A stretch of 64,000 nucleotides of DNA, taken from the NCBI GenBank assembly GCA_009268125.1, contig WBOU01000006.1, forward strand, positions 319,807 to 383,806, given 5' to 3'. Both the position numbers and the translations under genes were made by a program. The stretch is from Chloroflexia bacterium SDU3-3 (GTDB lineage: Bacteria; Chloroflexota; Chloroflexia; Chloroflexales; Roseiflexaceae). Position 1 is the stretch's first letter. Each line of letters starts with the position of its first letter. Of the stretch, positions 1-64,000 are shown piece by piece. The notes beneath the pieces were generated by a model, which was given only the letters and a program-made list of their open reading frames with translations, made no database searches and was not told where the DNA came from.

Positions 1-33
1 GCCGATTTCAACGACACGAAAAGGAGACCCACG

Positions 34-1398
34 ATGGATCACAACCACAGCTCGCGGCGCGCATTCCTGAAGACCATGGGCGGCATGGGCGGCGCATCGC
101 TGCTGCTCGCGGCCTGCGGCGGCGGCCAGAGCGCCACCACCGCCACCGTAGCCCCCGCCGAGGGCGGCGCAGCGACCAGCGCGCCCAGCGCTGGCGGCCA
201 GGTCAAGCTGCACTTCCTGAGCGCTCAGGTGGAGAACGCGGGCTACACCGGCGTGATCGGCGCGCTCAGCAAAGAGTTCCAGCAGCAGAACCCCAGCGCG
301 GTGTACGAGTACGAGCAGTCGCCGCAGACCGATGTGGAGCAGAAGATCCAGCTGCTGGTGGCCAGCAACAGCCTGCCGCTGCTGTTCGTCTCGCCCGCCA
401 CCGGCACCATGAACGAGATCGCCAAAAAGGGCCTCTCGGTCAACGTCGAGCAGACCTTCAAAGAGCTGGGCATCTTCGACACGATCAAGCCGGTGGCGGC
501 GGATCTGGTGCGCAAGATCGGCGGCGGCAGCATGAATGTGCTGCCCACCGAGCTGAACATCGAGGGTATCTGGTACAACAAGCAGATCTTCGCCGAGAAC
601 GGCCTGAGCGTGCCCGCCACCTGGGACGACATGGCCAAGGCCGCCGAGGCGCTGAGCGCCAAGGGCATCCAGCCCTTCGCAGCCTCGGGCGAGCAGGGCT
701 GGCCGCTGACGCGCCTGATCGGCGGCTACGCGGTGCGCAAGTACGGCGCGGATGTGATGGAGCGCGTGGCCAAGGGCGAGCTGAAGCTGACCGACGCCGG
801 TTTTGTGGAGGCCGCCAAGGCCGTGCAGGATCTGGGCACCAAGGGCTACTTCGGCGAGGGCGTCAGCACAGTGGACTACGACACCGCCACCGACCTGTTC
901 CTGCAGGGCAAGGCCGCCATGTTCTACATGGGCAGCTGGGTGGTGGGCGACTTCAACAACGCCGAGCGCAACCAGATCGGCGCGGAGAACATCGGCTTCT
1001 TCAACACCCCCACGGTGGCGGGCGGCGCGGGCAGCGCCGACGACTGGTCGATGAACACCGGCCTACCTATCGCCATCGGCCAGGCCGAGTACAGCAAGAA
1101 CCCCGAGCTGGTGGGCAAGTGGCTCACCTACGTGTTCAAGGCGTTTGGCGAGCGCGCCCTGAAGGATCAGGGCCTGATCACAGGCTTCACCGTGGCCAGC
1201 ATGCCCAGCGACGTGCCCGCGCTCACCAACCTGGTGCAGCAGACCATCGACAGCGCGAAAAACGCCTTCCTCTACTTCGAGGGCTACTTCGCGGGCGAGG
1301 CCCAGACCACATCGTACAAGAACGTGCAGCTGCTGGTGACGGGCGACATGAGCGCCGAGGACTTTGTGGCCAGCATCCAGCAGGCGCTGGAGAAGTAG
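34..1398 (+). CDS. ABC transporter sugar-binding lipoprotein
   Basis: Extracytoplasmic solute-binding protein (family 1 type) of a carbohydrate ABC importer, 454 aa. The N-terminus has a twin-arginine-like stretch (SSRRAFLKT, residues 6-14) and a lipobox LLAAC with the acylated Cys at residue 28, followed by a low-complexity Ala/Thr linker. It is therefore probably exported folded and anchored outside the membrane. A strong AAAGGAGA ribosome site lies just upstream. Two permease genes follow directly, so the three form one importer. The substrate is inferred to be L-rhamnose or a rhamno-oligosaccharide because rhamnosidases and rha genes follow. Promoter and any earlier operon genes lie outside the window. 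Confidence 0.93.
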   Translation: MDHNHSSRRAFLKTMGGMGGASLLLAACGGGQSATTATVAPAEGGAATSAPSAGGQVKLHFLSAQVENAGYTGVIGALSKEFQQQNPSAVYEYEQSPQTDVEQKIQLLVASNSLPLLFVSPATGTMNEIAKKGLSVNVEQTFKELGIFDTIKPVAADLVRKIGGGSMNVLPTELNIEGIWYNKQIFAENGLSVPATWDDMAKAAEALSAKGIQPFAASGEQGWPLTRLIGGYAVRKYGADVMERVAKGELKLTDAGFVEAAKAVQDLGTKGYFGEGVSTVDYDTATDLFLQGKAAMFYMGSWVVGDFNNAERNQIGAENIGFFNTPTVAGGAGSADDWSMNTGLPIAIGQAEYSKNPELVGKWLTYVFKAFGERALKDQGLITGFTVASMPSDVPALTNLVQQTIDSAKNAFLYFEGYFAGEAQTTSYKNVQLLVTGDMSAEDFVASIQQALEK

Positions 1399-1460
1399 CG
1401 GCGCGGCCAGGCCGGGCGGGTGCCACGCTGCGCCCGCCCCTAGCGACAGGAGCTTCCCCT

Positions 1461-2342
1461 ATGGACCGCGTGCTACGCGACCGCCGCGCCATCCTGGTGT
1501 TTATCGGGCCAGCGCTGCTGCTCTACACCCTGGTGCTGCTCATCCCGATCGTGTGGTCGGTCGGCTACACCTTCTTTGAAGGCTCGCCCGTGAGCGGGTT
1601 CCGCTTCAACGGTATCACAAATTATGTCGAGCTTGTCGGCGACGCCAAGTTCTGGCAGGCGCTGTGGTTCAGCACGCAGTACGCGGCGGTGGTCACCAGC
1701 GGCCAGGTGGTGCTGGGCCTGCTGCTGGCGCTGCTGTTCCACTTCTACCTCAAGCGCGGCTCGTCCATCGTGCGCACGCTGGTGTTCTTCCCCGTGGTGC
1801 TGCCCACCGTGGCGGTGGCGGCGATCTTCAGCAAGCTGTTCGCGATCGCCCCGCAGTACGGCCTGGTGAACGCGCTGATCGACCTGTTCATGGGCAAAGA
1901 GGCGGTGGTCTCGTGGCTGGGGCGCGGCGGCTCGGCCTTCTGGGTGATCGCGATCATGGACATCTGGCGGGCCATGGGCTTCTACGCCGTCATCCTCTAC
2001 GCCGGGCTGCTCGACATCCCCAGCGACGTGCTGGAGGCGGCCAGCCTGGATGGCGCGAAGGGCTGGCGGCTGGTGCAGTTCATCATCATCCCGCTCATCC
2101 TGCCCATCCTGATCTCGTCGCTGATCTTCAGCCTGAACGGCACGCTGAAGGTGTTCGACTCGATTGTGGCGCTCACCAACGGCGGGCCGGGCAGCGCCAC
2201 CACGCCGCTGACACTCTACATGTACCGCTCGGCGTTCACCAACAACGCCTACGGCTACGGCAGCACGGTGGCGGTGATGCTGGCGATCTACTGCCTGATC
2301 GTGTCGCTGGTGGCCTACCGCGTGACGCGGAATAACGCATAA
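1461..2342 (+). CDS. Sugar ABC transporter permease (MalF/UgpA type)
   Basis: Inner-membrane permease of the same importer, 293 aa with about six hydrophobic helices. The cytoplasmic EAA loop, which docks the ATPase, is visible as EAASLDGAKGWRLVQFIIIP near residues 190-210. I chose the ATG beginning MDRVLRDRRA because a GACAGGAG ribosome site precedes it; the reading frame is open further upstream but that part overlaps the binding-protein gene. It lies 62 bp after the binding protein and 11 bp before the second permease. The substrate is inferred only from neighbours. Confidence 0.93.
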   Translation: MDRVLRDRRAILVFIGPALLLYTLVLLIPIVWSVGYTFFEGSPVSGFRFNGITNYVELVGDAKFWQALWFSTQYAAVVTSGQVVLGLLLALLFHFYLKRGSSIVRTLVFFPVVLPTVAVAAIFSKLFAIAPQYGLVNALIDLFMGKEAVVSWLGRGGSAFWVIAIMDIWRAMGFYAVILYAGLLDIPSDVLEAASLDGAKGWRLVQFIIIPLILPILISSLIFSLNGTLKVFDSIVALTNGGPGSATTPLTLYMYRSAFTNNAYGYGSTVAVMLAIYCLIVSLVAYRVTRNNA

Positions 2343-2353
2343 GGAGACGAACT

Positions 2354-3232
2354 ATGGCAACCGCATCACGCGCCATGGGCGCGGCAGCCCCGGCCACGCG
2401 GCGGCGGCTGAAGCTTGGATCGGTGCTGGTGGGCGGCCTGATCGCGCTGCTGCTGGTCATCCAGCTCTACCCGATCATCTGGCTGCTGCTCTCGTCGGTG
2501 AAAGCGCCCAAGGAGTTCAACCTGCGCCCGATCTACGCGCTGCCCGAGGGCTTCTACTGGCAGAACTATGCCGACGCCTGGACGCGCGGCAACATGAGCA
2601 CCTACTTCCGCAACAGCATCATCGTCACCATCCCCTCGCTGGCGCTGATCATCCTGGCCAGCGTGGCGGCGGCCTTCGCGCTGGAGATCATGCGCTGGCG
2701 GCTGCAGAAGCTGGCGCTGATGACCTTTCTGGTCGGCATCATGGTGCCCATGCAGATCGTGATCCTGCCGCTGTTTACCATCTACTACAACCTGCACCTG
2801 ATCAACAACCTGCTTGGTCTCATCCTCACCTACACCGCCTTCGGGCTGCCGCTCACGGTCTTCCTGTTCTCGGGCTACATCAAGCCCATCCCACTGGAGG
2901 TGATCGAGTCGGCGGTGGTGGATGGCGCGAACATCTACCAGGTGTTCTTCCGGATCGTCATCCCCATGCTCATGAACGCGATTGTAACGGTGGCGCTAGT
3001 GCAGTTCTTCTTCATCTGGAACGACCTGGTGCTGTCGATGACCTTTGTGAACGAGACCAGCCTGCGCACCATCCAGACCGGCCTGCTGAACTTCGTGGGC
3101 CAGTACGGCCAGCGCCAGTGGGGGCCGACCTTCGCGGGCATCGCGATGGCCGTCATCCCCATCCTGGTCATCTACATGCTGATGAACAACCTGGTCATCC
3201 GTGGGCTGACCAGCGGCGCGGTGAAGGGCTAG
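2354..3232 (+). CDS. Sugar ABC transporter permease (MalG type)
   Basis: Second inner-membrane permease, 292 aa. It has an N-terminal helix after a short basic cytoplasmic tail, then five more helices. The EAA loop reads ESAVVDGANIYQVFFRIVIP. An AAGGAGAC ribosome site sits between the upstream stop and this start, so it is co-translated with the first permease. Neither neighbour is an ATPase, so the complex probably uses a shared MsmK/UgpC-like ATPase encoded elsewhere, which is common for CUT1 importers. Confidence 0.93.
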   Translation: MATASRAMGAAAPATRRRLKLGSVLVGGLIALLLVIQLYPIIWLLLSSVKAPKEFNLRPIYALPEGFYWQNYADAWTRGNMSTYFRNSIIVTIPSLALIILASVAAAFALEIMRWRLQKLALMTFLVGIMVPMQIVILPLFTIYYNLHLINNLLGLILTYTAFGLPLTVFLFSGYIKPIPLEVIESAVVDGANIYQVFFRIVIPMLMNAIVTVALVQFFFIWNDLVLSMTFVNETSLRTIQTGLLNFVGQYGQRQWGPTFAGIAMAVIPILVIYMLMNNLVIRGLTSGAVKG

Positions 3233-3259
3233 CGGCGCGACTGTTAGAAGGTTTTTCCT

Positions 3260-5740
3260 ATGTCTGAACCAATCACCCCGCACGATTTCCCCGCGATCCG
3301 CTGGCGCGGCCAGTGGGTGTGGGTGCCCGAGGAGCCAGTGCGGCCCAGCGGGTTCTGGCAGGCCGACCCCAGGCCGCCGCGCGAGCGCCACGGGCTGTTC
3401 CGCCGCAGCTTCTGGCTGGATGCGCCGCCCCAGCGCGCCCCGGCCCGCATCAGCGCCGACGCGCGCTACGCCCTGTGGGTGAACGGCCACGAGCTGGCGC
3501 GCGGCCCCATCCGCAGCCAGCCGCGCCGCATGCACTACGACATGGCCGACCTCGCGCCGCTGCTGCGCCAGGGCGAGAACGTGGTGGCGATCTACGTCAA
3601 GCACTACGGCCAGGCCACCTCGTTCTGGATGCCAGCAAAGCCCAACAACACACTGGGCGGCACCGGCGCGCTGGTGTTCGAGGCCGACCTGGGCGCGGCG
3701 GGCTGGCTGGCCACCGACAGCACCTGGAAGGCCCAGCTGGCCAGCGCCTGGGGCGAGGGCGGGCGCGACGGCACCGACCACGGCGGCGGCGTGCCGGTGG
3801 AGGTGTTCGACGCGCGGCTGCTGGCCCACAGCTGGCGCGGCCTGGGCTTTGACGACAGCAGCTGGGGCCAGGCCCAGCCCATCCCGGCCATGCACGTGGG
3901 CGGCTTCGCCCGCGCCCAGCCCCCCGCCGACCCCTACGGCGCGCTGCTGCCGCGCCCGTTCGGCCAGCTGGGCGGCCAGCTGCGGCAGCCCGCAGCGGCC
4001 AGCGTGGCCCTCGGCCCGCAGCCCACGCAGGCGGGCGGCCCCATAGCCCAGCTCCAAGCGGCGCTGGCGCTGCCCTTCGGCGCGGCGCAGGCGGCGGAGC
4101 TGCCGCTGGAGCTGGAGCTACCGCCCGGGCGGGCGGCGCTGGTGGTGATCGACATGGGCCGCGTGGTCTCGGGGCTGGTCGGCTTCGCGCTGGATGCCCC
4201 GGCGGGCACCACGCTCGACCTCTCCTACGCCGAGGAGCCGCTGGCGGCCAGCATCAGCATGGACAAGATGCGCGCCGGGACGCGCTACACTGCGCGCGGC
4301 CACCACGACGCGTTCGAGCTGTTCGACTCGAACGGCTTCCGCTACGCCTACGCGCTGATCGGCGGGGGCGGGCGGGTGGCGCTGCGCAGCTTCGGCGTGC
4401 GCGAGCGGCTCTACCCCTGGCAGGGTGAGGCCAGCTTCACCTGCGACGACGAGGAGCTGAACCGCATCTACCGCGCGGGGCTGCGCACCGTGCAGGTATG
4501 CTCGCACGACGCGCTGATCGACTGCCCGACCCGCGAGCAGCGCGCGTGGGTGGGCGACGCGGTGGTGCACCAGATGGTGCACCTGGCCACCAACGCCGAC
4601 TGGCGGCTGGCCTGGCACTACCTGGCCATGGCCGACTCGCCGCGCCCCGACGGGCTGCTGCCCATGACGGTGGTGGGCGACATCGAGGCCAGCGGGATGT
4701 ACAGCATCCCCAGCTGGTCGCTGCACTGGCTGCACGGGCTGCACGCCCTGATGCGCTTCGGCGGCGACCGCGAGGCCGCGCAGGCCCGCATGCCCACCGC
4801 CGAGCGGGTGCTGCGCTGGTTCCTGCCCTTCCAAGATGCCAGCGGCGTGCTGCGCGATGTGACCGAGTGGGGCCTGATCGACTGGGCCAGCATCTCGACC
4901 GAGGACGCCAGCGCCGCGCTGACCGCGCTGTGGGCCAGGGGCCTGCGCGAGTTCGCCGAGCTGGCGGGCTGGCTGGGCGACCACGGGCGGCGGCGCTGGG
5001 CCGAGCAGGCCTACGGGCGGGTGCGCGAGGGCTTCGAGCAGTTCTGGGACGCGCGGCGCGGCTGCTACTGCGACCACATGCTGGGCGCGGCGCTCCAGCC
5101 TGCGGTCAGCCAGCTGCCGGGGGCGCTGGCGATTGTGGCGGGGCTGGCCCCGCAGGAGCGCTGGGGCCAGATCGTGGCGGCGATCACCGACCCGGCGCGG
5201 CTGGCGGTGCGCTCGTGGATGGGCAACGGCGCAGGCGAGCAGTCCATGGAGCGCTGGCAGGCCCAGGTGGAGCGCGGCGAGTACACCATCACGTGGGATG
5301 TGGAGCGCGAGATCGTGCTGGCCGAGCCTTTCATGAGCTACGTGGTGCACGACGCGGTGGCGCTGGCGGGCCAGGCCGACAGGCTGCCCGCCATGTACCG
5401 CCGCTGGTCGCAGTTCCTAGCGGGCGGCTACGACACGCTGGGCGAGTGCTGGGACTTCGGAACCCACGCCCACGGCTGGAGCAGCACACCCACCCGCGAC
5501 ATGGTGTTCTACACGCTGGGCATCACGCCCGCCAAGCCCGGCTACGCCCACGCCCGCGTCGCGCCGCGCCTAGGCGGGCTGGCCTGGGCCAGAGGCAGCG
5601 CGCCCACACCCCACGGCCCCATCCACGTGGCGGTCGACCGCGAGCGGGTGGCGGTGGACTCGCCGGTGCCGTTCACGCTCGACCTGCCCGGCCAGCCGCC
5701 GCTGGAGCTGCCCGCTGGCCAGCATGAGAGAACGTATTAA
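3260..5740 (+). CDS. Alpha-L-rhamnosidase-like glycoside hydrolase (GH78 type)
   Basis: Predicted glycoside hydrolase of 826 aa. The N-terminal third is beta-rich (WVNGHELARGPIRSQPRRMH, an accessory jelly-roll typical of GH78), followed by an (alpha/alpha)6 catalytic region starting at CDDEELNRIYRAG. The motif DCPTREQRAWVGD corresponds to the conserved 'CPxREc..W.GD' acidic motif that supplies catalytic acids in GH78. No signal peptide is seen, so it probably acts in the cytoplasm on imported rhamnosides. It starts 27 bp after the permease gene, evidently in the same operon. The TAA stop is joined directly to a dispersed repeat block. Confidence 0.85.
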   Translation: MSEPITPHDFPAIRWRGQWVWVPEEPVRPSGFWQADPRPPRERHGLFRRSFWLDAPPQRAPARISADARYALWVNGHELARGPIRSQPRRMHYDMADLAPLLRQGENVVAIYVKHYGQATSFWMPAKPNNTLGGTGALVFEADLGAAGWLATDSTWKAQLASAWGEGGRDGTDHGGGVPVEVFDARLLAHSWRGLGFDDSSWGQAQPIPAMHVGGFARAQPPADPYGALLPRPFGQLGGQLRQPAAASVALGPQPTQAGGPIAQLQAALALPFGAAQAAELPLELELPPGRAALVVIDMGRVVSGLVGFALDAPAGTTLDLSYAEEPLAASISMDKMRAGTRYTARGHHDAFELFDSNGFRYAYALIGGGGRVALRSFGVRERLYPWQGEASFTCDDEELNRIYRAGLRTVQVCSHDALIDCPTREQRAWVGDAVVHQMVHLATNADWRLAWHYLAMADSPRPDGLLPMTVVGDIEASGMYSIPSWSLHWLHGLHALMRFGGDREAAQARMPTAERVLRWFLPFQDASGVLRDVTEWGLIDWASISTEDASAALTALWARGLREFAELAGWLGDHGRRRWAEQAYGRVREGFEQFWDARRGCYCDHMLGAALQPAVSQLPGALAIVAGLAPQERWGQIVAAITDPARLAVRSWMGNGAGEQSMERWQAQVERGEYTITWDVEREIVLAEPFMSYVVHDAVALAGQADRLPAMYRRWSQFLAGGYDTLGECWDFGTHAHGWSSTPTRDMVFYTLGITPAKPGYAHARVAPRLGGLAWARGSAPTPHGPIHVAVDRERVAVDSPVPFTLDLPGQPPLELPAGQHERTY

Positions 5741-5890
5741 CCACGAAGAACCGAAGGCACGAAGGGAAAACCGTTTACCACCAAGACACCAAGACACCAA
5801 GGGGAAGAGAACCTATTTACCACGAAGACCCGAAGGCGCGAAGGGAAAAAGAACCATCTACTACCAAGACGCCAAGACACTAAGGAAAGA
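5741..5890. repeat. Dispersed repeat family A block
   Basis: Several imperfect copies of two related short motifs, CCACGAAGACCCGAAGG and CCACCAAGACACCAAGG, joined by A-rich or G-rich spacers such as GGGAAAAACC. Within each motif the core 'CAAGAC(A)C' recurs with 8-9 bp spacing. The block begins immediately after the TAA of the preceding hydrolase. No gene is seen. The same family recurs in most long intergenic gaps of this window. Function unknown. Confidence 0.85.
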
Positions 5891-5904
5891 AAAGTCATAG
5901 AAAA

Positions 5905-6040
5905 AAGCGCGGGGCCAAGCCCTACCCGCCCGGCCCATGCGGCGAAGGTGCCACTCACGCAAACTGGCCATATGCACGAACACTAGCCGCCAGGGAACGG
6001 CATCGGAACGCTCAACATTGGGGGTTCGAAGGGCGTAACA
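5905..6040. repeat. Dispersed repeat family B, partial copy
   Basis: Left half of a longer repeat found complete near 12293, 16693, 60372 and 60751. Shared words are CCCTACCC, GGCCCATGCGGCGAAGGTG, ACTGGCCATATGCACGAACA and ATTGGGGGTTCGAAGGG. After about 6040 the similarity is lost, so the copy is truncated. No gene is seen. Confidence 0.7.
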
Positions 6041-6139
6041 CCTTCACATGGCGTCACTTTGCCGAGCAAGGCATTGGGGTGCGGCACGCGGAACCAACCC
6101 GCCTACCGGGACATGACCGCTGGTTGTCACGGGGAGCAG

Positions 6140-6350
6140 GTAGTCATACGCACGACGGAATCATTGCCGTAGGGGCGGACCTGGTGTCCGCCCGCGCCGT
6201 GGTCATCGTGCCCATCGGAGGATCGTTCGATGATGTCGATGCTCACGGCGAGGGGCGCATCGGAACGCGCCGTGTTCATCGAGTGGGGTCGCGATGCGGG
6301 CGGCGCATGGCGATGGGGCGGACACCAGGTCCGCCCCTACACCCGTTGTG
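6140..6350. repeat. Dispersed repeat family C, inverted pair
   Basis: Two palindromic copies of 'GTAGGGGCGGACCTGGTGTC-CGCCC', one direct near 6169-6197 and one inverted near 6315-6343, about 120 bp apart. Each copy can fold on itself and the pair can fold together. The DNA between them holds no convincing gene; open frames here are short and lack family resemblance. Confidence 0.65.
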
Positions 6351-6454
6351 GGGCATTGCGACCATCGGGTCGGATACGATGACGGCAATGCAGTGCATCG
6401 GCAAACGATCATGCATGGGTGCCAAAAAAGCCTTGAAACGTGGTACAACGTGAC

Positions 6455-6600
6455 ACCTGTTGAGGGCTGGCCCCCGGACGCCGCCCGCGCAGGGCACACA
6501 CCCACCAAACAAGAGGGATCGTCTTACCGCGAAGGGGAGAGGGGAACCGTTTACCACCAAGACACCAAGACACCAAGGAAAAGAGGGGGGTTCACCGCCC
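6455..6600. repeat. Family B tail followed by family A
   Basis: The right end of family B (GAGGGCTGGCCCCCGGACGC, then CGCGCAGGGCACACACCCACC) is followed at about 6551-6582 by a family A unit (TTTACCACCAAGACACCAAG). The order B then A is the same as at 12293-12545 and 16693-17030. Confidence 0.7.
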
Positions 6601-6942
6601 AGACAGGGGGGTTCACCGGACAAATGAACCCATACAGCCCTAAAGAACTGGTTTCACCATATGATATGCCTATTGGCGCAAACGCATCACTCAAGAGCGT
6701 ATGATAACTCTTAGCGTAGAAGATACGATATTCCCAAACATGCACTGGAAATCGCCCGCCACGGCAACAAGCGCGGCCTCGCCCATCCAGCGAAGGCGCT
6801 GACGCGGGCCAGCTGGCCATGATCACACCCGCAGCGACGAGGCTCGCGCCGCCGAGGCGGGCGAACATTGCGACAGCACACAGCGCCGTGGCAGGCGGGC
6901 GCGGCAGACCCAAAAGCGCAGCCCGCCCCCGATGAAGGAACC
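6601..6942. other. Upstream region of the GH3 gene
   Basis: No gene is seen. A diverged piece resembling family B (CCAGCGAAGGCGCTGACG, then CTGGCCATG) lies at about 6785-6823. An AT-richer stretch at 6655-6735 could hold a promoter, with a possible -10 box TATGAT at 6700-6705, but no well-spaced -35 box is visible. A good ribosome site, GATGAAGGAACC, precedes the GH3 start. Confidence 0.35.
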
Positions 6943-9542
6943 ATGATGACCACACCAGAACACGCCGAGCTGGTCGAGCGGCTGCTTGGGCAGCTCGGCC
7001 TTGAGGACAAGATCCGCATCGTGAGCGGCAGGCACGCCTTCGAGCACGAGGGAGCCGCCGCCCTGCCCACCGAGCCGCCCATCCCGCCCTTCTCGCTGGC
7101 CGACGGCCCAGCCGGGGTGCGCGTGAACCACCCCGGCAACCCCGAGAAGCGCGCCACCGCGCTGCCCGCGCCTATCGCGCTGGCCGCCACATGGGATGTC
7201 GATGCGGCGCGGCGCTACGGCGACCTGGTGGGGGCCGAGATGGCCGCCACCGGCCACAACATCATGCTTGGCCCGGCGGTGGACATCGCCCGCGTGCCGG
7301 TGGGCGGTCGCCTGTTTGAGTCGTTTGGCGAAGACCCGCTGCTGCAGGCCCGCATGGCGGTGGCCGAGATCCGCGCCATCCAGGCCCACGGCGTGGCGGC
7401 CTGCGTCAAGCACTACCTGGCCAACAACCAGGAGAGCCAGCGCGCATCCATCGATGTGCAGGTGGATGCGCGCACGCTGCGCGCATCCACCTGCGGCCCG
7501 CTGCGGCGGCCATCCAGCAGGGCGGCGCGGCGGCGGTGATGGGCTCGTACAACCGCGTGAACGGCAGCTACGCCTGCGAGAGCCGCCAGCTGCTGACCGA
7601 CATTCTGCGCGGCGAGCTGGGCTTCCAGGGCTTTGTGATGAGCGACTACCTGGCCAACCGCAGCACGGTAGCATCCGCCGAGGCCGGGCTGGATTGGGAG
7701 CTGGGCGAGCGGATGTGGGGTGAGCGGCTGCTGGCTGCGGTGCGCAGCGGCGAGCTGGCGCTGGGTGTGGTGGATGAGATGGTGCGGCGCATCCTGCGGC
7801 CCGCCGTGGCGCTGGGCATGGTCGATAGGCCGGTGGCGTTTGGCGCGATCCCCGTGGAGCGCCACGGCGCGGCGGCCCGCGAGCTGGCCGAGCAGGGCGC
7901 GGTGCTGCTGAAGAATGACGGCCCGCTGCTGCCGCTCGACGCCCAGGCCATCCGCTCGCTGGCGGTGATCGGGGTGGATGCGGCCAGCGTGGCGGCGGCG
8001 GGCGGCGGCAGCTCGCTGGTGCGGCCCACCTACGCGGTGAGCGTGGTGGAGGGCCTGCGCCGGGCGCTGCCGCACGCGGCGGTGGCCCACGCCCCCGGCT
8101 GCGACCCGCTGGGGCCGGGCGCGCTGCTGCCCGGTCTGCCCGCCGTGCCATCCGGCGCGCTCGCGCCCGAGGGCGGCGAGGGGTGCGGCCTGAGCGCGGC
8201 CTACTGGCCGAGCCCCAGCTTCGCGGGCGAGCCGAGCCTGGCGCGGCGCGAGCCGAGGGCCGAGCTGGTGCGCGGCCTGTTCGACATCCCGGGCTTCAGC
8301 GCGGCCTCGCAGGGCGCGGCCAGCCTGCCCATGGACATGCCCGCGCCGTTCTCGGCGCGCTGGCGGGGCACGCTGCGCGCCCACGTGGCGGGCGAGTACA
8401 CGTTCTCGCTCACATGCCTGGGCAGCGGGCGGCTAACAGTGGGCGGGGCGACGCTGATCGAGCTGCCCAGCCAGGCGGGCGGCGAGGCCGACCCGGCCTT
8501 CGGCGGGGCCAGCGCGGCGGCGCGGGTGGCCAGCGCCAGCATCGCGCTGGCGCAGGGCGAGCACCCGCTGCTGGTGGAGTACGTGGCCGACGCGCCGGGC
8601 TTCTGGCCGCTGCGCGACGCGGCGCTGCGGCTGGGCTGGCAGCCCCCGGCGGAGCTGGCGACACCCGCCATCCGCGAGGCGGCGGAGCTGGCCCGCAGCG
8701 CCGACGTGGCGGTGGTGGTGGCCCGCACGTTCGAGAGCGAGGAGATGGACCGCCCCAACCTCGACCTGCCGAACGATCAGGCCCAGCTCATCCGCGCCGT
8801 GGCGGCGGCCAACCCGCGCACTGTGGTGGTGCTGATGAGCGGCGGGCCGGTGGAGATGGCGAGCTGGGCCGACCACACGCCCGCCATCCTGCAGGCCTGG
8901 TACGCCGGGCAGGAGCAGGGCGCGGCGGTGGCGCGGCTGCTGCTGGGCGATGCCGCGCCCGCCGGGCGGCTGCCGATCAGCTTCCCGCGCAGCATGACCG
9001 AAAGCCCGGTGGCCGCGCCCGAGCAGTACCCCGGCGTGGGCGGCGCGGTGCACTACCGCGAGGGGCTGGGCGTGGGCTACCGTGGCTACGACGCGCAGGG
9101 CATCGAGCCGCGCTACCCCTTCGGCTACGGCCTAACCTACACCAGCTTCGCCTACCGCGACCTAGAGCTGGCCACCGACGCCGAGGGCGTCATCCAGGTG
9201 CGCTTCACGCTGGCCAACACCGGCCAGCGCGCAGGCACCGAGGTGGCGCAGGTCTACCTGGGCCTGCCCGAGGATGCCGCCGCGCCGCCCCGCCAGCTGG
9301 CGGGCTGGGCCAGGGTGGCGCTGGCCCCCGGCGAGCAGCGCCGCGTGGCGGTGGCCATCGACCCGCGCGCGCCGGACGGCCCGCTGCGCACCTGGGATGC
9401 GCAGGCCAGCGCGTGGCGTGTGGTCGCGGGGGCGTGCCGCGTGTACGTGGGCCAGCACGCCCGCCACACCGCGCTCGCAGGAACCCTCGATCTGTCCTAC
9501 AATGGCGGCGATCCGATCAGCGAAGAAACGAGCAGGCAATGA
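6943..9542 (+). pseudogene. GH3 beta-glycosidase with PA14 insert, frameshifted
   Basis: The gene encodes a glycoside hydrolase family 3 enzyme of about 866 aa if one base is restored. The 5' part (6943-7482) gives the GH3 barrel start, including KHYLANNQES; the 3' part resumes with IHLRP from about 7485, then GSYNRVNG and GFVMSDYLANRS, whose Asp is the GH3 nucleophile position. Between 7482 and 7485 only two bases (GC) stand where a whole codon is expected, so one base is missing. After the barrel come the second GH3 domain interrupted by a PA14 beta-sandwich (AGEYTFSLTCLGSGRLTVGG) and a C-terminal fibronectin-like domain. The frameshift could be a true mutation or a sequencing error; if real, translation of the 3' part could restart at GTG 7536. 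The stop overlaps the next start (ATGA). It likely trims sugars from rhamnosylated glycosides. Confidence 0.88.
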
Positions 9543-12166
9543 CGCACGATCTTTCCGAGCACACCCACGCGGTATCTATCGCCCGCGTGCAGTTCGAGCA
9601 CCTGCGCGAGCCGCTGGGCGTGGGCACGGCCACCCCGCGCATCTCGTGGGTGGTGGATGCGGCGGCCCCCGGCTGGAGCCAGGCGGGCTACGAGCTGGCC
9701 AGCTTCGGGCCGGGCGGCGAGCCGCGCGACCAGCCCGCGCGGGCCGAGTCGGGCGAGTCGGCGCTGGTGGCGTGGCCCTTCGCGCCGCTGCGCCCGCGCG
9801 AGCGCGTGGCCGTGCGCGTGCGGGCCTGGGGCCAGGATGGCCAGCCCACGCCGTGGAGCGCGCCCGCCGCCGTAGAGGCCGGGCTGCTGCGCCCCGAGGA
9901 CTGGGATGCCCAGTTCATCGCGGCCCCATGGGATGAGGACACCAGCCAGCCCCAGCCCGCGCCCATGCTGCGGCGCGCGTTCGCCGTGCGGGCGGGCGTG
10001 GCGCGGGCCAGGCTCTATATCACCGCGCTGGGCGTCTACGAGGCCAGCATCAACGGCGCGGCGGTGGGCGACCACGTGCTCGCGCCCGGGTGGACCAGCT
10101 ACGGCGAGCGCGTGCTCTACCAGAGCTTCGACATCGCCCCGCTGCTGCGCGAGGGCCAGAACGCCATCGGCGCGCTGCTGGGCGACGGCTGGTACCGTGG
10201 GCGGCTGGGCTTCGGCGGCGGGCGGCGCAACTGCTACGGCGAACGGCTGGCGCTGCTGGCCCAGATCGAGATCGACTACGCCGACGGCAGCGCCGAGCGG
10301 ATCGTGACCGACGGCGCGTGGAAGGCGGCCAGCGGCCCCATCCTGTCCAGCGACATCTACGACGGCGAGACCTACGACGCCCGCCTGGAGCAGCCCGGCT
10401 GGGACAGCCCCGGCTTCGACGACAGCGGCTGGCAGCCCGCCGCGCCGCTGGCCCGCGACCTGGCCGCGCTGGAGGCCCCGCTCGGCCCGCCGGTGCGCCG
10501 CACCCAGCTGGTCGAGCCAGCGCGGATCTTCACATCGCCCAGCGGCAAAACGCTGGTGGACTTCGGGCAGAACCTGGTGGGGCGGCTGCGCATCCGGCCC
10601 GAGGGCCAGGCGGGCCGCACCATCACCCTGCGCCACGCCGAGGTGCTGGAGCACGGCGAGCTGGCCACCCGCCCGCTGCGCGTGGCCGAGGCCACCGACC
10701 GCTACACCCTGCGCGGCGGCGGGCCGGAGGAGTGGGAGCCGCGCTTCACCTTCCACGGCTTCCGCTACGCCGAGGTGGAGGGCTGGCCCGGCGAGCTGCG
10801 CCCCGACCAGATCTGCGCCGTGGTCTGCCACAGCGACATGGAGCGCACCGGCTGGTTCGCGTGCTCCGACCCGCTGCTCAACCGCCTGCACGAGAACGTG
10901 GTCTGGAGCATGCGCGGCAACTTCCTCTCCATCCCCACCGACTGCCCCCAGCGCGACGAGCGCCTGGGCTGGACCGGCGACATCCAGGTGTTCGCGCCCA
11001 CCGCCAGCTTCCTGTACGACTGCGCCGGGTTCCTCGGCTCGTGGCTGCGCGACCTGGAGATCGACCAGCGGGCCATGGGCGGCGTGGTGCCCTTCACCGT
11101 GCCCAACGTGCTGCCGCAGGACAGCCCGTGGGGGCCGCAGCCGCCCGCCGCCGCCTGGGGCGACGCCGCCGCGATCGTGCCGTGGGTGCTGTACCAGCGC
11201 TTCGGCGACGCGGGCGTGCTGGCCCAGCAATTTGAAAGTATGCGCGCCTGGGTGGACACCATCGCCGCAGCGGCGGGCGAGCGGCGGCTGTGGGACACCG
11301 GCTTCCAGTTCGGCGACTGGCTCGACCCCGCCGCCCCGCCCGAGCGCCCCGCCGAGGCCCGCACCGCGCCCGCCATCGTGGCCACCGCCTACCTGGCCCG
11401 CAGCGCCGAGGTGGTGGGCCGCAGCGCCCAGGTGCTGGGCCGCGCCGAGGATGCCGAGCGCTACCTGGGCCTAGCCGCCGAGGTCCGGCAGGCCTTCGCC
11501 GCCGCCTACGCCGCGCCCGACGGCCACATGAGCAGCGACGCCGCCACCGCCTACGCGCTGGCCCTGGCCTTCGGCCTGCTGCCCAGCGCCGAGCAGCGCC
11601 AGCGCGCCGGGCAGCGCCTGGCCGCCCTAGTGCGCGAGGAGGGCCACCGCATCGGCACCGGCTTCGTGGGCACGCCGCTGGTGTGCGACGCCCTGTGCGA
11701 GGCGGGCGCGCTTGAGGACGCCTACGCCCTGCTGATGCAGCGCGAGAACCCCTCGTGGCTCTACCCCGTGACCATGGGCGCGACCACCATCTGGGAGCGC
11801 TGGGACAGCATGCTGCCCGACGGCTCGATCAACCCCGGCGAGATGACCTCGTTCAACCACTACGCCCTGGGCGCGGTGGCCGACTGGCTGCACCGCACGG
11901 TGGCGGGCCTCGCGCCCGACGCGCCCGGCTACCGCCGCATCCGCATCCAGCCGCTGCCGGGCGGCGGCCTCACATCGGCCAGCGCGCGCCACGCCACGCC
12001 CTACGGCATGGCCGCGTGCAGCTGGCAGCTCGCGGGCGGCACGCTCACCGTCGAGGCCACGGTGCCACCCAGCACCGCCGCCACCGTCGCGCTGCCCGGC
12101 GGCCAGCCCTTCGAGGTCGGCCCCGGCCAGCACCGCTGGCAGGTGGCGTACGAGGAGGACGATTAA
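9539..12166 (+). CDS. Alpha-L-rhamnosidase (GH78)
   Basis: 875-aa enzyme that releases terminal L-rhamnose. Order of domains: an N-terminal fibronectin-like domain (RVQFEHLREPLGVGTATPRI), a Bac_rhamnosid_N beta-sandwich (LGVYEASINGAAVGDHVLAP, then GDGWYRGRLGF), a concanavalin-like domain, the (alpha/alpha)6 catalytic domain with PTDCPQRDERLGWTGDIQVF holding the catalytic acids, and a C-terminal beta domain. The ATG at 9539 overlaps the GH3 stop codon by four bases and fits the family's usual N-terminus; the frame stays open upstream only as an overlap of the GH3 gene. No signal peptide is visible. The TAA stop abuts a family A repeat. Confidence 0.95.
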   Translation: MTHDLSEHTHAVSIARVQFEHLREPLGVGTATPRISWVVDAAAPGWSQAGYELASFGPGGEPRDQPARAESGESALVAWPFAPLRPRERVAVRVRAWGQDGQPTPWSAPAAVEAGLLRPEDWDAQFIAAPWDEDTSQPQPAPMLRRAFAVRAGVARARLYITALGVYEASINGAAVGDHVLAPGWTSYGERVLYQSFDIAPLLREGQNAIGALLGDGWYRGRLGFGGGRRNCYGERLALLAQIEIDYADGSAERIVTDGAWKAASGPILSSDIYDGETYDARLEQPGWDSPGFDDSGWQPAAPLARDLAALEAPLGPPVRRTQLVEPARIFTSPSGKTLVDFGQNLVGRLRIRPEGQAGRTITLRHAEVLEHGELATRPLRVAEATDRYTLRGGGPEEWEPRFTFHGFRYAEVEGWPGELRPDQICAVVCHSDMERTGWFACSDPLLNRLHENVVWSMRGNFLSIPTDCPQRDERLGWTGDIQVFAPTASFLYDCAGFLGSWLRDLEIDQRAMGGVVPFTVPNVLPQDSPWGPQPPAAAWGDAAAIVPWVLYQRFGDAGVLAQQFESMRAWVDTIAAAAGERRLWDTGFQFGDWLDPAAPPERPAEARTAPAIVATAYLARSAEVVGRSAQVLGRAEDAERYLGLAAEVRQAFAAAYAAPDGHMSSDAATAYALALAFGLLPSAEQRQRAGQRLAALVREEGHRIGTGFVGTPLVCDALCEAGALEDAYALLMQRENPSWLYPVTMGATTIWERWDSMLPDGSINPGEMTSFNHYALGAVADWLHRTVAGLAPDAPGYRRIRIQPLPGGGLTSASARHATPYGMAACSWQLAGGTLTVEATVPPSTAATVALPGGQPFEVGPGQHRWQVAYEEDD

Positions 12167-12290
12167 CCACCAAGGCTCCAAGACACCAAGGGAACGAAAG
12201 AACTAATTCACCACCAAGACGCGAAGACACGAAGGGAAAAGGGAGACCCGTTCACCACCAAGACACCAAGGCACCAAGGGCAACAAAAGG
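12164..12290. repeat. Dispersed repeat family A block
   Basis: Three consecutive units (CCACCAAGGCTCCAAGACACC, CCACCAAGACGCGAAGACACG and CCACCAAGACACCAAGGCACC, each a fused pair of sub-units) separated by spacers such as GGGAACGAAAGAACTAATT. The first unit starts directly at the TAA stop of the rhamnosidase gene. No gene is seen. Confidence 0.85.
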
Positions 12291-12292
12291 GC

Positions 12293-12545
12293 AGGAACCT
12301 GCGCACCGCCCAACCCCACCCACCCGGCCCATCCGGCGAAGGTGCCGCTAGCGTTTTGATGGCCATATGCACCAACACCAGCCGCCAGAAAACAGCATAG
12401 GAACGCCCCAAATTGGGGTTCGAAGGGGCATCGCCCCTCGCGGGGGTTCCGGGGGCTGGCCCCCGGACGCCGCCCGCGCAGGGCATCCACCCACCAACCG
12501 AGCAGAACCGATTCACCACGAAGGCGCGAAGACCCGAAGGGAACG
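12293..12545. repeat. Dispersed repeat family B, near-complete, followed by family A
   Basis: Near-complete copy of the roughly 230-250 bp family B element: CCCACCCGGCCCATCCGGCG at the left, ATGGCCATATGCACCAACAC and AATTGGGGTTCGAAGGGG in the middle, then a GC-rich part CGGGGGTTCCGGGGGCTGG that can form hairpins, and CGCGCAGGGCATCCACCC at the right. A family A unit (TTCACCACGAAGGCGCGAAG) follows. The rhaA ribosome site region begins only after this block. Confidence 0.75.
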
Positions 12546-12612
12546 AAAGAACCAGCGCCGCCCGCGCGATACCGACCTGCAGACCCGCTTTCTACGACAG
12601 AAAGGCACTGCC

Positions 12613-13893
12613 ATGAAGCACGCATTCCCCGCCACCGACCGCACCCGCGAGAGCTACGCCCTCGCCCGCGAGCGCTACGCCAGCCTCGGCGTCGACACCG
12701 AGCAGGCCCTCGCCGCCCTCGCCAGCGTCAGCATCAGCCTGCACTGCTGGCAGGGCGACGACGTCGCCGGGTTCGAGAACCCCGGCGGCCCGCTGGGCGG
12801 CGGCATCGCCGCCACCGGCAACTACCCCGGCAAGGCCCGCAGCGCCCACGAGCTGCGCGCCGACCTCGACCAGGCCTACCGCCTCATCCCCGGCGCGCAC
12901 CGCCTCAACCTGCACGCCATCTACGCCGAGACCGAGGGCCGCCCCGTGCCCCGCAACGAGCTGCGCCCCGAGCACTTCGCGGGCTGGGTCGAGTGGGCCA
13001 GGGCGCGCGGCCACGGCCTCGACTTCAACCCCACCTGCTTCTCGCACCCCCTGGCCGAGGGCGGCATGACCTTGGCCAGCCCCGACCCCGCCACCCGCCA
13101 GTTCTGGGTCGAGCACTGCATCGCCAGCCGCCAGATCGGCGCGTCGTTCGGGCGCGCGCTCGGCACGCCCTGCGTCACCAACATCTGGGTGCCCGACGGC
13201 ATGAAGGACACCCCCGCCGACCGCGCCGCGCCCCGCCAGCGCCTGCGCGAGTCGCTCGACCGCATCCTGGCCGAGCCGCTTGACCGCCGCCACAACCTCG
13301 ACGCCGTCGAGAGCAAGCTGTTCGGCATCGGGGCCGAGAGCTACACCGTCGGCTCGCACGAGTTCTACATGGGCTACGCCATGGCCAATGGCATCCTGCT
13401 GTGCCTCGACAGCGGCCACTTCCACCCCACCGAGTCGCTGGCCGACAAGATCTCGGCGGTGCTGCTGTATGTCGACGAGCTGCTGCTGCACATCAGCCGG
13501 GGCGTGCGCTGGGACAGCGACCACGTGGTGGCGCTGGGCGACGAGACCCAGGCCATGCTGCGCGAGGTGGTGGCGGGCGGCTACCTTGGCCGCGTCCACA
13601 TCGGGCTGGATTTCTTCGACGCCAGCATCAACCGCGTGGCCGCCTGGGCCATCGGCTCGCGCAACGTGCTGCGCGCCGCCATGATCGCCCTGCTGGAGCC
13701 GACGGCGCGGCTGCGCGAGCTGGAGGCCGAGGGCGACTACACCGCGCGGCTGGCGCTGATGGAGGAGCTGCGCGGCATGCCCTGGGGCGCGGTCTGGGAT
13801 CAGTTCTGCGAGCGGCACGATGCGCCCGTGGGCCTGTCCTTCCTGAACGAGGTGCGCAGCTACGAGCGCTCAGTGCTATCGCAGCGCAGCTAG
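12613..13893 (+). CDS. rhaA: L-rhamnose isomerase
   Basis: Converts L-rhamnose to L-rhamnulose in the cytoplasm, the first step of rhamnose breakdown. The protein is 426 aa, close to the usual 410-430. The N-terminal stretch [18 protein letters not shown] and the metal-site region [20 protein letters not shown] are characteristic of bacterial RhaA, as is [18 protein letters not shown] chose the ATG giving [10 protein letters not shown]; the open frame upstream runs into repeat DNA and has no family resemblance. It is followed, across a tandem array, by the aldolase and kinase of the same pathway. Confidence 0.95.
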
Positions 13894-13971
13894 CATCATT
13901 TAAAAAAAGCGCCGCCGCGCTGGGCATGCCCGCGCCGTGCAAAAAAGGCTCTGGCATCAGCCTGGAAAGAC

Positions 13972-14160
13972 CCACCACCACGGCGGATCGTTCCACCACC
14001 ACGGCGGATCGTTCCACCACCGCGGCGGATCGTTCCACCACCGCGGCGGATCGTTCCACCACCGCGGCGGATCGTTCCACCACTGCGGCGGATCGTTCCA
14101 CCACCGCGGCGGATCGTTCCACCACCGCGGCGGATCGTTCCACCGCCGTCGACATCGTAG
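13972..14160. repeat. Tandem array of 21-bp units (array 1)
   Basis: Eight full 21-bp units at 13972-14139 plus a decayed ninth. Each unit reads CCACCACCG then CGGCGGATCGTT with slight changes (CCACCACCA or CCACCACTG in three units). Because 21 is a multiple of three, no frame shift occurs along the array, and both strands stay open as heptapeptide repeats, but no ribosome site or family resemblance supports translation. It fills most of the gap between rhaA and rhaD. Confidence 0.95.
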
Positions 14161-14198
14161 AATAACGACCGACACAACAAACAACACAGAGGAAAGCT

Positions 14199-15023
14199 AT
14201 GGCACTCAGCGAACCATTCCCCACCCTGCCCGAGCTGCTCGCCTCCATGGGCGAGGCGGGCCAGCGCATGAACGACATCGAGGCCTGCGAGGGCGCGGCG
14301 GGCAACATCTCGATCTGCGTCGGCTGGCCGCTTGAGCTGGGCGCGATCTTCCCCAACGCCGAGCCGGTGGAGCTGCCGCTGGCCGTGCCCGCGCTGGCCG
14401 GCATGGTGGTGCTGGTCAGCGGCTCGGGCCAGCGCCTGCGCGACATCCAGCGCGACCCCGCCGCATGTGTGGGCGCGGTGGCCATCGACGCCGAGGGCAG
14501 GCGCGGCACCCTGCACAGCGCGCCGCAGCGGGCCTTCGCCCGCGTCACCAGCGAGTTCAACTCGCACCTGGCCGTGCACCACGACCAGCTCGCGCGCGGC
14601 GGCGGCAACTTCCACGCGCTCATCCACGCCCAACCGCCCTACCTCACCTACCTGAGCCAGATCGCCGCCTACCGCGACGAGGATTTCTGCAACCGGCGGC
14701 TGCTGCGCTGGGAGCCAGAGACGATCATCAACCTGCCCGAGGGTATCGGCGTGCTGCCCTTCCTACTGCCCGGCTCGCCCGACATGATGGAGGCCAACGT
14801 GGCCAGCCTGCGCGCCCACCAGCTGACGCTGTGGAGCAAGCACGGCCTGATGGCGCGCTCCGACGCCGGGGTGCTGCGCGCCGCCGACCGGATCGACTAC
14901 ATCGAGACGGCGGCCCGCTACGAGTATATGGACATGGTGGCCGGTGGCCGGGGCGAGGGCCTGAGCGACGAGGAGCTGCGGGCGGTCGTCCGCGCCTTCG
15001 ATGTGCCGACCACGCTGTACTAG
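14199..15023 (+). CDS. rhaD: Rhamnulose-1-phosphate aldolase
   Basis: Class II aldolase that splits L-rhamnulose 1-phosphate into dihydroxyacetone phosphate and L-lactaldehyde. The length is 274 aa, the same as the well-known E. coli enzyme. Visible motifs are AAGNISIC (phosphate-binding loop, residues 33-40), a probable catalytic Glu119 in TSEFNSH, and zinc ligand candidates His139 and His143 (NFHALIHAQPPY) and His215 (SKHGLMAR). An AGAGGAAAGCT ribosome site precedes the ATG. It stands 26 bp ahead of the kinase gene and is surely co-transcribed with it. Confidence 0.93.
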   Translation: MALSEPFPTLPELLASMGEAGQRMNDIEACEGAAGNISICVGWPLELGAIFPNAEPVELPLAVPALAGMVVLVSGSGQRLRDIQRDPAACVGAVAIDAEGRRGTLHSAPQRAFARVTSEFNSHLAVHHDQLARGGGNFHALIHAQPPYLTYLSQIAAYRDEDFCNRRLLRWEPETIINLPEGIGVLPFLLPGSPDMMEANVASLRAHQLTLWSKHGLMARSDAGVLRAADRIDYIETAARYEYMDMVAGGRGEGLSDEELRAVVRAFDVPTTLY

Positions 15024-15049
15024 CCGCCCGCCTGCAACGGAGCAAGCAC

Positions 15050-16525
15050 ATGCACACCTTTCTGGCGATCGACATCGGGGCATCGAGCGGGCGGCTCATC
15101 CTGGGCCGCCTGGGCGACGGGCGGCTGGAGGCGCAGGAGATCCACCGCTTCGCCAACACGCCGGTGCAGCTGCCTACCGGGCTGCACTGGGACATCCTGC
15201 GGCTCTGGCACGAGGTGACGGCGGGCCTGGCCAAGCTGCCCGCGCTGCTGGATGCCCCGCTGGATGGCATCGGCATCGACACATGGGCGGTGGACTACGC
15301 GCTGCTGGATGAGGCCGGGCGGCTGCTGGGCAACCCCCACCACTACCGCGACCAGCGCACGGCAGGCATGCCCGACGCGGTGGCGCGCAGCCTGCCGCCC
15401 GAGCGGGTCTACGCCCGCACCGGCATCCAGCAGATGCCGATCAACACGCTCTACCAGCTGGCCAGCATGCGCGCCCACGGCGACCGCACGCTCGACCACG
15501 CCGCGCACCTGCTGCTCATCCCCGACCTATTCCACTACTGGATGACCGGCCAGCTGGTGGCCGAGTACACCAACGCATCCACCACCCAGCTGCTGGATGC
15601 GCGCGCGCGGTGCTGGGCGGGCGACCTGCTCGACGCGCTGGGCGTGCCCGCCCGTATCCTGCCGGATGTGGTGGCCCCCGGCACCGCGCTGGGCCAGCTG
15701 CGCCCCGAGCTGGCGGCGGCGTGCGGCCTGCGCCACGCCGCCCCAGTCTACGCCACCGCCACCCACGACACCGCCAGCGCGGTGGCCGCCGTGCCCGGCC
15801 TGGATGCGCACAGCGCCTACATCAGCAGCGGCACATGGAGCCTGGTGGGCGTCGAGCTGGATGCGCCCATCCTCAGCGAGCAGGCCCAGCACCTCAACTT
15901 CACCAACGAGGGCGGCGTGGCGGGCAGCATCCGCCTGCTCAAGAACGTGGGCGGCCTGTGGCTGCTGCAGGAGTGCCAGCGCCAGTGGCAGCGCGAGGGC
16001 CGCACCTACGGCTGGGATGAGCTGGGCGCGCTGGCCGAGGCCGCGCCGCCGCTGCGCAGCCTGGTCGACCCCGACGCGCCCGACTTCCTCAGCCCCGGCG
16101 ACATGCCCGCCGCCATCCGGGCCTACTGCCGCCGCAGCGGCCAGCCCGAGCCAGCCGACGCGGGCGCGGTGGTGCGCTGCTGCATGGAGAGCCTGGCCCT
16201 GGCCTACCGCCGTGTGATCGAGCAGATCGAGGCGCTCACGGGGCGGCAGATCCGCACCATCCGCATGGTGGGCGGCGGCACCAAGGACGCCACGCTCTGC
16301 CAGCTCACCGCCGACGCCTGCGGGCGCGAGGTGGTGGCAGGCCCCGTCGAGGCCACCGCGCTGGGCAACATGCTGGTGCAGGCCGTGGCCAGCGGCGCGC
16401 TGCCAAGCATCCAGGCGGGCCGCGCCGCGGTGGCCCGCTCGGCACCGCAGCGCACCTACGCGCCCCGCCCCGGCACCAACTGGGGCGCGGCACAGGCGGC
16501 GCTCTACCGCGAGGGGACGCATTAA
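15050..16525 (+). CDS. rhaB: Rhamnulokinase
   Basis: FGGY-family sugar kinase of 491 aa that phosphorylates L-rhamnulose with ATP. The ATPase-fold phosphate loop FLAIDIGASSGRLILG is at residues 4-19, the sugar-site part is GIGIDTWAVDYALLD, and a C-terminal nucleotide motif TIRMVGGGTKDATLCQLTAD is clear. RhaB, RhaA and RhaD together complete the path from rhamnose to glycolysis. The start is ATG 15050, behind AACGGAGCAAGC. The frame is open far upstream but that is only overlap with rhaD. The TAA stop is joined to a family A repeat. Confidence 0.95.
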   Translation: MHTFLAIDIGASSGRLILGRLGDGRLEAQEIHRFANTPVQLPTGLHWDILRLWHEVTAGLAKLPALLDAPLDGIGIDTWAVDYALLDEAGRLLGNPHHYRDQRTAGMPDAVARSLPPERVYARTGIQQMPINTLYQLASMRAHGDRTLDHAAHLLLIPDLFHYWMTGQLVAEYTNASTTQLLDARARCWAGDLLDALGVPARILPDVVAPGTALGQLRPELAAACGLRHAAPVYATATHDTASAVAAVPGLDAHSAYISSGTWSLVGVELDAPILSEQAQHLNFTNEGGVAGSIRLLKNVGGLWLLQECQRQWQREGRTYGWDELGALAEAAPPLRSLVDPDAPDFLSPGDMPAAIRAYCRRSGQPEPADAGAVVRCCMESLALAYRRVIEQIEALTGRQIRTIRMVGGGTKDATLCQLTADACGREVVAGPVEATALGNMLVQAVASGALPSIQAGRAAVARSAPQRTYAPRPGTNWGAAQAALYREGTH

Positions 16526-16685
16526 CCACGAAGACACGAAGACACGAGGGGAGGAGAGACTGGTTTACCACCAAGGCTCCAAGACACCAAGGGGCGGAGA
16601 GGAACATGAACCACGAAGGCGCGAAGGCACGAACGGGGAGGGGAAACAGAGACCGGTTTACCACCAAGGCTCCAAGACACCAAGA
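16522..16685. repeat. Dispersed repeat family A block
   Basis: Four or more family A units alternating between CCACGAAGACACGAAGACACG and CCACCAAGGCTCCAAGACACC types, with spacers like GGGGAGGAGAGACTGGTT. It begins within the ATTAA that forms the rhaB stop codon. Short open frames here are repeat-derived and not supported as genes. Confidence 0.85.
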
Positions 16686-16692
16686 GAAAACA

Positions 16693-16950
16693 ATGGCGAT
16701 GGGCCAGCTCTACCCACCTGGCCCATGCGGCGAAGGTGCCGCTATAGTCTTGATGGCCATATGCACGAACACCAGCCGCCAGCGACCAGCATAGGAACGC
16801 CTCAAATTGGGGGTTCGAAGGGGGCGTAGCCCCATCGCGGGGTCGCTAGGGGCTGGCCCCTAGCCGCCGCCCGCGCAGGGCATCCACCCATCAACCACAA
16901 GGAACCATCATCATCAAAGCAAAGCCGGTCGGCCCGACGAACGAAGAAAC
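16693..16950. repeat. Dispersed repeat family B, complete copy
   Basis: A complete family B element: CTACCCACCTGGCCCATGCG, ATGGCCATATGCACGAACAC, AATTGGGGGTTCGAAGGG, a hairpin-rich core (GGGGCGTAGCCCC, then TAGGGGCTGGCCCCTA), CGCGCAGGGCATCCACCC, and a right end CATCATCAAAGC..GCCGGTCGGCCCGAC. The core contains two short palindromes that would fold as stem-loops. Confidence 0.8.
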
Positions 16951-16954
16951 AGAG

Positions 16955-17030
16955 ACCGGTTTACCACCAAGGCTCCAAGACACCAAGGGGCGGAGAGAAA
17001 CATGAACCACGAAGGCGCGAGGGGTAGATG
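16955..17030. repeat. Dispersed repeat family A block
   Basis: One TTTACCACCAAGGCTCCAAG unit and one CCACGAAGGCGCGAGG unit follow the family B copy and run up to about 80 bp before the end of the next (minus-strand) gene. No separate gene is seen in the remaining bases. Confidence 0.75.
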
Positions 17031-17104
17031 AAAAGCGGGCGTAGGCAATGCTTCTCCCATTGCCCGTCCGCCCAACGACCCAGCGGTGCTGCAGGCGCAC
17101 CACA

Positions 17105-17500
17105 TCAGCCCGCCACCAGCAGCCCCAGGATGGCCCCGGCCAGCAGGCCCTTCAGCCAGCCGCCCAGGAACCAGCCCCACGCCAGGCCGCGCGGCACCGG
17201 CATGTGGATGTAGGTGCCAAAGCCCGAGCCGACGCCTAGCGCGCAGCCCAGCAGCCCGCCAAACAGCAGCCCAGCGCCGAGCGACTTGGGGCTGATCAGC
17301 AGCCAGTAGGTCAGCACAAACACCGCGATCAGCACCCACGTCACCGCGTAGACCAGCGGCATATTCATCTGGTCGAGCGGACGCCAGAGGCTGGGGTTTT
17401 CGGCGTAGAGCGGGTGCAGCAGAAAGCGGTGCAGCAGCGTATCACATGCGATCCAGGCGATCAGGATGCCAATGGCCGAGAGGACCAGCGAGAGGATCAT
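17105..17500 (-). CDS. Small hypothetical membrane protein
   Basis: 131-aa protein with about four hydrophobic helices: residues 2-20, 48-70 (VYAVTWVLIAVFVLTYWLLI), a Gly-rich one near 75-92 and one near 105-130 (GGWLKGLLAGAILGLLVAG). No enzyme motif is seen and I cannot name the family with certainty. A clear AAAGGAGCGGCT ribosome site supports the start. It stands alone on the minus strand. Confidence 0.75.
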   Translation of the reverse strand: MILSLVLSAIGILIAWIACDTLLHRFLLHPLYAENPSLWRPLDQMNMPLVYAVTWVLIAVFVLTYWLLISPKSLGAGLLFGGLLGCALGVGSGFGTYIHMPVPRGLAWGWFLGGWLKGLLAGAILGLLVAG

Positions 17501-17576
17501 AGCCGCTCCTTTGCGCGCTGAGAAGTATGTGAAAAATAATACAATAAAAGAGCATAGCGCGTCAACCCCACAAAGA

Positions 17577-17606
17577 CCGAGCCGAGCAGGTGCCTGCTCG
17601 GCTCGG
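17577..17606 (-). terminator. Rho-independent terminator of the FAD monooxygenase gene
   Basis: Perfect inverted repeat, 13-bp arms (CCGAGCCGAGCAG) around a 4-nt loop, about 30 bp beyond the stop codon of the minus-strand gene. On that strand the stem is followed by TCTTTGTGG, a modest U-tract. Confidence 0.7.
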
Positions 17607-17635
17607 GGTAGCGACCTCGGCTGGGCTACTATCGG

Positions 17636-19015
17636 CTAGGCCTTGGCGGGCGCGGCCACCTGCGGCGCGGGCGCGGCGTGGGCAGGCCGCTGGGCCAGGT
17701 TGCCCCGGATGACGCGGGCCAGCATGCCCGGCGCGAGCAGGCTGGTGGCCGGGGCCATCATGTTCACCACCTCCAGGAAGGAGATCGAGACCGCCGAGTC
17801 GGTGCGGGCCGCGATATGCACCTTGCCGATGTACCAGCTGATAAACTGGCCCATGGCCGTGCGCTTGCCCTCCACGTGGGGCAGCTGCAGATCGTTGCCC
17901 ACCGCCACCTGCCAGGGCGCATCCACCACCGGCACGATGGCCTGGAAGAAGCGCAGGCCCAGCCGCTGCGCGCCCTCGGCCAGGCAGGCCTGCAGCGCCA
18001 GCGCCTCGTTGGCGGCCACAGTGATGCCCTGGCCGTAGACCGGGTTGAAGCTGCAGATCGCGTCGCCAAACACCATGTAGCCCTCGGGGAAGCGCGAGAG
18101 GCGCTCGTAGTGGCGGCGCTGGTTGGCCGGGAAGCGGTAGGGCACCGGGTCGGTGATCGGCTCGGCGTCCTTGATCATAGTGTAGATCTCGGGCGTGGGC
18201 ATGGTGCGCGCGAACTCTAGGAAGCCCTCGGGGTCGAGCGGGGCGAAGTCGCCGTTATAGCCGCCCAGCGTCACCACCCAGCGCTCGCCCTCCTGCGCGA
18301 TGATCACGCCATTGCGGCCATCCGGCGGCGCTCCGGCGATCGCCAGGCCCACGTAGCCCGCCCGCTGCTCGGGGGTGCGGCGGTAGTAGCGCGTGGTGTA
18401 GCCCATATCGATCTTGACGCGCTCCTCCTCCACCTGGCCATAGCCCAGCGCGGCCAGCCAGGCCGGGCTGCGCGAGCCGCGCCCGCTGGCATCCACCACC
18501 AGATCGGCCTCCAGCACCTGCTCGGCGCTGCCCTCGGCGCGGCGCACCAGCCGCACCCCCGTCACCCGCCCGCCGTCGGGCGTGGCCACAATGCCCTCGA
18601 CATCGCACTGCTCGATCGCGCTGACGTTTGGCAGGGCCAGCACGCGAGCGCGGATGCCCTCCTCGATGCCGGGGCGGCTCATCATCAGGCCCTGCAGGTG
18701 GCTGGGCGTGGGCTGGTGGAAGCCGCCGTTGGCGTACCAGCGGATCTCGTTCGAGATATCGGCCTGCACCGCGCCCTGGGCGACCATCTGCTGGGTGAAG
18801 CCGGGGAACAGCTCATCCAGGATGGCGCGGCCACGGGCGTGCAGGCCGTGGGCGTGGCGGCCCTGCGGCACACCCTTGCGCGGCTCGATCGCCGCCGGGA
18901 AGCTGTCGCGCTCCAGCAGCGTCACCTGCTCGTAGCGGTCGGATAGAACCCGGGCCGCCAGCAGCCCGCCGATGCTCGCGCCGATCACAACCGCGTGGCG
19001 TCCAGTGTGCGTCAT
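17636..19015 (-). CDS. FAD-dependent monooxygenase-like oxidoreductase
   Basis: 459-aa flavoprotein of the FAD_binding_3 / aromatic hydroxylase superfamily. The dinucleotide-binding motif VVIGASIGGLLAARVL is near residues 9-24 with the acidic end of the second strand in TLLERD. The second FAD motif, GDAICSFNPVYGQGITVAANE, holds the usual GD and P residues. The substrate is unknown; relatives act on polyketides, quinones or lipids. I chose ATG 19015 (MTHTGRHAVV) because AGGAG stands seven bases upstream; an in-frame ATG at 19030 is an alternative. No biosynthetic partner genes are near. Confidence 0.85.
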   Translation of the reverse strand: MTHTGRHAVVIGASIGGLLAARVLSDRYEQVTLLERDSFPAAIEPRKGVPQGRHAHGLHARGRAILDELFPGFTQQMVAQGAVQADISNEIRWYANGGFHQPTPSHLQGLMMSRPGIEEGIRARVLALPNVSAIEQCDVEGIVATPDGGRVTGVRLVRRAEGSAEQVLEADLVVDASGRGSRSPAWLAALGYGQVEEERVKIDMGYTTRYYRRTPEQRAGYVGLAIAGAPPDGRNGVIIAQEGERWVVTLGGYNGDFAPLDPEGFLEFARTMPTPEIYTMIKDAEPITDPVPYRFPANQRRHYERLSRFPEGYMVFGDAICSFNPVYGQGITVAANEALALQACLAEGAQRLGLRFFQAIVPVVDAPWQVAVGNDLQLPHVEGKRTAMGQFISWYIGKVHIAARTDSAVSISFLEVVNMMAPATSLLAPGMLARVIRGNLAQRPAHAAPAPQVAAPAKA

Positions 19016-19215
19016 CTTGCTACTCCTCATATCCTTCTTCTCTTGTGCCGGTGACAGAAGCGGCAGAGCCTGCTGGCCTTTGTGGAGCGCTGCCCAGGCT
19101 CGCGCTGTCGGATGAGGGGAGTATACCTGTAACACCCAGCGAATACATAGGTCTGCAAGGGCAACTTGTTCTGATACAGCGGAATGACGCCCGATCATCT
19201 CACCGTCGTACCCGA

Positions 19216-19267
19216 AAAATGCCCATGGCTTGCAGACGCGGTGGATGCAGGCATCTGCAAGCCATGG
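19216..19267 (-). terminator. Rho-independent terminator of the downstream-facing minus gene
   Basis: Perfect 14-bp inverted repeat, CCATGGCTTGCAGA at 19223-19236 and its complement at 19254-19267, with a 17-nt loop. On the minus strand it is followed by ATTTTTCG. It begins 13 bp beyond the stop codon of the 19280-20620 gene, so it should end that transcript before the monooxygenase gene. Confidence 0.75.
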
Positions 19268-19279
19268 CGCACTCGGCGG

Positions 19280-20620
19280 CTAGGCCTCGCCCTCCAGCGC
19301 GCTCAGGCGCAGCGCGCCGCCCGGCAGCACCGTGAGGAACTGGCGCGCGCCGGAGTGATAGGCCGTGGGCGCGAAATCAGCAGCGTGGTGCAGGCGCTCG
19401 CCCGTGGCCACATCCCACACGCCCGTGCCGCACTCGGGCGAGATAGCGAACAGCCAGCGGTCGTAGGCCAGCCAGCCCAGCCGCGATACGCGGGGCGGCC
19501 AGCCGCTGTGCGGGGCGACCTGCGGCCCGCCGAAGGCGCGGGTGGGCGTGCTACTCGGCACATCGAAGAGCAGCACGGCGGGCAGCATTACCTCCTCATC
19601 CGCCCCCACGCCCCAGATCGCCAGCGTGCTATCGCCCACCCAGCACATCGGCGAATCCCATAGGTAGTGCGCATAGGTCAAGCGCCGCTCCGACGCGCCA
19701 TCCTCCGACTCCCACGGGTTCTGCCCCAGCCAGTCGGCAAGGCTCCACGTGCGCACGATGCCCACCGGGTGCCAGACCCAGCCCGCATCCGCCACCCAGC
19801 GGCCATCCGGCGAGACGTGCAGGCCGGCGTGGAAGTAGTCGAGGTAGTGCTCTGGCTGCACCTGCTTATCGGATGTCGGCTCGGGCTTCTCGTAGGCGCG
19901 CGGCGTCAGCAACTCACCAGTAAGCGGGTCCGAGACATCCAGCCGATTCCAGTCGGTGGCGTGGATGAGCAGCAGCCGCCCGCCGTGCATGAAGAAGCCC
20001 AGCGGAAACTGGCAGACATCCACGTGGTACTTCTTCCGATCCAGCTCCATCGTCACCGCGCCGCTGGCCAGATCGACCACCCGCCCGGAGCTGCCGTAGG
20101 TATTGGCCACCGCCGCCGCCCGCCCGTCGGGCGCGATGTGGAGCGACAGCGGGGCGGCCAGGTCGAGCGCGCCCTGCGGCAGCCGCGCCAGGGTCTGCGC
20201 CGTGCCCGCGCCCAGGTCGAGCCGCACCAGCGCCCCCCACGATGTGAGCGCGACCCACGCCGAGTGCGCCTCGCCGAGCAGCGGCGCGATGACCAGCACA
20301 TCGCCCAGCAGATCGGCGGGCAGCGCCAGATCGCGGTGGGTAAACCGCAGCGACGTGGCGCGCTCTAGCACCTGCGGCATACCGCCCACCGCCTCAAGGC
20401 AACCATCTTCCTCCACGCGCTCGAAACAGGCGCGGCACACCTGGCGCAGCGTGCCCGCCCGCTGCTCGGGCTGCTCAAAGCACTGCTGGCAGAGCAGGAT
20501 GGAGCGCATGCCCTCGCCGGTATACCAGCGGTAGTAGTCGGGGTACTCCACCCCAAAGAGATGAGCGCACGCCAGCTCGGGGGCGTCGCCAATCATATGT
20601 TCACAGCCACGCTTATACAT
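19280..20620 (-). CDS. Hypothetical zinc-binding, propeller-like protein
   Basis: 446-aa protein of unknown function. The N-terminal 70 residues are Cys-rich with CxxC pairs (LLCQQCFEQ, QVCRACFE), suggesting a zinc finger. The rest has repeated beta-strand stretches such as SLHIAPDGRAAAVANTYG, GLHVSPDGRWVADAGWVWHP and RLGWLAYDRWLFAISPE, typical of WD40/YVTN-like propeller blades. No signal peptide is visible, so it is probably cytoplasmic. Start at 20620 is the first ATG after AGGAAAGCG; a second in-frame ATG (MIGDAP) at 20596 is possible. It stands apart from its neighbours. Confidence 0.75.
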   Translation of the reverse strand: MYKRGCEHMIGDAPELACAHLFGVEYPDYYRWYTGEGMRSILLCQQCFEQPEQRAGTLRQVCRACFERVEEDGCLEAVGGMPQVLERATSLRFTHRDLALPADLLGDVLVIAPLLGEAHSAWVALTSWGALVRLDLGAGTAQTLARLPQGALDLAAPLSLHIAPDGRAAAVANTYGSSGRVVDLASGAVTMELDRKKYHVDVCQFPLGFFMHGGRLLLIHATDWNRLDVSDPLTGELLTPRAYEKPEPTSDKQVQPEHYLDYFHAGLHVSPDGRWVADAGWVWHPVGIVRTWSLADWLGQNPWESEDGASERRLTYAHYLWDSPMCWVGDSTLAIWGVGADEEVMLPAVLLFDVPSSTPTRAFGGPQVAPHSGWPPRVSRLGWLAYDRWLFAISPECGTGVWDVATGERLHHAADFAPTAYHSGARQFLTVLPGGALRLSALEGEA

Positions 20621-20699
20621 ATTTCGGTCGCTTTCCTACTCATGCAAGAACGACCCTATCTTAGAGCAATCTGGCGTCGCTGTCACCTTCTGGCGCATA

Positions 20700-20806
20700 C
20701 CCAACGGCCTTATGCTCGCGGCGCGCCGAAGATTTTTCACCACCAAGACTCCAAGGCACCAAGGAACAAAAGAGCGCGAATACTACGAAGACGCGAAGGA
20801 AAAAGG
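20700..20806. repeat. Family A repeat with hairpin leader, cutting a gene end
   Basis: A leader CGGCCTTATGCTCGCGGCG-CGCCGAAG is followed by TTTTTCACCACCAAGACTCC, then AAGGCACCAAGG and a CTACGAAGACGCGAAGG unit. The last unit overlaps the 3' end of the radical SAM gene on the minus strand and supplies its last few codons and stop. Confidence 0.75.
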
Positions 20807-21847
20807 AGGCAGCGCCGTGCCTGGGTAGGGCGTCAGAATGTGGAATGTGGCGGTCTCGATCCCCTGCGACACCGCCCACTCCACGGTGCGGGCAAACACA
20901 TCGGGGCCATCGTCATCCATGCCAAACACAAAGCTGGCGTTCACCATCACGCCCAGATCGTGCAGGCGGCGGGTGGCGGCGGTGTAGTCGCGATCAAGGT
21001 TCTGGGTCTTGCCCTGGGCGCGCAGGTTCTGCTGGCTCAGCGTCTCGAAGCCCACAAACAGGCTGCGCAGCCCCGCATCCACCGCGCGCTCAAGCAGCCC
21101 CGAGCGCAGCACCGACTGGAGGGTGCCCGCCGCCTGCCACAGCCGCCCCATGCCGCGCATCCCATCGAACAGCGCGCTGGCGAAGCGCACATTGCCAAAC
21201 AGATGATCGTCAAGGAAGTACAGATGACGCCCCGGCAGGCGGTCGATCTCCGCCAGAGCGTCATCCACCGCCTGGGTGTAGAAGGAGCGCCCGCCCTGAA
21301 AAAAAGCCTCCTTGTAGCAGAAATCGCAGCTGTGCGGGCAGCCGCGCGAGACCACGATGGAGTTTGGCACCAGGTAGAGCTGGCGCTTGATCAGGTCGCG
21401 GCGGGCGGGCGGAGCGCCAAGCAGCGAGCGCTGGGTGGAGCGATACAGCGGCTGCGGGCGATCCATGCGAAAATCGGCAAGAAACTGTGGCCAGGTGTCC
21501 TCGCCGGGGCCAAGGAAGATCGTATCGGCGTGGCGGGCCGCCTCATCGGGCAGCGACGTGACGTGCAGGCCGCCTAGGCACACGTGCGCGCCCTGGGCGC
21601 GGTAGCGATCGGCGATCGCGTAGGCGCGGTAGGCCGATGTGATGTAGACCTGGATGACCACCAGATGCGGCGCATCGTTCAGCTCAAGCGGCTCCACATG
21701 CTCATCCTGAAGCACGATCGCATCATCGGGGTCAAGGTAGGCGGCCAGCGTCGCGAGGCCAAGGGGTGGGAAGAGCGAGTACTTGACCGGGCGGAAGAAT
21801 GGGCTGTGCGCCTCGGTGAGGGAGGGCAGGATGAGTTTTACGCGCAT
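20783..21847 (-). CDS. Radical SAM / B12-binding protein, C-terminally truncated
   Basis: 354-aa protein with an N-terminal cobalamin-binding-like Rossmann domain (PPLGLATLAAYL, then VCLGGLHVTSLPDEA) and a radical SAM barrel with the 4Fe-4S motif C170-x3-C174-x2-C177 (RGCPHSCDFCYKE). Relatives continue about 80-100 residues past the strand TPYPGT, usually with L-x-x-R-L-x-x-x-GR. Here the protein ends eight residues after PGTAL, in PPFSFASS, which is encoded by a family A repeat. The gene has thus lost its 3' end. Start at 21847 is behind CCAGGAGACATGTG; the longer open frame is not supported. The substrate is unknown and activity is doubtful. Confidence 0.8.
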   Translation of the reverse strand: MRVKLILPSLTEAHSPFFRPVKYSLFPPLGLATLAAYLDPDDAIVLQDEHVEPLELNDAPHLVVIQVYITSAYRAYAIADRYRAQGAHVCLGGLHVTSLPDEAARHADTIFLGPGEDTWPQFLADFRMDRPQPLYRSTQRSLLGAPPARRDLIKRQLYLVPNSIVVSRGCPHSCDFCYKEAFFQGGRSFYTQAVDDALAEIDRLPGRHLYFLDDHLFGNVRFASALFDGMRGMGRLWQAAGTLQSVLRSGLLERAVDAGLRSLFVGFETLSQQNLRAQGKTQNLDRDYTAATRRLHDLGVMVNASFVFGMDDDGPDVFARTVEWAVSQGIETATFHILTPYPGTALPPFSFASS

Positions 21848-22118
21848 CACATGTCTCCTGGTCGGCTGGGTACCGCAACACCATAGAGCTACGCCTAGCA
21901 CATCACAACGCCTTAGATGCGCATGCGACCTCACGCAAGTGCTTGCCACCGCCCCTAGCCAGCATATATGCGCCGCGCCGCATGCCCAACGGCCACGCGC
22001 CGCCGGCGGCAGGGCGTGGTATAGTTTGCGCACCGACCGCATCGATCTGCGCGGCGGGCCGGGCAGCCCGCCGCGCGTCACGCGCCAGCCATAGGAACAC
22101 CAGGAGCACAACGACCGC

Positions 22119-23960
22119 ATGCTGCCCAGCTTCCACACTATCTACCGCGCCATCAAGGCCGCACCGCCGCGCCCCGCCGGTTTCCCGCTCGACGTGCTGC
22201 TCGACGCCGGGCGACTGCGCCAGCTGCGCGCCGCGCCGCACCTTCAGCCCTTCCTGGCCAAAATGCGCGAGGAGGCGGCCCGCGCCAGCGCCACGCCGCC
22301 GCCAGCGCTCACCTTCAGCCAGTTCCGTATGTTCGAGGCCACCGGCGAGCGCTACACCTACGAGGAGCCATACTTCGACCGCCGCCGTCGGCTGCTGGCC
22401 CTGGCCCTAACCGTGGCCGTCGACGGGGATGACGGCCCACTGCCCGCGCTCGAAGACCTGATCTGGGCGATCTGCGACGAGCACAGCTGGGCGCTGCCAG
22501 CGCACCTGCCGCTCGGCCACGAGGCAGCGCGCGCCACCCGCCCGCCCCGGCAGGTGATCGACATCTTCTCCTCCCACACCGGCCACGCCCTGGCCGAGCT
22601 GCTGGCCCTGCTGGGCGAGCGGCTCAGCCCGTGGCTGCGCCACCGCATCCGCAGCGAGGTGGAGGAGCGCATCCTCCAGCCCTTCGCCAGCGACGTGCGG
22701 CCCTTCCACTGGGAGCACACCCACAGCAACTGGGCGGGGGCATGCGCGGGCAGCGTGGGCATGACCGCGCTGGCGATCGAGGATGACCGCGAGCGGCTGG
22801 CCGGGATCATTGGACGAGTGGTGCAGACGCTGGAGAGCTTCATCGAGGGATTCAGCGAGGATGGCGGCTTCATCGAGGGCGTAGAGGGCTGGGGCTACGG
22901 GTTCGCCTTCTATGTCTACTTCGCCGACGCGCTGGCCCGCTTCACCGGCGGGCGGCTCGACCTGCTGCAGGGCGAGAAGATCCAGCAGATCGCCGATTTC
23001 CCGCTGGCGGTGGCGCTGGGCAACGGCACCTACATCAACTACGCCGACACGCCCGAGCGCGCCCGCTACCACCCCGGCCTGGGCTGCTACCTGGCGCGGC
23101 GCTTCGGCCAGCCGCTCTCGGGGCTGCCCGCCCCCAGCTTCCGCTACGACCACAGCTACCGCTGGGGCCACATCAGCCGCGACCTGCTGTGGAGCGAGGA
23201 CGCGGCGCTGGGCGGCCAGATCGGCGACGGGTCGTACTACCTGCCCGACCTCAGCTGGGTGGTCGAGCGGCGCATGCTGCAGGGCCGCGCGCTGGCCTTC
23301 TCGGCCAAGGGCGGGCACAACGGCGAGCCGCACAACCACAACGACCTGGGCCACTTCATCCTGCACGTGGGCGGCGAGAGCCTGCTGGCCGACCTCGGGC
23401 CGGGCATCTACACCCGCCAGTACTTCGGCGGCCAGCGCTACGAGGACATCCACGCCAGCTCCTACGGCCACTCGGTGCCGCTGATCAACGGCCAGCCCCA
23501 GCAGGTGGGCCGCAGGTACGATGCCCGGGTGCTGCACTACGAGCGGCAGCCCGCCGGGGTGCGCTTTGTGCTCGATCTGACCCACGCCTACGCCAGCGAC
23601 GAGCTTGACTCGCTCATTCGCTCGTTCGACTGGCAGATCGACCACGAGGCCCAGGCGGCCACCATGGTGCTGCGCGACAGCTTCCGCCTGAGCGCCCCGC
23701 CGACCTCGCTTGAGGAGTGCCTGATCAGCCTGCGCAAGCCCACCCTTGCCGAGGGCACGGCCACCTGGGAGGGCATCCTGGGCAACGTGACGCTGCGCTT
23801 CGACCCCGCGCTGCTAGAGCCGACCGTCGACCCCATCCCCTCGTTCGGGCTGCTAGGCACACCCACCACCGCCTACCGCCTGCGGCTGCGTGCGCTGACC
23901 GACCGTGCCGACCAAGTGCTCGATCTGCGCTTCCGCTGCGCCCTCAAGACCGAGCCATAG
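22119..23960 (+). CDS. Heparinase II/III-family protein
   Basis: 613-aa protein with an all-alpha N-terminal toroid (WEHTHSNWAGACAGSVGMTA, then EDGGFIEGVEGWGYGF) and a C-terminal beta-sandwich starting near AFSAKGGHNGEPHNHNDLGH, which is the signature of the heparinase II/III-like domain with metal or substrate-binding histidines. Such proteins are polysaccharide lyases acting on uronic-acid polymers. No signal peptide is visible, so it may act on imported oligosaccharides. It is followed 67 bp later by a KDPG-type aldolase, which would fit breakdown of unsaturated uronates, but kinase and dehydrogenase genes are not here. Confidence 0.85.
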   Translation: MLPSFHTIYRAIKAAPPRPAGFPLDVLLDAGRLRQLRAAPHLQPFLAKMREEAARASATPPPALTFSQFRMFEATGERYTYEEPYFDRRRRLLALALTVAVDGDDGPLPALEDLIWAICDEHSWALPAHLPLGHEAARATRPPRQVIDIFSSHTGHALAELLALLGERLSPWLRHRIRSEVEERILQPFASDVRPFHWEHTHSNWAGACAGSVGMTALAIEDDRERLAGIIGRVVQTLESFIEGFSEDGGFIEGVEGWGYGFAFYVYFADALARFTGGRLDLLQGEKIQQIADFPLAVALGNGTYINYADTPERARYHPGLGCYLARRFGQPLSGLPAPSFRYDHSYRWGHISRDLLWSEDAALGGQIGDGSYYLPDLSWVVERRMLQGRALAFSAKGGHNGEPHNHNDLGHFILHVGGESLLADLGPGIYTRQYFGGQRYEDIHASSYGHSVPLINGQPQQVGRRYDARVLHYERQPAGVRFVLDLTHAYASDELDSLIRSFDWQIDHEAQAATMVLRDSFRLSAPPTSLEECLISLRKPTLAEGTATWEGILGNVTLRFDPALLEPTVDPIPSFGLLGTPTTAYRLRLRALTDRADQVLDLRFRCALKTEP

Positions 23961-24027
23961 GCCGCAGCGCGCCGCGCCAGCCGTGCGATAATGCGGACAC
24001 GCCATTTTTACGACAAAGGAGACGCCC

Positions 24028-24669
24028 ATGGATACCATCACCGCAGCGCTGGGACAGATTGGCCTGGTTCCCGTCATCAAGATCGACCGCCCCGAGGACG
24101 CCGTGCCGCTGGCCCGCGCCCTGCTTGAGGGCGGGCTGGGCTGCGCCGAGATCACCTTCCGCACCGCCGCCGCCGCCGAGGCCATCCGCCAGATCGCCCG
24201 CGAGGTGCCCGAGCTGTTGGTGGGCGCGGGCACCGTGCTGAATGTGGCCCAGGCCCAGCAGGCGGCGGACGCCGGGGCAAAGTTCCTCGTCTCGCCCGGC
24301 TTCGACCCCGCCGTGGTGGACTGGAGCCGCGAGCACGCGGTGTTGATGCTGCCCGGCGTGGCCACGCCCACCGAGGTGCAGATGGCGCTGGCCAGGGGCC
24401 TGCGCCTGCTCAAGTTCTTCCCCGCCGAGGAGGCGGGCGGCGTGCGCATGCTCAAGGCGCTGCACGGCCCCTACCAAGACGTGCGCTTCATGCCTACCGG
24501 CGGCATCAAGCCCGCCAACCTGCCCGAGTACCTGGCGCTGCCCAACGTGGTGGCCTGCGGCGGCAGCTGGATGGCCACCGCCGAGCTGATCGCCGCCGGT
24601 CGCTTCGACGAGATCACGCGGCTCTCCGCCGAGGCCCGCGCCGTGGTAGAGCGGGCGCGAGCGGGGTAG
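24028..24669 (+). CDS. eda: 2-dehydro-3-deoxy-phosphogluconate (KDPG/KHG) aldolase
   Basis: 213-aa class I aldolase that splits KDPG to pyruvate and glyceraldehyde 3-phosphate, or related keto-acids. Key residues are visible: Glu41 (GCAEITFRT), Arg45, and the Schiff-base Lys129 in RLLKFFPAE, with the phosphate loop MPTGGIKP and ACGGSWM near the end. An AAGGAGACGCCC ribosome site precedes the start. Position next to a heparinase II/III-family gene suggests a uronate catabolic role, although the Entner-Doudoroff role is equally possible. Confidence 0.93.
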   Translation: MDTITAALGQIGLVPVIKIDRPEDAVPLARALLEGGLGCAEITFRTAAAAEAIRQIAREVPELLVGAGTVLNVAQAQQAADAGAKFLVSPGFDPAVVDWSREHAVLMLPGVATPTEVQMALARGLRLLKFFPAEEAGGVRMLKALHGPYQDVRFMPTGGIKPANLPEYLALPNVVACGGSWMATAELIAAGRFDEITRLSAEARAVVERARAG

Positions 24670-24686
24670 GCTATCGCTACCCCAAA

Positions 24687-24733
24687 CCGAGCGACCGCTG
24701 GCAACGCTCCAAACATTGCCTACGGTCGCTCGG
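24687..24733 (+). terminator. Possible terminator hairpin after eda
   Basis: Inverted repeat of 11-bp arms, CCGAGCGACCG and its complement, separated by 25 nt. It starts 18 bp after the eda stop. No T-run follows, so it may be Rho-dependent or only part of the repeat-rich spacer. Confidence 0.4.
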
Positions 24734-24760
24734 CGCATCTTCGCCCAGGGCCGGATGCGC

Positions 24761-25010
24761 GGCCTTCGGTCAGTTCCCCTGGCCTTCGGTCGTTTCCCCC
24801 TGACCTTCGGTCGTTTCCCCCTGACCTTCGGTCGTTTCCCCCTGACCTTCGGTCGTTTCCCCCTGACCTTCGGTCGTTTCCCCCTGACCTTCGGTCGTTT
24901 CCCCCTGACCTTCGGTCATTTCCCCCTGACTTTCGGTCACTTCCCCCTGGCCTTCGGTCGTTTCCCCCTGGCCTTCGGTCACTTCCCCCTGACCTTAAGT
25001 CAATCTACGC
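24761..25010. repeat. Tandem array of 21-bp units (array 2)
   Basis: One 20-bp unit (24761-24780) and ten 21-bp units (24781-24990), each reading G(A/G)CCTTCGGTCGTT then TCCCCCT, followed by a decayed unit. Variation is mainly at GA/GG and at CGTT, CATT or CACT. One strand stays open as a TEGQGET-like heptapeptide, the other as FGRFPLT, but neither is supported as a gene. No spacers differ between units, so it is not a CRISPR array. Confidence 0.95.
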
Positions 25011-25240
25011 GCCATTCTATCAATCTACACGGTATTCCATGATTATTACCGAGTATTTTTGACCATATGACTTTAATCTCAAACTATTCTTAACACACAC
25101 ATATATCTACGGCATCATTTCACTTTCAAAACCGCCTATAGTATCTTGTGAATATAGCTCATAGTATGAAAAATAGAGTATATATCGTGATATATCGCAT
25201 GTTTGATCTTTTTCTACCGATTGTACTGGCTCTTTTATGT
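25005..25240. other. AT-rich intergenic patch
   Basis: A stretch visibly richer in A and T than the rest of region 2, with runs such as TTAACACACACATATATC and GAGTATATATCGTGATATAT. No gene is seen. It could hold promoters facing either way, or be a remnant of foreign DNA. Confidence 0.5.
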
Positions 25241-25447
25241 GATCGGGCGGACACGCGATGCATGCCACGCCCATCGCCGACGTAGGGGCGGGTCTCGTGC
25301 CCGCCCACCATGAACGCCACGTGCGCCACGCCCATCGCCGACGTCGGGGCGGGTCTCGTGCCCGCCCACATCGTGCGCATGGTATTGCGCCGCGTGCATC
25401 GGGCAGACACGCGATGCATGCCACGCCCATCGCCGACGCTGCGCCGC
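25241..25447. repeat. Dispersed repeat family C cluster
   Basis: Two palindromic cores GGGGCGGGTCTCGTGCCCGC at 25285 and 25346, each preceded by GCCACGCCCATCGCCGACG, which occurs a third time at 25420. A longer direct repeat, CGGGC(G/A)GACACGCGATGCATG, brackets the cluster at both ends. It abuts the end of the minus-strand glycosyltransferase gene and could form strong stem-loops. No gene is seen. Confidence 0.75.
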
Positions 25448-25448
25448 C

Positions 25449-27632
25449 CTAGCTCACACCACACGCGTACAGGGTCGAGGCCCCGCCGCCCGGGCCGCCG
25501 CGCGCGCCGCTGATGTCCACATTCGCATCCGTCACCACCGTGCAGGATGACTGGAGGTAGCTGGTGATGCCGGAGCTACCGCCGCCCGGGCCGCCGCGGT
25601 CGCCGCCCCACAGCACGTAGCGCACATCGCCCTGCGCCACCAGCTTGGCCAGGCCCTCGGCGTCGATCACCGGGTCGCTGCCGCTGAAGCCGCCCGCGTA
25701 GAGCACGGGCCGCCCGGTCTGGAGCACATACTCCGCGCCCGCCTGCGAGCTGGGCACCACCAGCAGGTACTTCACATCCTGCGTGCGCTCCTGCAGGTAG
25801 GCCACCAGCGACTGCTTCCCGCCGCTCTGCGCCGCATCGCCCTGGGTAGGCGCGCTGGGCTGCTGGCCGCTCGACCACGCGCCGTCGCGCCTGCCGCCGT
25901 CGCGGCCCATGCCGCCTGGGCCGCCCTGCCCACTCTGGCCGCTGTATGCCTGGGTCATCGCGCCGCTGGTGTTGGCGTAGGCCGTGGTGAGGCCCGACCA
26001 CACGCCGGGGATGACCAGCAGCCCCAGCACGATGAGCGCGAAGGCCGCCTGGGGCAGCCGCCGCCCATCCACGAACAGGCCCGCCACCAGCAGCACCGCG
26101 CCCAGCGCCGCCAGCGCCACCGCAGGCACCACCCACCAGCTCAGCGAGCCGTACATGTTCACCGCGTAGACCTGGTAGGCCAGCGTGACCGCCGCTGCCC
26201 CGGCCAGCAGCGCCGCCGCCAGCCGCCCGCTCTGGCGGTAGAGCCGCCACATCCAGACCGCGCCGATCGCCACCACCGCCGCCAGCGGCGCGCCCAGCAT
26301 CGCCAGGTAGTACTGGTGGAAGAACCCAGCCACGCTGAAGAACACGACGCAGGTGAGCAGCCAGCCGCCCCAGAGGATGACCCCGCGCCGCAGCACGATC
26401 TGATCGCGCCGCCACGCCGCCGTAGCCATCGCCGCCAGCGCGATCAGGCCGAAGGGCAGCATCCAGCTCACCTGGGCCGCCAGCCCCGACTGGAACAGGC
26501 GCAGCACGCCGGGGTTGCCCGTGCCAAACATGTTGCCGCCGCCCATCCCACCGCCACCTGGGCCGCCCTGCCCGCCCGGGAAGCCCTGCCCGCCACCCGG
26601 GAAGCCGCCCTGGCCAGCGCGGCCCTGCCGCCCATCGGCGCCACTCTGGCCGCTCGGCGGCTGCATCTGGCCCGGTGCGCTCGGTGCGCTCTGGCCATCG
26701 GGCTGCGCGGCACCCGCCGTGGCACCGCCCGAGGATGTGCGGCTAAAGATCTGCGAGATGCTCTGCCACGACCAGCCGCTGCGGTTGCCCAGCAGCCGCT
26801 GGAGGCCGTTGTAGCCCACCATCAGGTCGATCTCCGAGTTCGACGAGCTGCTGCCCACATAGGGCCGCTGGTCGGCGGGCGTCATGTCCACCGCAATCGC
26901 CCACGAGAGCGCCACCGGCACCAGCACCGCCGTGGCTAGCCCCAGGTGCAGGATCTTCTTCCACCAGCGCTGCTCCGAGCCGAACAGGTACATCGCGTAG
27001 AAGGCGGGCAGCGGCAGCAGCGCCTGCATCATCTTGATATTGAAGCCGATGCCCACCAGCACCGCGCCCAGGATCAGAAACCGCAGCCGCTTGGCCTCCG
27101 CCGCCTTCAGGAAGGCCCAGGCCGCCAGCAGCAGCGTGAAGATCAGCGTGGCGTCGGGCGTATTGTTGCGCTCCACCGCGATAGCCACCGGCGTGACGGC
27201 CAGCGCCAGCGCGGCCAGCAGGCCCGCCACGCTGCCAAACGACCGCCGCACCAGATGGAACAGCACCAGCACCGAGCCGATGCCCGCCAGGATCTGCGGC
27301 AGCACCACCGCGAAGCCGTTCACACCCAGGAAGTAGGCCGAGATCGCCTGGAGCCACAGCCCCACTGGCGGCTTGTCCACCGAGACCGAGCCGCCCGGCT
27401 CCGCCGACACGAAGAAGAAGTTGTGCCACGACTGGAGCATGGCCTCCACCGCCGCCGTGTAGTAGGTGTTGGCCTGGCCGATCGCGCCGCTGTTGCCGAA
27501 GCGCAGCGCCGCCGCCAGCGCCACAATGCCCAGCAGGGCCAGCGCGGTCCAGCTCAGGCCGAACGGCAGGCGCGATACCCGCCGCGCCGCGCGCTCCTCG
27601 CCCGCGCGAAATGTCTCACGTGTGACTGCCAT
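25449..27632 (-). CDS. Membrane glycosyltransferase, GT39/ArnT-like
   Basis: 727-aa integral membrane protein with roughly a dozen helices. The N-terminal part shows the GT-C pattern: an early extracytoplasmic loop with acidic and aromatic residues and a DKPPVGLWLQAI motif (residues about 82-93) as in ArnT/PMT enzymes, which transfer sugars from polyprenyl phosphate to proteins or lipids. A long low-complexity loop rich in Gly, Gln and Pro sits between residues about 290 and 375, and a second is near 565-600. The C-terminus is a soluble domain. I chose ATG 27632 because GAGGGGACAG lies upstream. It stands alone. The acceptor is unknown. Confidence 0.88.
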   Translation of the reverse strand: MAVTRETFRAGEERAARRVSRLPFGLSWTALALLGIVALAAALRFGNSGAIGQANTYYTAAVEAMLQSWHNFFFVSAEPGGSVSVDKPPVGLWLQAISAYFLGVNGFAVVLPQILAGIGSVLVLFHLVRRSFGSVAGLLAALALAVTPVAIAVERNNTPDATLIFTLLLAAWAFLKAAEAKRLRFLILGAVLVGIGFNIKMMQALLPLPAFYAMYLFGSEQRWWKKILHLGLATAVLVPVALSWAIAVDMTPADQRPYVGSSSSNSEIDLMVGYNGLQRLLGNRSGWSWQSISQIFSRTSSGGATAGAAQPDGQSAPSAPGQMQPPSGQSGADGRQGRAGQGGFPGGGQGFPGGQGGPGGGGMGGGNMFGTGNPGVLRLFQSGLAAQVSWMLPFGLIALAAMATAAWRRDQIVLRRGVILWGGWLLTCVVFFSVAGFFHQYYLAMLGAPLAAVVAIGAVWMWRLYRQSGRLAAALLAGAAAVTLAYQVYAVNMYGSLSWWVVPAVALAALGAVLLVAGLFVDGRRLPQAAFALIVLGLLVIPGVWSGLTTAYANTSGAMTQAYSGQSGQGGPGGMGRDGGRRDGAWSSGQQPSAPTQGDAAQSGGKQSLVAYLQERTQDVKYLLVVPSSQAGAEYVLQTGRPVLYAGGFSGSDPVIDAEGLAKLVAQGDVRYVLWGGDRGGPGGGSSGITSYLQSSCTVVTDANVDISGARGGPGGGASTLYACGVS

Positions 27633-27689
27633 ACGCTCTGTCCCCTCTCGCGGCGCGCCAGCCCAGTGCTCGCACGCCAACATTGCCTG

Positions 27690-28349
27690 GTATGATCAAC
27701 GCTCTGCGGCGTGGGGATGCGCCCTTGCCTCACCCTGGCAGACCGATCTTGTTCCGCTGTGAAGGATAGCGGCTCGATGTTCAGAAGCTATAAAGATACT
27801 GTTTGGCATGTGTGCGGATGTGGTGCGGCAAATGGCACTTTTCTGCGTAGCCCGTCTGAATACGACGCCACATGGGCCGAGCGGGGAGGGAGCAACAACA
27901 ATCCCACATTGCGGTCATCGCCCCAGATCCGATGCCTGCAATGATCTCCAACGGGTGTAGGGGCGGGTCTGGTGCCCGCCCCATCGCCATGCGCCGAAAT
28001 CATCGAATCCCGAATCCGATGATTTCGGCGCGTTCCGTTACGCTCTGCGCCGCCCGAACCGCATGGGCGTTCGATGTGCGCAACAACGACAGCGTGGGTG
28101 GGCACGAGGCTTGCCCCTACGGAACGGATCGCATCGCTGGCGCGGCATTGCCGCCAAGGGGGAGACACCATCAGGCGTACCTGTGTTCGGCATGGCCTGG
28201 CACGCACATCTGCGGGTCGCCACCGTAGGGCAGGGAAGATGTGCTACGATAGGCGCACACGTCTATGAGCACACGTCGCAGTATCCATGAGCAAAGAAGC
28301 ACCAACCGCTGGGAACGCTGCCTACATCCGCACATCAAGGAAGCAACCC
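27690..28349. repeat. Gene-free gap with family C repeats
   Basis: Family C cores lie at about 27957-27985 (GTAGGGGCGGGTCTGGTGCC, direct) and 28098-28122 (GGGCACGAGGCTTGCCCCTA, inverted), bracketing about 140 bp that contains a near-palindrome CGAAATCATCGAATCCCG with its partner CGATGATTTCGG. No convincing gene is present; a promoter for the following plus-strand genes probably lies at its right end. Confidence 0.6.
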
Positions 28350-28802
28350 ATGATCCCATGTCCCCACTGCGGCCTGCCGAACATCCGCGAGCGCAGCATC
28401 TGCAAGCGCTGCCGCCAGCCGCTGCTGGCTACCGGGCCAGCGCAGCAGGCCGCCAGCACCGGCGACACCAGCGCGATCTTCCACGACCACATTGGCAGCC
28501 GCATGCTCATCTTCTCGCCCGCCGCGCTAGAGTACGACGCGCCAGGGGTGCGCTTCACCGCGCCCTACTGGAACATCAAGTCGATCGACCGCACGCTGAT
28601 GAGCTACATGATGAACATGTACTTCAACCCGAACAACACCGACTTTCGCCAGTGGGAGCAGCGCCTGCGCCCGCCGATCGCCGCCAGCGAGCCAATCCGC
28701 TACAGCATCCCGATCTCGGGCTTCGGCTACCCGCAGAACAGCCAGCTGCACGCCGAGCTGCGCCGCAGGATGCCCTGGCTGCAGCTGCACCCTCTTCACT
28801 AG
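28350..28802 (+). CDS. Zinc-ribbon hypothetical protein
   Basis: 150-aa protein. The first 25 residues form a zinc ribbon, CPHCGLPNIRERSICKRCRQP, with four Cys in CxxC pairs. The rest has no motif I recognise; it is polar and probably soluble (FTAPYWNIKSIDRTLMSYMM, then RYSIPISGFGYPQNSQLHAE). I chose the ATG giving MIPCPHCG, behind CAAGGAAGCAACCC. It lies 41 bp before the XRE/NTPase gene on the same strand and may form an operon with it. Confidence 0.65.
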   Translation: MIPCPHCGLPNIRERSICKRCRQPLLATGPAQQAASTGDTSAIFHDHIGSRMLIFSPAALEYDAPGVRFTAPYWNIKSIDRTLMSYMMNMYFNPNNTDFRQWEQRLRPPIAASEPIRYSIPISGFGYPQNSQLHAELRRRMPWLQLHPLH

Positions 28803-28843
28803 ATAATAGTTAGGCAAAACAAGCACAGAGCGAAGGAACACCC

Positions 28844-31195
28844 GTGACCGCAACGATCCCGTTTGGCAGATGGCTCCAGCAGCAGCGCAAAAAGCTCGAT
28901 CTCACCCAGGCCGAGCTAGCGCAGCAGGCCGGATGCGCCCTGGGCACCCTGCGCAATATCGAAACCGGCAGCGCCCGCCCATCCAAGCAGCTGGCGGCGC
29001 GGCTGGCCATGGTGCTCGGTGGCGAGCAGGAGCAGGTCGCCGCCATCGTAGCCTTCGCGCGCGGCACCGGCCCAGCGCCAGCCGTGCTGCCCGCCGCGAA
29101 CGCACGCCACGGCGCGCCCACGCACCTCACCGGCATGATCGGGCGCGAGCGCGAGCTGGCCGAGCTGCGCGGCATGCTGCTGCGCCCCGACGTGCGGCTG
29201 GTCACGCTCACCGGGCCGGGCGGCACCGGCAAGACCCGCGTGGCGGTCGAGAGCATCGCGCTGCTGGAGAGCAGCTTCCCCGGCGGGGTGTGGTTTGTCG
29301 ACCTCGCACCGGTGTCCGACCCGGCGCTGGTGCTGGCCGCCATCGCCCAGGCCGTGGCCCTGCCGCGCGGCGCGGGGCCGCTGCTGGCGCAGCTGGCCGA
29401 GGCGCTGCGCGGCGACGCGGCGCTGCTGCTGCTCGACAACTTCGAGCAGGTGGTGGATGGCGGGGCCGATGTGGCCGCCCTGCTGGGCGCGTGCCCCCGG
29501 CTGAAGGCGCTGACCACCAGCCGGATCGCGCTGGGCCTGATGGGCGAGCACGAGCTGCCCATCCCCCCGCTGGGCCTGCCCGACCGCGCGCGCCTCCCGC
29601 CGCTGCCCCAGCTCACACAGTACGAGGCCATCCGGCTGTTCCGCGCCCGCGCCCGCGCCGCCCGGCCATCCTTCGAGATCACCGCCGAGAACGCCGCCGC
29701 CGTGGCCGAGATCTGCTACCAGCTCGATGGCCTGCCGCTCGCTATCGAGCTTGCGGCGGCGCGCATCAAGCTCTTCCCGCCCCAGGCGCTGCTGGCCAAG
29801 CTCGACCGCAGGCTCGCCTTCCTCACCGGCGGGCGCGATCGGCCAAGCCGCCAGCAGACCATCCGCAGCACCATCGAGTGGAGCTACCGGCTGCTGGCCC
29901 CCGACGAGCGGCGCATGTTTCAGAAGATCGGCGTGTTCAGCGGCGGCGCGACCCTCGACATGATCGCGGAGGTGTGCGCCGAGCCGCAGGCCCAGGTGGA
30001 TGCGATCGTCTTCGCGCTGGTGAGCCACAGCCTACTCTACGTGCTGCCGCCGCGTTCCGACAGCCCCGAGATCAACCCGCGCATCGGCATGCTTGAGACG
30101 ATCCGCGAGTTCGCGCTGGAGCGGCTCGACGCGGGCGACGAGTCTGCCCCCACCCGCCGACGCCACGCACGCGCCTACGCCGCCATGGTGCGGCAGGGCC
30201 AGCCCCAGCTGCTCGGGCCAGAGCAGGCCGCCTGGCTGCGGCGGCTCAACATCGAGCACGACAACATTCGCGTCGCGCTGGCCTGGCTGCTGCGCGACGA
30301 CGCGGCCCAGGCCCTGGCGATGGCAGGCGAGCTGGCCGATTTCTGGAAGGTGCGCAGCCTGTTCGAGGAGGGGCGGCGCTGGCTGGATGCGGCGCTAGAG
30401 GCGAGCGTGGCGCTCCCGCTGGACCGCACCCGCATCCACGCGCTGCACGGCGCGCTGATGATGGCGGTCGACCAGGCCGATGTGCCCCGCGCCACCGACC
30501 TGGCCGAGCAGCATGTGGCCGCCGCCCGCGCCCTCGGCGACCCGCGCTACCTGGCCGAATCGCTGGCCGAGATGGCGCAGCTGGCCTACACCGTGGGGCG
30601 GCTGGATCGCGCCGAGGAGCTATTCCGCGAGGCGCTTGCGGACTTTCGCGCGCTGGGGAACCGCGAGCGGGTGGCCAATATGCTGCTGAACATCGGGCGG
30701 ATCGTGGGGGTGCACCGCTGCGATGCGGCGGTAGCCACGCCGCTGCTCAGCGAGAGCCTGGCGATCTACGAGCAGATCGGCTACCCGCTGGGCGTCGCGA
30801 TGGCAAGCCTCTGCCTCGCCTCCACCGCCATCCACACCGGCGATATCGCCCAGGTGCAGCGGCTGGGTAGGCAGGCGCTCGGCCTCGCGTGGGAGCTTGG
30901 CAACCAGGTGCAGATCGCGTTCAACCTCACCACCCAGGCGGTGGTGTCGATCCACGCTGGCGATCCGGCGCAGGCGGCGCGCTTCTACGCCGCCGCCGAG
31001 GCGATCTTCAGCGCGGTCGCGATGCCGCTCAGCCCCAGCGAGCAGGCCACCCACGACCGCTGGCGAGCCGAGGTGGTGGCCGCGCTCGACGGGCGGCAGG
31101 CGGCGGCGGCCTGGGCCGAGGGCGGCAGCGCACCGCTGGCGCAGATCGTGGCCGAGGCGCTCGGCCACAGCCAGCAGCGCACGGCGCGGGGATAG
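28844..31195 (+). CDS. XRE-family HTH / NTPase / TPR regulator
   Basis: 783-aa multi-domain signalling protein. Residues 7-58 are a Cro/C1-type helix-turn-helix (LTQAELAQQAGCALGTLRNI). Residues 97-400 are a STAND-type NTPase with Walker A GPGGTGKT (124-131), Walker B LLLLDNFEQV (about 194-203), and a GLPLAIELAAARI motif. The remainder is helical repeat, TPR-like (EMAQLAYTVGRLDRAEELF). Such proteins bind DNA or partners after ligand-induced oligomerisation; the signal is unknown. It uses a GTG start behind CGAAGGAACACCC. The gene after it faces the other way and is only 12 bp off. Confidence 0.9.
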   Translation: MTATIPFGRWLQQQRKKLDLTQAELAQQAGCALGTLRNIETGSARPSKQLAARLAMVLGGEQEQVAAIVAFARGTGPAPAVLPAANARHGAPTHLTGMIGRERELAELRGMLLRPDVRLVTLTGPGGTGKTRVAVESIALLESSFPGGVWFVDLAPVSDPALVLAAIAQAVALPRGAGPLLAQLAEALRGDAALLLLDNFEQVVDGGADVAALLGACPRLKALTTSRIALGLMGEHELPIPPLGLPDRARLPPLPQLTQYEAIRLFRARARAARPSFEITAENAAAVAEICYQLDGLPLAIELAAARIKLFPPQALLAKLDRRLAFLTGGRDRPSRQQTIRSTIEWSYRLLAPDERRMFQKIGVFSGGATLDMIAEVCAEPQAQVDAIVFALVSHSLLYVLPPRSDSPEINPRIGMLETIREFALERLDAGDESAPTRRRHARAYAAMVRQGQPQLLGPEQAAWLRRLNIEHDNIRVALAWLLRDDAAQALAMAGELADFWKVRSLFEEGRRWLDAALEASVALPLDRTRIHALHGALMMAVDQADVPRATDLAEQHVAAARALGDPRYLAESLAEMAQLAYTVGRLDRAEELFREALADFRALGNRERVANMLLNIGRIVGVHRCDAAVATPLLSESLAIYEQIGYPLGVAMASLCLASTAIHTGDIAQVQRLGRQALGLAWELGNQVQIAFNLTTQAVVSIHAGDPAQAARFYAAAEAIFSAVAMPLSPSEQATHDRWRAEVVAALDGRQAAAAWAEGGSAPLAQIVAEALGHSQQRTARG

Positions 31196-31207
31196 GCAGG
31201 TTCGAGA

Positions 31208-34200
31208 TCAGCGCCCATCATCATAGGACTGGATAAGCACGCACTCGGCGCTGATCTGCGGGGCCAGATCGCAGGCCGCGCGCAGATCGGGGTTGGTCAC
31301 ATCTGCGGCGTTCGGTCGACCGCCGCGCATCTTCCAGACCATGTAGCGGTTGTAGAGCGCCGCCGCCTTGGCCTTGGCCGCTTGGTCACCCGACACCTGG
31401 TCGTAGAGGCTGAGCGCCTGCGTGTAGGCCTCCCATGCGCGGTCGTAGTCGCCCACCGCATAGTAGGCGTTGCCCTGGCTCAGGTAGGCCTGGGCCTGCT
31501 CCATCGTAGTCGCATCGCTATTGTTTAGCACGCGGTCGCCCGCCTGGATCGCAGCCCCCGCCGCGTGCTCCTGCACACTAGCGGGCAGCACATCCAGCGC
31601 GCGCTCGGCCTCCACCTGCGAGATCAGCAAGTTGTAGGTCGAGATACCCTGGATGCCCACGTAGCCAGCCGCCGCCGCCACCACCGCCGCCGCCACCGCC
31701 GCGCGGATCAGGTGCCTGGGCAGCTGGGCCAGCTGGCCCAGGGCGTAGGCGACCACCGCCGCGCCGCTCACCGCCAGCCCAATGTTGAGCGGGCGCAGCA
31801 GCGGCACCATGCCCAGCATCCCGGCGGCCAGCATCAGCCCGCCTGCGGCCACGGCTGCGAAGGGGAAGTAGTCGCGGATGCCCAGCACGCGGCGCATGGC
31901 CATCGGCATGATGCCGACCCAGTAGACCACCGGCCCAACGGTCAGCAGGCCGCTAAAGGCCAGCAGCGCCAGCGCCACGTAGATCGGCGCGGGCAGCACG
32001 CTGGCGAGCGGCGCACCTGCGGCGTGATCGGCCAGGAAGATCGCCAGCAGCACCATGCCCGCCGCCGCCGTAGCCCCGGCGCGGCTGCGCAGCACCACAA
32101 AGCCATAGTGCTCTGGCTCCACCGGGCTGCGCACCGCCTGCAGCCGCGTGTCGATATCCTCCTGCAGGCTCGTGAACCAGCCGGTGATGCCCTCGATGTG
32201 CATATCATCGCCGACGCGATTTTCCAGAAATGCCCCCGTCAGCAGCGCCATCGGCATCCTCCACAGCTTGCGCTCGATCCGCAGCCAGCGCCCTACATCG
32301 CGCCAGCGGAAGTGCTGGCTCAGCTCGCCCCGCGCATTGTAGTAGGCGATCCCCTCAGTGTCCGTCACGAAGAGATCGGGCTGCTCGCGGCTCAGGTCGC
32401 CCAGCGCCACGAACGAGATCACGCCCACCGCCACCACAGCGTAGATCGCACCATAGAGCACCAGCAGCACCGCCAGCACCACCAGGCTGCGCAGCGGATC
32501 GAATGTGATCTGCAGCGTGGCCAGCTGCGCCACCCGCGTGATCGTGGCGCTGGGCGCGAACACCGCCATCACCAGCATGGCCATGGGCAGGGCGATGACC
32601 GAGAGCACACGCAGCAGCGGCAGCTGCGAGTTGGGGAAGCGGGCCACATACTGCTTCTCTGGCTCGGCGGCGAGGATGGCAGCGATCTGCTGCGCCACCT
32701 CGCCGGGGCCGACCCGGCGGCGGATCATGCGCAAGTGGTAGAGCAGCTGCTCGCGGCCCACCACATAGCCCCAGCTGCGCACATAGGCCAGGCACTCGCG
32801 GTAGCGTGCCAGCGCCTGCTCGTAGTCCTGGGCGTCGGCCAGCAGCTGGGCCTGCATGCCGATCGCCACCGCCTCAAGGCGGAAGTCGCTCTGCTCGCGG
32901 AAGACCGCGATCAGCTGGCCGATCATCTGCTCGGCCTCGGCGCGCCTGCCCTGGTTGATCAGCGACTTGGCCACCACCACATCCAGCCAGGCCCGCGTAT
33001 GCGCATCCTGGGCCGCTGGCCGCGCCTTGGCCGAGGCCAGCAGCGCCCGCGCGCGCTCGGGGTAGCCAAATTTCCGCACGATATCGGCGATCTGACGCTC
33101 AGTGCGCAGCATGCCCACGTCGTCGCCCAGCTCGCGGAATGCGGCCATGGCCCGCTCGTAGCACGAGAGCGCGGCGCGGAACAGCCAGATCAGCGTCCAG
33201 TTCTGGTAGGATGCGAAGTAGCGCGGCCTGGGCAGCACCTCGTCGCCCGAGCGGATCAGCAGCAGCAGCGGGTAGAACGGCAGCGACATCAGCCAATCCC
33301 AGAGCATGGCCAGCCCGCGCAGCAGCGGGTTGCGCGGGTAGGCGGGCACATGCCAGCCGCCCGTGCTCGCGCCCAGCGCCTGGTAGGCCTCGCCCAGCAG
33401 CCGCCAGATCTCGGCGGCATGCTCGCGGCTGCCCAGATCCTCGTAGGTGGCCCGCGCGCGGTGGTAGATCTCGGTGGCCTGCACCCAGCGGGCGGTCTCG
33501 ACGTAGATCTCGCCGAGGGCCTGCTGCACCTGGGCGCGCAGCATGGCGTCCATATCCGCTATGCGCAGCAGCTCGCTCAGGTGCAGCTCGGCCTGGTCGA
33601 GGGCCAGCGAGGCCTTCTCGAAGCGCGCCCGCATAAAATGCAGCTTGTAGGTGCAGCTTTCGCCCAGCGGGATGTCGCGCGGGATCTGCAGCAGGGCCTC
33701 GGCCTCGCCCAGCTGGTGCTCGGCCTCGGCCTCGCCGAAGGCGAGCAGCAGGGCATCCATGCCGGCATGCTGGTCGGCGGCCAGCTGGTGGTAGAGCGCC
33801 TCGCGGCGGTAGATATCCCACGAGCCGCTGACCGCCACCCACACGGTCTGCTGGGCGAGGCCGCGCGGCAGCGGGGTGGCCGGGGCCAGCGACACCGCCA
33901 GATCGCCAAAGTAGCGCGCTAGGTCGCGGTTGATCTGGGCGAACCCCTCGGCGTCATCGCGCCGCCACTCATCCAGCAGCGCCTCGCGCACCTCGTCGTG
34001 GTAGGCGTAGCGGGCCTGATCCATCGGGCGCACGAAGCTGTAGCCGCGCAGCAGCTCCAGCACGCGGTCGTTGCCGTCGTCGCGCTCGCGCAGCACGCCC
34101 AGCACGCCCTCGTCGAACCAGCGCGGGATGGCCGCGCGGCGCAGCACATCGGCCTGCTTTGGCCCGGCGGATGCCAGGATCTGCTGGATGGAGGTGCCGA

Positions 34201-34393
34201 TCAGCTCGCGCGGGGCCATCGCGCCCAGCGCCAGCAGCGGGTCGGTCACGCGGTCGATCTCACGGCTCAGCGCCGAGACCGCCTGCGCGCCCTGGGGGGC
34301 CAGCTCGCGCCCGCACTGGCGGCAGCGCAGGGCGTCGGGCGGGTTGGCCGCCCCGCAGTTCGGGCAGGAAACATCAAGATCGTCCGACATCAC
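31208..34393 (-). CDS. Zinc-ribbon, winged-helix, TPR and membrane protein
   Basis: 1061-aa protein. Cys10, 13, 24 and 27 form a zinc ribbon. Residues about 45-145 look like the winged-helix part that follows the NTPase in STAND proteins (ILASAGPKQADVLRRAAIPR, then YAYHDEVREALLDEWRR). Residues about 160-580 are TPR-like helical repeats. Two helices near 600-670 and a further group near 770-900 are membrane-spanning; between them lies a soluble stretch with FRWRDVGRWLRIERKLW. The C-terminus carries another TPR (GNAYYAVGDYDRAWEAYTQA). It lies 21 bp after the ATPase gene on the same strand. The exact function is unknown. Confidence 0.8.
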   Translation of the reverse strand: MMSDDLDVSCPNCGAANPPDALRCRQCGRELAPQGAQAVSALSREIDRVTDPLLALGAMAPRELIGTSIQQILASAGPKQADVLRRAAIPRWFDEGVLGVLRERDDGNDRVLELLRGYSFVRPMDQARYAYHDEVREALLDEWRRDDAEGFAQINRDLARYFGDLAVSLAPATPLPRGLAQQTVWVAVSGSWDIYRREALYHQLAADQHAGMDALLLAFGEAEAEHQLGEAEALLQIPRDIPLGESCTYKLHFMRARFEKASLALDQAELHLSELLRIADMDAMLRAQVQQALGEIYVETARWVQATEIYHRARATYEDLGSREHAAEIWRLLGEAYQALGASTGGWHVPAYPRNPLLRGLAMLWDWLMSLPFYPLLLLIRSGDEVLPRPRYFASYQNWTLIWLFRAALSCYERAMAAFRELGDDVGMLRTERQIADIVRKFGYPERARALLASAKARPAAQDAHTRAWLDVVVAKSLINQGRRAEAEQMIGQLIAVFREQSDFRLEAVAIGMQAQLLADAQDYEQALARYRECLAYVRSWGYVVGREQLLYHLRMIRRRVGPGEVAQQIAAILAAEPEKQYVARFPNSQLPLLRVLSVIALPMAMLVMAVFAPSATITRVAQLATLQITFDPLRSLVVLAVLLVLYGAIYAVVAVGVISFVALGDLSREQPDLFVTDTEGIAYYNARGELSQHFRWRDVGRWLRIERKLWRMPMALLTGAFLENRVGDDMHIEGITGWFTSLQEDIDTRLQAVRSPVEPEHYGFVVLRSRAGATAAAGMVLLAIFLADHAAGAPLASVLPAPIYVALALLAFSGLLTVGPVVYWVGIMPMAMRRVLGIRDYFPFAAVAAGGLMLAAGMLGMVPLLRPLNIGLAVSGAAVVAYALGQLAQLPRHLIRAAVAAAVVAAAAGYVGIQGISTYNLLISQVEAERALDVLPASVQEHAAGAAIQAGDRVLNNSDATTMEQAQAYLSQGNAYYAVGDYDRAWEAYTQALSLYDQVSGDQAAKAKAAALYNRYMVWKMRGGRPNAADVTNPDLRAACDLAPQISAECVLIQSYDDGR

Positions 34394-34414
34394 TGTTCTC
34401 CCCGGCTCCTCGCC

Positions 34415-35329
34415 CTACCACTGGTCGTCGGCGGTGGCCTTCGCGCCATTGGCCTGCTCTAGGTTGTCGCCCACGATCCCCATCACCGAGGGGTTGCCGC
34501 CGATCGCCTGGCTCAGCCGCAGCATCTCGGCGTCGGTGATCACGCCCAGGCCCCGCCGCTCGCGCAGGTACACCCGCACATCGTCATCCGACAGCGCATC
34601 CAGCGAGATACGGCCCAGCACATCATTCCACTCGACCCCGAAGCTGGGCGCGCGCCGCCCGGCCAGCACCGCGATCACGTTGGGCAGGCGGCCATCGCGC
34701 ATGCGGGCCAGCAGCTCGCCCACCACCCAGCGGTTTACCGGGCTGGCTGCCCAGCCATCGTCGTCGCTGCTCAGCCGGTCGTAGCTGTCGAACAGGAAGA
34801 CGGCGCGCTGCTGCTGGCTCAGGTCGGCCAGGCATTCAAAAAACACGCTGGTGATACGATCTTCGATGGCGCGGCGGATGAGCGGGTCGCTGGTCTGGAT
34901 GTTGAAGGTGTTGCCGGTGATCGTGGTGTTGCCCTGGCTGATCGTCACATCGCCGCCCACGGTCGCGCTGCTCAGGTTGATCGGGGCGGGCGCAGGCGCG
35001 CCGACTACATCCACCTGCACGTGGGGCGTGGCAGCATCCACCAGCGCCTGCGCCAGCCGTGCGAAGCCGCCAGCGCCCAGCAGGTCGCGGCCCTTGGTCA
35101 TCAGGGTGAGGGCGTCGTAGGCATTGCCATCGGCAAAGTCGAACAGCGCCAGCGGCAGGCTGCGCGCCTGCGCCAGCTGCTCGAAGGTGTGGATGAGCCA
35201 GCTCTTGCCCATCCCAGGCCCGGCAGTGAGAACCATGATTCGGCGCGGGGAGGTGCCATCCATCATCTTCTGGAAGGCGTCGATCTGGCGGGTTCTATCG
35301 ACAAAAAGCTCGCGCAGCGTTCGTGTCAT
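34415..35329 (-). CDS. STAND/AAA-type NTPase, stand-alone
   Basis: 304-aa P-loop ATPase. Walker A is GPGMGKSW (38-45), Walker B AVFLFDSYD (about 176-184), and VIAVLAGRRAPSF is a sensor-like strand. Between them, residues about 118-148 form a Gly/Thr/Asn-rich patterned stretch (GGDVTISQGNTTITGNTFNI) that resembles a beta-solenoid linker. The protein stops just where a STAND winged helix would begin; that part seems to be supplied by the next gene. I chose ATG 35329 (MTRTLRELFVDR), since the longer frame includes sequence without resemblance. Its physical partner is probably the downstream protein. Confidence 0.8.
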   Translation of the reverse strand: MTRTLRELFVDRTRQIDAFQKMMDGTSPRRIMVLTAGPGMGKSWLIHTFEQLAQARSLPLALFDFADGNAYDALTLMTKGRDLLGAGGFARLAQALVDAATPHVQVDVVGAPAPAPINLSSATVGGDVTISQGNTTITGNTFNIQTSDPLIRRAIEDRITSVFFECLADLSQQQRAVFLFDSYDRLSSDDDGWAASPVNRWVVGELLARMRDGRLPNVIAVLAGRRAPSFGVEWNDVLGRISLDALSDDDVRVYLRERRGLGVITDAEMLRLSQAIGGNPSVMGIVGDNLEQANGAKATADDQW

Positions 35330-35399
35330 GCATTTTGAGGGCTGGGCGGCGGATACAGCCCAATGATACCACCGAACGGCGCGAGAAAACAGGGTGCAA

Positions 35400-35515
35400 A
35401 AAGGGCCAGGGCTATGCGTTCTCATTCGGCAGAACGGTTTAACCACCAAAACACCAAGCAGCACCAGACTCTATGTACCACGAAGACCCGAAGGCACAAA
35501 GGAAAAAACCGATTT
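35400..35515. repeat. Family A repeat with hairpin leader
   Basis: Leader GCCAGGGCTATGCGTTCTCA, then TTCGGCAGAACGG, then TTTAACCACCAAAACACCAA and a CCACGAAGACCCGAAGGC unit. GTTCT and AGAAC in the leader can pair as a small stem-loop. No gene is present in the rest of this gap. Confidence 0.7.
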
Positions 35516-35623
35516 GCCCCAAGCTGCCAAAACGCAAACAAAGCGCAGACAGAACGCATAGACCCTACAAAAAAGGCAGGTTGCCCTGCCCTTTTTGCCA
35601 CCATCTACGTTAGGGTGTAAAGC

Positions 35624-37024
35624 CTAGGCCGCAAACAGGTCGAAGTAGTCCTCCAGGCGGGGCTGCCAGCCCTGGGCGCGGAACACGCCCTCGTGCGTGT
35701 CCAGCTCGTAGGTGCCACGGTGCTCACCCCTGGCGATGGTGTGCAGCGCGGCCACCAGCGCATCCACATCCTCCAGCGTGTTGGCCAGGCCCACGCTGGC
35801 GCGCACCAGGCCCACCGGCTTGGATGTCGGCTCGCAGGAGAGCTCGTCGTCCGAGAGGTTCAGCAGGCGGCGCAGGTAGGGCTGGGCGCAGAACGCGCCG
35901 CTGCGCACCGCGATGCCGTACTCGCTGCTCAGCACCGCGCCGATCAGGCGGTGGTCCACACCCTCGATCTGGAAGGGCACCACGCCCAGGCGGCTGGCCG
36001 CGTTGGCCGGGTCGGTATCGCCGAAGATCTTTATGCCGGGCACCTCGGGCAGCCGCTCCAGCAGCGCGGCGGTCAGCGCCGCCTCGTGTGCGGCTACATT
36101 GTCCATGCCGATCCGCTCCAGCGCCTGCACGGCGGCGGCCAGCGCCACCGCGCCCACCACGTTGGGCGTACCCGCCTCGTCGCGGGCGGGCGCATCGGCC
36201 CAGATGATGTCGCTGGGCGTCACCACCTTGATCGTGCCGCCGCCCACGGTCTCGGGCGTGCCGTTGGCGAAGGTGTCGCGCCGCCCGATCAGCACGCCGG
36301 TGCCAAACGGGGCGTAGAGCTTGTGGGCCGAGAGCGACACATAGTCCAGGTGGGCCGGGTCATCCAGGTCGCCGATGTCGATCGCGCGGTGGGGCGCGAG
36401 CTGCGCGCAGTCCACCGCGATCCTGGCCCCCGCCGCGTGGGCCTGCTCGGCGATGCGGTGGATGTTGGGCAGCGTGCCGGTGACATTGCTGCCGCCGCTG
36501 ATCGCCACCAGCTTCACGCGGCGCTCGTGCTGCTTCAGCAGGTAGGCCAGGTGATCCTCATCCAGCTGGCCGCGCTCATCCACGCGGATGTAGGCCACGC
36601 GGGCCACCTGCCGCCACGGCAGATCGTCGGCGTGGTGCTCCAGCTCGCTGGTGATCACCACCTCGCCGGGGCGGAAGGCCAGCCGCCGCGCCAGCTTGTT
36701 GATTGCCCAGGTGGTGTTGGCCCCGAAGATCACCACGTGCTGGTCGGGGCGCGCGCTCACGAAGCCGCCCACGATCGTGCGGGCGTTCTCGAAGGCGGCG
36801 GTGGAGATCTGCGAGGAGAAGCCGGTGCCACGGTGCACGCTGCTGTACCAGCTGAGGAATTTGTTGACCGTCTCGTGGACCGAGCGCAGCGCGGGGGTGC
36901 TGGCGGCGTGGTCGAAGTTGATCGGGCGCGTACAGCTGCCATCCAGCAGCGGCACCTGGTTGTCGTGCCCGGTCACCTGGGCGCTCAGATCGAACGATGC
37001 GGCGGATGTGGCGTGTGAACTCAT
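35624..37024 (-). CDS. SufS-like class V aminotransferase / cysteine desulfurase
   Basis: 466-aa PLP enzyme. The lysine that binds PLP is K235 in SLSAHKLYAPFGTG; His130 (ELEHHAD), Asp205 and Gln208 are the other cofactor contacts. A Cys in RSGAFCAQPYLRR matches the group II desulfurase active-site loop. It would remove sulfur from cysteine, or act on a related substrate. The ATG has a GAAGGGAGCC ribosome site. Upstream is a SAM-I riboswitch with a terminator, so expression should fall when S-adenosylmethionine is abundant. No suf genes are adjacent. Confidence 0.88.
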   Translation of the reverse strand: MSSHATSAASFDLSAQVTGHDNQVPLLDGSCTRPINFDHAASTPALRSVHETVNKFLSWYSSVHRGTGFSSQISTAAFENARTIVGGFVSARPDQHVVIFGANTTWAINKLARRLAFRPGEVVITSELEHHADDLPWRQVARVAYIRVDERGQLDEDHLAYLLKQHERRVKLVAISGGSNVTGTLPNIHRIAEQAHAAGARIAVDCAQLAPHRAIDIGDLDDPAHLDYVSLSAHKLYAPFGTGVLIGRRDTFANGTPETVGGGTIKVVTPSDIIWADAPARDEAGTPNVVGAVALAAAVQALERIGMDNVAAHEAALTAALLERLPEVPGIKIFGDTDPANAASRLGVVPFQIEGVDHRLIGAVLSSEYGIAVRSGAFCAQPYLRRLLNLSDDELSCEPTSKPVGLVRASVGLANTLEDVDALVAALHTIARGEHRGTYELDTHEGVFRAQGWQPRLEDYFDLFAA

Positions 37025-37115
37025 AGCGGTCGGCTCCCTTCAGCAGCTGGCGCGATAGCGGTAGGCGCTTGATCCAGCGAGGGAGGGCCGCAGATGGGGA
37101 TGTGGCAGGCCGCCG

Positions 37116-37152
37116 CAGAAAACACACAGCCCCTTCCATAGTGGGAAGGGGC
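37116..37152 (-). terminator. Attenuator hairpin of the SAM riboswitch
   Basis: Inverted repeat GCCCCTTCC / GGAAGGGGC (37129-37152) with a six-base loop. On the minus strand it is followed by TGTGTGTTTTCTG. It stands between the SAM aptamer and the aminotransferase start, the usual place of the S-box terminator. Confidence 0.75.
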
Positions 37153-37169
37153 CAGTATCCAGGACTCGC

Positions 37170-37300
37170 CGCTCATCTTCCAGTCGTCGCTGCCGGATTT
37201 GGCACCATTCCCGCCGCGCTAGGGCACATGTGGTGCGCCGCGCTGGTAGGTGGTTGCCGAGGCTTCATAGGGCCGGTCCCTCCGCCTCTCTGGATAAGCG
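37170..37300 (-). promoter_or_regulatory. SAM-I (S-box) riboswitch
   Basis: On the minus strand the conserved core blocks come in the right order: CTTATCCAGAGAGGCGGAGG, GACCGGCCCTATGAAGCC, CGGCAACC, a variable GC-rich hairpin, GGTGCCAAATCCGGCAG, and the closing strand GAAGATGAG. This is the textbook SAM-I aptamer including the kink-turn and the pseudoknot strands. High SAM should stabilise the aptamer and let the downstream hairpin terminate. Confidence 0.95.
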
Positions 37301-37375
37301 TCTATAAAGTTGTTAACTAAAACTATCATAGTATACTTGCAAAACTTTGTCAAATTGCCATTTTGAGCACAAGCG

Positions 37376-37580
37376 ACCGTTTTATCACCAAAGCACCAAA
37401 CTACCAAGGAAGCACAAATAATGGGGGTATGACGATGCAATCTACGCCGCATCCATCGCGCCCATGCGCACCCGCTGTCGGCGGCAAAGCATATAATTCG
37501 TTCCCGTGGTCCCTTGGGGTCTTGGAGTCTTGGTGGTAAAATCGCGCTGCCGAACGAGCACCCATAGGCCCGAGAAAAGC
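37376..37580. repeat. Inverted pair of family A repeats
   Basis: A direct unit at about 37381-37411 (TTTATCACCAAAGCACC) faces an inverted unit at about 37505-37545 (GTCTTGGAGTCTTGGTGG), the latter with its hairpin leader (GGGCCTATGGGTGCTCGTTC on the minus strand). The 90 bp between them contain no gene. Confidence 0.7.
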
Positions 37581-37653
37581 CGCCGCACCTAGTTGCCGCC
37601 ACCCCTGCTTCGCAGTACAATAGAGAGTCAAAATACAGCGAACAGGATACTCT

Positions 37654-38280
37654 GTGATCACATACGAAGAACTTGCCGCCGGTCTCGAAGATGCGTGGGC
37701 GTTCGTGGGCCTGCACGAGCATACCATCAACGAGACGATCAACCCCGAGGTGCTTGAGCGCACCTACCGCGCCGAGCTCTTCCCCGAGCACCCGGAGCCG
37801 CTGGGCGAGGGCGTGACGGTGCCCTGGGTCGAGGTCAGCTTCACATGGAGCCCGGCACAGCAATTGCATGCCGAGGGTGTGCAGATATCGCCAGGTGTCA
37901 CCGAGCTAACCTGGACCTACACCATCGATGTGCGGCAGCAGGCCGAGCGCAACGACACCGATCTCTCGCGGGCCTTCCACGCCGCCGTGCGCGCCGCCAT
38001 CCGCAAGATCGCCCCCGAGCTCTTCACCGCCGCCGAGTACATCGCGGTGGAGGTGAGGCGCGGCTACCGGCTGAGCAACGACCGCCCGGTGCAGGCCTAC
38101 GTGCAGCTGATCGGCACCAACGTGACCGATCTGAGCGACCTCTGGAGCAACCGCCAGCCCGAGACCATCCGCGAGGCGCTGCGCGACGAGCTGACGATCG
38201 TCGCCGCCCTGCTCCACTCGCTCGCCGAGACGTTCGCGCCATCGGGCATCGCCGGGTACCGCTCGGTCGACACGGCGTGA
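37654..38280 (+). CDS. Hypothetical protein
   Basis: 208-aa soluble protein with no motif I recognise. It has a beta-rich middle (WVEVSFTWSPAQQLHAEG, VTELTWTYTIDV) followed by helices (AFHAAVRAAIRKIAPELF, then ALRDELTIVAALLHSLAETF). The GTG start sits behind AACAGGATACTCT. It is 58 bp before the dksA-like gene on the same strand and could be the first gene of that operon. Function unknown. Confidence 0.7.
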   Translation: MITYEELAAGLEDAWAFVGLHEHTINETINPEVLERTYRAELFPEHPEPLGEGVTVPWVEVSFTWSPAQQLHAEGVQISPGVTELTWTYTIDVRQQAERNDTDLSRAFHAAVRAAIRKIAPELFTAAEYIAVEVRRGYRLSNDRPVQAYVQLIGTNVTDLSDLWSNRQPETIREALRDELTIVAALLHSLAETFAPSGIAGYRSVDTA

Positions 38281-38338
38281 TGCGCACGCACCCGCCGCCG
38301 CGCAGCCCGCGCGGCACCAGAGATGATGGAGCGAACCT

Positions 38339-38701
38339 ATGGACACGCAGCAGCTTGAGCACTTCCGCCAGCGCCTCCAGAGCGAGCGCGACCAGCTGAC
38401 CGCCCGCCAGGATGGGCTAGTCACCGCCAGCGACGATCAGCAGGATGGCTACGGGGTCTCGAACCACCCCGCCGAGAGCGCCTCGGACGCCTTTTTGCGC
38501 GAGCGCGACATGGCGCTCGACAGCAACGAGCGCGACCTGATCGCCGAGATCGACGCGGCGCTGGGGCGGATCGCGCGCGGCACCTACGGCGTGTGCGAGC
38601 GCACCGGCGCGCAGATCCCGCTTGAGCGGCTTGAGGCGCTGCCCTACGCCCGCTATACAATTGAAGGCCAACAGCTTGTGGAGCAGGAGAAAAATACGTG
38701 A
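38339..38701 (+). CDS. DksA/TraR-like protein with degenerate zinc finger
   Basis: 120-aa protein with an N-terminal coiled-coil (LEHFRQRLQSERDQLTARQD), an acidic linker and the DksA/TraR C-terminal pattern GTYGVCERTGAQIPLERLEALPY in two parts. Canonical family members have four Cys for zinc; here only the first remains (the others are Thr, and Tyr/Ile positions near the end), so the finger probably folds without metal. Such proteins can bind RNA polymerase's secondary channel. It overlaps the lspA start by four bases (GTGA). Confidence 0.8.
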   Translation: MDTQQLEHFRQRLQSERDQLTARQDGLVTASDDQQDGYGVSNHPAESASDAFLRERDMALDSNERDLIAEIDAALGRIARGTYGVCERTGAQIPLERLEALPYARYTIEGQQLVEQEKNT

Positions 38702-39225
38702 CGCGTGGTCTCCCACGGATCTGGCTGGTTCCGGCGCTGATCGCCATCGTGGTGGTCATCCTCGACCAGCTGACAAAAGTTTGGATCTTGCAGCTTCTGG
38801 GCGATGTCCCAGGCACCAGCGTGCCGCTGCTTGGCGACTGGCTGAAGTTCACCTATGTGCGGAACACCGGGGTCGCGTTTGGCATGTTCCAGAACATCCC
38901 GCAGTTCTTCACCTTCACCTCGATTCTGATCAGCATCGGCGCGCTGTACTTCTACCGCTACCACCTGCCGCACCACAACCCGCTCATCCAGATCTGCCTG
39001 GGCGCGATCATCGGCGGCGCGGTGGGCAACATCATCGACCGCGTGCGGCAGGGCTACGTGGTCGACTTCGTGCACGTGACATGGTTTCCGGGCATCTTCA
39101 ACTTCGCCGACGCATGCATCAGCTGCGGCGTGGTGGCCATGGCGCTCTACCTGACGATCAAGGGCGATGAGCAGCCCGCCGCCCCCGTGGCCGACGAGGC
39201 CGCGCTGGGCGAGCAGGGCTCGTAG
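38698..39225 (+). CDS. lspA: Lipoprotein signal peptidase II
   Basis: 175-aa membrane aspartic protease that removes signal peptides from prolipoproteins. The four-helix layout and the boxes DQLTKVWI, RNTGVAFGMF, GGAVGNIIDRV, VVDF and FNFADACIS are all present, with the conserved Asp residues at 114, 123 and 138. It starts at GTG overlapping the upstream stop, so translation is coupled. The last 20 residues form an Ala/Glu-rich tail. Its neighbour rluD follows, the usual lspA-rluD pair. It would process the lipoprotein encoded at 34-1398. Confidence 0.95.
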   Translation: MTRGLPRIWLVPALIAIVVVILDQLTKVWILQLLGDVPGTSVPLLGDWLKFTYVRNTGVAFGMFQNIPQFFTFTSILISIGALYFYRYHLPHHNPLIQICLGAIIGGAVGNIIDRVRQGYVVDFVHVTWFPGIFNFADACISCGVVAMALYLTIKGDEQPAAPVADEAALGEQGS

Positions 39226-39234
39226 GGGCGCGCG

Positions 39235-40161
39235 GTGGAAGAAGAAGATATCCTGCTCACCGCCCAGCCCGAGCACCGCGACCAGCGGCTCGACCGCTAT
39301 GTCTCCGACCAGATCGAGGATCTGTCGCGCAGCATGGCCCGCCGCCTGATCGACGAGGCCCAGATCCTGGTCAACGGCCAGCCCGCCAAGCCCAGCGCGG
39401 CCATCCAGCCCGGCGACGTGGTGGCGGTGCGCCGCCCACCGCCCGCGCCGGTGGCGATCGAGGCCGAGGACATCCCCCTGCAGGTCGTCTACGAGGATGA
39501 CGACCTGGTGGTGATCGACAAGCCAGCGGGCATGGTGGTGCACCCCGCCCCCGGCCACAGCCACGGCACCCTGGTGAACGCGCTGCTGGCGCGCTACCCC
39601 GGCATCAGCGTGGGCGGCGAGCTGCGCCCCGGCATCGTGCACCGGCTCGACCGCGACACATCCGGCCTGCTGGTGATCGCCCGCAACGACGCCGCGCTGC
39701 ACGCCATCCAGCAGCAGCAGCAGGCCCGCACCATGGACAAGCGCTACCTGCTGGTGGCCGATGGCCGCTTTAAGCAGCAGACGGGCGTGGTGGATGCGCC
39801 GATCGCGCGCCACCCCAGCGACAGGCTGCGCATGGCGATCGTGGCAGGCGGGCGCGAGGCCCGCACCCACTGGCGCGTGATCGAGGAGCTGGGCGAGTAC
39901 ACCCTGGTGGAGGCCAAGCTGGAGACCGGGCGCACCCACCAGATCCGCGTGCACTTCGCCCACATACACCGCCCCGTGCTGGGCGACGCGCTGTATGGCC
40001 CCAAGCGCCCCCGAGCGCTGTTCGGCCTGCAGCGCCAGTTCCTGCACGCCTACCAGCTGGCCTTCGACCACCCGCGCACGGGCCAGCCGGTGCGCTGCGA
40101 GTCGCCGCTGCCGCCCGACCTAGCGGCCTCGCTGGAGAAGCTGCGGGCCAGGGCGCGCTAG
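39235..40161 (+). CDS. rluD: RluD-type pseudouridine synthase
   Basis: 308-aa RNA-modifying enzyme, expected to make pseudouridines in 23S rRNA. Residues about 17-75 are an S4 RNA-binding domain (RLDRYVSDQIEDLSRSMARR), then the catalytic domain with GIVHRLDRDTSGLLVIAR, whose catalytic Asp is residue 139, and the later TGRTHQIRVHF motif. The start is GTG, 10 bp after lspA. A strong terminator follows. Confidence 0.93.
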   Translation: MEEEDILLTAQPEHRDQRLDRYVSDQIEDLSRSMARRLIDEAQILVNGQPAKPSAAIQPGDVVAVRRPPPAPVAIEAEDIPLQVVYEDDDLVVIDKPAGMVVHPAPGHSHGTLVNALLARYPGISVGGELRPGIVHRLDRDTSGLLVIARNDAALHAIQQQQQARTMDKRYLLVADGRFKQQTGVVDAPIARHPSDRLRMAIVAGGREARTHWRVIEELGEYTLVEAKLETGRTHQIRVHFAHIHRPVLGDALYGPKRPRALFGLQRQFLHAYQLAFDHPRTGQPVRCESPLPPDLAASLEKLRARAR

Positions 40162-40186
40162 CATCGCACCACAGGCACCACGCCAT

Positions 40187-40227
40187 GCTCCTGCGGAGGC
40201 TTTCTCTTCCGCAGGAGCTATCTTTTT
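40187..40227 (+). terminator. Rho-independent terminator after rluD
   Basis: Stem GCTCCTGCGGA / TCCGCAGGAGC, loop of 10 nt, followed by TATCTTTTT. It lies 25 bp past the rluD stop. Confidence 0.9.
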
Positions 40228-41384
<1,157 letters not shown>

Positions 41385-41428
41385 CACATCCGACGAGGCC
41401 GATTCCACGTAGGAATCGCAGCGCTCTC

Positions 41429-41462
41429 CAGAAGGACCGGAGCATACGCTCTGGTCCTTCTG
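41429..41462 (+). terminator. Probable terminator after mdh
   Basis: Inverted repeat CAGAAGGACCGGAGC / GCTCTGGTCCTTCTG with a 4-nt loop and one mismatch, 45 bp beyond the mdh stop. It lacks a T-run. Confidence 0.6.
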
Positions 41463-41489
41463 CGCATATTGAGGCCATGGGGCGCGCCG

Positions 41490-41705
41490 CCGCCGATACC
41501 CAGGGCCTACGCGTTCTTACGTAACCGAAAATTTTCACCACGAAGACGCGAAGGCGCAAAGGTTTTATCTCTTTTCTCGTCGAATCTTCATGCTTCATGG
41601 GTATTCGTTCACTTTTCTTCCTTGGTGTCTTGGAGTCTTGGTGGTAAAAGAATCGTTCTCTGCTGAGAGCGCATAGGCCCAGCGCCGATACCATAGCCCT
41701 ACACC
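41490..41705. repeat. Inverted pair of family A repeats with hairpin leaders
   Basis: Left arm (direct): CAGGGCCTACGCGTTCTTAC, then TTTTCACCACGAAGACGCG. Right arm (inverted): CTTGGTGTCTTGGAGTCTTG, then GGTGGTAAAAGAAT and GAGAGCGCATAGGCCCAG. About 60 bp lie between. The whole looks like one mobile or palindromic unit with matching ends. No gene is present. Confidence 0.7.
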
Positions 41706-41769
41706 AACATCGCTATTTTGTGGTATCCTTCTTGCGCAATGCCAGCGCAAACGTCGGCAACGGCGCAGA

Positions 41770-42381
41770 ATGTGCATAGGTATGCTAAATAGCGAGAAGG
41801 ATGATCGACAACCGAACGATGCGTTGCTGCTGATGCAAGTTGCCCAGGGCGATATCGACGCCCTTGAGCAGCTTTTTGCGCGTTATCGTCGGCCGATCTA
41901 CACCCTCGCGCAGAGCATCACGCGCAGCAACGAGACCGCCGAAGAGATTTTGCAGGACACCTTCTACCGGCTGTACACCAACGCCACCAAGCTCGATGGC
42001 TCGCAGCCGCTGCTGCCCTGGCTGTATCGCGTGGCGGCCAATCTCTCGTACAACAGCGCGCGCCGGGGCTGGAACCTCATGGAGCCGATCACGCTGCTCA
42101 CCGAGCGGCTCTTCGCCCCCCACGGGCGCTCGCCAGAGCACCTGGCCGAGCAGCACGAGATCCAAGACATCGTGCACGCGACCCTGGAGGAGCTGCCCAT
42201 GAACCACCGCGCGGTGCTGGCGCTCTTCTACCTGCACGAGTACTCGATCCAAGAGGTCGCAGAGATCCTTGAGCTGCCCGAAGGGACGATCAAATCGCGG
42301 CTCTTCCACGCCCGCAAGCTGCTCAAGCAGCGGCTGGTGCGGCGCTTCGGCGGGGCCAGCGCGCTGCTCGACCAGATCTAG
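41770..42381 (+). CDS. ECF-type RNA polymerase sigma factor
   Basis: 203-aa sigma-70 family factor. Region 2 covers residues about 28-95 (LEQLFARYRRPIYTLAQSIT, then EEILQDTFYRLY) and region 4 covers about 135-190 (LEELPMNHRAVLALFYLHEY, then VAEILELPEGTIKSRLFHAR). The start is uncertain: ATG 41770 or ATG 41782 (MLNSEK). No anti-sigma gene is adjacent; instead a sensor kinase gene follows 45 bp later, which is an unusual pairing. The signal is unknown. Confidence 0.9.
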   Translation: MCIGMLNSEKDDRQPNDALLLMQVAQGDIDALEQLFARYRRPIYTLAQSITRSNETAEEILQDTFYRLYTNATKLDGSQPLLPWLYRVAANLSYNSARRGWNLMEPITLLTERLFAPHGRSPEHLAEQHEIQDIVHATLEELPMNHRAVLALFYLHEYSIQEVAEILELPEGTIKSRLFHARKLLKQRLVRRFGGASALLDQI

Positions 42382-42426
42382 CGACCGTATCCCCTGATCT
42401 TCACTGTTTCTTGCTGGAGGGATGCA

Positions 42427-44199
42427 TTGGCGGCTACTGATAACTCGGTCCAACCACAGGCGGCTGGGAGTCGAAAGGTGGTGTTCGGCGGCGAGGCGTT
42501 CTACCTGGCGGTCCGATGGGTGGTGGTGCTGGTGCTGGTGCTGATCAGCGGCCTAATCACCGGCGACCAGCTGCTCTCGCCTGCCTGGATGCGCCAGCCG
42601 GTGGTGCTGATCATCGGCTTCCACGCGCTGTTTAGCCTGCTCGAAACCCTGGCCCTGTTTGTCAAGCCGTTGACGTCAATCAATCGGCTAGCTTTTTATG
42701 TCGATGTGATCATCATCACGCTACTGGCCTACTTCGGCCAGAGCGGCGGCGATCTGTTCTACCCGCTGTACTTTCTGCCGCTGGTGGGCGCTGGCATGCA
42801 GATGAACGCGCGCCGCAGCCTGCTGCTGGGCTGCCTGGCGGCGGGCGGCTATGTGGCGGCGGTGCTGGCCCTGCGCATGCAGATCGAGCTTGGCCCCACA
42901 TCCAACCTGCTGGCGATCGTGGCGCTGGCCATGCGCTGCACCGCGCTGATCATCGTGCCATGGCTCACCGGCGGCCTGGCCGACCGCAGCGGCCAGCTCA
43001 ACCGCCACAGCGTGGTGCAGGCCCGCCAGGAGACCCAGCGCGCCACCCACGAGGCCCTGGCCTACCGCGAGCAGACCAAGGCGCTGTTCGAGGTGGCCTA
43101 CACGCTCTCCACCACCATGAACTACCAGAGTGTGATGGACGTGATGCTGCTGGAGTGCCGCAAGCTGGTGCCCTACACCAGCGCGCTCACCCTGCTCTCC
43201 ACCGGCATGCCAGATGAGCTCTACGTGGCCGCATCGGTGGGCCTGAGCGAGAACGATAAGCAGCTGCGCCCGATCACCACCGATGGCCCGGTGGGCAACA
43301 CCATGCGCACCGGCGAGCCGGTGATCGTGGGCGCGCCCGCCCAGCACCCCGAGCTGCAGATCTTCGAGGCGCTGCGCACATGCCGCTCGGCGTGCGTGGT
43401 GCCCATGCGCGCCGGGCTGAAGAGCTACGGCATGTTCGTGATCGCCGCCAGCGATGACAACGCCTTCGACGCCAACCAGCTCTCCATGGTCACGGCGCTC
43501 ACCAACTACGCGATTATCGCGCTGCACAACGCCCAGCTGGTGCACGACCTGCGCGAGGAGCGCAATAAGCTGATCTCGAAAGAGGAGGACGTGCGACACC
43601 AGCTGGCCCGCGACCTGCACGACGGCCCGGCCCAGGCTCTGGCGGCGATCACCATGAACCTTGAGTTCATCAAGCGCCTGCTGGAGCGCGACCCCTCGCG
43701 CGTGGAGCCGGAGCTGGACAAGCTGGCCGCGCTGGCCAAGCGCACCACCCACGATGTGCGCACCCTGCTGTTCGAGCTGCGCCCGCTGGTGCTGGAGAAA
43801 CAGGGCCTAGACAACACGCTGCGCCAGTATGTCGAGCGCTTCCAGGGCAACGCCACCCAGGTCATCCTTGAGGCCGACAAAATCACCGCCGACCTGGACA
43901 GCAAGGCCGAGAGCACGCTGTTCAATATCGTGCAGGAGTCGGTGAATAACGCGCTGAAGCACGCCAAGGCCAAGCATATCTGGGTGCGCCTGAAGCAGAG
44001 CAACAACCGGCTGGAGGCCACTGTGCAGGATGATGGCCTGGGCTTCGAGCTGAAGAAGGTGCTGGCATCCTACGAGCAGCGCGGCTCGTTCGGCCTGCTG
44101 AACATCGAGGAGCGCGCCAAGCTGATCGGCGGCGCTGCCGAGCTGTACTCGGCCCCCGGCGAGGGCACCACTGTCAAGATTATTGTTCCGCTCACATAA
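42427..44199 (+). CDS. NarL-type sensor histidine kinase with GAF domain
   Basis: 590-aa membrane sensor kinase. About six helices fill residues 25-185, a GAF domain spans about 215-370 (VAYTLSTTMNYQSVMDVMLL), then a HisKA_3 dimerisation helix with the phosphorylated His398 (RDLHDGPAQALAAI) and a HATPase_c domain (NIVQESVNNALKHAKAKHIW, DDGLGF, GLLNIEERA). The start is TTG 42427, supported by GGAGG eight bases upstream; a nearby ATG is out of frame. No response regulator gene adjoins it; the sigma-factor gene precedes it. Confidence 0.92.
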   Translation: MAATDNSVQPQAAGSRKVVFGGEAFYLAVRWVVVLVLVLISGLITGDQLLSPAWMRQPVVLIIGFHALFSLLETLALFVKPLTSINRLAFYVDVIIITLLAYFGQSGGDLFYPLYFLPLVGAGMQMNARRSLLLGCLAAGGYVAAVLALRMQIELGPTSNLLAIVALAMRCTALIIVPWLTGGLADRSGQLNRHSVVQARQETQRATHEALAYREQTKALFEVAYTLSTTMNYQSVMDVMLLECRKLVPYTSALTLLSTGMPDELYVAASVGLSENDKQLRPITTDGPVGNTMRTGEPVIVGAPAQHPELQIFEALRTCRSACVVPMRAGLKSYGMFVIAASDDNAFDANQLSMVTALTNYAIIALHNAQLVHDLREERNKLISKEEDVRHQLARDLHDGPAQALAAITMNLEFIKRLLERDPSRVEPELDKLAALAKRTTHDVRTLLFELRPLVLEKQGLDNTLRQYVERFQGNATQVILEADKITADLDSKAESTLFNIVQESVNNALKHAKAKHIWVRLKQSNNRLEATVQDDGLGFELKKVLASYEQRGSFGLLNIEERAKLIGGAAELYSAPGEGTTVKIIVPLT

Positions 44200-44235
44200 C
44201 GCGGCGGCCCCTGCGCCCGCCGCACTAGGTTTTGC

Positions 44236-45135
44236 ATGTCGCTAGAGAATCCCTACATCCACCCCGCCCGCATCAAGGCCGCGCTGCGCACGCTAGAGCT
44301 GACGCCCACGCGCGGCATGGGCCAGAACTTTCTGCTCGACTCCTACGCCCTTGAGACGATCGTGCGCGCGGCGGAGCTGGCCCCCGACGACACCGTGCTG
44401 GAGATCGGCCCCGGCCTGGGCGTGCTCACCTGGGAGCTGCTGCAGCGCGCCGCCCGCGTGGTGACGGTGGAGCTGGACAAGCGCCTGGCCGCCCGCCTGC
44501 ACACCGAGCTGGGCCACGACCCCAAGCTCTCGATCGTCCAGTCCGACATCCTCAAGATCGCGCCCGAGGCCGCGCTGGCCGCCAACGGCGCGCCCGCCGA
44601 GCTGCTGGGCCAGCCCTACAAGGTGGTGGCCAACCTGCCCTACGCCATCACCAGTGCGGTGCTGCGGCACCTGCTGGAATCAGCCCAGCGCCCCACGGTG
44701 CTGGTGGTGCTGGTGCAGTGGGAGGTAGCCAAGCGCATCACCGCCAAGCCCGGCGACCTGAGCGTGCTGGCCCACTCGGTGCAGGTCTACGCCGAGGCCG
44801 AGATCATCGAGAAGGTGCCCGGCAGCAGCTTCCTGCCGCCGCCCGCCGTCGACTCGGCGATCATGCGGCTGCGGGTGCGGCCCCAACCGCTGGTGCCCGA
44901 GGCCGAGATCGCCAGCCACATGCGCCTGATCAAGGCGGGGTTCCTGCAGGCCCGCAAGAAGCTCTCGAACGCGCTGCCCAGCGGCCTGGCCTCGATCGGC
45001 GTACAGGTGAGCAAGGAGCAGATGGGCGAGGCCCTGGCCGCCGCCCAGATCAACCCCGACCGCCGCGCCGAGACGCTGACCTTCGCCGAGTGGCAGGCGC
45101 TCTACCAGCAGCTGCCCGCGCTGCACCCGCGCTAG
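44236..45135 (+). CDS. rsmA: 16S rRNA dimethyladenosine transferase
   Basis: 299-aa KsgA-family enzyme that dimethylates two adjacent adenines near the 3' end of 16S rRNA. Motifs: GQNFLLDSYALETIV, the SAM loop LEIGPGLGVLTWEL, VELDKRLA, and the catalytic NLPYAITSAVL. A C-terminal helical domain follows. Length is normal. A strong terminator lies just after the gene. Confidence 0.95.
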   Translation: MSLENPYIHPARIKAALRTLELTPTRGMGQNFLLDSYALETIVRAAELAPDDTVLEIGPGLGVLTWELLQRAARVVTVELDKRLAARLHTELGHDPKLSIVQSDILKIAPEAALAANGAPAELLGQPYKVVANLPYAITSAVLRHLLESAQRPTVLVVLVQWEVAKRITAKPGDLSVLAHSVQVYAEAEIIEKVPGSSFLPPPAVDSAIMRLRVRPQPLVPEAEIASHMRLIKAGFLQARKKLSNALPSGLASIGVQVSKEQMGEALAAAQINPDRRAETLTFAEWQALYQQLPALHPR

Positions 45136-45150
45136 CCACAGCGCAGCAAG

Positions 45151-45187
45151 CGGCCCGCGACCCAGGCCTGGGTCGCGGGCCGCTTTT
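45151..45187 (+). terminator. Rho-independent terminator after rsmA
   Basis: Stem CGGCCCGCGACCCA / TGGGTCGCGGGCCG, 4-nt loop, then CTTTTT. It ends 17 bp before the stop of the convergent EamA gene and may serve both. Confidence 0.93.
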
Positions 45188-45204
45188 TGGCATCTGCACG
45201 CCAG

Positions 45205-46143
45205 CTAGCGCGCTTTCGCAGCCTGGCCCTGGCTGGTGATGATCACCACCACCGCCGCGACGATCACCCCCGCCGCCGCCATGGTGGGCAGCGTCAGTTG
45301 CTCGCCCGCCAGCAGCCAGCCCAGAAACACCGCCACCACCGGATTCACATAGGCGTAGGTCGAGACCCGCGAGGGCGAGCTGGCCTGGATGAGCCAGCTG
45401 TAGGCGCTGAACGTGATCACCGAGCCGACCACGGCCAGGTAGAGCACCGCCAGCCAGGCCCGCGTGTCCAGGATGGCGGGGGTGAGCGCGCTCCACTCAC
45501 CGCTGGCCGCGCTGATCAGCATCAGCAGCGCGCCGCCCGCCAGCATCTGCAGCGCCGAGGTGGCCACCGCCGAGTAGGGCAGCGGGCGGTAGCGGCTGTA
45601 GATCGTGCCCACCGCCCAGCCCAGCGCCGAGAGCGCCAGCGCGATGGTGGCCACCACATCCAGCCCGCCCACGCCCGCGAAGGCCCCCGGCCCCACCAGC
45701 ATCACCAGGCCCACGAAGCCCAGCCCCACGCCGAACAGCGTGGCCCCCGCAGGCCGCACCCCGCCAGGGCGCAGCCAGTCCAGCAGCACCACCCAGATCG
45801 GGATGAGCGCCAGCACCACCGAGGCCACGCCCGAGGGCACCCGCAGCTCGCCCCAGCTGAGCAGGCCGTGGCAGACCACGAAGAAGAAGAAGCCGCCCAC
45901 CGCTGCGCTGCGCCAGTCGGCCAGCCGGAAGCGGCGCTCGCCGCGCGCCCAGGCCCACGCCATCAGGATGCCGCCCGCGATCAGCGCGCGCACCCCGCTC
46001 TGCATGAAGGGCGGGATGCTCTCCACCGCGTAGCAGATGGCCAGGAAGGTCGACCCCCAGAGGATGTAGATGGCCGCGTAGGCCGAAAAGACCCGGAAAT
46101 CAAACGAGCGCGCCGCTGGCACGCTCTTCGTCGCCTGTTGCAT
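45205..46143 (-). CDS. EamA/DMT-family transporter
   Basis: 312-aa inner-membrane protein with ten helices in two EamA halves (IYILWGSTFLAICYAVESIP; later LGWAVGTIYSRYRPL and VNPVVAVFLGWLLAGEQLT). This family exports metabolites or amino acids; the cargo is unknown. ATG 46143 (MQQATK) is preferred; a GTG at 46167 is an alternative. It has no obvious operon partner. Confidence 0.9.
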   Translation of the reverse strand: MQQATKSVPAARSFDFRVFSAYAAIYILWGSTFLAICYAVESIPPFMQSGVRALIAGGILMAWAWARGERRFRLADWRSAAVGGFFFFVVCHGLLSWGELRVPSGVASVVLALIPIWVVLLDWLRPGGVRPAGATLFGVGLGFVGLVMLVGPGAFAGVGGLDVVATIALALSALGWAVGTIYSRYRPLPYSAVATSALQMLAGGALLMLISAASGEWSALTPAILDTRAWLAVLYLAVVGSVITFSAYSWLIQASSPSRVSTYAYVNPVVAVFLGWLLAGEQLTLPTMAAAGVIVAAVVVIITSQGQAAKAR

Positions 46144-46199
46144 CTGTGTTCTCGCTATCGTTGCCACACACGGGCCAAGATTATCGCCCTATTGTACGC

Positions 46200-46290
46200 G
46201 AGAACGCGCGGCGCGCGGCGGGGCCGAGCGCTCTTTACCACGAAGGCGCGAAGAACGATGTACCTCTATGGCTCCAAGACACCAAGGGAA
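46200..46290. repeat. Dispersed repeat family A, short copy
   Basis: GAGAACGCGCGGCGCGCGGC leader-like DNA, then CTCTTTACCACGAAGGCGCG and GGCTCCAAGACACCAAGGG. No gene is seen in the rest of this 250-bp gap. Confidence 0.6.
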
Positions 46291-46394
46291 GATGTAGGCC
46301 GCTCGCCCCACCCGTGGATGATGTGAATTTCTCAGAGAAGGGGGAAATGCACTCCTTGCGCGGCTATGCGATGGGGCCGTCTATACGATTCCAC

Positions 46395-46985
46395 CTAACC
46401 GGACGTTTCATGCCATTGCTCCCGAAACCCCGAGGACAACAGAACGAGCTGATTGAAGGCGCGATCCAGATGAGCACCCAACCCAGACGAGGTATCGTCA
46501 AGCCACTCCATCAGCGCGTAGGTAAACGCCGCCGTGCCGACTTGGGCAGCCAGGGTCGACAGCTTTGGGTCGACCCCTCGTTGCTCCAGCGCCGAAGCCA
46601 GCACCGCGATCATGGCCGCCATTTTGGTTAGCTCCCGCTCCCGTAAGGCCGGTGTCGCGGCGATGATTGCCTGCCGAGGTGCCGAGAATGAACGATTATC
46701 TTCGTAGATCGCTTCCATCCCATGGAAGGCGAGCAGCAGAACCTGCATCGGCGTAAGATCAGCAGGCGCGCTGGCGATGGCCTCAGCGAGCGCGGCCTGC
46801 ACGCTCACCTCGCGGTCGAACAGGATGTCACGCTTGTCTGCAAAATGCCGGAAGAAGGTTCGCTCCGTCACCCCAGCCTGCGCCGCGATCTCGGCTGCTG
46901 TGGTCTGCTCGTAGCCGCGCTCGCGGAACAGCTCTAAAGCCGCCTGCTGCAACTTGCGGTGCGCCTCGGCACTCTTTTTAGGCAT
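46395..46985 (-). CDS. TetR-family transcriptional regulator
   Basis: 196-aa repressor. The N-terminal helix-turn-helix is at about residues 10-55 (ALELFRERGYEQTTAAEIAA, then GVTERTFFRHFADKRDILFD); the rest is the helical ligand domain. ATG 46985 has AAGGAGCC upstream. It is divergent from an oxidoreductase gene, and between them lie three copies of a 13-bp palindrome, so it probably represses both itself and that gene until a small ligand is bound. Base use is less GC-rich than regions 1 and 2. Confidence 0.92.
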   Translation of the reverse strand: MPKKSAEAHRKLQQAALELFRERGYEQTTAAEIAAQAGVTERTFFRHFADKRDILFDREVSVQAALAEAIASAPADLTPMQVLLLAFHGMEAIYEDNRSFSAPRQAIIAATPALRERELTKMAAMIAVLASALEQRGVDPKLSTLAAQVGTAAFTYALMEWLDDTSSGLGAHLDRAFNQLVLLSSGFREQWHETSG

Positions 46986-47000
46986 TGGAGGCTCCTTATT

Positions 47001-47063
47001 GTCAGCCACTGACATTTTGGGTATTGTCAGTGACTGACATTTGTGGTATAGTCAGTCACTGAC
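47001..47063. promoter_or_regulatory. Three phased TetR-type operators
   Basis: Palindromes GTCAGCCACTGAC (47001-47013), GTCAGTGACTGAC (47026-47038) and GTCAGTCACTGAC (47051-47063). The starts are exactly 25 bp apart. The consensus half-site is GTCAGT. They overlap the likely promoter of the oxidoreductase gene and lie just ahead of the regulator gene, the usual layout of an autorepressed TetR pair. Confidence 0.88.
47024..47052 (+). promoter_or_regulatory. Promoter of the oxidoreductase gene
   Basis: A -35 box TTGTCA (47024-47029), a 17-bp spacer and a -10 box TATAGT (47047-47052). The middle operator overlaps the -35 and the right operator overlaps the -10, so bound repressor would block polymerase. 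Confidence 0.7.
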
Positions 47064-47104
47064 ATATTGTAGCCCACAGATGGGAGTAGCGCAAAGGAGT
47101 GGGG

Positions 47105-48028
47105 ATGAAGCGTATCCAATATCATCGTTACGGCGGACCGGAGGTACTACGCCTAGAGGATTTTACGCCCCCCGACCCCGGCCCCGGGCAAATCCGTGTT
47201 CGCGTCAAGGCGGCAGCCGCCAACCCGATGGACTGGAAGATGTTCAAAGGCGAGATGAAATTGATCACGGGCCGCACGTTTCCGCGCGGCCTCGGCCACG
47301 ACTTCGCGGGCGTTGTGGAGGCCGTGGGCCCGCATGTGACCCGGTTCAACGTCGGTGATGAGGTGTACGGCGCAGCGGGGTTGAAGGCGGCGGGCGCATT
47401 CGCCGAGGCGCTGGTCACCGATGATACGATGGTCTTCCGCAAACCGCAGTCCCTTTCGTTCGAGAAGGCCGCCGCTTTGCCCGTGGTCGCCGGGACGGCC
47501 TGGACTGCGCTGATCGACAAGGCCCAGCTGCAAGCTGGCCAGCGGGTCTTCATCGCGGGCTGCCTTGGGGGGGTTGGGCGTATCGCAGTGCAAATCGCTG
47601 GGATGCGCGGCGCAGAGGTCACTGGCAGCTGTGGTGCATCCCGACGTGATGAGGCGCTGGCCCTGGGCATCAAGGAAGCCGTTGACTATCGCGCCTTCAA
47701 TGCCAATGCCTATCGCGGTCGCTTCGATGTGGTGTTCGATACGCATGGCGCGCTGTCGCTGCGCCAGTGTGGCACGATGCTCAAACGCGGCGGTGTGGCG
47801 CTGCATATTGTTCCAACAGCTTCAAAGATGATCTGGAGCATGCTCTCGCCCCGCCATCAGACCGTTATGGGGCACGCGACGCCGCAATTTGTAGAAGCGG
47901 TAGAGCAAGGCAAGCTCTCGCCGACCATTGGCCGAACCGTGCCCTTGTCCGAGGCGATCTCGGCCATCATCGAGCTTGAGAACACCAGTTCACCCGCAGG
48001 AAAACTGGTCGTCATCCCCATGGGGTGA
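47105..48028 (+). CDS. Zinc-free NADPH:quinone oxidoreductase-like enzyme
   Basis: 307-aa MDR-superfamily reductase. The N-terminal GroES-like part includes YGGPEVLRLED and GHDFAGVVEAVG; the nucleotide-binding domain has AGCLGGVGRIAVQIA (in place of the common AAxGGVG), with SGCGAS-like GSCGASRRDEA after it. The zinc ligands of alcohol dehydrogenases are missing. It probably reduces quinones or enones with NADPH. ATG 47105 follows AAAGGAGTGGGG. It is likely under control of the divergent TetR protein. Confidence 0.9.
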   Translation: MKRIQYHRYGGPEVLRLEDFTPPDPGPGQIRVRVKAAAANPMDWKMFKGEMKLITGRTFPRGLGHDFAGVVEAVGPHVTRFNVGDEVYGAAGLKAAGAFAEALVTDDTMVFRKPQSLSFEKAAALPVVAGTAWTALIDKAQLQAGQRVFIAGCLGGVGRIAVQIAGMRGAEVTGSCGASRRDEALALGIKEAVDYRAFNANAYRGRFDVVFDTHGALSLRQCGTMLKRGGVALHIVPTASKMIWSMLSPRHQTVMGHATPQFVEAVEQGKLSPTIGRTVPLSEAISAIIELENTSSPAGKLVVIPMG

Positions 48029-48119
48029 GCCTGGCTTGGCCATCCAGCACGGATGGATAGTGACGACCACATCATCGGTCGATATCTCTTTCTTGTATCG
48101 CTAACGAATGGAGCTTCCC

Positions 48120-48413
48120 ATGATTGTTGAACTTGCCGACATCCGTATTCACCCCGGTCAGAACGCAGCCTTTGAAGAGGCCGTCCAGCGCGGCATCGAC
48201 ACAGTGGCGGTGCGCGCCAAGGGATTTCAGGGCTGCAAGGTGCACCATGGCATTGAATCCCCCGAGCGCTACATCCTGCAGGCCTTCTGGGACACGCTGG
48301 AAGACCACACCGTGGCTTTCCGGCAAGGGCCGCTGTTTTCCGAGTGGTATGCCATGATTGCGCCCTTCGCCGCCGCGCCAGCCGCTGTGGAGCACTTTGA
48401 GATAAAGTCTTGA
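48120..48413 (+). CDS. Antibiotic-biosynthesis-monooxygenase-fold protein
   Basis: 97-aa small protein of the ABM/dimeric alpha-beta barrel family: VELADIRIHPGQNAAFEEAV at the start, QGCKVHHGIESPERYILQ in the middle with the typical aromatic W (FWDTLEDH) and F positions. Such proteins act on quinones or as stress-related oxygenases. ATG 48120 is preferred, with GGAG six bases upstream. It lies 91 bp after the reductase and may be co-regulated by the TetR protein. Confidence 0.85.
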   Translation: MIVELADIRIHPGQNAAFEEAVQRGIDTVAVRAKGFQGCKVHHGIESPERYILQAFWDTLEDHTVAFRQGPLFSEWYAMIAPFAAAPAAVEHFEIKS

Positions 48414-48416
48414 CTC

Positions 48417-48508
48417 TTAGGGGTTGAGCCGAGATAGCTGCTGTCGGCCAATGAGATTGATAGCAGTAGCGGCGAGGGCATGCTGGAGGTGGGTTGGAGC
48501 CATCCCAA
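48417..48508 (-). pseudogene. Transposase 3' remnant
   Basis: On the minus strand this translates as HLQHALAATAINLIGRQQ followed by LSRLNP and a stop. The pattern 'H.L.ATAINL.RL' is the usual C-terminus of IS5/IS1182-like DDE transposases. The 5' part is missing. It begins only four bases after the end of the upstream gene. Confidence 0.5.
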
Positions 48509-48570
48509 CCGGGTACTTCATCCTGGCCGAGCGCTGGGCCAGGGCCGAGCTAGAGTCGGCCCTAGCCTAG

Positions 48571-48738
48571 GGCCGCTTGCCGCACGCGCTGCGGCACAGC
48601 TTCGTCACCCTGGCCATCCGGGGCGGGGCTAGCGTGGCCCAGGCGGCGGCGCGGCACAAGGGTCCGCGCACCACCATGCGGTATGCGCACGACGTGCAGA
48701 CCCTCGATGATAACGCGGTGGATTATGTGAAGTTTTGA
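48571..48738 (+). pseudogene. Tyrosine recombinase (phage integrase) C-terminal remnant
   Basis: Translates as LPHALRHSFVTLAIRGGASV, then AQAAARHKGPRTTMRYAHD and VDYVKF with a stop. HALRHSF carries the catalytic H-x-x-R; the third box has RHKGPRTTMRY where GH and Tyr are expected. An in-frame stop precedes the remnant at 48568, so the N-terminal 80 per cent of the enzyme is gone. It marks a past integration site. Confidence 0.8.
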
Positions 48739-48931
48739 GGGAGGAGGTAGGGGCGCGGTGGGGGGGGCGGCGCATCCTGCTGGTGCGCGGCAGGAAGACC
48801 AAGGTGGAAGATAGCAATTAGCCCGGTTTTGTGAAGCATTTCCTTAGCGTTGTAAATTGCAAAGATGCATAAATAGGCCTACCCCGATATCGGATTGTCA
48901 GAAAGAGCCTATTAAATTGCGATGTTTTCTT

Positions 48932-49726
48932 CTATTGCACAACTCGCAATGCTATTCGAAAGCCTATCCAAGGACTTTTGAGGTCATACTTAATAAGAGC
49001 AGGTTCGTCAAAAAATGTGGCCCAAACTAGTTCTGAGTTATGGGGCATCGCAAAATGACTACTACGAAAAATATGAAATCGAGATGCAATATGTTGATCA
49101 CGCTTTGTTGTGAATGATGAACTTTTACCAATCCAGTCAAAAACAACGCTACTAGGATAGATACTGGGTTCATCAAAGCATAGCTCCATAACATTTCCTA
49201 TCATATCATATAATCCCCATTGATTAGGTTCTTTTTTTCCTACAGGCTGCAGCATTCCGCCGCTATTTTCTTTGTGCCAAGCGATTTGATCAAGATAAGC
49301 TTCTTCATTACCATTATAGTATCGGGTTTCTGTTCCTGCTCGGCAAGCATATTCCCATTGCACTTCTGAGGGTAAGCTAAATTGATATAAACCTGGAATT
49401 TGATCGGAAAATTTAGCATTAAGTATATCGCAAAAAGATATAGCTTCTTCCCAACTGACTTGAACAATAGGTCGATTGTATGTTTCTTTATCTATCTTTG
49501 GCATACATGATGCGGTGATAGTATACCACTGTGCTTCGGTAATTACATATTGTCCAATCCAGAAGCCTTCAGTAAGATAAACATCAAAGCATTTTTCTTT
49601 TTCGTTTAACCAACTACTACCCATTCGAATCTTTCCAGGTTCGATCCAACGTAAAATTAAAGGTTCTGCACCATCAGGTAAGTCGATAATGTCTAATAAG
49701 AAAGGAGACCCTATTTGAATGCTCAT
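48932..49726 (-). CDS. SUMF1/formylglycine-generating-enzyme-fold protein
   Basis: 264-aa protein with the C-type-lectin-like SUMF1 fold: FWIGQYVITEAQWYTI, RPIVQVSWEEAISFC, LPSEVQWEYACRAGTETRYY, QWGLYDMIGNVMELCFDE and the end GFRIALRV. The family's active-site Cys pair is not evident, so it is probably a binding or structural relative and not an active sulfatase-maturing enzyme. It is strikingly AT-rich against its surroundings, suggesting transfer. No sulfatase or reverse transcriptase is adjacent. A weak AAAGGGTGAA ribosome site is visible. Confidence 0.85.
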   Translation of the reverse strand: MSIQIGSPFLLDIIDLPDGAEPLILRWIEPGKIRMGSSWLNEKEKCFDVYLTEGFWIGQYVITEAQWYTITASCMPKIDKETYNRPIVQVSWEEAISFCDILNAKFSDQIPGLYQFSLPSEVQWEYACRAGTETRYYNGNEEAYLDQIAWHKENSGGMLQPVGKKEPNQWGLYDMIGNVMELCFDEPSIYPSSVVFDWIGKSSSFTTKRDQHIASRFHIFRSSHFAMPHNSELVWATFFDEPALIKYDLKSPWIGFRIALRVVQ

Positions 49727-49906
49727 TCTTTCACCCTTTCATCCATCCAATATAACCATATTTACATAAATTCAATACGGTTATATTGGATATTTATTTT
49801 ACTTACTATAGATATATCATGGGTAACTATCCATTATATCTACAGTAATACCGGGAGCGTCCTGAAATATAGAATCCATTACTTCATTTATAATTTCCGC
49901 AGGTGG

Positions 49907-50950
49907 TTAAGAACTGCCATATAAAGGCTGATTTACACCCATAGAGCGAAATGTTACTACTAGCTTGTTATATTCTACGTAAATTATCGCAAAACCCACA
50001 TCTTGATAATAGTCAGTAACTAAACCCTTTTCGTGCAACTGCTCTTGAACTGTAATATGTCCTGTTTTCCTCCGAACCTACCCAGCATCTTCCTGTTCAG
50101 TGGTTAACTCGCTACTGCTAGGCATAAGTAGATATTTGACAGTTTCTCGATTATACACTCCAGAAAATCCTGTGCCTATAGGATAATCAAGAATATTAAT
50201 CCTTCCCATTTTTATAGCCGATACCTGCGGCCCATGTACCTGCGGGCCTGGGTCCATGGGCGGGGTGCGGAACGAGGACCAATCGAATGGCCCATTGAGG
50301 CTGAAGCCCTCCTGATCCGGGCAGGATGGCCCAGGCAGCGGGAAGCCCGAGACCTCCATTGACGGATTGCGCTGTGTCGGCCCGGTGGGCGGCTCATACT
50401 AAATGGGTGGCTGGGGATGCCCGGTGTGGGTCAACCCGGTCGGCGCTTGTTGTGAGAACTGATTGTTGTCTGTCCACACATACCCTGGCCACCTCGGGAA
50501 ACAAAATCCCATCCACGAGCAATCTGGGCACTATTGTTTTCTATAGTAGCGGCATCTGGCCACAATCCATCAAAGCAGTGCGCATAGCCACACTGTGATA
50601 CTGCCTGATTAACTGATAAACCGACCGCCAGCGCGCCTCCCGCGATTGCCGCGCCTATGAGAATGCAGCCCACCGCATCAACACCTGCAAAAAAGATACA
50701 CCGCCCGCTCGGGTCGGTGAACAGCGTCGGCTGGTTGGAGGCGTACATATACGGCGCGGGGTTGGCGGGGTCGCCCGCGTAGGGGTCGACGCTGGCGAAG
50801 CTGCCGCTGGCGGCATTGTACCACCGCGCGCGCAGGTGCACGCTGCTGCCCTGCTGGAGCTCGCCCGTGAAGCCGAAGCGGGCCGGCGCGCCGCGCTCCA
50901 CCGCGCTCGCCACGTAGCCCACGCACACATCCCAGCGCCTACGATCAAAA
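49907..50950 (-). pseudogene. Decayed RHS-repeat protein C-terminus with toxin-like tail
   Basis: Minus-strand reading starts with the RHS core end: FTGELQQGSSVHLRARWYNA, SGSFASVDPYAGDPANPAPY and FTDPSGR. A hydrophobic stretch follows (GCILIGAAIAGGALAVGL), then the frame ends at 50431. In another frame a Pro-rich linker (YEPPTGPTQRNPS), SGFPLPGPSCPDQEG and GTGFSGVYNRETVKYLL continue. In-frame stops lie at 50399-50401 and 50078-50080. After the latter the frame continues as GHITVQEQLHEKGLVTDYYQ and FAIIYVEYNKLVVTFRSMG to a final stop at 49907. So a toxin-like C-terminal region survives but is broken by one frameshift and two stops. The 5' bulk of the RHS gene is absent. Confidence 0.75.
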
Positions 50951-51085
50951 TAGGCCCCATGGCGGTGGTAATTCATCTAGAGAGAGCGCAGCATAGCCAT
51001 ATCGCCGTAAAAGAGCCACAAAGGCGACACTACTTGCCCGAGCGCAATCTACGGGCAGGAGACGCATACAAAGGAGTATCCACGC

Positions 51086-51919
51086 ATGCATCCTGATCTT
51101 GTCGATGGATTCAGCCGGATGATTGAGGTGATCAAGGCCGACCCGCGCTGCAAGGGCGGCTGGCACTATGGGTCGATCAGCCACGGGGCGTCCGATCAGT
51201 ACTCCGACTACGACCCAGTGTTTCTGGTGCCCCAGCGCCACTTCGAGGCGTTTTCGCTAGATGTGGCCAGATTCGTGCGCCACGCCTGCGACGAGCTGCT
51301 GATCTGCTGGGCCGAGGACTACAACAGCGCGTACTTTAAGAACTTCTGCAATCTCATACGGATCAAGCAGAATCTGCACCAGCTGGACTTTTTTATCCTC
51401 AACGAAGATCATGTTGAGAACTGGTGGTGCCGCCAGCACCTGAAGGGCTGCACCCGCGAGCACATCATCTACGACGCCAGCGGCGATGTGGCCGCGCTGC
51501 TCGACCGTGGGCTGCGCACCGAGAGCGCCCTGCCCGACCCGCAGCGCTGCTTCGACACCTACTGGTTTCACGCCGAGATGCAGGTCAAGTACTTCAAGCG
51601 CGGCGATATCTTCAAGATCATCAAGAATATGGACTTTCTGTTCCACGCCCACGTCGACCTGCTGCTGACGGCCTACGATACGCTCGACTGGGGAGCGTGG
51701 GAAACCAAGGTGCGGCAGTGCGTGCCGCACGAGAAGCAGCGGCACCTGCTGGGCTACTTCACCACGCCAGACGCCGCCGCATATGCGGCGGCGATCAGCG
51801 CGGGGATGCGAACCTTCAACCAGGATGCGGTCGAGATCTTCGGCCAGCGCGGCCTCGACTACCCGCAGCATATCGCCGATCAGGTGATCGGCTACTTTAG
51901 CCGCGAGGTCGGCGGCTAG
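51086..51919 (+). CDS. Nucleotidyltransferase-fold protein
   Basis: 277-aa protein with a polymerase-beta-like nucleotidyltransferase motif GSISHGASDQYSDYDPVFLV (residues 28-47), where GS and the DxD-like SDYD bind metal and ATP. The later LDFFILNEDH could add the third acidic residue. It resembles aminoglycoside adenylyltransferase-type proteins, but the substrate cannot be told. The start is ATG with AAGGAGTATCCACGC. It is alone between the decayed RHS region and a convergent membrane gene whose end it overlaps. Confidence 0.8.
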   Translation: MHPDLVDGFSRMIEVIKADPRCKGGWHYGSISHGASDQYSDYDPVFLVPQRHFEAFSLDVARFVRHACDELLICWAEDYNSAYFKNFCNLIRIKQNLHQLDFFILNEDHVENWWCRQHLKGCTREHIIYDASGDVAALLDRGLRTESALPDPQRCFDTYWFHAEMQVKYFKRGDIFKIIKNMDFLFHAHVDLLLTAYDTLDWGAWETKVRQCVPHEKQRHLLGYFTTPDAAAYAAAISAGMRTFNQDAVEIFGQRGLDYPQHIADQVIGYFSREVGG

Positions 51920-52407
51920 CTGGCGCTGGGCAGGCCCGCGCCCAGCCTGCGCGCCAGCCAGGCCCCCGCGCCCAGCACCAGCGCATCCTCCGCCGCGCCC
52001 AGCAGCGGGTCGGGCGCGGCCAGGGCGCGGCCAAGCCAGCGGCGCAGGTGGTAGGTGGCGTAGGTGCCCAGCGCCGCCGCAGCCGCCCCAGCCACCGCCC
52101 CGCACCAGGCCGCGCCGCCCTCGCGGTGCCACAGCAGCGCGCCCAGCCCCCCGCCGATGGCCACCCGCCCGGCCAGCGCGGGCGGGCTGGTGCGGTCGGG
52201 CGTGGTCGGCAGCTTGTCGCCCACCAGCTCGCCCAGGGCGGCGGCCGCCAGCGCGGCGCTGAGCGCCTGCCCGCCGCGCCCGCCGCCCAGCAGCCGCACC
52301 AGCGCGGCTGGCCCCGCCGAGCGCGCCCCGGTGAGCGCGCACAGCCCCAGCGCCGCCGCGTAGCGGGCCGCCCGCCCAGCGCCCTGATCGTATGCCTCAT
52401 ATGCCAT
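51916..52407 (-). CDS. Small Ala/Gly-rich membrane protein (DUF4126-like)
   Basis: 163-aa protein with several short hydrophobic Ala/Gly-rich helices. The stretch LGELVGDKLPTTPDRTSPPA followed by GRVAIGGGLGA resembles the DUF4126 family of unknown function. ATG 52407 (MAYEAYDQ) is supported by GGAGCAGACGATA. Its 3' end overlaps the convergent nucleotidyltransferase gene by four bases. Confidence 0.75.
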   Translation of the reverse strand: MAYEAYDQGAGRAARYAAALGLCALTGARSAGPAALVRLLGGGRGGQALSAALAAAALGELVGDKLPTTPDRTSPPALAGRVAIGGGLGALLWHREGGAAWCGAVAGAAAAALGTYATYHLRRWLGRALAAPDPLLGAAEDALVLGAGAWLARRLGAGLPSAS

Positions 52408-52466
52408 TATCGTCTGCTCCTTCGCTCTGCCGCTGCCCAGCATGAGCAGCCGCCGTGCCACGCGCC

Positions 52467-55400
52467 CTAGTCGTCGCCTGCGGGCGCGGGCGCGGCCTGG
52501 GGCTGCTGGCCGCGCCCCACGCGCGCGGTGAGCGACTGGAGCAGGCTATAGGCCGTGGGAATGAGCAGCAGCGTCAGCAGCGTGGATGTGATCACCCCGC
52601 CGATCACCACCGTGGAGAGGCCGCGCCGCAGCTCGGAGCCTTCGCCCAGGCCGATGGCCGAGGGCACCGCGCCCAGTAGGATGGTGGTCGATGTCATCAG
52701 GATGGGCCGCAGCCGCACCGCGCCCGCCCGCTCAAGCGCATCCTCCTTGCCCATGCCCGCCGCCTGCAGCTGGTTGGTGAAATCGACCAGCAGGATCGAG
52801 TTTTTCACCACCAGGCCCAGCAGCATCAGCATGCCGATCATCGAGACGATGTCCAGCTCTAGCCCGGTGAGCCACAGGCCCACGAACGCGCCCAGGAAGC
52901 TGAGCGGCATGGCCAGCATGATCACCAGCGGCTGGAGGAACGAACCGAACTGCGAGGCCAGCACCACATACACCAGCAGCACCGATAGGCACCCGGCCAG
53001 CAGCAGCGAGCGGAAGCCCTCGCTCTGATCCTCGGAGGAGCCGCCGTTGCTGATGATCACCCCCGTCGGCAGATCCGCCGCCGCCACGCGCGCCCGCATA
53101 TCGGCCTGCACATCATTCACATTGCGCCCGATGTTGTTCGCGCCGATCACGATCTCGGCCATGCGATTGTTGCGGCGGATGGAGGTCGGGCCGGTATCCG
53201 AGACAATAGTTGTCAGGCTGCTGATCGGCACATCGCTGCTGCCCAGCGGCAGCGCCACCGCGCCCAGGTTGGCCACGTCGGTGCGGTCCTGGGGCCGCAG
53301 TCGCACCACCACATCGTAGTCGTCGCCCGCCGCGCGGTAGGTGGTGGCCGTGTCGCCGTCGTTCAAAGCCCGCAGCGTGGCCCCCATAGTCTGGTTGGTC
53401 AGGCCGTAGCGGTTGGCCTGATCTTGGTCCAGCTGGAATTGCAGCTGTGGCGACCCGGCCACATAGGTCATGTCCATGTCGTCCAGGCCTGGGATGTCGC
53501 GGAAGCTGGCCATCAGGCGCTCGGCCACCGGCGCGAGGTCGTCGATATCGCCGGTGCTGCGCAGCCGCACGCCCACGGGCCGCTGCGCGGTGGAGAGGGC
53601 CAGGCCGCCCTGGGCGCGGTCGAGCGCGAAGATCACGCCGGGGTAGCCGCCCAGCTGCGCCCGCAGCCGCTCGCGCACCTCGTCGGGCGAGGCGTCTTCG
53701 TGCAGGGCGATCTGGAAGGTGGCGCTCTCGGATGCGCCGCCGGGGCCAACGACCGACAGCAGCGACGCGACCGCGTGGTCGGCCAGCACCACCTGCTCGA
53801 TCTGGCGGGCCTGCGCGTCGGTGTCGGCCAGGGTCGCGCCGGGGGGCAGCTGGATGCTCAGCGCGGTGCGGTGGTTGTTGATCGTGGGCAGAAACGAGAA
53901 CTTTAGCGTGCTGGCCGCCAGCACGCTCAGCAGCACGAAGGCCGCGCCGATGCCCAGCGTCAGCATGCGGTGGCGCAGCGTCCAGCGCAGCAGGCGGGCG
54001 TAGGCCAGCTCCAGCCGCCCCAGCTGCTCGTGGGCCTCGTGGGGCAGGTGCTCCTCGCCGGGCTTGATGTGCAGCGGCTTGGGCGGCAGCTGCTTGAACC
54101 AGTAGGCCGAGAGCATGGGGGCCAGCGTGAAGGCCTCGATCAGCGAGAGCGCCATGGCGGCGGCCACCGTGATACCAAACGAGTAGAACAGGATGCCAGT
54201 GGTGCCAGTGGTGAAGGCGGTGGGCGCGAACACCACGATGATCGTCAGCGTCATGGCCAGCACCGAGGCGGCCACCTGCGCGGTGGCGCGGCTAGAGGCC
54301 ACGGCGGGCGTCTCGCCGCGCTCCATGTGGCGAAAAATGTTCTCGCGCACCACGATCGCATCATCGATCACCAGGCCCACCGCCACCGAGATGGCCAGCA
54401 GGCTGACGATGTTGATGGTGATGTGGAAGATCGACATCATGGCGAAGGTGGCGATGATGATCACCGGCAGGCCCACCACCGTCACCAGCGTGTTGCGCAC
54501 ATCGCGGAAGAACAGCCACACCACCAGCATGGCCAGCACCACCGAGATCAGGATCTCCTCGATCGCGCCGTCGACATTGGCGCGCACCTGCACCGCATCG
54601 TTGTGGATGACGGCAAACTGCAGGTCGGGGTAGGCCGCCGCCAGCGCGTCGATCTTGGCGATCGCGGCGTCGGCCACGGCCACCACATTGGTCTCGCTCT
54701 GGTTGCGGATGTCGAGCACCACCGCGTCGCTCCCATTCAGGCGCACCAGGGTGGTGGCGTCGGCGCGGCCATCCTCGATGGTGGCCACATCGCCCACGGT
54801 GTAGCCGGTGGTGCCCAGGCCCACGCTGGCGATGTCCTCGGGGCGCTGGAACACGCTGGGCGCGCGCAGGTCGTACTCCCTGCCGCCGCTAACGGCGGTG
54901 CCCAGGCCCACGTCGGCGTTGGCCTGCGCGATGGCCGCGCTGACGGTGGAGGGCAGCACGCGCAGCCACTGCAGGCGGCTCATGTCTAGCAGCACGTTGA
55001 TCTGGCGCTCCTGGCCACCCGTCACATCCACCGACCCCACGCCAGGGGCGCTCTGGATCTGCGGCACGATCTCATCATCCACCAGCTGGCGCAGGTCGGT
55101 CTGGCCCTGGCCCTGGCTGATCGCCACGGTGATGATCGGGTTCTGGTTGGGATCCACCTGGGCAAACACCGGCTCGCCGATGTCGTCGGGCAGCTGGTTG
55201 CGGATGGCCGATATCTTCTCGCGCACATCCTGCAGGGCGCTGTCCACCTCGGTGGTGTCGGTGAACTCGACCACAATCGAGGAGACACCCTGCGAGGATG
55301 TGGAGGTGATGCGGTCGACGCCGCTGACCGTCGAGAGCGAGTCCTCGATCGGCCTCGTCACCTGGGCGGCCACCGAGTCGGGGCCTGCGCCCGCGTACGT

Positions 55401-55592
55401 CACGCGGATGCTGACCACGGGCACGTTGATGTCGGGCAGCAGGCTGACCGATAGCGAGCTATAGCAGATCAGGCCGATCACCACCGCCAGCAGCATCATC
55501 ATGGTGATAAAGACCGGCTGCCGAATGGCCGTGTCGGAGATGATCATGCCATCCAGCGCGGGCTTCGGCGATGGCTTCTTCTCGGTACTCAT
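52467..55592 (-). CDS. RND-family efflux transporter (AcrB/HAE1 type)
   Basis: 1041-aa inner-membrane pump component. A short cytoplasmic tail is followed by TM1, a large periplasmic porter domain (LLPDINVPVVSIRVTYAGAG), TM2-6 with the proton-relay pair DD in SVAVGLVIDDAIVVRENIFR, TM7, a second porter domain and TM8-12. It exports hydrophobic compounds or metabolites. No membrane-fusion or outer-membrane partner is adjacent, which fits a monoderm-like Chloroflexota envelope. The start MSTEKKPSPK is preferred over a longer frame lacking resemblance. Confidence 0.93.
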   Translation of the reverse strand: MSTEKKPSPKPALDGMIISDTAIRQPVFITMMMLLAVVIGLICYSSLSVSLLPDINVPVVSIRVTYAGAGPDSVAAQVTRPIEDSLSTVSGVDRITSTSSQGVSSIVVEFTDTTEVDSALQDVREKISAIRNQLPDDIGEPVFAQVDPNQNPIITVAISQGQGQTDLRQLVDDEIVPQIQSAPGVGSVDVTGGQERQINVLLDMSRLQWLRVLPSTVSAAIAQANADVGLGTAVSGGREYDLRAPSVFQRPEDIASVGLGTTGYTVGDVATIEDGRADATTLVRLNGSDAVVLDIRNQSETNVVAVADAAIAKIDALAAAYPDLQFAVIHNDAVQVRANVDGAIEEILISVVLAMLVVWLFFRDVRNTLVTVVGLPVIIIATFAMMSIFHITINIVSLLAISVAVGLVIDDAIVVRENIFRHMERGETPAVASSRATAQVAASVLAMTLTIIVVFAPTAFTTGTTGILFYSFGITVAAAMALSLIEAFTLAPMLSAYWFKQLPPKPLHIKPGEEHLPHEAHEQLGRLELAYARLLRWTLRHRMLTLGIGAAFVLLSVLAASTLKFSFLPTINNHRTALSIQLPPGATLADTDAQARQIEQVVLADHAVASLLSVVGPGGASESATFQIALHEDASPDEVRERLRAQLGGYPGVIFALDRAQGGLALSTAQRPVGVRLRSTGDIDDLAPVAERLMASFRDIPGLDDMDMTYVAGSPQLQFQLDQDQANRYGLTNQTMGATLRALNDGDTATTYRAAGDDYDVVVRLRPQDRTDVANLGAVALPLGSSDVPISSLTTIVSDTGPTSIRRNNRMAEIVIGANNIGRNVNDVQADMRARVAAADLPTGVIISNGGSSEDQSEGFRSLLLAGCLSVLLVYVVLASQFGSFLQPLVIMLAMPLSFLGAFVGLWLTGLELDIVSMIGMLMLLGLVVKNSILLVDFTNQLQAAGMGKEDALERAGAVRLRPILMTSTTILLGAVPSAIGLGEGSELRRGLSTVVIGGVITSTLLTLLLIPTAYSLLQSLTARVGRGQQPQAAPAPAGDD

Positions 55593-55791
55593 GCGGTTTT
55601 CAGCGCCTCGTCGTGCTCGGGCGGGTACGTGTGCTGCCGATAGCGCCCCGAGCGGCCCTATCGCCCACCCACACCATAGCGGCGCGCGCCCGCCCGGGCA
55701 CCCCCACAGCGGGGGTGTTTTTTCCCTTCGTTGGGGGGATGGCGCGGGCGGGGGGCGGGGGCTACAATAGCGCTGAAGGAAGAGGAGGCCA

Positions 55792-57792
55792 ATGCACGCC
55801 ACGCCAACCATCGAGACGCCCGCCCTGGGCCGCTGGGCGCGCTACCGCGCTATCTGGCCCATCCCGCTGCTGCTGGCCGCCGAGGCGCTGGTGCTGTATA
55901 CCGCGCCGCCCGCCCGCGAGAGCGCCGCATCGCCGCTCTCGCTGGTCGTGGCGGCGGTGCTGCTGCTCACCGGCCTGGCCCCGGCGGCGCTGCGCCCCAG
56001 CAGGCAGACCGCGCTGTTCGGCTGCTTCGCGATCATCCAGGCCGCGCTGATCTGGCGCATCCAGCCCGACCCGGCCATCCTCGGCAAGCCGTTCGAGGCC
56101 GCGATCAAGAAGACCCTGAGCCTCTGGGTGCTGCTGCGTATGGTCAACACGGTCTTCCTCGCGCCGCTGGCGCTGCACCTGGTGGCCAGCCTGCCCGCTC
56201 GGCGGATCGTGCCCGCCTGGGCGATCGCGGGCGGCTACGCGGGCACCGCGCTGCTGCTGCTGCTGGCCACGCTCACCCCGCCTGGCGCAGCCACGCTGGG
56301 CGGCGTGCTGCTGCTGCTGGCGCTGTTCTTCGGGCTACAGGTGGCCGTGCTGCGCCTGCTGCTGCACTACAGCCGCAGCGGCGACACCCGTGCCGCCCAG
56401 CTGGCCCGCATCCTCTTCACATGCATCTTGCTGGCCGAGATCCCGTTTGCCCTGCGCACCGTGGGGCTGATGCACGGCGTCGTAATGCCCTACGAGGTGG
56501 TGCTGCTGGCCCAGCTCATCCTGCCAGCGGGGATCTGCTACGCGGTGCTGCAGCACGACCTTTTCCAGATCGACACGGTGCTCTACCGCGCCTTCATCTC
56601 GGGCGCGATCTCGATCACGCTGCTGACGCTCTACTTTGGGCTGACCGTCATCGCCACCACGCTGCTGCGGCGGGTGGTGCCCGCCACGCCGTGGCTGGGC
56701 GCGCTGCTGGGGCTGCTGGCCGCCGCCGCGCTGTTCAGGCCGCTCTTCCGAGGGACAAAGGCAATGGCCGACCGAATCTTCTACCCCGAGCGCCTCCAGT
56801 TCCAGCGCGTGCTGGCCCAGGCCCACGAGGCGCTCTCGCAGGCGGTGCGCCGCGATACCGTGGAGGCCCTGCTGGCCCACGATCTGCCCGAGCAGATCGG
56901 CGCGGCGGGCGCGCGGCTGACCATGGGCGGCGAGCCGCCGCCCGCGCTGGGCCGCGCGTGGTGCGGGGCGCTGGTGGTGGGCGGGCGCACCCTGGGCCAC
57001 TACTGGCTGGGGCCGCGCGCCCGCAACCTGCCCTACACCGCCGCCGAGCAGGCCGACCTGCGCACCCTGCTGCGGCAGGCCGCCCTGGCCCTGGCCTACG
57101 CCGAGACCTTCGACGAGCTAGAGGGCGTCAACCGCGAGCTAGAGGAGCGCGTGGCCACCCGCACCGCCCACATGCTGGCCCAGCAGCGCGAGCTGGCCGC
57201 CCTGGCCGAGCGCCAGCGGATCGCCCGCGACCTGCACGACTCGGTCAAGCAGACGCTGTTCAGCATGGGGCTGGGGCTGCGCGCCACCCGCAGGCTGCTG
57301 GATGCCGACCCGCCCGCCGCCAGCGCGGCGCTGCGCACCCAGGAGCAGCTGGTGGTGCAGGCCCAGGGCGAGATGGGCCAGCTGCTCTCGCACCTGCGCG
57401 CCCCGGCCAGCGGCCTGGCCGACCTGGTGCCCGCGCTGGCCGCGCTCTGCGCCGAGCCGCGCCAGGGGCTGGCGGTGGCGCTGCACGCGCCGCCCGCGCT
57501 GCTGCTGCCCGCCGCCCAGGCCGCCGAGCTGGCCATGATCGCCCGCGAGGCGCTGCACAACGCGCTCAAGCACAGCGGCGCGGCCCAGGCCAGCGTGGCG
57601 CTCTGCGCCGAAGATCACGCCAGCATCCTCCAGATCTGCGACAGCGGGCGCGGCTTCGACCCGGCCCGCGCGGTCGGCCACGGCATCCAGGGAATGCGCG
57701 AGCGCGCGGCGGCATGCGGCGCGTCGGTCGAGATCCAGTCGGCCCCCGGCGAGGGCACCACCGTCACCGTTCTAGCAGTGAGGCCAACATGA
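55792..57792 (+). CDS. NarL-type membrane sensor histidine kinase
   Basis: 666-aa kinase. Nine or so hydrophobic helices fill residues 20-320, a linker with a GAF-like region leads to a coiled-coil (EELEGVNRELEERVATRT), then HisKA_3 with phosphorylated His482 (ARDLHDSVKQTLFSMGLGL) and a HATPase_c domain (AREALHNALKHSGAAQ, DSGRGFDPA). A GGAAGAGGAGGCC ribosome site precedes the ATG. The stop overlaps the response regulator start (ATGA), so the two form a two-component system. The signal is unknown. The adjacent RND pump, which is divergent, could be its target. Confidence 0.92.
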   Translation: MHATPTIETPALGRWARYRAIWPIPLLLAAEALVLYTAPPARESAASPLSLVVAAVLLLTGLAPAALRPSRQTALFGCFAIIQAALIWRIQPDPAILGKPFEAAIKKTLSLWVLLRMVNTVFLAPLALHLVASLPARRIVPAWAIAGGYAGTALLLLLATLTPPGAATLGGVLLLLALFFGLQVAVLRLLLHYSRSGDTRAAQLARILFTCILLAEIPFALRTVGLMHGVVMPYEVVLLAQLILPAGICYAVLQHDLFQIDTVLYRAFISGAISITLLTLYFGLTVIATTLLRRVVPATPWLGALLGLLAAAALFRPLFRGTKAMADRIFYPERLQFQRVLAQAHEALSQAVRRDTVEALLAHDLPEQIGAAGARLTMGGEPPPALGRAWCGALVVGGRTLGHYWLGPRARNLPYTAAEQADLRTLLRQAALALAYAETFDELEGVNRELEERVATRTAHMLAQQRELAALAERQRIARDLHDSVKQTLFSMGLGLRATRRLLDADPPAASAALRTQEQLVVQAQGEMGQLLSHLRAPASGLADLVPALAALCAEPRQGLAVALHAPPALLLPAAQAAELAMIAREALHNALKHSGAAQASVALCAEDHASILQICDSGRGFDPARAVGHGIQGMRERAAACGASVEIQSAPGEGTTVTVLAVRPT

Positions 57793-58481
57793 GCAACGAG
57801 AAACGCCAGATCGGCGTGCTGATCGCCGACGACCACGCGGTGGTGCGGCTGGGCCTGCGCATGACTATCGCGGGCGAGCCAGACATGCGCCTGCTGGGCG
57901 AGGCCAGCGACGGCCAGGAGGCGGTGGCCATGGCCGCCCAGCTGCGACCCGACGTCATCCTGCTGGACATCGAGATGCCGCGCATGGATGGGGTGGAGGC
58001 CGCCATCGCCATCCGCGCCGCCCAGCCCCACGCCGCCATCCTGATGCTCACCAGCTACACCGACGACGCGCGGCTCTACGCCGCCATGCGCACCGGCGCG
58101 CTGGGCTACCTGCTGAAGGAGATGGACGGCGACGCGCTGGTGGATGCCATCCGGGGCGCGGCCAGGGGCAACCCGCAGCTGCACCCCACCATCGCCCGCA
58201 GGCTGATGGAGCGCATGGCCGGGCCAGAGGATCCCTTCGCCAGCTTCTCGCAGCGCGAGCGCGAGGTGCTGCGCCTGATCGTGCGCGGCCTGAGCAACAA
58301 GGAGATCGGCGGCGCGCTCTCGCTGGCCGAGTACACCGTCAAAGGCTACGTGCGCGACATCCTGCGCAAGCTGTATGTGGCCGACCGCACCCAGGCGGCC
58401 CTGATCGCCGTGCGCTACGGCCTGGTGCGCCCCGACGACCTGCCCGAGCTTGGCTCGTTCCCACCCGAGGAGGAGGCGTGA
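57789..58481 (+). CDS. NarL/LuxR-family response regulator
   Basis: 230-aa DNA-binding regulator. The receiver domain has acidic DD (residues 14-15), the phosphorylated Asp60 (VILLDIEMPRMDG), the Thr/Ser in MLTSYTDD and the Lys in YLLKEMDGD. The C-terminal LuxR-type HTH is FSQREREVLRLIVRGLSNKE and AEYTVKGYVRDILRKL. It is translationally coupled to the kinase gene. The upstream open frame is overlap only. Confidence 0.95.
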   Translation: MSNEKRQIGVLIADDHAVVRLGLRMTIAGEPDMRLLGEASDGQEAVAMAAQLRPDVILLDIEMPRMDGVEAAIAIRAAQPHAAILMLTSYTDDARLYAAMRTGALGYLLKEMDGDALVDAIRGAARGNPQLHPTIARRLMERMAGPEDPFASFSQREREVLRLIVRGLSNKEIGGALSLAEYTVKGYVRDILRKLYVADRTQAALIAVRYGLVRPDDLPELGSFPPEEEA

Positions 58482-58564
58482 TGGCGCGGCCCGATCCGCC
58501 ACGGCGGCAATGGCCCGCGTCGCTGCCCATGCGGTGAACACGGCATGCGCGCGACGCGATCATT

Positions 58565-58585
58565 GACGTAGGGGCGGGGCAATGC
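58565..58585. repeat. Family C half copy
   Basis: GACGTAGGGGCGGGGC matches the left half of family C; the right half is lost. A matching inverted copy is at about 59143-59165. Confidence 0.5.
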
Positions 58586-58625
58586 GGGCATCGGGTCGGA
58601 AGCCATGACAGCAATGTAGTTCCAA

Positions 58626-58910
58626 CCTGCACTGCCGCTGCTTCCGCCTGCACTGCCGCTGCTTCTGCCTGCAGCGCCACTGCTTCTGCCTGCACTGCCG
58701 CTGCTTCTGCCTGCAGCGCCGCTGCTTCTGCCTGCACTGCCACTGCTTCTGCCTGCACTGCCGCTGCTTCTGCCTGCAGCGCCGCTGCTTCCGCCTGCAG
58801 CGCCACTGCTTCCGCCTGCAGCGCCACTGCTTCCGCCTGCACTGCCGCTGCTTCTGCCTGCACTGCCGCTGCTTCTGCCTGCACTGCCGCTGCTTCCGCC
58901 TGCAGCGTGC
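58626..58910. repeat. Tandem array of 21-bp units (array 3)
   Basis: Thirteen full units (58626-58898) and a partial one. Each unit reads CCTGCACTGCCGCTG then CTTCTG, with alternatives CAGCGCC for CACTGCC, CACTG for CGCTG and CCG for CTG at the end. Variants are shuffled between units as expected from unequal exchange. One strand is open as a QAEAAAV heptad repeat, but no ribosome site or gene context supports it. Confidence 0.95.
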
Positions 58911-59299
58911 TCCTTCGAGATATAGGGAGCCTCTTTTGCTTGATGGAATAATGCTAGACCTGAATTAGATCATTTTCCCACCCTTTGTGGTGTCTTCTTC
59001 GCGATCTTCTATGGTATTGAGCGCCTTTGCTGCTTGTGCGCAAAAGCAATGGGCCTCAATGGCATGGAAAACGTAGCCGCATCAGGGTCGTGTAGCGATC
59101 ATTGCACTACATCCGGCGCGATGCGGTCAATGCGCACATGGCGGGCACGAGACCCACCCCTACAGTGGTGTTTCACTTGGCAGGCACCGCGATGCGTCCG
59201 GCGCGATGGCACATGCGGCGCTGGATTTGACAGACGTCAAAAAAACAACTATGTTCACCCTTCAACAAAGCCCGGGGACAGCCGAGGGGAAGGAACACC
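58911..59299. other. Gap without a gene
   Basis: No gene is seen. A decayed inverted family A piece (TTTGTGGTGTCTTCTTCGCG) lies near 58984 and an inverted family C copy (GCGGGCACGAGACCCACCCC) near 59143. The right end provides the ribosome site GAGGGGAAGGAACACC of the next gene. Confidence 0.45.
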
Positions 59300-60280
59300 A
59301 TGCAGCTCAACCTACCGATCGCCGAGAGGCTCGCGGGGTGCCAGCGCATCCTGATCGCCGGTATGGGCGGCGGGTTCGACATCTACTGCGGGCTGCCGCT
59401 GGCCTTCGCGCTGGAGGAGCAGGGCATGCAGGTGCACCTGGCCAACCTCAGCTTCTCGCCGCTGCACCTGCTGGAGACGGCGGAGCGGCCACACCCGGCG
59501 CTGGCGGGCGTCACCGCCGACACCGCCCCCTTCGCCAGCGCTGGGGCCGCCCCCGCGAGCGCGGGCTACTTCCCCGAGCACTACCTGGCGCGCTGGTTCC
59601 GCGAGCGGCGGGGCCGCGAGGTGACGGTCTGGGCCTTCGAGCGCACCGGCGTGCGGCCCCTGGCCGAGGCCTACCGCCGCCTGGTCGAGCGGCTGGGCAT
59701 CGACGCGCTGCTGCTGGTGGATGGCGGCGTGGACAGCCTGGCGCGCGGCGACGAGGCCGAGCCGGGCACCTACATCGAGGACGCGGTGTCGCTGGCCGCC
59801 GCCGCCGAGCTGGCCGAGCTGCCCACGCGGCTGCTGGCCTGCGTGGGGCTGGGGGCCGAGCAGGATCTGACCCACGCCCACATCTTCGAGAACATGGCCG
59901 CACTGGCCGCCGACGGCGCGTTCCTAGGCAGCTGCTCGCTCACCAGCGCCATGGAGTGCTACCAGGCCTACGAGGACGCCACGCTCTACGCCCAGGCCAT
60001 CCCCGGCCAAGACCCCAGCGTGATCAACTCGTCGATCATCTCGGCGGCGCAGGGGCGCTACGGCAACTACCACATGACCAGCAAGACCAGCGGCAGCACG
60101 CTGTGGATCTCGCCGCTGATGCCGATCTGCTGGTTCTTCGACCTGCCCGGCGTGGTGGCGCGCAACCCCATGCTGGCCCACGCGGCGGGCACATCCACCT
60201 TCCGCGAGGCCATGCGCGCGCTCAGCATCGCCCGCGAGGCCGTGGTGCCTCGGCGGCTGCGCCGCATCCCGCTGCAGTAG
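59300..60280 (+). CDS. DUF1152 family protein
   Basis: 326-aa protein with a Rossmann-like start, RILIAGMGGGFDIYCGLPLA (residues 16-35), typical of DUF1152 proteins, and LLLVDGGVDSLARGDEAEPG in the middle with conserved acidic residues. FENMAALAADGAFLGSCSL and a conserved aromatic end follow. Biochemical role unknown; no partner gene is linked. The start has a strong ribosome site. Confidence 0.85.
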   Translation: MQLNLPIAERLAGCQRILIAGMGGGFDIYCGLPLAFALEEQGMQVHLANLSFSPLHLLETAERPHPALAGVTADTAPFASAGAAPASAGYFPEHYLARWFRERRGREVTVWAFERTGVRPLAEAYRRLVERLGIDALLLVDGGVDSLARGDEAEPGTYIEDAVSLAAAAELAELPTRLLACVGLGAEQDLTHAHIFENMAALAADGAFLGSCSLTSAMECYQAYEDATLYAQAIPGQDPSVINSSIISAAQGRYGNYHMTSKTSGSTLWISPLMPICWFFDLPGVVARNPMLAHAAGTSTFREAMRALSIAREAVVPRRLRRIPLQ

Positions 60281-61070
60281 TAGGGACGAATACCACGAAG
60301 CCACGAAGACACGAAGGGGAACCTTTTACCACCAAGGCTCCAAGAAAACGAAATGCATAGGAGATAGGAGCAGTACCAGCCCTACCCACCCGGCCCATGC
60401 GGCGAAGGTGCTACTCGTGCAAACTGGCCATATGCACGAACACCAGCGACCAGCGGCCAGCACGGGAATGCCTAAAATTGGGGGTTCCAAGGGGGCGTAG
60501 CCCCATGGCGGGGTTGCTAGGGGCTGGCCCCTAGCCGCCGCCCGCGCAGGGCACGCACCCACCAACCACGAGGAACCATCATCATCGAAGCCGCATCCGG
60601 TCGGCCCGACCTGCAGTAGGGGAACCCATTTACCACCAAGACTCCAAGGCTCCAAGGGGCAGAAAACGAATACCTCGAAGACGCGAAGGGGGAACATTTA
60701 CCACCAAGACTCCAAGGCTCCAAGAAAACGAAATGCATAGGAGATAGGAGCAGTACCAGCCCTACCCACCTGGCCCATGCGGCGAAGGTGCTACTCGCGC
60801 ACACTGGCCATATGCACGAACACCAGCGGCCAGCGGCCAGCACGGGAATGCCGCAAATTGGGGGTTCCAAGGGGGCGTAGCCCCATGGCGGGGTTGCTAG
60901 GGGCTGGCCCCTAGCCGCCGCCCGCGCAGGGCACGCACCCACCAACCACAAAAACCCATCCTCATCGAAGCCGCATCCGGTCGGCCCGATCGGGCCTAGC
61001 CACCGCCCGCGCAGGGCACACACCCACCAACCACGAGGAACCATCATCATCGGGGTCGCAGCAGGCCAGC
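60281..61070. repeat. Two near-identical family A + B units in tandem, plus a third partial
   Basis: Family A units (CCACGAAGACACGAAGGG and CCACCAAGGCTCCAAG) lead to a full family B copy at about 60372-60618, and the same order recurs with a 380-bp offset, its family B copy at about 60751-60990. At 60995-61045 the right end of family B (CGCGCAGGGCACACACCC) appears a third time. The copies share rare details such as AAACGAAATGCATAGGAGAT, so the duplication is recent. No gene is seen. Confidence 0.85.
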
Positions 61071-61084
61071 CCCACCGGACAAAG

Positions 61085-61207
61085 ATGCAAGCATTGCCTA
61101 CGCGCGGCGAGTGCGCCGAGCTAATCAGCGCGGTGTACCTCACCCCCGCCGACATCGAGGATGGCGAGCGCCTGCGGGCCAGCCTGCGCGCGCTCGCCGG
61201 GCTGTGA
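61085..61207 (+). pseudogene. Possible gene tail, 40 codons
   Basis: Short open frame ending VYLTPADIEDGERLRASLRA then LAGL and a stop. Composition is protein-like and its 5' end lies right where the repeat block stops, so it may be the remaining 3' end of a gene. The family is not recognised and it may be chance. Confidence 0.3.
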
Positions 61208-61272
61208 TGCGGTAGAATAGCGGCGGGAAGGCCGCGCCGCAGCCTGCGGCACCAGCAGAGGAAAAGCACACT

Positions 61273-62031
61273 GTGAGCATCATCCACACCATCCGCACCA
61301 AGTTCATCAGCCGCGTGCTGGGGCGCGACTACGTGGAGCTGGAGGGGAGCATCATCCCGCTGCCCGACCACCGCTGGTGCGGCCCCGAGTTCAAGGACGA
61401 CGCCTTCTACCTGCGCTCGGCGGAGGGCGAGGCCCAGCGGCTGGTGGAGCACCTGGGCTGCGGCGCGGGCAGCCGCGTGCTGGATGTGGGCTGCGGCCAG
61501 GGGCGGCTGGCCATCGGGCTGCGGCGCAGGGTGCCAGCGCTGGGCGGCTATGTGGGCATCGACATCGACCGCCGCTCGGTCGAGTGGTGCCAGCGCCACA
61601 TCGGCCAGGCCAGCCCACCCTACCGCTTCCTGCACCTCGATCTCTACAACGAGCGCTACAACCAGGGCGGCGCGGCCATCGGCCAGGGCTTCCAGTTCGA
61701 CCTGCCCGAGGCCAGCGCCGACATCGCCTACCTATTCTCGGTGTTCTCGCACACCACCGAGGCGGACATGCGCGCCTACCTGCGCGACTTCCGCCGCGTG
61801 CTGGGCGCGGGCGGGAGCCTGTTCTTCACCACCTTCGTGGAGGAGGGCGTGCCCGATGTGTCGATCAACCCCGAGGGCTACCGGCTGCGCTGCAACGGCC
61901 CGCTGCACGTGGTGCGCTACAGCAAGCCCTACCTGCTGGCCCTGCTGGCCGAGCACGGCTACCAGCTGCTGCGCTTCACCCACGCCACCGAGGCCGACGG
62001 CCAGAGCGCGCTGTACCTGCGGGCGTTGTAG
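61273..62031 (+). CDS. Class I SAM-dependent methyltransferase
   Basis: 252-aa methyltransferase. The SAM loop is RVLDVGCGQGRLAIGL (residues about 70-85), the acidic end of strand 2 is GIDIDRRSVEWC, and the later strand is IAYLFSVFSHTTEADMR. The N-terminal part (VLGRDYVELEGSIIPLPDHR) is unusual for the family. Substrate unknown. It begins with GTG behind AGAGGAAAAGC. The stop TAG TAG is followed at once by a family A repeat. Confidence 0.88.
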   Translation: MSIIHTIRTKFISRVLGRDYVELEGSIIPLPDHRWCGPEFKDDAFYLRSAEGEAQRLVEHLGCGAGSRVLDVGCGQGRLAIGLRRRVPALGGYVGIDIDRRSVEWCQRHIGQASPPYRFLHLDLYNERYNQGGAAIGQGFQFDLPEASADIAYLFSVFSHTTEADMRAYLRDFRRVLGAGGSLFFTTFVEEGVPDVSINPEGYRLRCNGPLHVVRYSKPYLLALLAEHGYQLLRFTHATEADGQSALYLRAL

Positions 62032-62034
62032 TAG

Positions 62035-62185
62035 ACCACGAAGGCACAGAAGATTCACCTCCAAGACTCCAAGAGAAAATATCTTGGAGTCTTCGTACCT
62101 TCGCCAGAAAAGCCTTGGCATCATGAATCAAGACACCAAGACCCCAAGAAAAAAGAATCTTGGTGCCTTGGTGTCTTGGTGGTAA
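62035..62185. repeat. Family A hairpins between convergent genes
   Basis: First hairpin: AAGACTCCAAGA (62063-62074) with its exact complement at 62082-62093. Second: CAAGACACCAAGACCCCAAG from 62129 with its near complement ending at 62177. Both are built from direct and inverted family A units. They stand between two convergent genes and may end both transcripts. Confidence 0.75.
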
Positions 62186-62189
62186 AAAA

Positions 62190-64000
62190 CTAGCGGAAGT
62201 CGAGGTCGAGCGCGTCAGCGCCGTGGCGGATGCGGATGCGCCGCTCGCCCACCGCCGCCTGGCAGTAGGGCGCGTCGATGCGCGGCCCGGGGTGGAGCGG
62301 CTGCACGCGGCCCGCCACCACCAGCGGCCCGAGCCAGCCGAAGGCCAGCGAGCCGCACGCGGGCGACTCGTACTCCACGCGCAGGCCCTCGCAGCGCAGC
62401 GGGGCGCGGCTGCACGCGGCCACGAAGTCGGCGAAGCCGCCGTACTGCGCGGCGTCGCCCAGCTCGCAGACCCACGCCGCATCGCGCTCGGGGGCGCGCA
62501 ACTCGCTCGCGCCCGCCCAGCGCGCCCCCGGCAGCGCCGCCAGCCCCACGAAGCCCGCGCCCCTGCGCCCGAACACCCAGCCGCCGCGCTCCACCAGCTC
62601 GTCGAAGGCCGCGCGCGGGAAGTAGGCGTGCGAGAAGGGGAAGGGGTCATCCGGCGGGATGTGGTGGATGCAGATCAGCGTGCTGCGATGCTGGGCCACC
62701 CTGGGCAGCCAGCGGCAGCCGGCCCAGAAGTTCGGGCGGGCCTCGTGGTCGTCGCGCTCGTCGGCGGTGCCGGGGTGGCTGGTGAACACCGCCGCGTCGC
62801 GGCCCAGCGCGGCGTGCCACACATGCTGCTGGTAGCCGGGCTTGCCGGGGCGGAAGTCCTGCGCGCTGCTCAGCTGGTAGTGCGGCGTGCGGAAGGTGAC
62901 GATGTGGGCGGGCGAGAGCGCGGTGTCCAGCGCGTCGCCGTCGAAGCTGCCGCCGCGCTCGGCGGCCAGCGCGCGGCAGGCGGGCAGTCTATCGTCGGCC
63001 TGGGCCACGAAGCCCTGGAGCCAGGGGTCGCCAGCCGCCTGTGCCAGCCGCTGGGCCGTGGCGCGCACCGCAGGGTGGCGCGCGCTCTGGCAGGCCCAGA
63101 GGATCATGCTCGCGTCCAGATCATCGGCGGGGATATCGTAGCGCGGCAGCTCATCCACGCCCAGCCCGAAGCGCTCGCGGATGAGCAGCTCGGCGGGCTG
63201 GTGGTGCGCGATCGCCTGGATGACGGGCGGGCAGCGGTAGGCGCTGGTGGCCATGCTCACCGCCGCCATATTGGTGCCCATGTGGTAGACGCCCGTGGTC
63301 AGGTGCAGCTGGCCCGTGCCGAAGGCCAGCCAGCCGATGGTGGCGCTGGGGTCGGCGCTCGCGCCCTTCACCAGCTGGGCGTAGGTGCGCCCGTGGCTGC
63401 TGGCCAGCGCGCCGCCGAAGCTGTGCATGGCCAGGTCGAGCAGCAGCATGTCGACCGCCTGCCCGGCCAGCTGCCGCAGCTCCGGCTCTAGCGCGAAGTC
63501 GTAGATATTCAGCAGCGCCGTCAGGTCTTCCTCGATGTAGCAGTTCGACAGCCACTCGGCGTAGCCGAAGCGGGCGCGGTGGTCGATCCACCGCCGCGCC
63601 AGCGCCGCGCCGTGCTGGGCGTGCCACGCGCCATCGCGCCCGCTGGCCGCGAACACCTGGCGCGGGAACAGCTGCCCGGCCAGCAGCTCACAGCTGTGGA
63701 ACAGGATCTGGTGGTTCTCGGTGTGGAAGCACATGCGCATGCCGGGCTGGTCGTACCAGTAGCAGAAGGCCAGCGCCGCCTGGTCGATAGCGTCGCGCAG
63801 CGCGGGTGCGAGCATGTGGCCCTGGCCGTAGCGGTAGCGCGCGCGCAGCAGCCCGGCCAGGGCGAAGTCGGCGCAGTCGCGCATGGCCGTGGCCAGCTCC
63901 AGCGAGGCCCGCACGAAGCGCTCGTCAAGCACGCCGCGCCCCAGCTCCAGCCGAGGGATCTGGTGGAACACATCGGCGCGGCCATTGCCGCAGGCCCGGT
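62190..64000 (-). CDS. Large hypothetical protein, cut by the window edge
   Basis: At least 600 aa; the frame continues past the right edge upstream of the GTG at 63971, reading CGNGRADVFHQIPRLELG, so the true start is outside. The sequence is helical with many His/Trp/Tyr (MCFHTENHQILFHSCELLAG, AEWLSNCYIEEDLTALLNIY, then GRDAAVFTSHPGTADERDDH), which suggests an (alpha/alpha)-toroid followed by a beta-sandwich, as in polysaccharide-acting proteins. I cannot name the family. No signal peptide can be judged. Confidence 0.7.
   Translation of the reverse strand, partial: RACGNGRADVFHQIPRLELGRGVLDERFVRASLELATAMRDCADFALAGLLRARYRYGQGHMLAPALRDAIDQAALAFCYWYDQPGMRMCFHTENHQILFHSCELLAGQLFPRQVFAASGRDGAWHAQHGAALARRWIDHRARFGYAEWLSNCYIEEDLTALLNIYDFALEPELRQLAGQAVDMLLLDLAMHSFGGALASSHGRTYAQLVKGASADPSATIGWLAFGTGQLHLTTGVYHMGTNMAAVSMATSAYRCPPVIQAIAHHQPAELLIRERFGLGVDELPRYDIPADDLDASMILWACQSARHPAVRATAQRLAQAAGDPWLQGFVAQADDRLPACRALAAERGGSFDGDALDTALSPAHIVTFRTPHYQLSSAQDFRPGKPGYQQHVWHAALGRDAAVFTSHPGTADERDDHEARPNFWAGCRWLPRVAQHRSTLICIHHIPPDDPFPFSHAYFPRAAFDELVERGGWVFGRRGAGFVGLAALPGARWAGASELRAPERDAAWVCELGDAAQYGGFADFVAACSRAPLRCEGLRVEYESPACGSLAFGWLGPLVVAGRVQPLHPGPRIDAPYCQAAVGERRIRIRHGADALDLDFR

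Follow-up and report, generated by a model that had tools for sequence, protein, structure and literature searches.

A STAND-type NTPase switch probably built as two chains, with a membrane-bound sensor half, in Chloroflexales

STAND signalling proteins belong to a class that also acts in the immune systems of animals and plants. In the current picture, each STAND/NLR switch is one chain, and its own winged helix holds the nucleotide locked. Two neighbouring genes of Chloroflexia bacterium SDU3-3 raise the question of whether such a switch can be divided between an ATPase (gene A) and a membrane protein (gene B). They lie in the window, the whole stretch of 64,000 nucleotides analysed here. 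An earlier note, made from the letters alone, had read them as a split STAND protein, and both open reading frames are located on the minus strand as it placed them. We consider it very likely that A and B together form one STAND (NLR/MalT-like) switch built as two chains. For the whole reading, in which this membrane-tethered switch would use motif pairing to recruit an effector, CHAT or caspase, our estimate is about 60%; our confidence in the output step is lower than in the two-chain part.

Domain layout of the two proteins

Gene A contains the following features:

34415..35329, minus strand: gene A, 304 aa, STAND nucleotide-binding domain (NBD) and helical domain 1 (HD1) without winged helix; ATG at 35329
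35201..35221, minus strand: Walker A (P-loop), residues 37-43, GPGMGKS (wider string AGPGMGKSW, residues 36-44)
34886..34996, minus strand: insert, residues 112-148, with a Gly-rich beta motif common to CHAT/caspase tails
34778..34801, minus strand: Walker-B-like strand, residues 177-184 (FLFDSYD, 178-184)
34448..34588, minus strand: HD1, residues 248-294, with the GxP motif

Alignment of 19 homologues revealed invariant residues in Walker A (G39, G41, K42 and S43), in the Walker-B-like strand (F180, D181 and Y183) and in the GxP motif (G278 and P280 of GNP, residues 278-280, near the protein end). An AGR motif was present at residues 223-225. The AlphaFold2 model of A (mean pLDDT 75.9) comprised the NBD and, after it, three HD1 helices, with the insert disordered at 103-141. 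The claim that A stops where a winged helix would begin was borne out: none was detected in A by model, homologue alignment or profile-profile comparison. The homologue alignment showed a conserved acidic-Trp tail. At the other end, the chain begins at the NBD without an N-terminal effector domain, and homologues have only a few residues ahead of an LFVDR/WIDR motif.

Sequence searches with A were of limited use. Pfam matches to AAA_16/NACHT fell under the cut-off, and neither A by itself nor its 19-row profile retrieved anything useful from the PDB by sequence. Foldseek with the A model placed generic AAA+ proteins on top, and STAND relatives were recognized only on a second look. The model aligned to residues 11-267 of MalT (Z 14.0, rmsd 4.8, 224 aligned), a segment that stops at about the start of the MalT winged helix, as well as to Avs3 257-497 (8dgc, Z 12.9) and Sr35 159-392 (7xc2, Z 12.8).

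Gene B contains the following features:

31208..34390, minus strand: gene B, 1060 aa, membrane protein carrying a winged helix and a sensor region of TPRs; ATG at 34390
34301..34366, minus strand: zinc ribbon, residues 9-30, CxxC...CxxC (Pfam Zn_Ribbon_1)
33896..34210, minus strand: winged-helix domain, residues 61-165, from model and profiles
33995..34003, minus strand: YHD, residues 130-132, at the MHD position immediately after the wing
32666..33823, minus strand: TPR superhelix, residues 190-575, with a conserved hydrophobic hairpin at ~355-380
32411..32623, minus strand: first membrane-helix pair, residues 590-660
32135..32374, minus strand: putative PH-like domain, residues 673-752, six strands and a C-terminal helix
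31643..32083, minus strand: second membrane-helix group, residues 770-916, about five helices
31220..31507, minus strand: C-terminal TPR, residues 962-1057

An alternative start of B is GTG at 34393, and the gap between A and B is therefore 21-24 nt. The zinc ribbon, winged helix, TPR repeats and two groups of membrane helices that had been read from the sequence of B were all recovered by the Zn_Ribbon_1 match and the structural model (pLDDT 79.7). In this model, the winged helix consists of helices 76-85, 94-101 and 107-114, wing strands 120-122 and 128-130 and a helix at 132-145. The TPR superhelix resembled MalT domain III (1hz4, Z 19.0, rmsd 5.5, 327 aligned), and TPR proteins filled the match list when the fold search was run with the whole of B. 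No Pfam model matched the winged helix or the PH-like domain, and the latter is thus only a candidate, based on the order of elements in the model. The C-terminal TPR, in which Cys1040 and Cys1050 were nearly invariant in the B alignment (A8), probably lies outside the cell because the number of membrane helices is odd. The membrane part was conserved across all clades. Chloroflexaceae homologues of B lack the zinc ribbon, which is therefore not part of the general A/B design.

Conservation of the pair and the position of the split

The earlier note had called for a co-occurrence check. We detected A in 25 of the 82 genomes of the order Chloroflexales, and B was present in every one of them. 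The two genes were adjacent, with A upstream, in 24 genomes, and the contig ends in the remaining one; they were thus linked wherever this was visible. Such conservation excludes a chance pair of open reading frames. In addition, A and B co-diverge (Mantel r 0.94, 0/5000 permutations). A contig profile scan with A alone found no loci; a scan with a closer A alignment yielded 14 A loci and one weak Streptomyces P-loop match.

The mere 21-24 nt between the genes in the window could suggest that a single STAND gene was interrupted by a stop codon or a frameshift, or that the assembly is wrong here. However, the same split is shared by 25 genomes with spacings of about -14 to +350 nt and in all three relative frames, the reading frames overlapping by ~11-14 nt in several lineages, and B begins with an N-terminal region of its own (a zinc ribbon or a different sequence). 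We therefore rejected this explanation, whose probability is close to nil. Fusion by programmed frameshifting was also rejected, since the relative frame is +1, +2 or 0 depending on lineage and is thus not conserved.

A search for homologues with both parts in one gene identified at least 11 single-chain proteins that match the A profile and then the B winged-helix profile, mostly 12-25 residues past the end of A. When these 11 STAND proteins were aligned (A12) and used for profile-profile comparison, A corresponded to columns 6-304 (99.9%, E 2e-31) and the winged helix of B to columns 318-415 (99.2%, E 2e-19), in agreement with the proposed division of a STAND protein into two genes. The A12 profile also matched MalT (8bob, E 1e-11, residues 100-350) and PH0952 (6mfv); in MalT, the NBD occupies residues 1-181, HD 182-248 and WHD 249-336 (PMC10427625). 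The fused proteins are distant relatives of A/B, and no fusion was found inside the A/B family itself. STAND features are thus complete only over A and B jointly, with the Walker A/B NBD and GxP helical domain on A and the MHD-like winged helix on B, and the NOD domains are split between polypeptides in all 25 genomes with A. We found no description of a split between HD1 and WHD in the literature searched, an absence that is weak evidence. Another split arrangement, L079, was present in a related genome. The winged-helix tree groups L079 and L173 with the A/B family (support 0.978 against fused proteins); the NBD tree does not.

The histidine of the MHD-like motif was nearly invariant among single-chain relatives and was replaced in Herpetosiphonaceae B (YID/FID/FNT) and in one Chloroflexaceae genus (YAD). 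Nucleotide locking by B therefore may not be universal. This loss in two sub-clades, together with the separate acidic-Trp tail of A, might indicate that the two proteins are functionally linked while the winged helix of B, as a relic or adaptor, leaves the nucleotide site of A incomplete. We regard this as quite improbable, given that the split is exactly complementary to the single-chain relatives and that R135, just past the YHD position, is invariant in all B homologues aligned.

The idea of an unusual signalling or defence-like design held for the split and the membrane-bound TPR partner and less well for defence. STAND proteins and CHAT/caspase peptidases are characteristic components of defence systems and of regulated cell death, and L079 has a caspase and adjoins DarT/DarG-like genes, consistent with A/B being the phage sensor of an antiphage or cell-death system. 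However, PADLOC had no match for A or B, and the locus in the window lies among metabolic genes rather than in a defence island. This setting is conserved and includes, in many relatives, the genes rarA and aroQ and one for a DAO-type oxidase, unlike that of mobile defence genes. Vertical, conserved synteny lends no support to the idea of a mobile defence cassette, and we consider a defence role unlikely.

The insert motif and candidate CHAT or caspase partners

In related genomes, the Gly-rich beta motif of the A insert turns up again on the C-terminal side of CHAT and caspase peptidases and on the N-terminal side of NACHT NTPases. Many matches outside A were obtained in the 82 genomes (E 6e-8 to 1e-3), whereas the best E value for a reversed-motif decoy was 0.02. 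In the genome of the window, the insert and a CHAT protein shared 18 of 40 residues (score 91 versus 59 for the best of 2000 shuffles); the CHAT gene is unlinked, on contig C2, with A/B on C6. CHAT tails matched the A insert of their own lineage, within the same genome, in three families, and partner CHATs were identified in genomes G062, G030, G048, G043 and G050. Mean motif scores were 67 for same-clade A-CHAT pairs, a figure inflated because the partners were chosen by their match to the insert, versus 45 for A-A and 36 for CHAT-CHAT comparisons between clades. The occurrence on A of a motif common to CHAT/caspase effectors and other NTPases is new relative to the earlier note, as are the conserved synteny of the locus and the second split arrangement, L079. 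The matched tags suggest a possible route of signal relay. They may also provide a testable wiring rule for the many proteins of the CHAT, caspase, TIR and NACHT kinds in filamentous Chloroflexota for which no partner is known.

On the other hand, the motif was lost in the Chloroflexaceae genus with YAD, in which A and B persist, and in Ca. Oscillochloris fontis, and a search of G057 found no matching CHAT. Coupling to CHAT is therefore not essential to the A/B pair. The dispensable motif, the conserved membrane part of B and the unlinked CHAT gene are also what one would expect of a two-chain switch that acts through B (its membrane helices, PH-like domain and outer TPR), the motif being an ancestral leftover or serving only self-assembly of A. 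The motif, however, is matched to the tail of a same-genome CHAT in three families and otherwise occurs on effectors and NTPases, which makes output through B the less probable option, at perhaps the same low level as the defence role.

Proposed switch and comparison with known systems

In our preferred reading, that of a two-chain switch acting on a peptidase, A would supply the NBD and HD1, and the winged helix of B, tied to a cytoplasmic TPR superhelix and the membrane, would close the nucleotide site. We infer that B holds ADP-bound A at the membrane with its YHD over the nucleotide. B could sense a signal as a ligand of its TPR, by way of its membrane-located PH-like domain or through the C-terminal TPR on the outside; this would open the A/B interface, and A would swap ADP for ATP and oligomerise through NBD-HD1. 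Clustered inserts might then expose the Gly-rich motif and pair with the copy on the tail of a peptidase from a separate gene; this peptidase (a CHAT here; in relatives the motif is found on caspases) would be switched on by proximity. We propose more tentatively a three-part, membrane-anchored NLR-like signalosome, in which the A oligomer templates a lineage-specific, possibly amyloid-like motif onto a CHAT encoded elsewhere, the receptor motif lying inside the NBD. Since a natural split would place the lock on a second, membrane-bound protein, the locked and free states would represent a directly measurable binding equilibrium.

MalT of E. coli and PH0952 of Pyrococcus horikoshii resemble A and B combined in their NBD-HD-WHD-TPR order without an N-terminal effector, but each is one soluble chain, compared to two chains and a membrane in A/B, and MalT ends in a DNA-binding domain. 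NLRs, Avs and bNACHT STAND proteins share the NBD-HD1 fold and the GxP and MHD-like motifs; A/B differs from them in the absence of an N-terminal effector, the HD1/WHD split, the membrane-anchored sensor half and the conserved chromosomal synteny. Single-chain Chloroflexota STAND-TPR proteins (such as L080, L082, L170 and L174) are homologous to A/B over NBD, HD1 and WHD, but form one chain, and none carries the insert motif.

Both in BASS amyloid signalling pairs (Dyrka et al. 2020, reviewed in PMC7889193) and in the case of effector-associated domains (Kaur et al. 2020, PMC7159879), receptors and effectors, CHAT and TIR among the latter, carry short modules that are considered to pair homotypically. 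The A/B system is similar in layout, with a motif on the receptor and C-terminal on the effector. However, the BASS receptor motif is at the NLR N-terminus and that of A is internal to the NBD (residues 112-148), and BASS receptor and effector genes are adjacent, whereas the CHAT gene and A/B are on separate contigs.

A STAND protein divided over two genes

The ATPase half (A) and its membrane-bound partner (B) have the following positions in the window:

34415-35329, minus strand: A, 304 residues
A residues 112-148: insert that follows the helix behind strand 2 and precedes the Walker B strand, mostly disordered in the model
31208-34390 (or from GTG at 34393), minus strand: B, 1060 residues

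The genes are separated by 21-24 nt depending on the B start, which bears out the 21-bp gap reported earlier. A opens with an FVDR-type STAND NBD start and Walker A; a Walker-B-like strand and AGR follow, then the GxP motif of helical domain 1 (HD1), and the chain ends in a short acidic tail with a final W, retained in most homologues. This tail, DDxW (window 34418-34432), was present in three families of A, but has disappeared or altered in those A proteins that lost the insert motif. The AlphaFold2 model of A comprised the NBD and three HD1 helices, with no further domain behind them. In a second-look structural alignment, the model covered residues 11-267 of MalT, 257-497 of Avs3, 148-371 of NRC2, 159-392 of Sr35 and 110-307 of PH0952. 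Given that NBD, HD and WHD of MalT span residues 1-181, 182-248 and 249-336 (PMC10427625), A ends approximately at the expected start of the winged helix.

B opens with a zinc ribbon, followed by a winged helix and TPR repeats; behind these come two groups of membrane helices, which enclose a small beta domain, and finally a C-terminal TPR. From the zinc ribbon to the membrane helices, this order agrees with the one previously proposed. Its H131, in YHD immediately past the wing, is the MHD-position histidine, which was substituted in Herpetosiphonaceae and in one genus (g20). A 108-residue profile near the B start (A5, residues 54-161) matched, in other Chloroflexota, the region right behind NBD-HD1 of single-chain proteins. 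A search for fused homologues indeed yielded single-chain relatives: 11 ORFs with the A profile followed by the B profile were gathered for comparison, most of them with 12-25 residues between the two. In profile-profile comparisons, columns 6-304 of the single-chain alignment (A12) corresponded to A (E 2e-31) and columns 318-415 to B (E 2e-19). A12 also matched MalT and PH0952 in PDB, and its MHD-position histidine was nearly invariant. Both the model and the profiles support the two-gene split suggested in the earlier note, with A ending after HD1 and the winged helix located in B. A gene for a single-chain HTH-STAND-TPR protein (window 28844-31195, plus strand) converges on B and stops 12 nt short of the B end.

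The B TPR is similar to those of peptide-sensing Rap/NprR/AimR and of MalT, a likeness that fits a putative ligand sensor. Hydropathy indicated two and then about five membrane helices; by this count, the C-terminal TPR would be extracellular, and its two nearly invariant cysteines (alignment A8) fit this predicted location. In addition, every homologue keeps a hydrophobic hairpin within the TPR superhelix (B residues 355-380, window 33251-33328), which could reach into the membrane.

Distribution and chromosomal setting

The order was surveyed with A and with B as queries (82 genomes). A was present in 25, spread over three families: by reading of named loci, f1 is Roseiflexaceae and f2 Chloroflexaceae, and f3 is probably Herpetosiphonaceae. 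The pair is carried, for example, by Oscillochloris sp. ZM17-4, Ca. Oscillochloris fontis and one Roseiflexaceae MAG. The pairing put forward earlier held across these genomes: B occurred in all 25, and the genes were adjacent, A first and on the same strand, in 24; in the remaining genome (G027), both lie at contig ends. One extra B, in G064, starts at a contig end. In a 400-genome sample of the phylum, single-chain relatives but no A/B pairs were detected beyond the order. When identities were compared pairwise across 16 genomes, those of A correlated with those of B (r 0.94; 0/5000 permutations). In several lineages, the A end and B start overlap by about 11-14 nt, an arrangement that resembles translational coupling.

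In the window, A/B is surrounded by metabolic genes, and in many f2 members genes named from sequence as rarA-like and aroQ-like flank the set. Such a neighbourhood amounts to vertical synteny and not to a defence island; neither A nor B was matched by PADLOC. Of the 14 relatives with enough upstream sequence, 9 had a DAO-type FAD oxidoreductase gene immediately upstream of A, a possible operon partner or metabolic input. It lies about 44-200 nt from A (e.g., L072:9798-10952 and L122:5640-6797). In the window, the upstream position is occupied by a PLP-fold (Aminotran_5) enzyme (35624-37024, minus strand). The PLP enzyme MalY inhibits MalT; by analogy, this position may be more than chance, or may be coincidence. 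Also in the window, a 171-aa ORF (28287-28802, plus strand) has a zinc-ribbon-like start and a stretch like the PH-like part of B (IFSPAALEYDAPGVRFTAPYWNIKSIDR), and had no Pfam match at 0.001.

The insert motif and a proposed output

The A-insert profile (A9) matched many non-A ORFs in genomes of the order, with E-values from 6e-8 upward (best E for reversed A9, 0.02). Among the ORFs read, the motif was C-terminal to caspase (L214, L216, L228, L233) or CHAT (L215), preceded a TIR domain (L221), or was N-terminal to NACHT/nSTAND domains (L218, L230, L231, L232). In Chloroflexaceae, the form FGxGxxxGDVxIGDVAGxDIIK was seen on caspases, CHAT, TIR, NACHT-FGE, TM-TPR and PDZ-like proteins (L214-L233), with a maximum of 14 copies in one genome (G029); it appears to be an uncharted effector-pairing module.

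The genome of the window has just one further clear copy: a CHAT protein on contig C2 ends in a tail that is identical to the insert at 18 of 40 positions (score 91; shuffles <=59, n=2000). Inserts of other clades as queries also led to CHAT proteins, in G062, G048, G043 and G050. Mean similarity was 67 for A-CHAT within clades, 45 for A-A between clades and 36 for CHAT-CHAT between clades, with the caveat on within-clade scores that the CHATs were chosen via their match to A. The actual CHAT-to-clade assignment scored best of all 60 (12/720 label orders, the minimum possible).

Resting STAND proteins hold ADP between NBD and WHD, and a histidine of the WHD sits on its beta-phosphate (PMC10427625, PMC10586772). 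We infer that ADP-state A would be held at the membrane by B, and that a signal at B would free or open A, which would then oligomerise and recruit the CHAT peptidase through its inserts. Considered jointly, A/B is a new STAND variant, with well-supported anatomy and this putative output step.

A second split set and a related protein

A winged-helix-TPR protein akin to the B start was detected in L173:1381-4167 (G298:C137), with no NBD partner found within the 19.9 kb read. A second split set is L079:3468-8344 (G034:C71), which consists of three genes in a row:

3468-4487: caspase, first gene
4536-5456: NBD protein, middle gene
ORF to 8344: soluble winged-helix-TPR protein, overlapping the NBD protein

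A common motif (score 48; 0/2000 and 7/2000 shuffles) occurs in both the tail of the caspase and the insert of the NBD protein. It is distinct from the A/CHAT motif, cross-comparison of the two being at noise level. Macro-domain and DUF4433-like (DarG/DarT-like) genes come after this set on the opposite strand.
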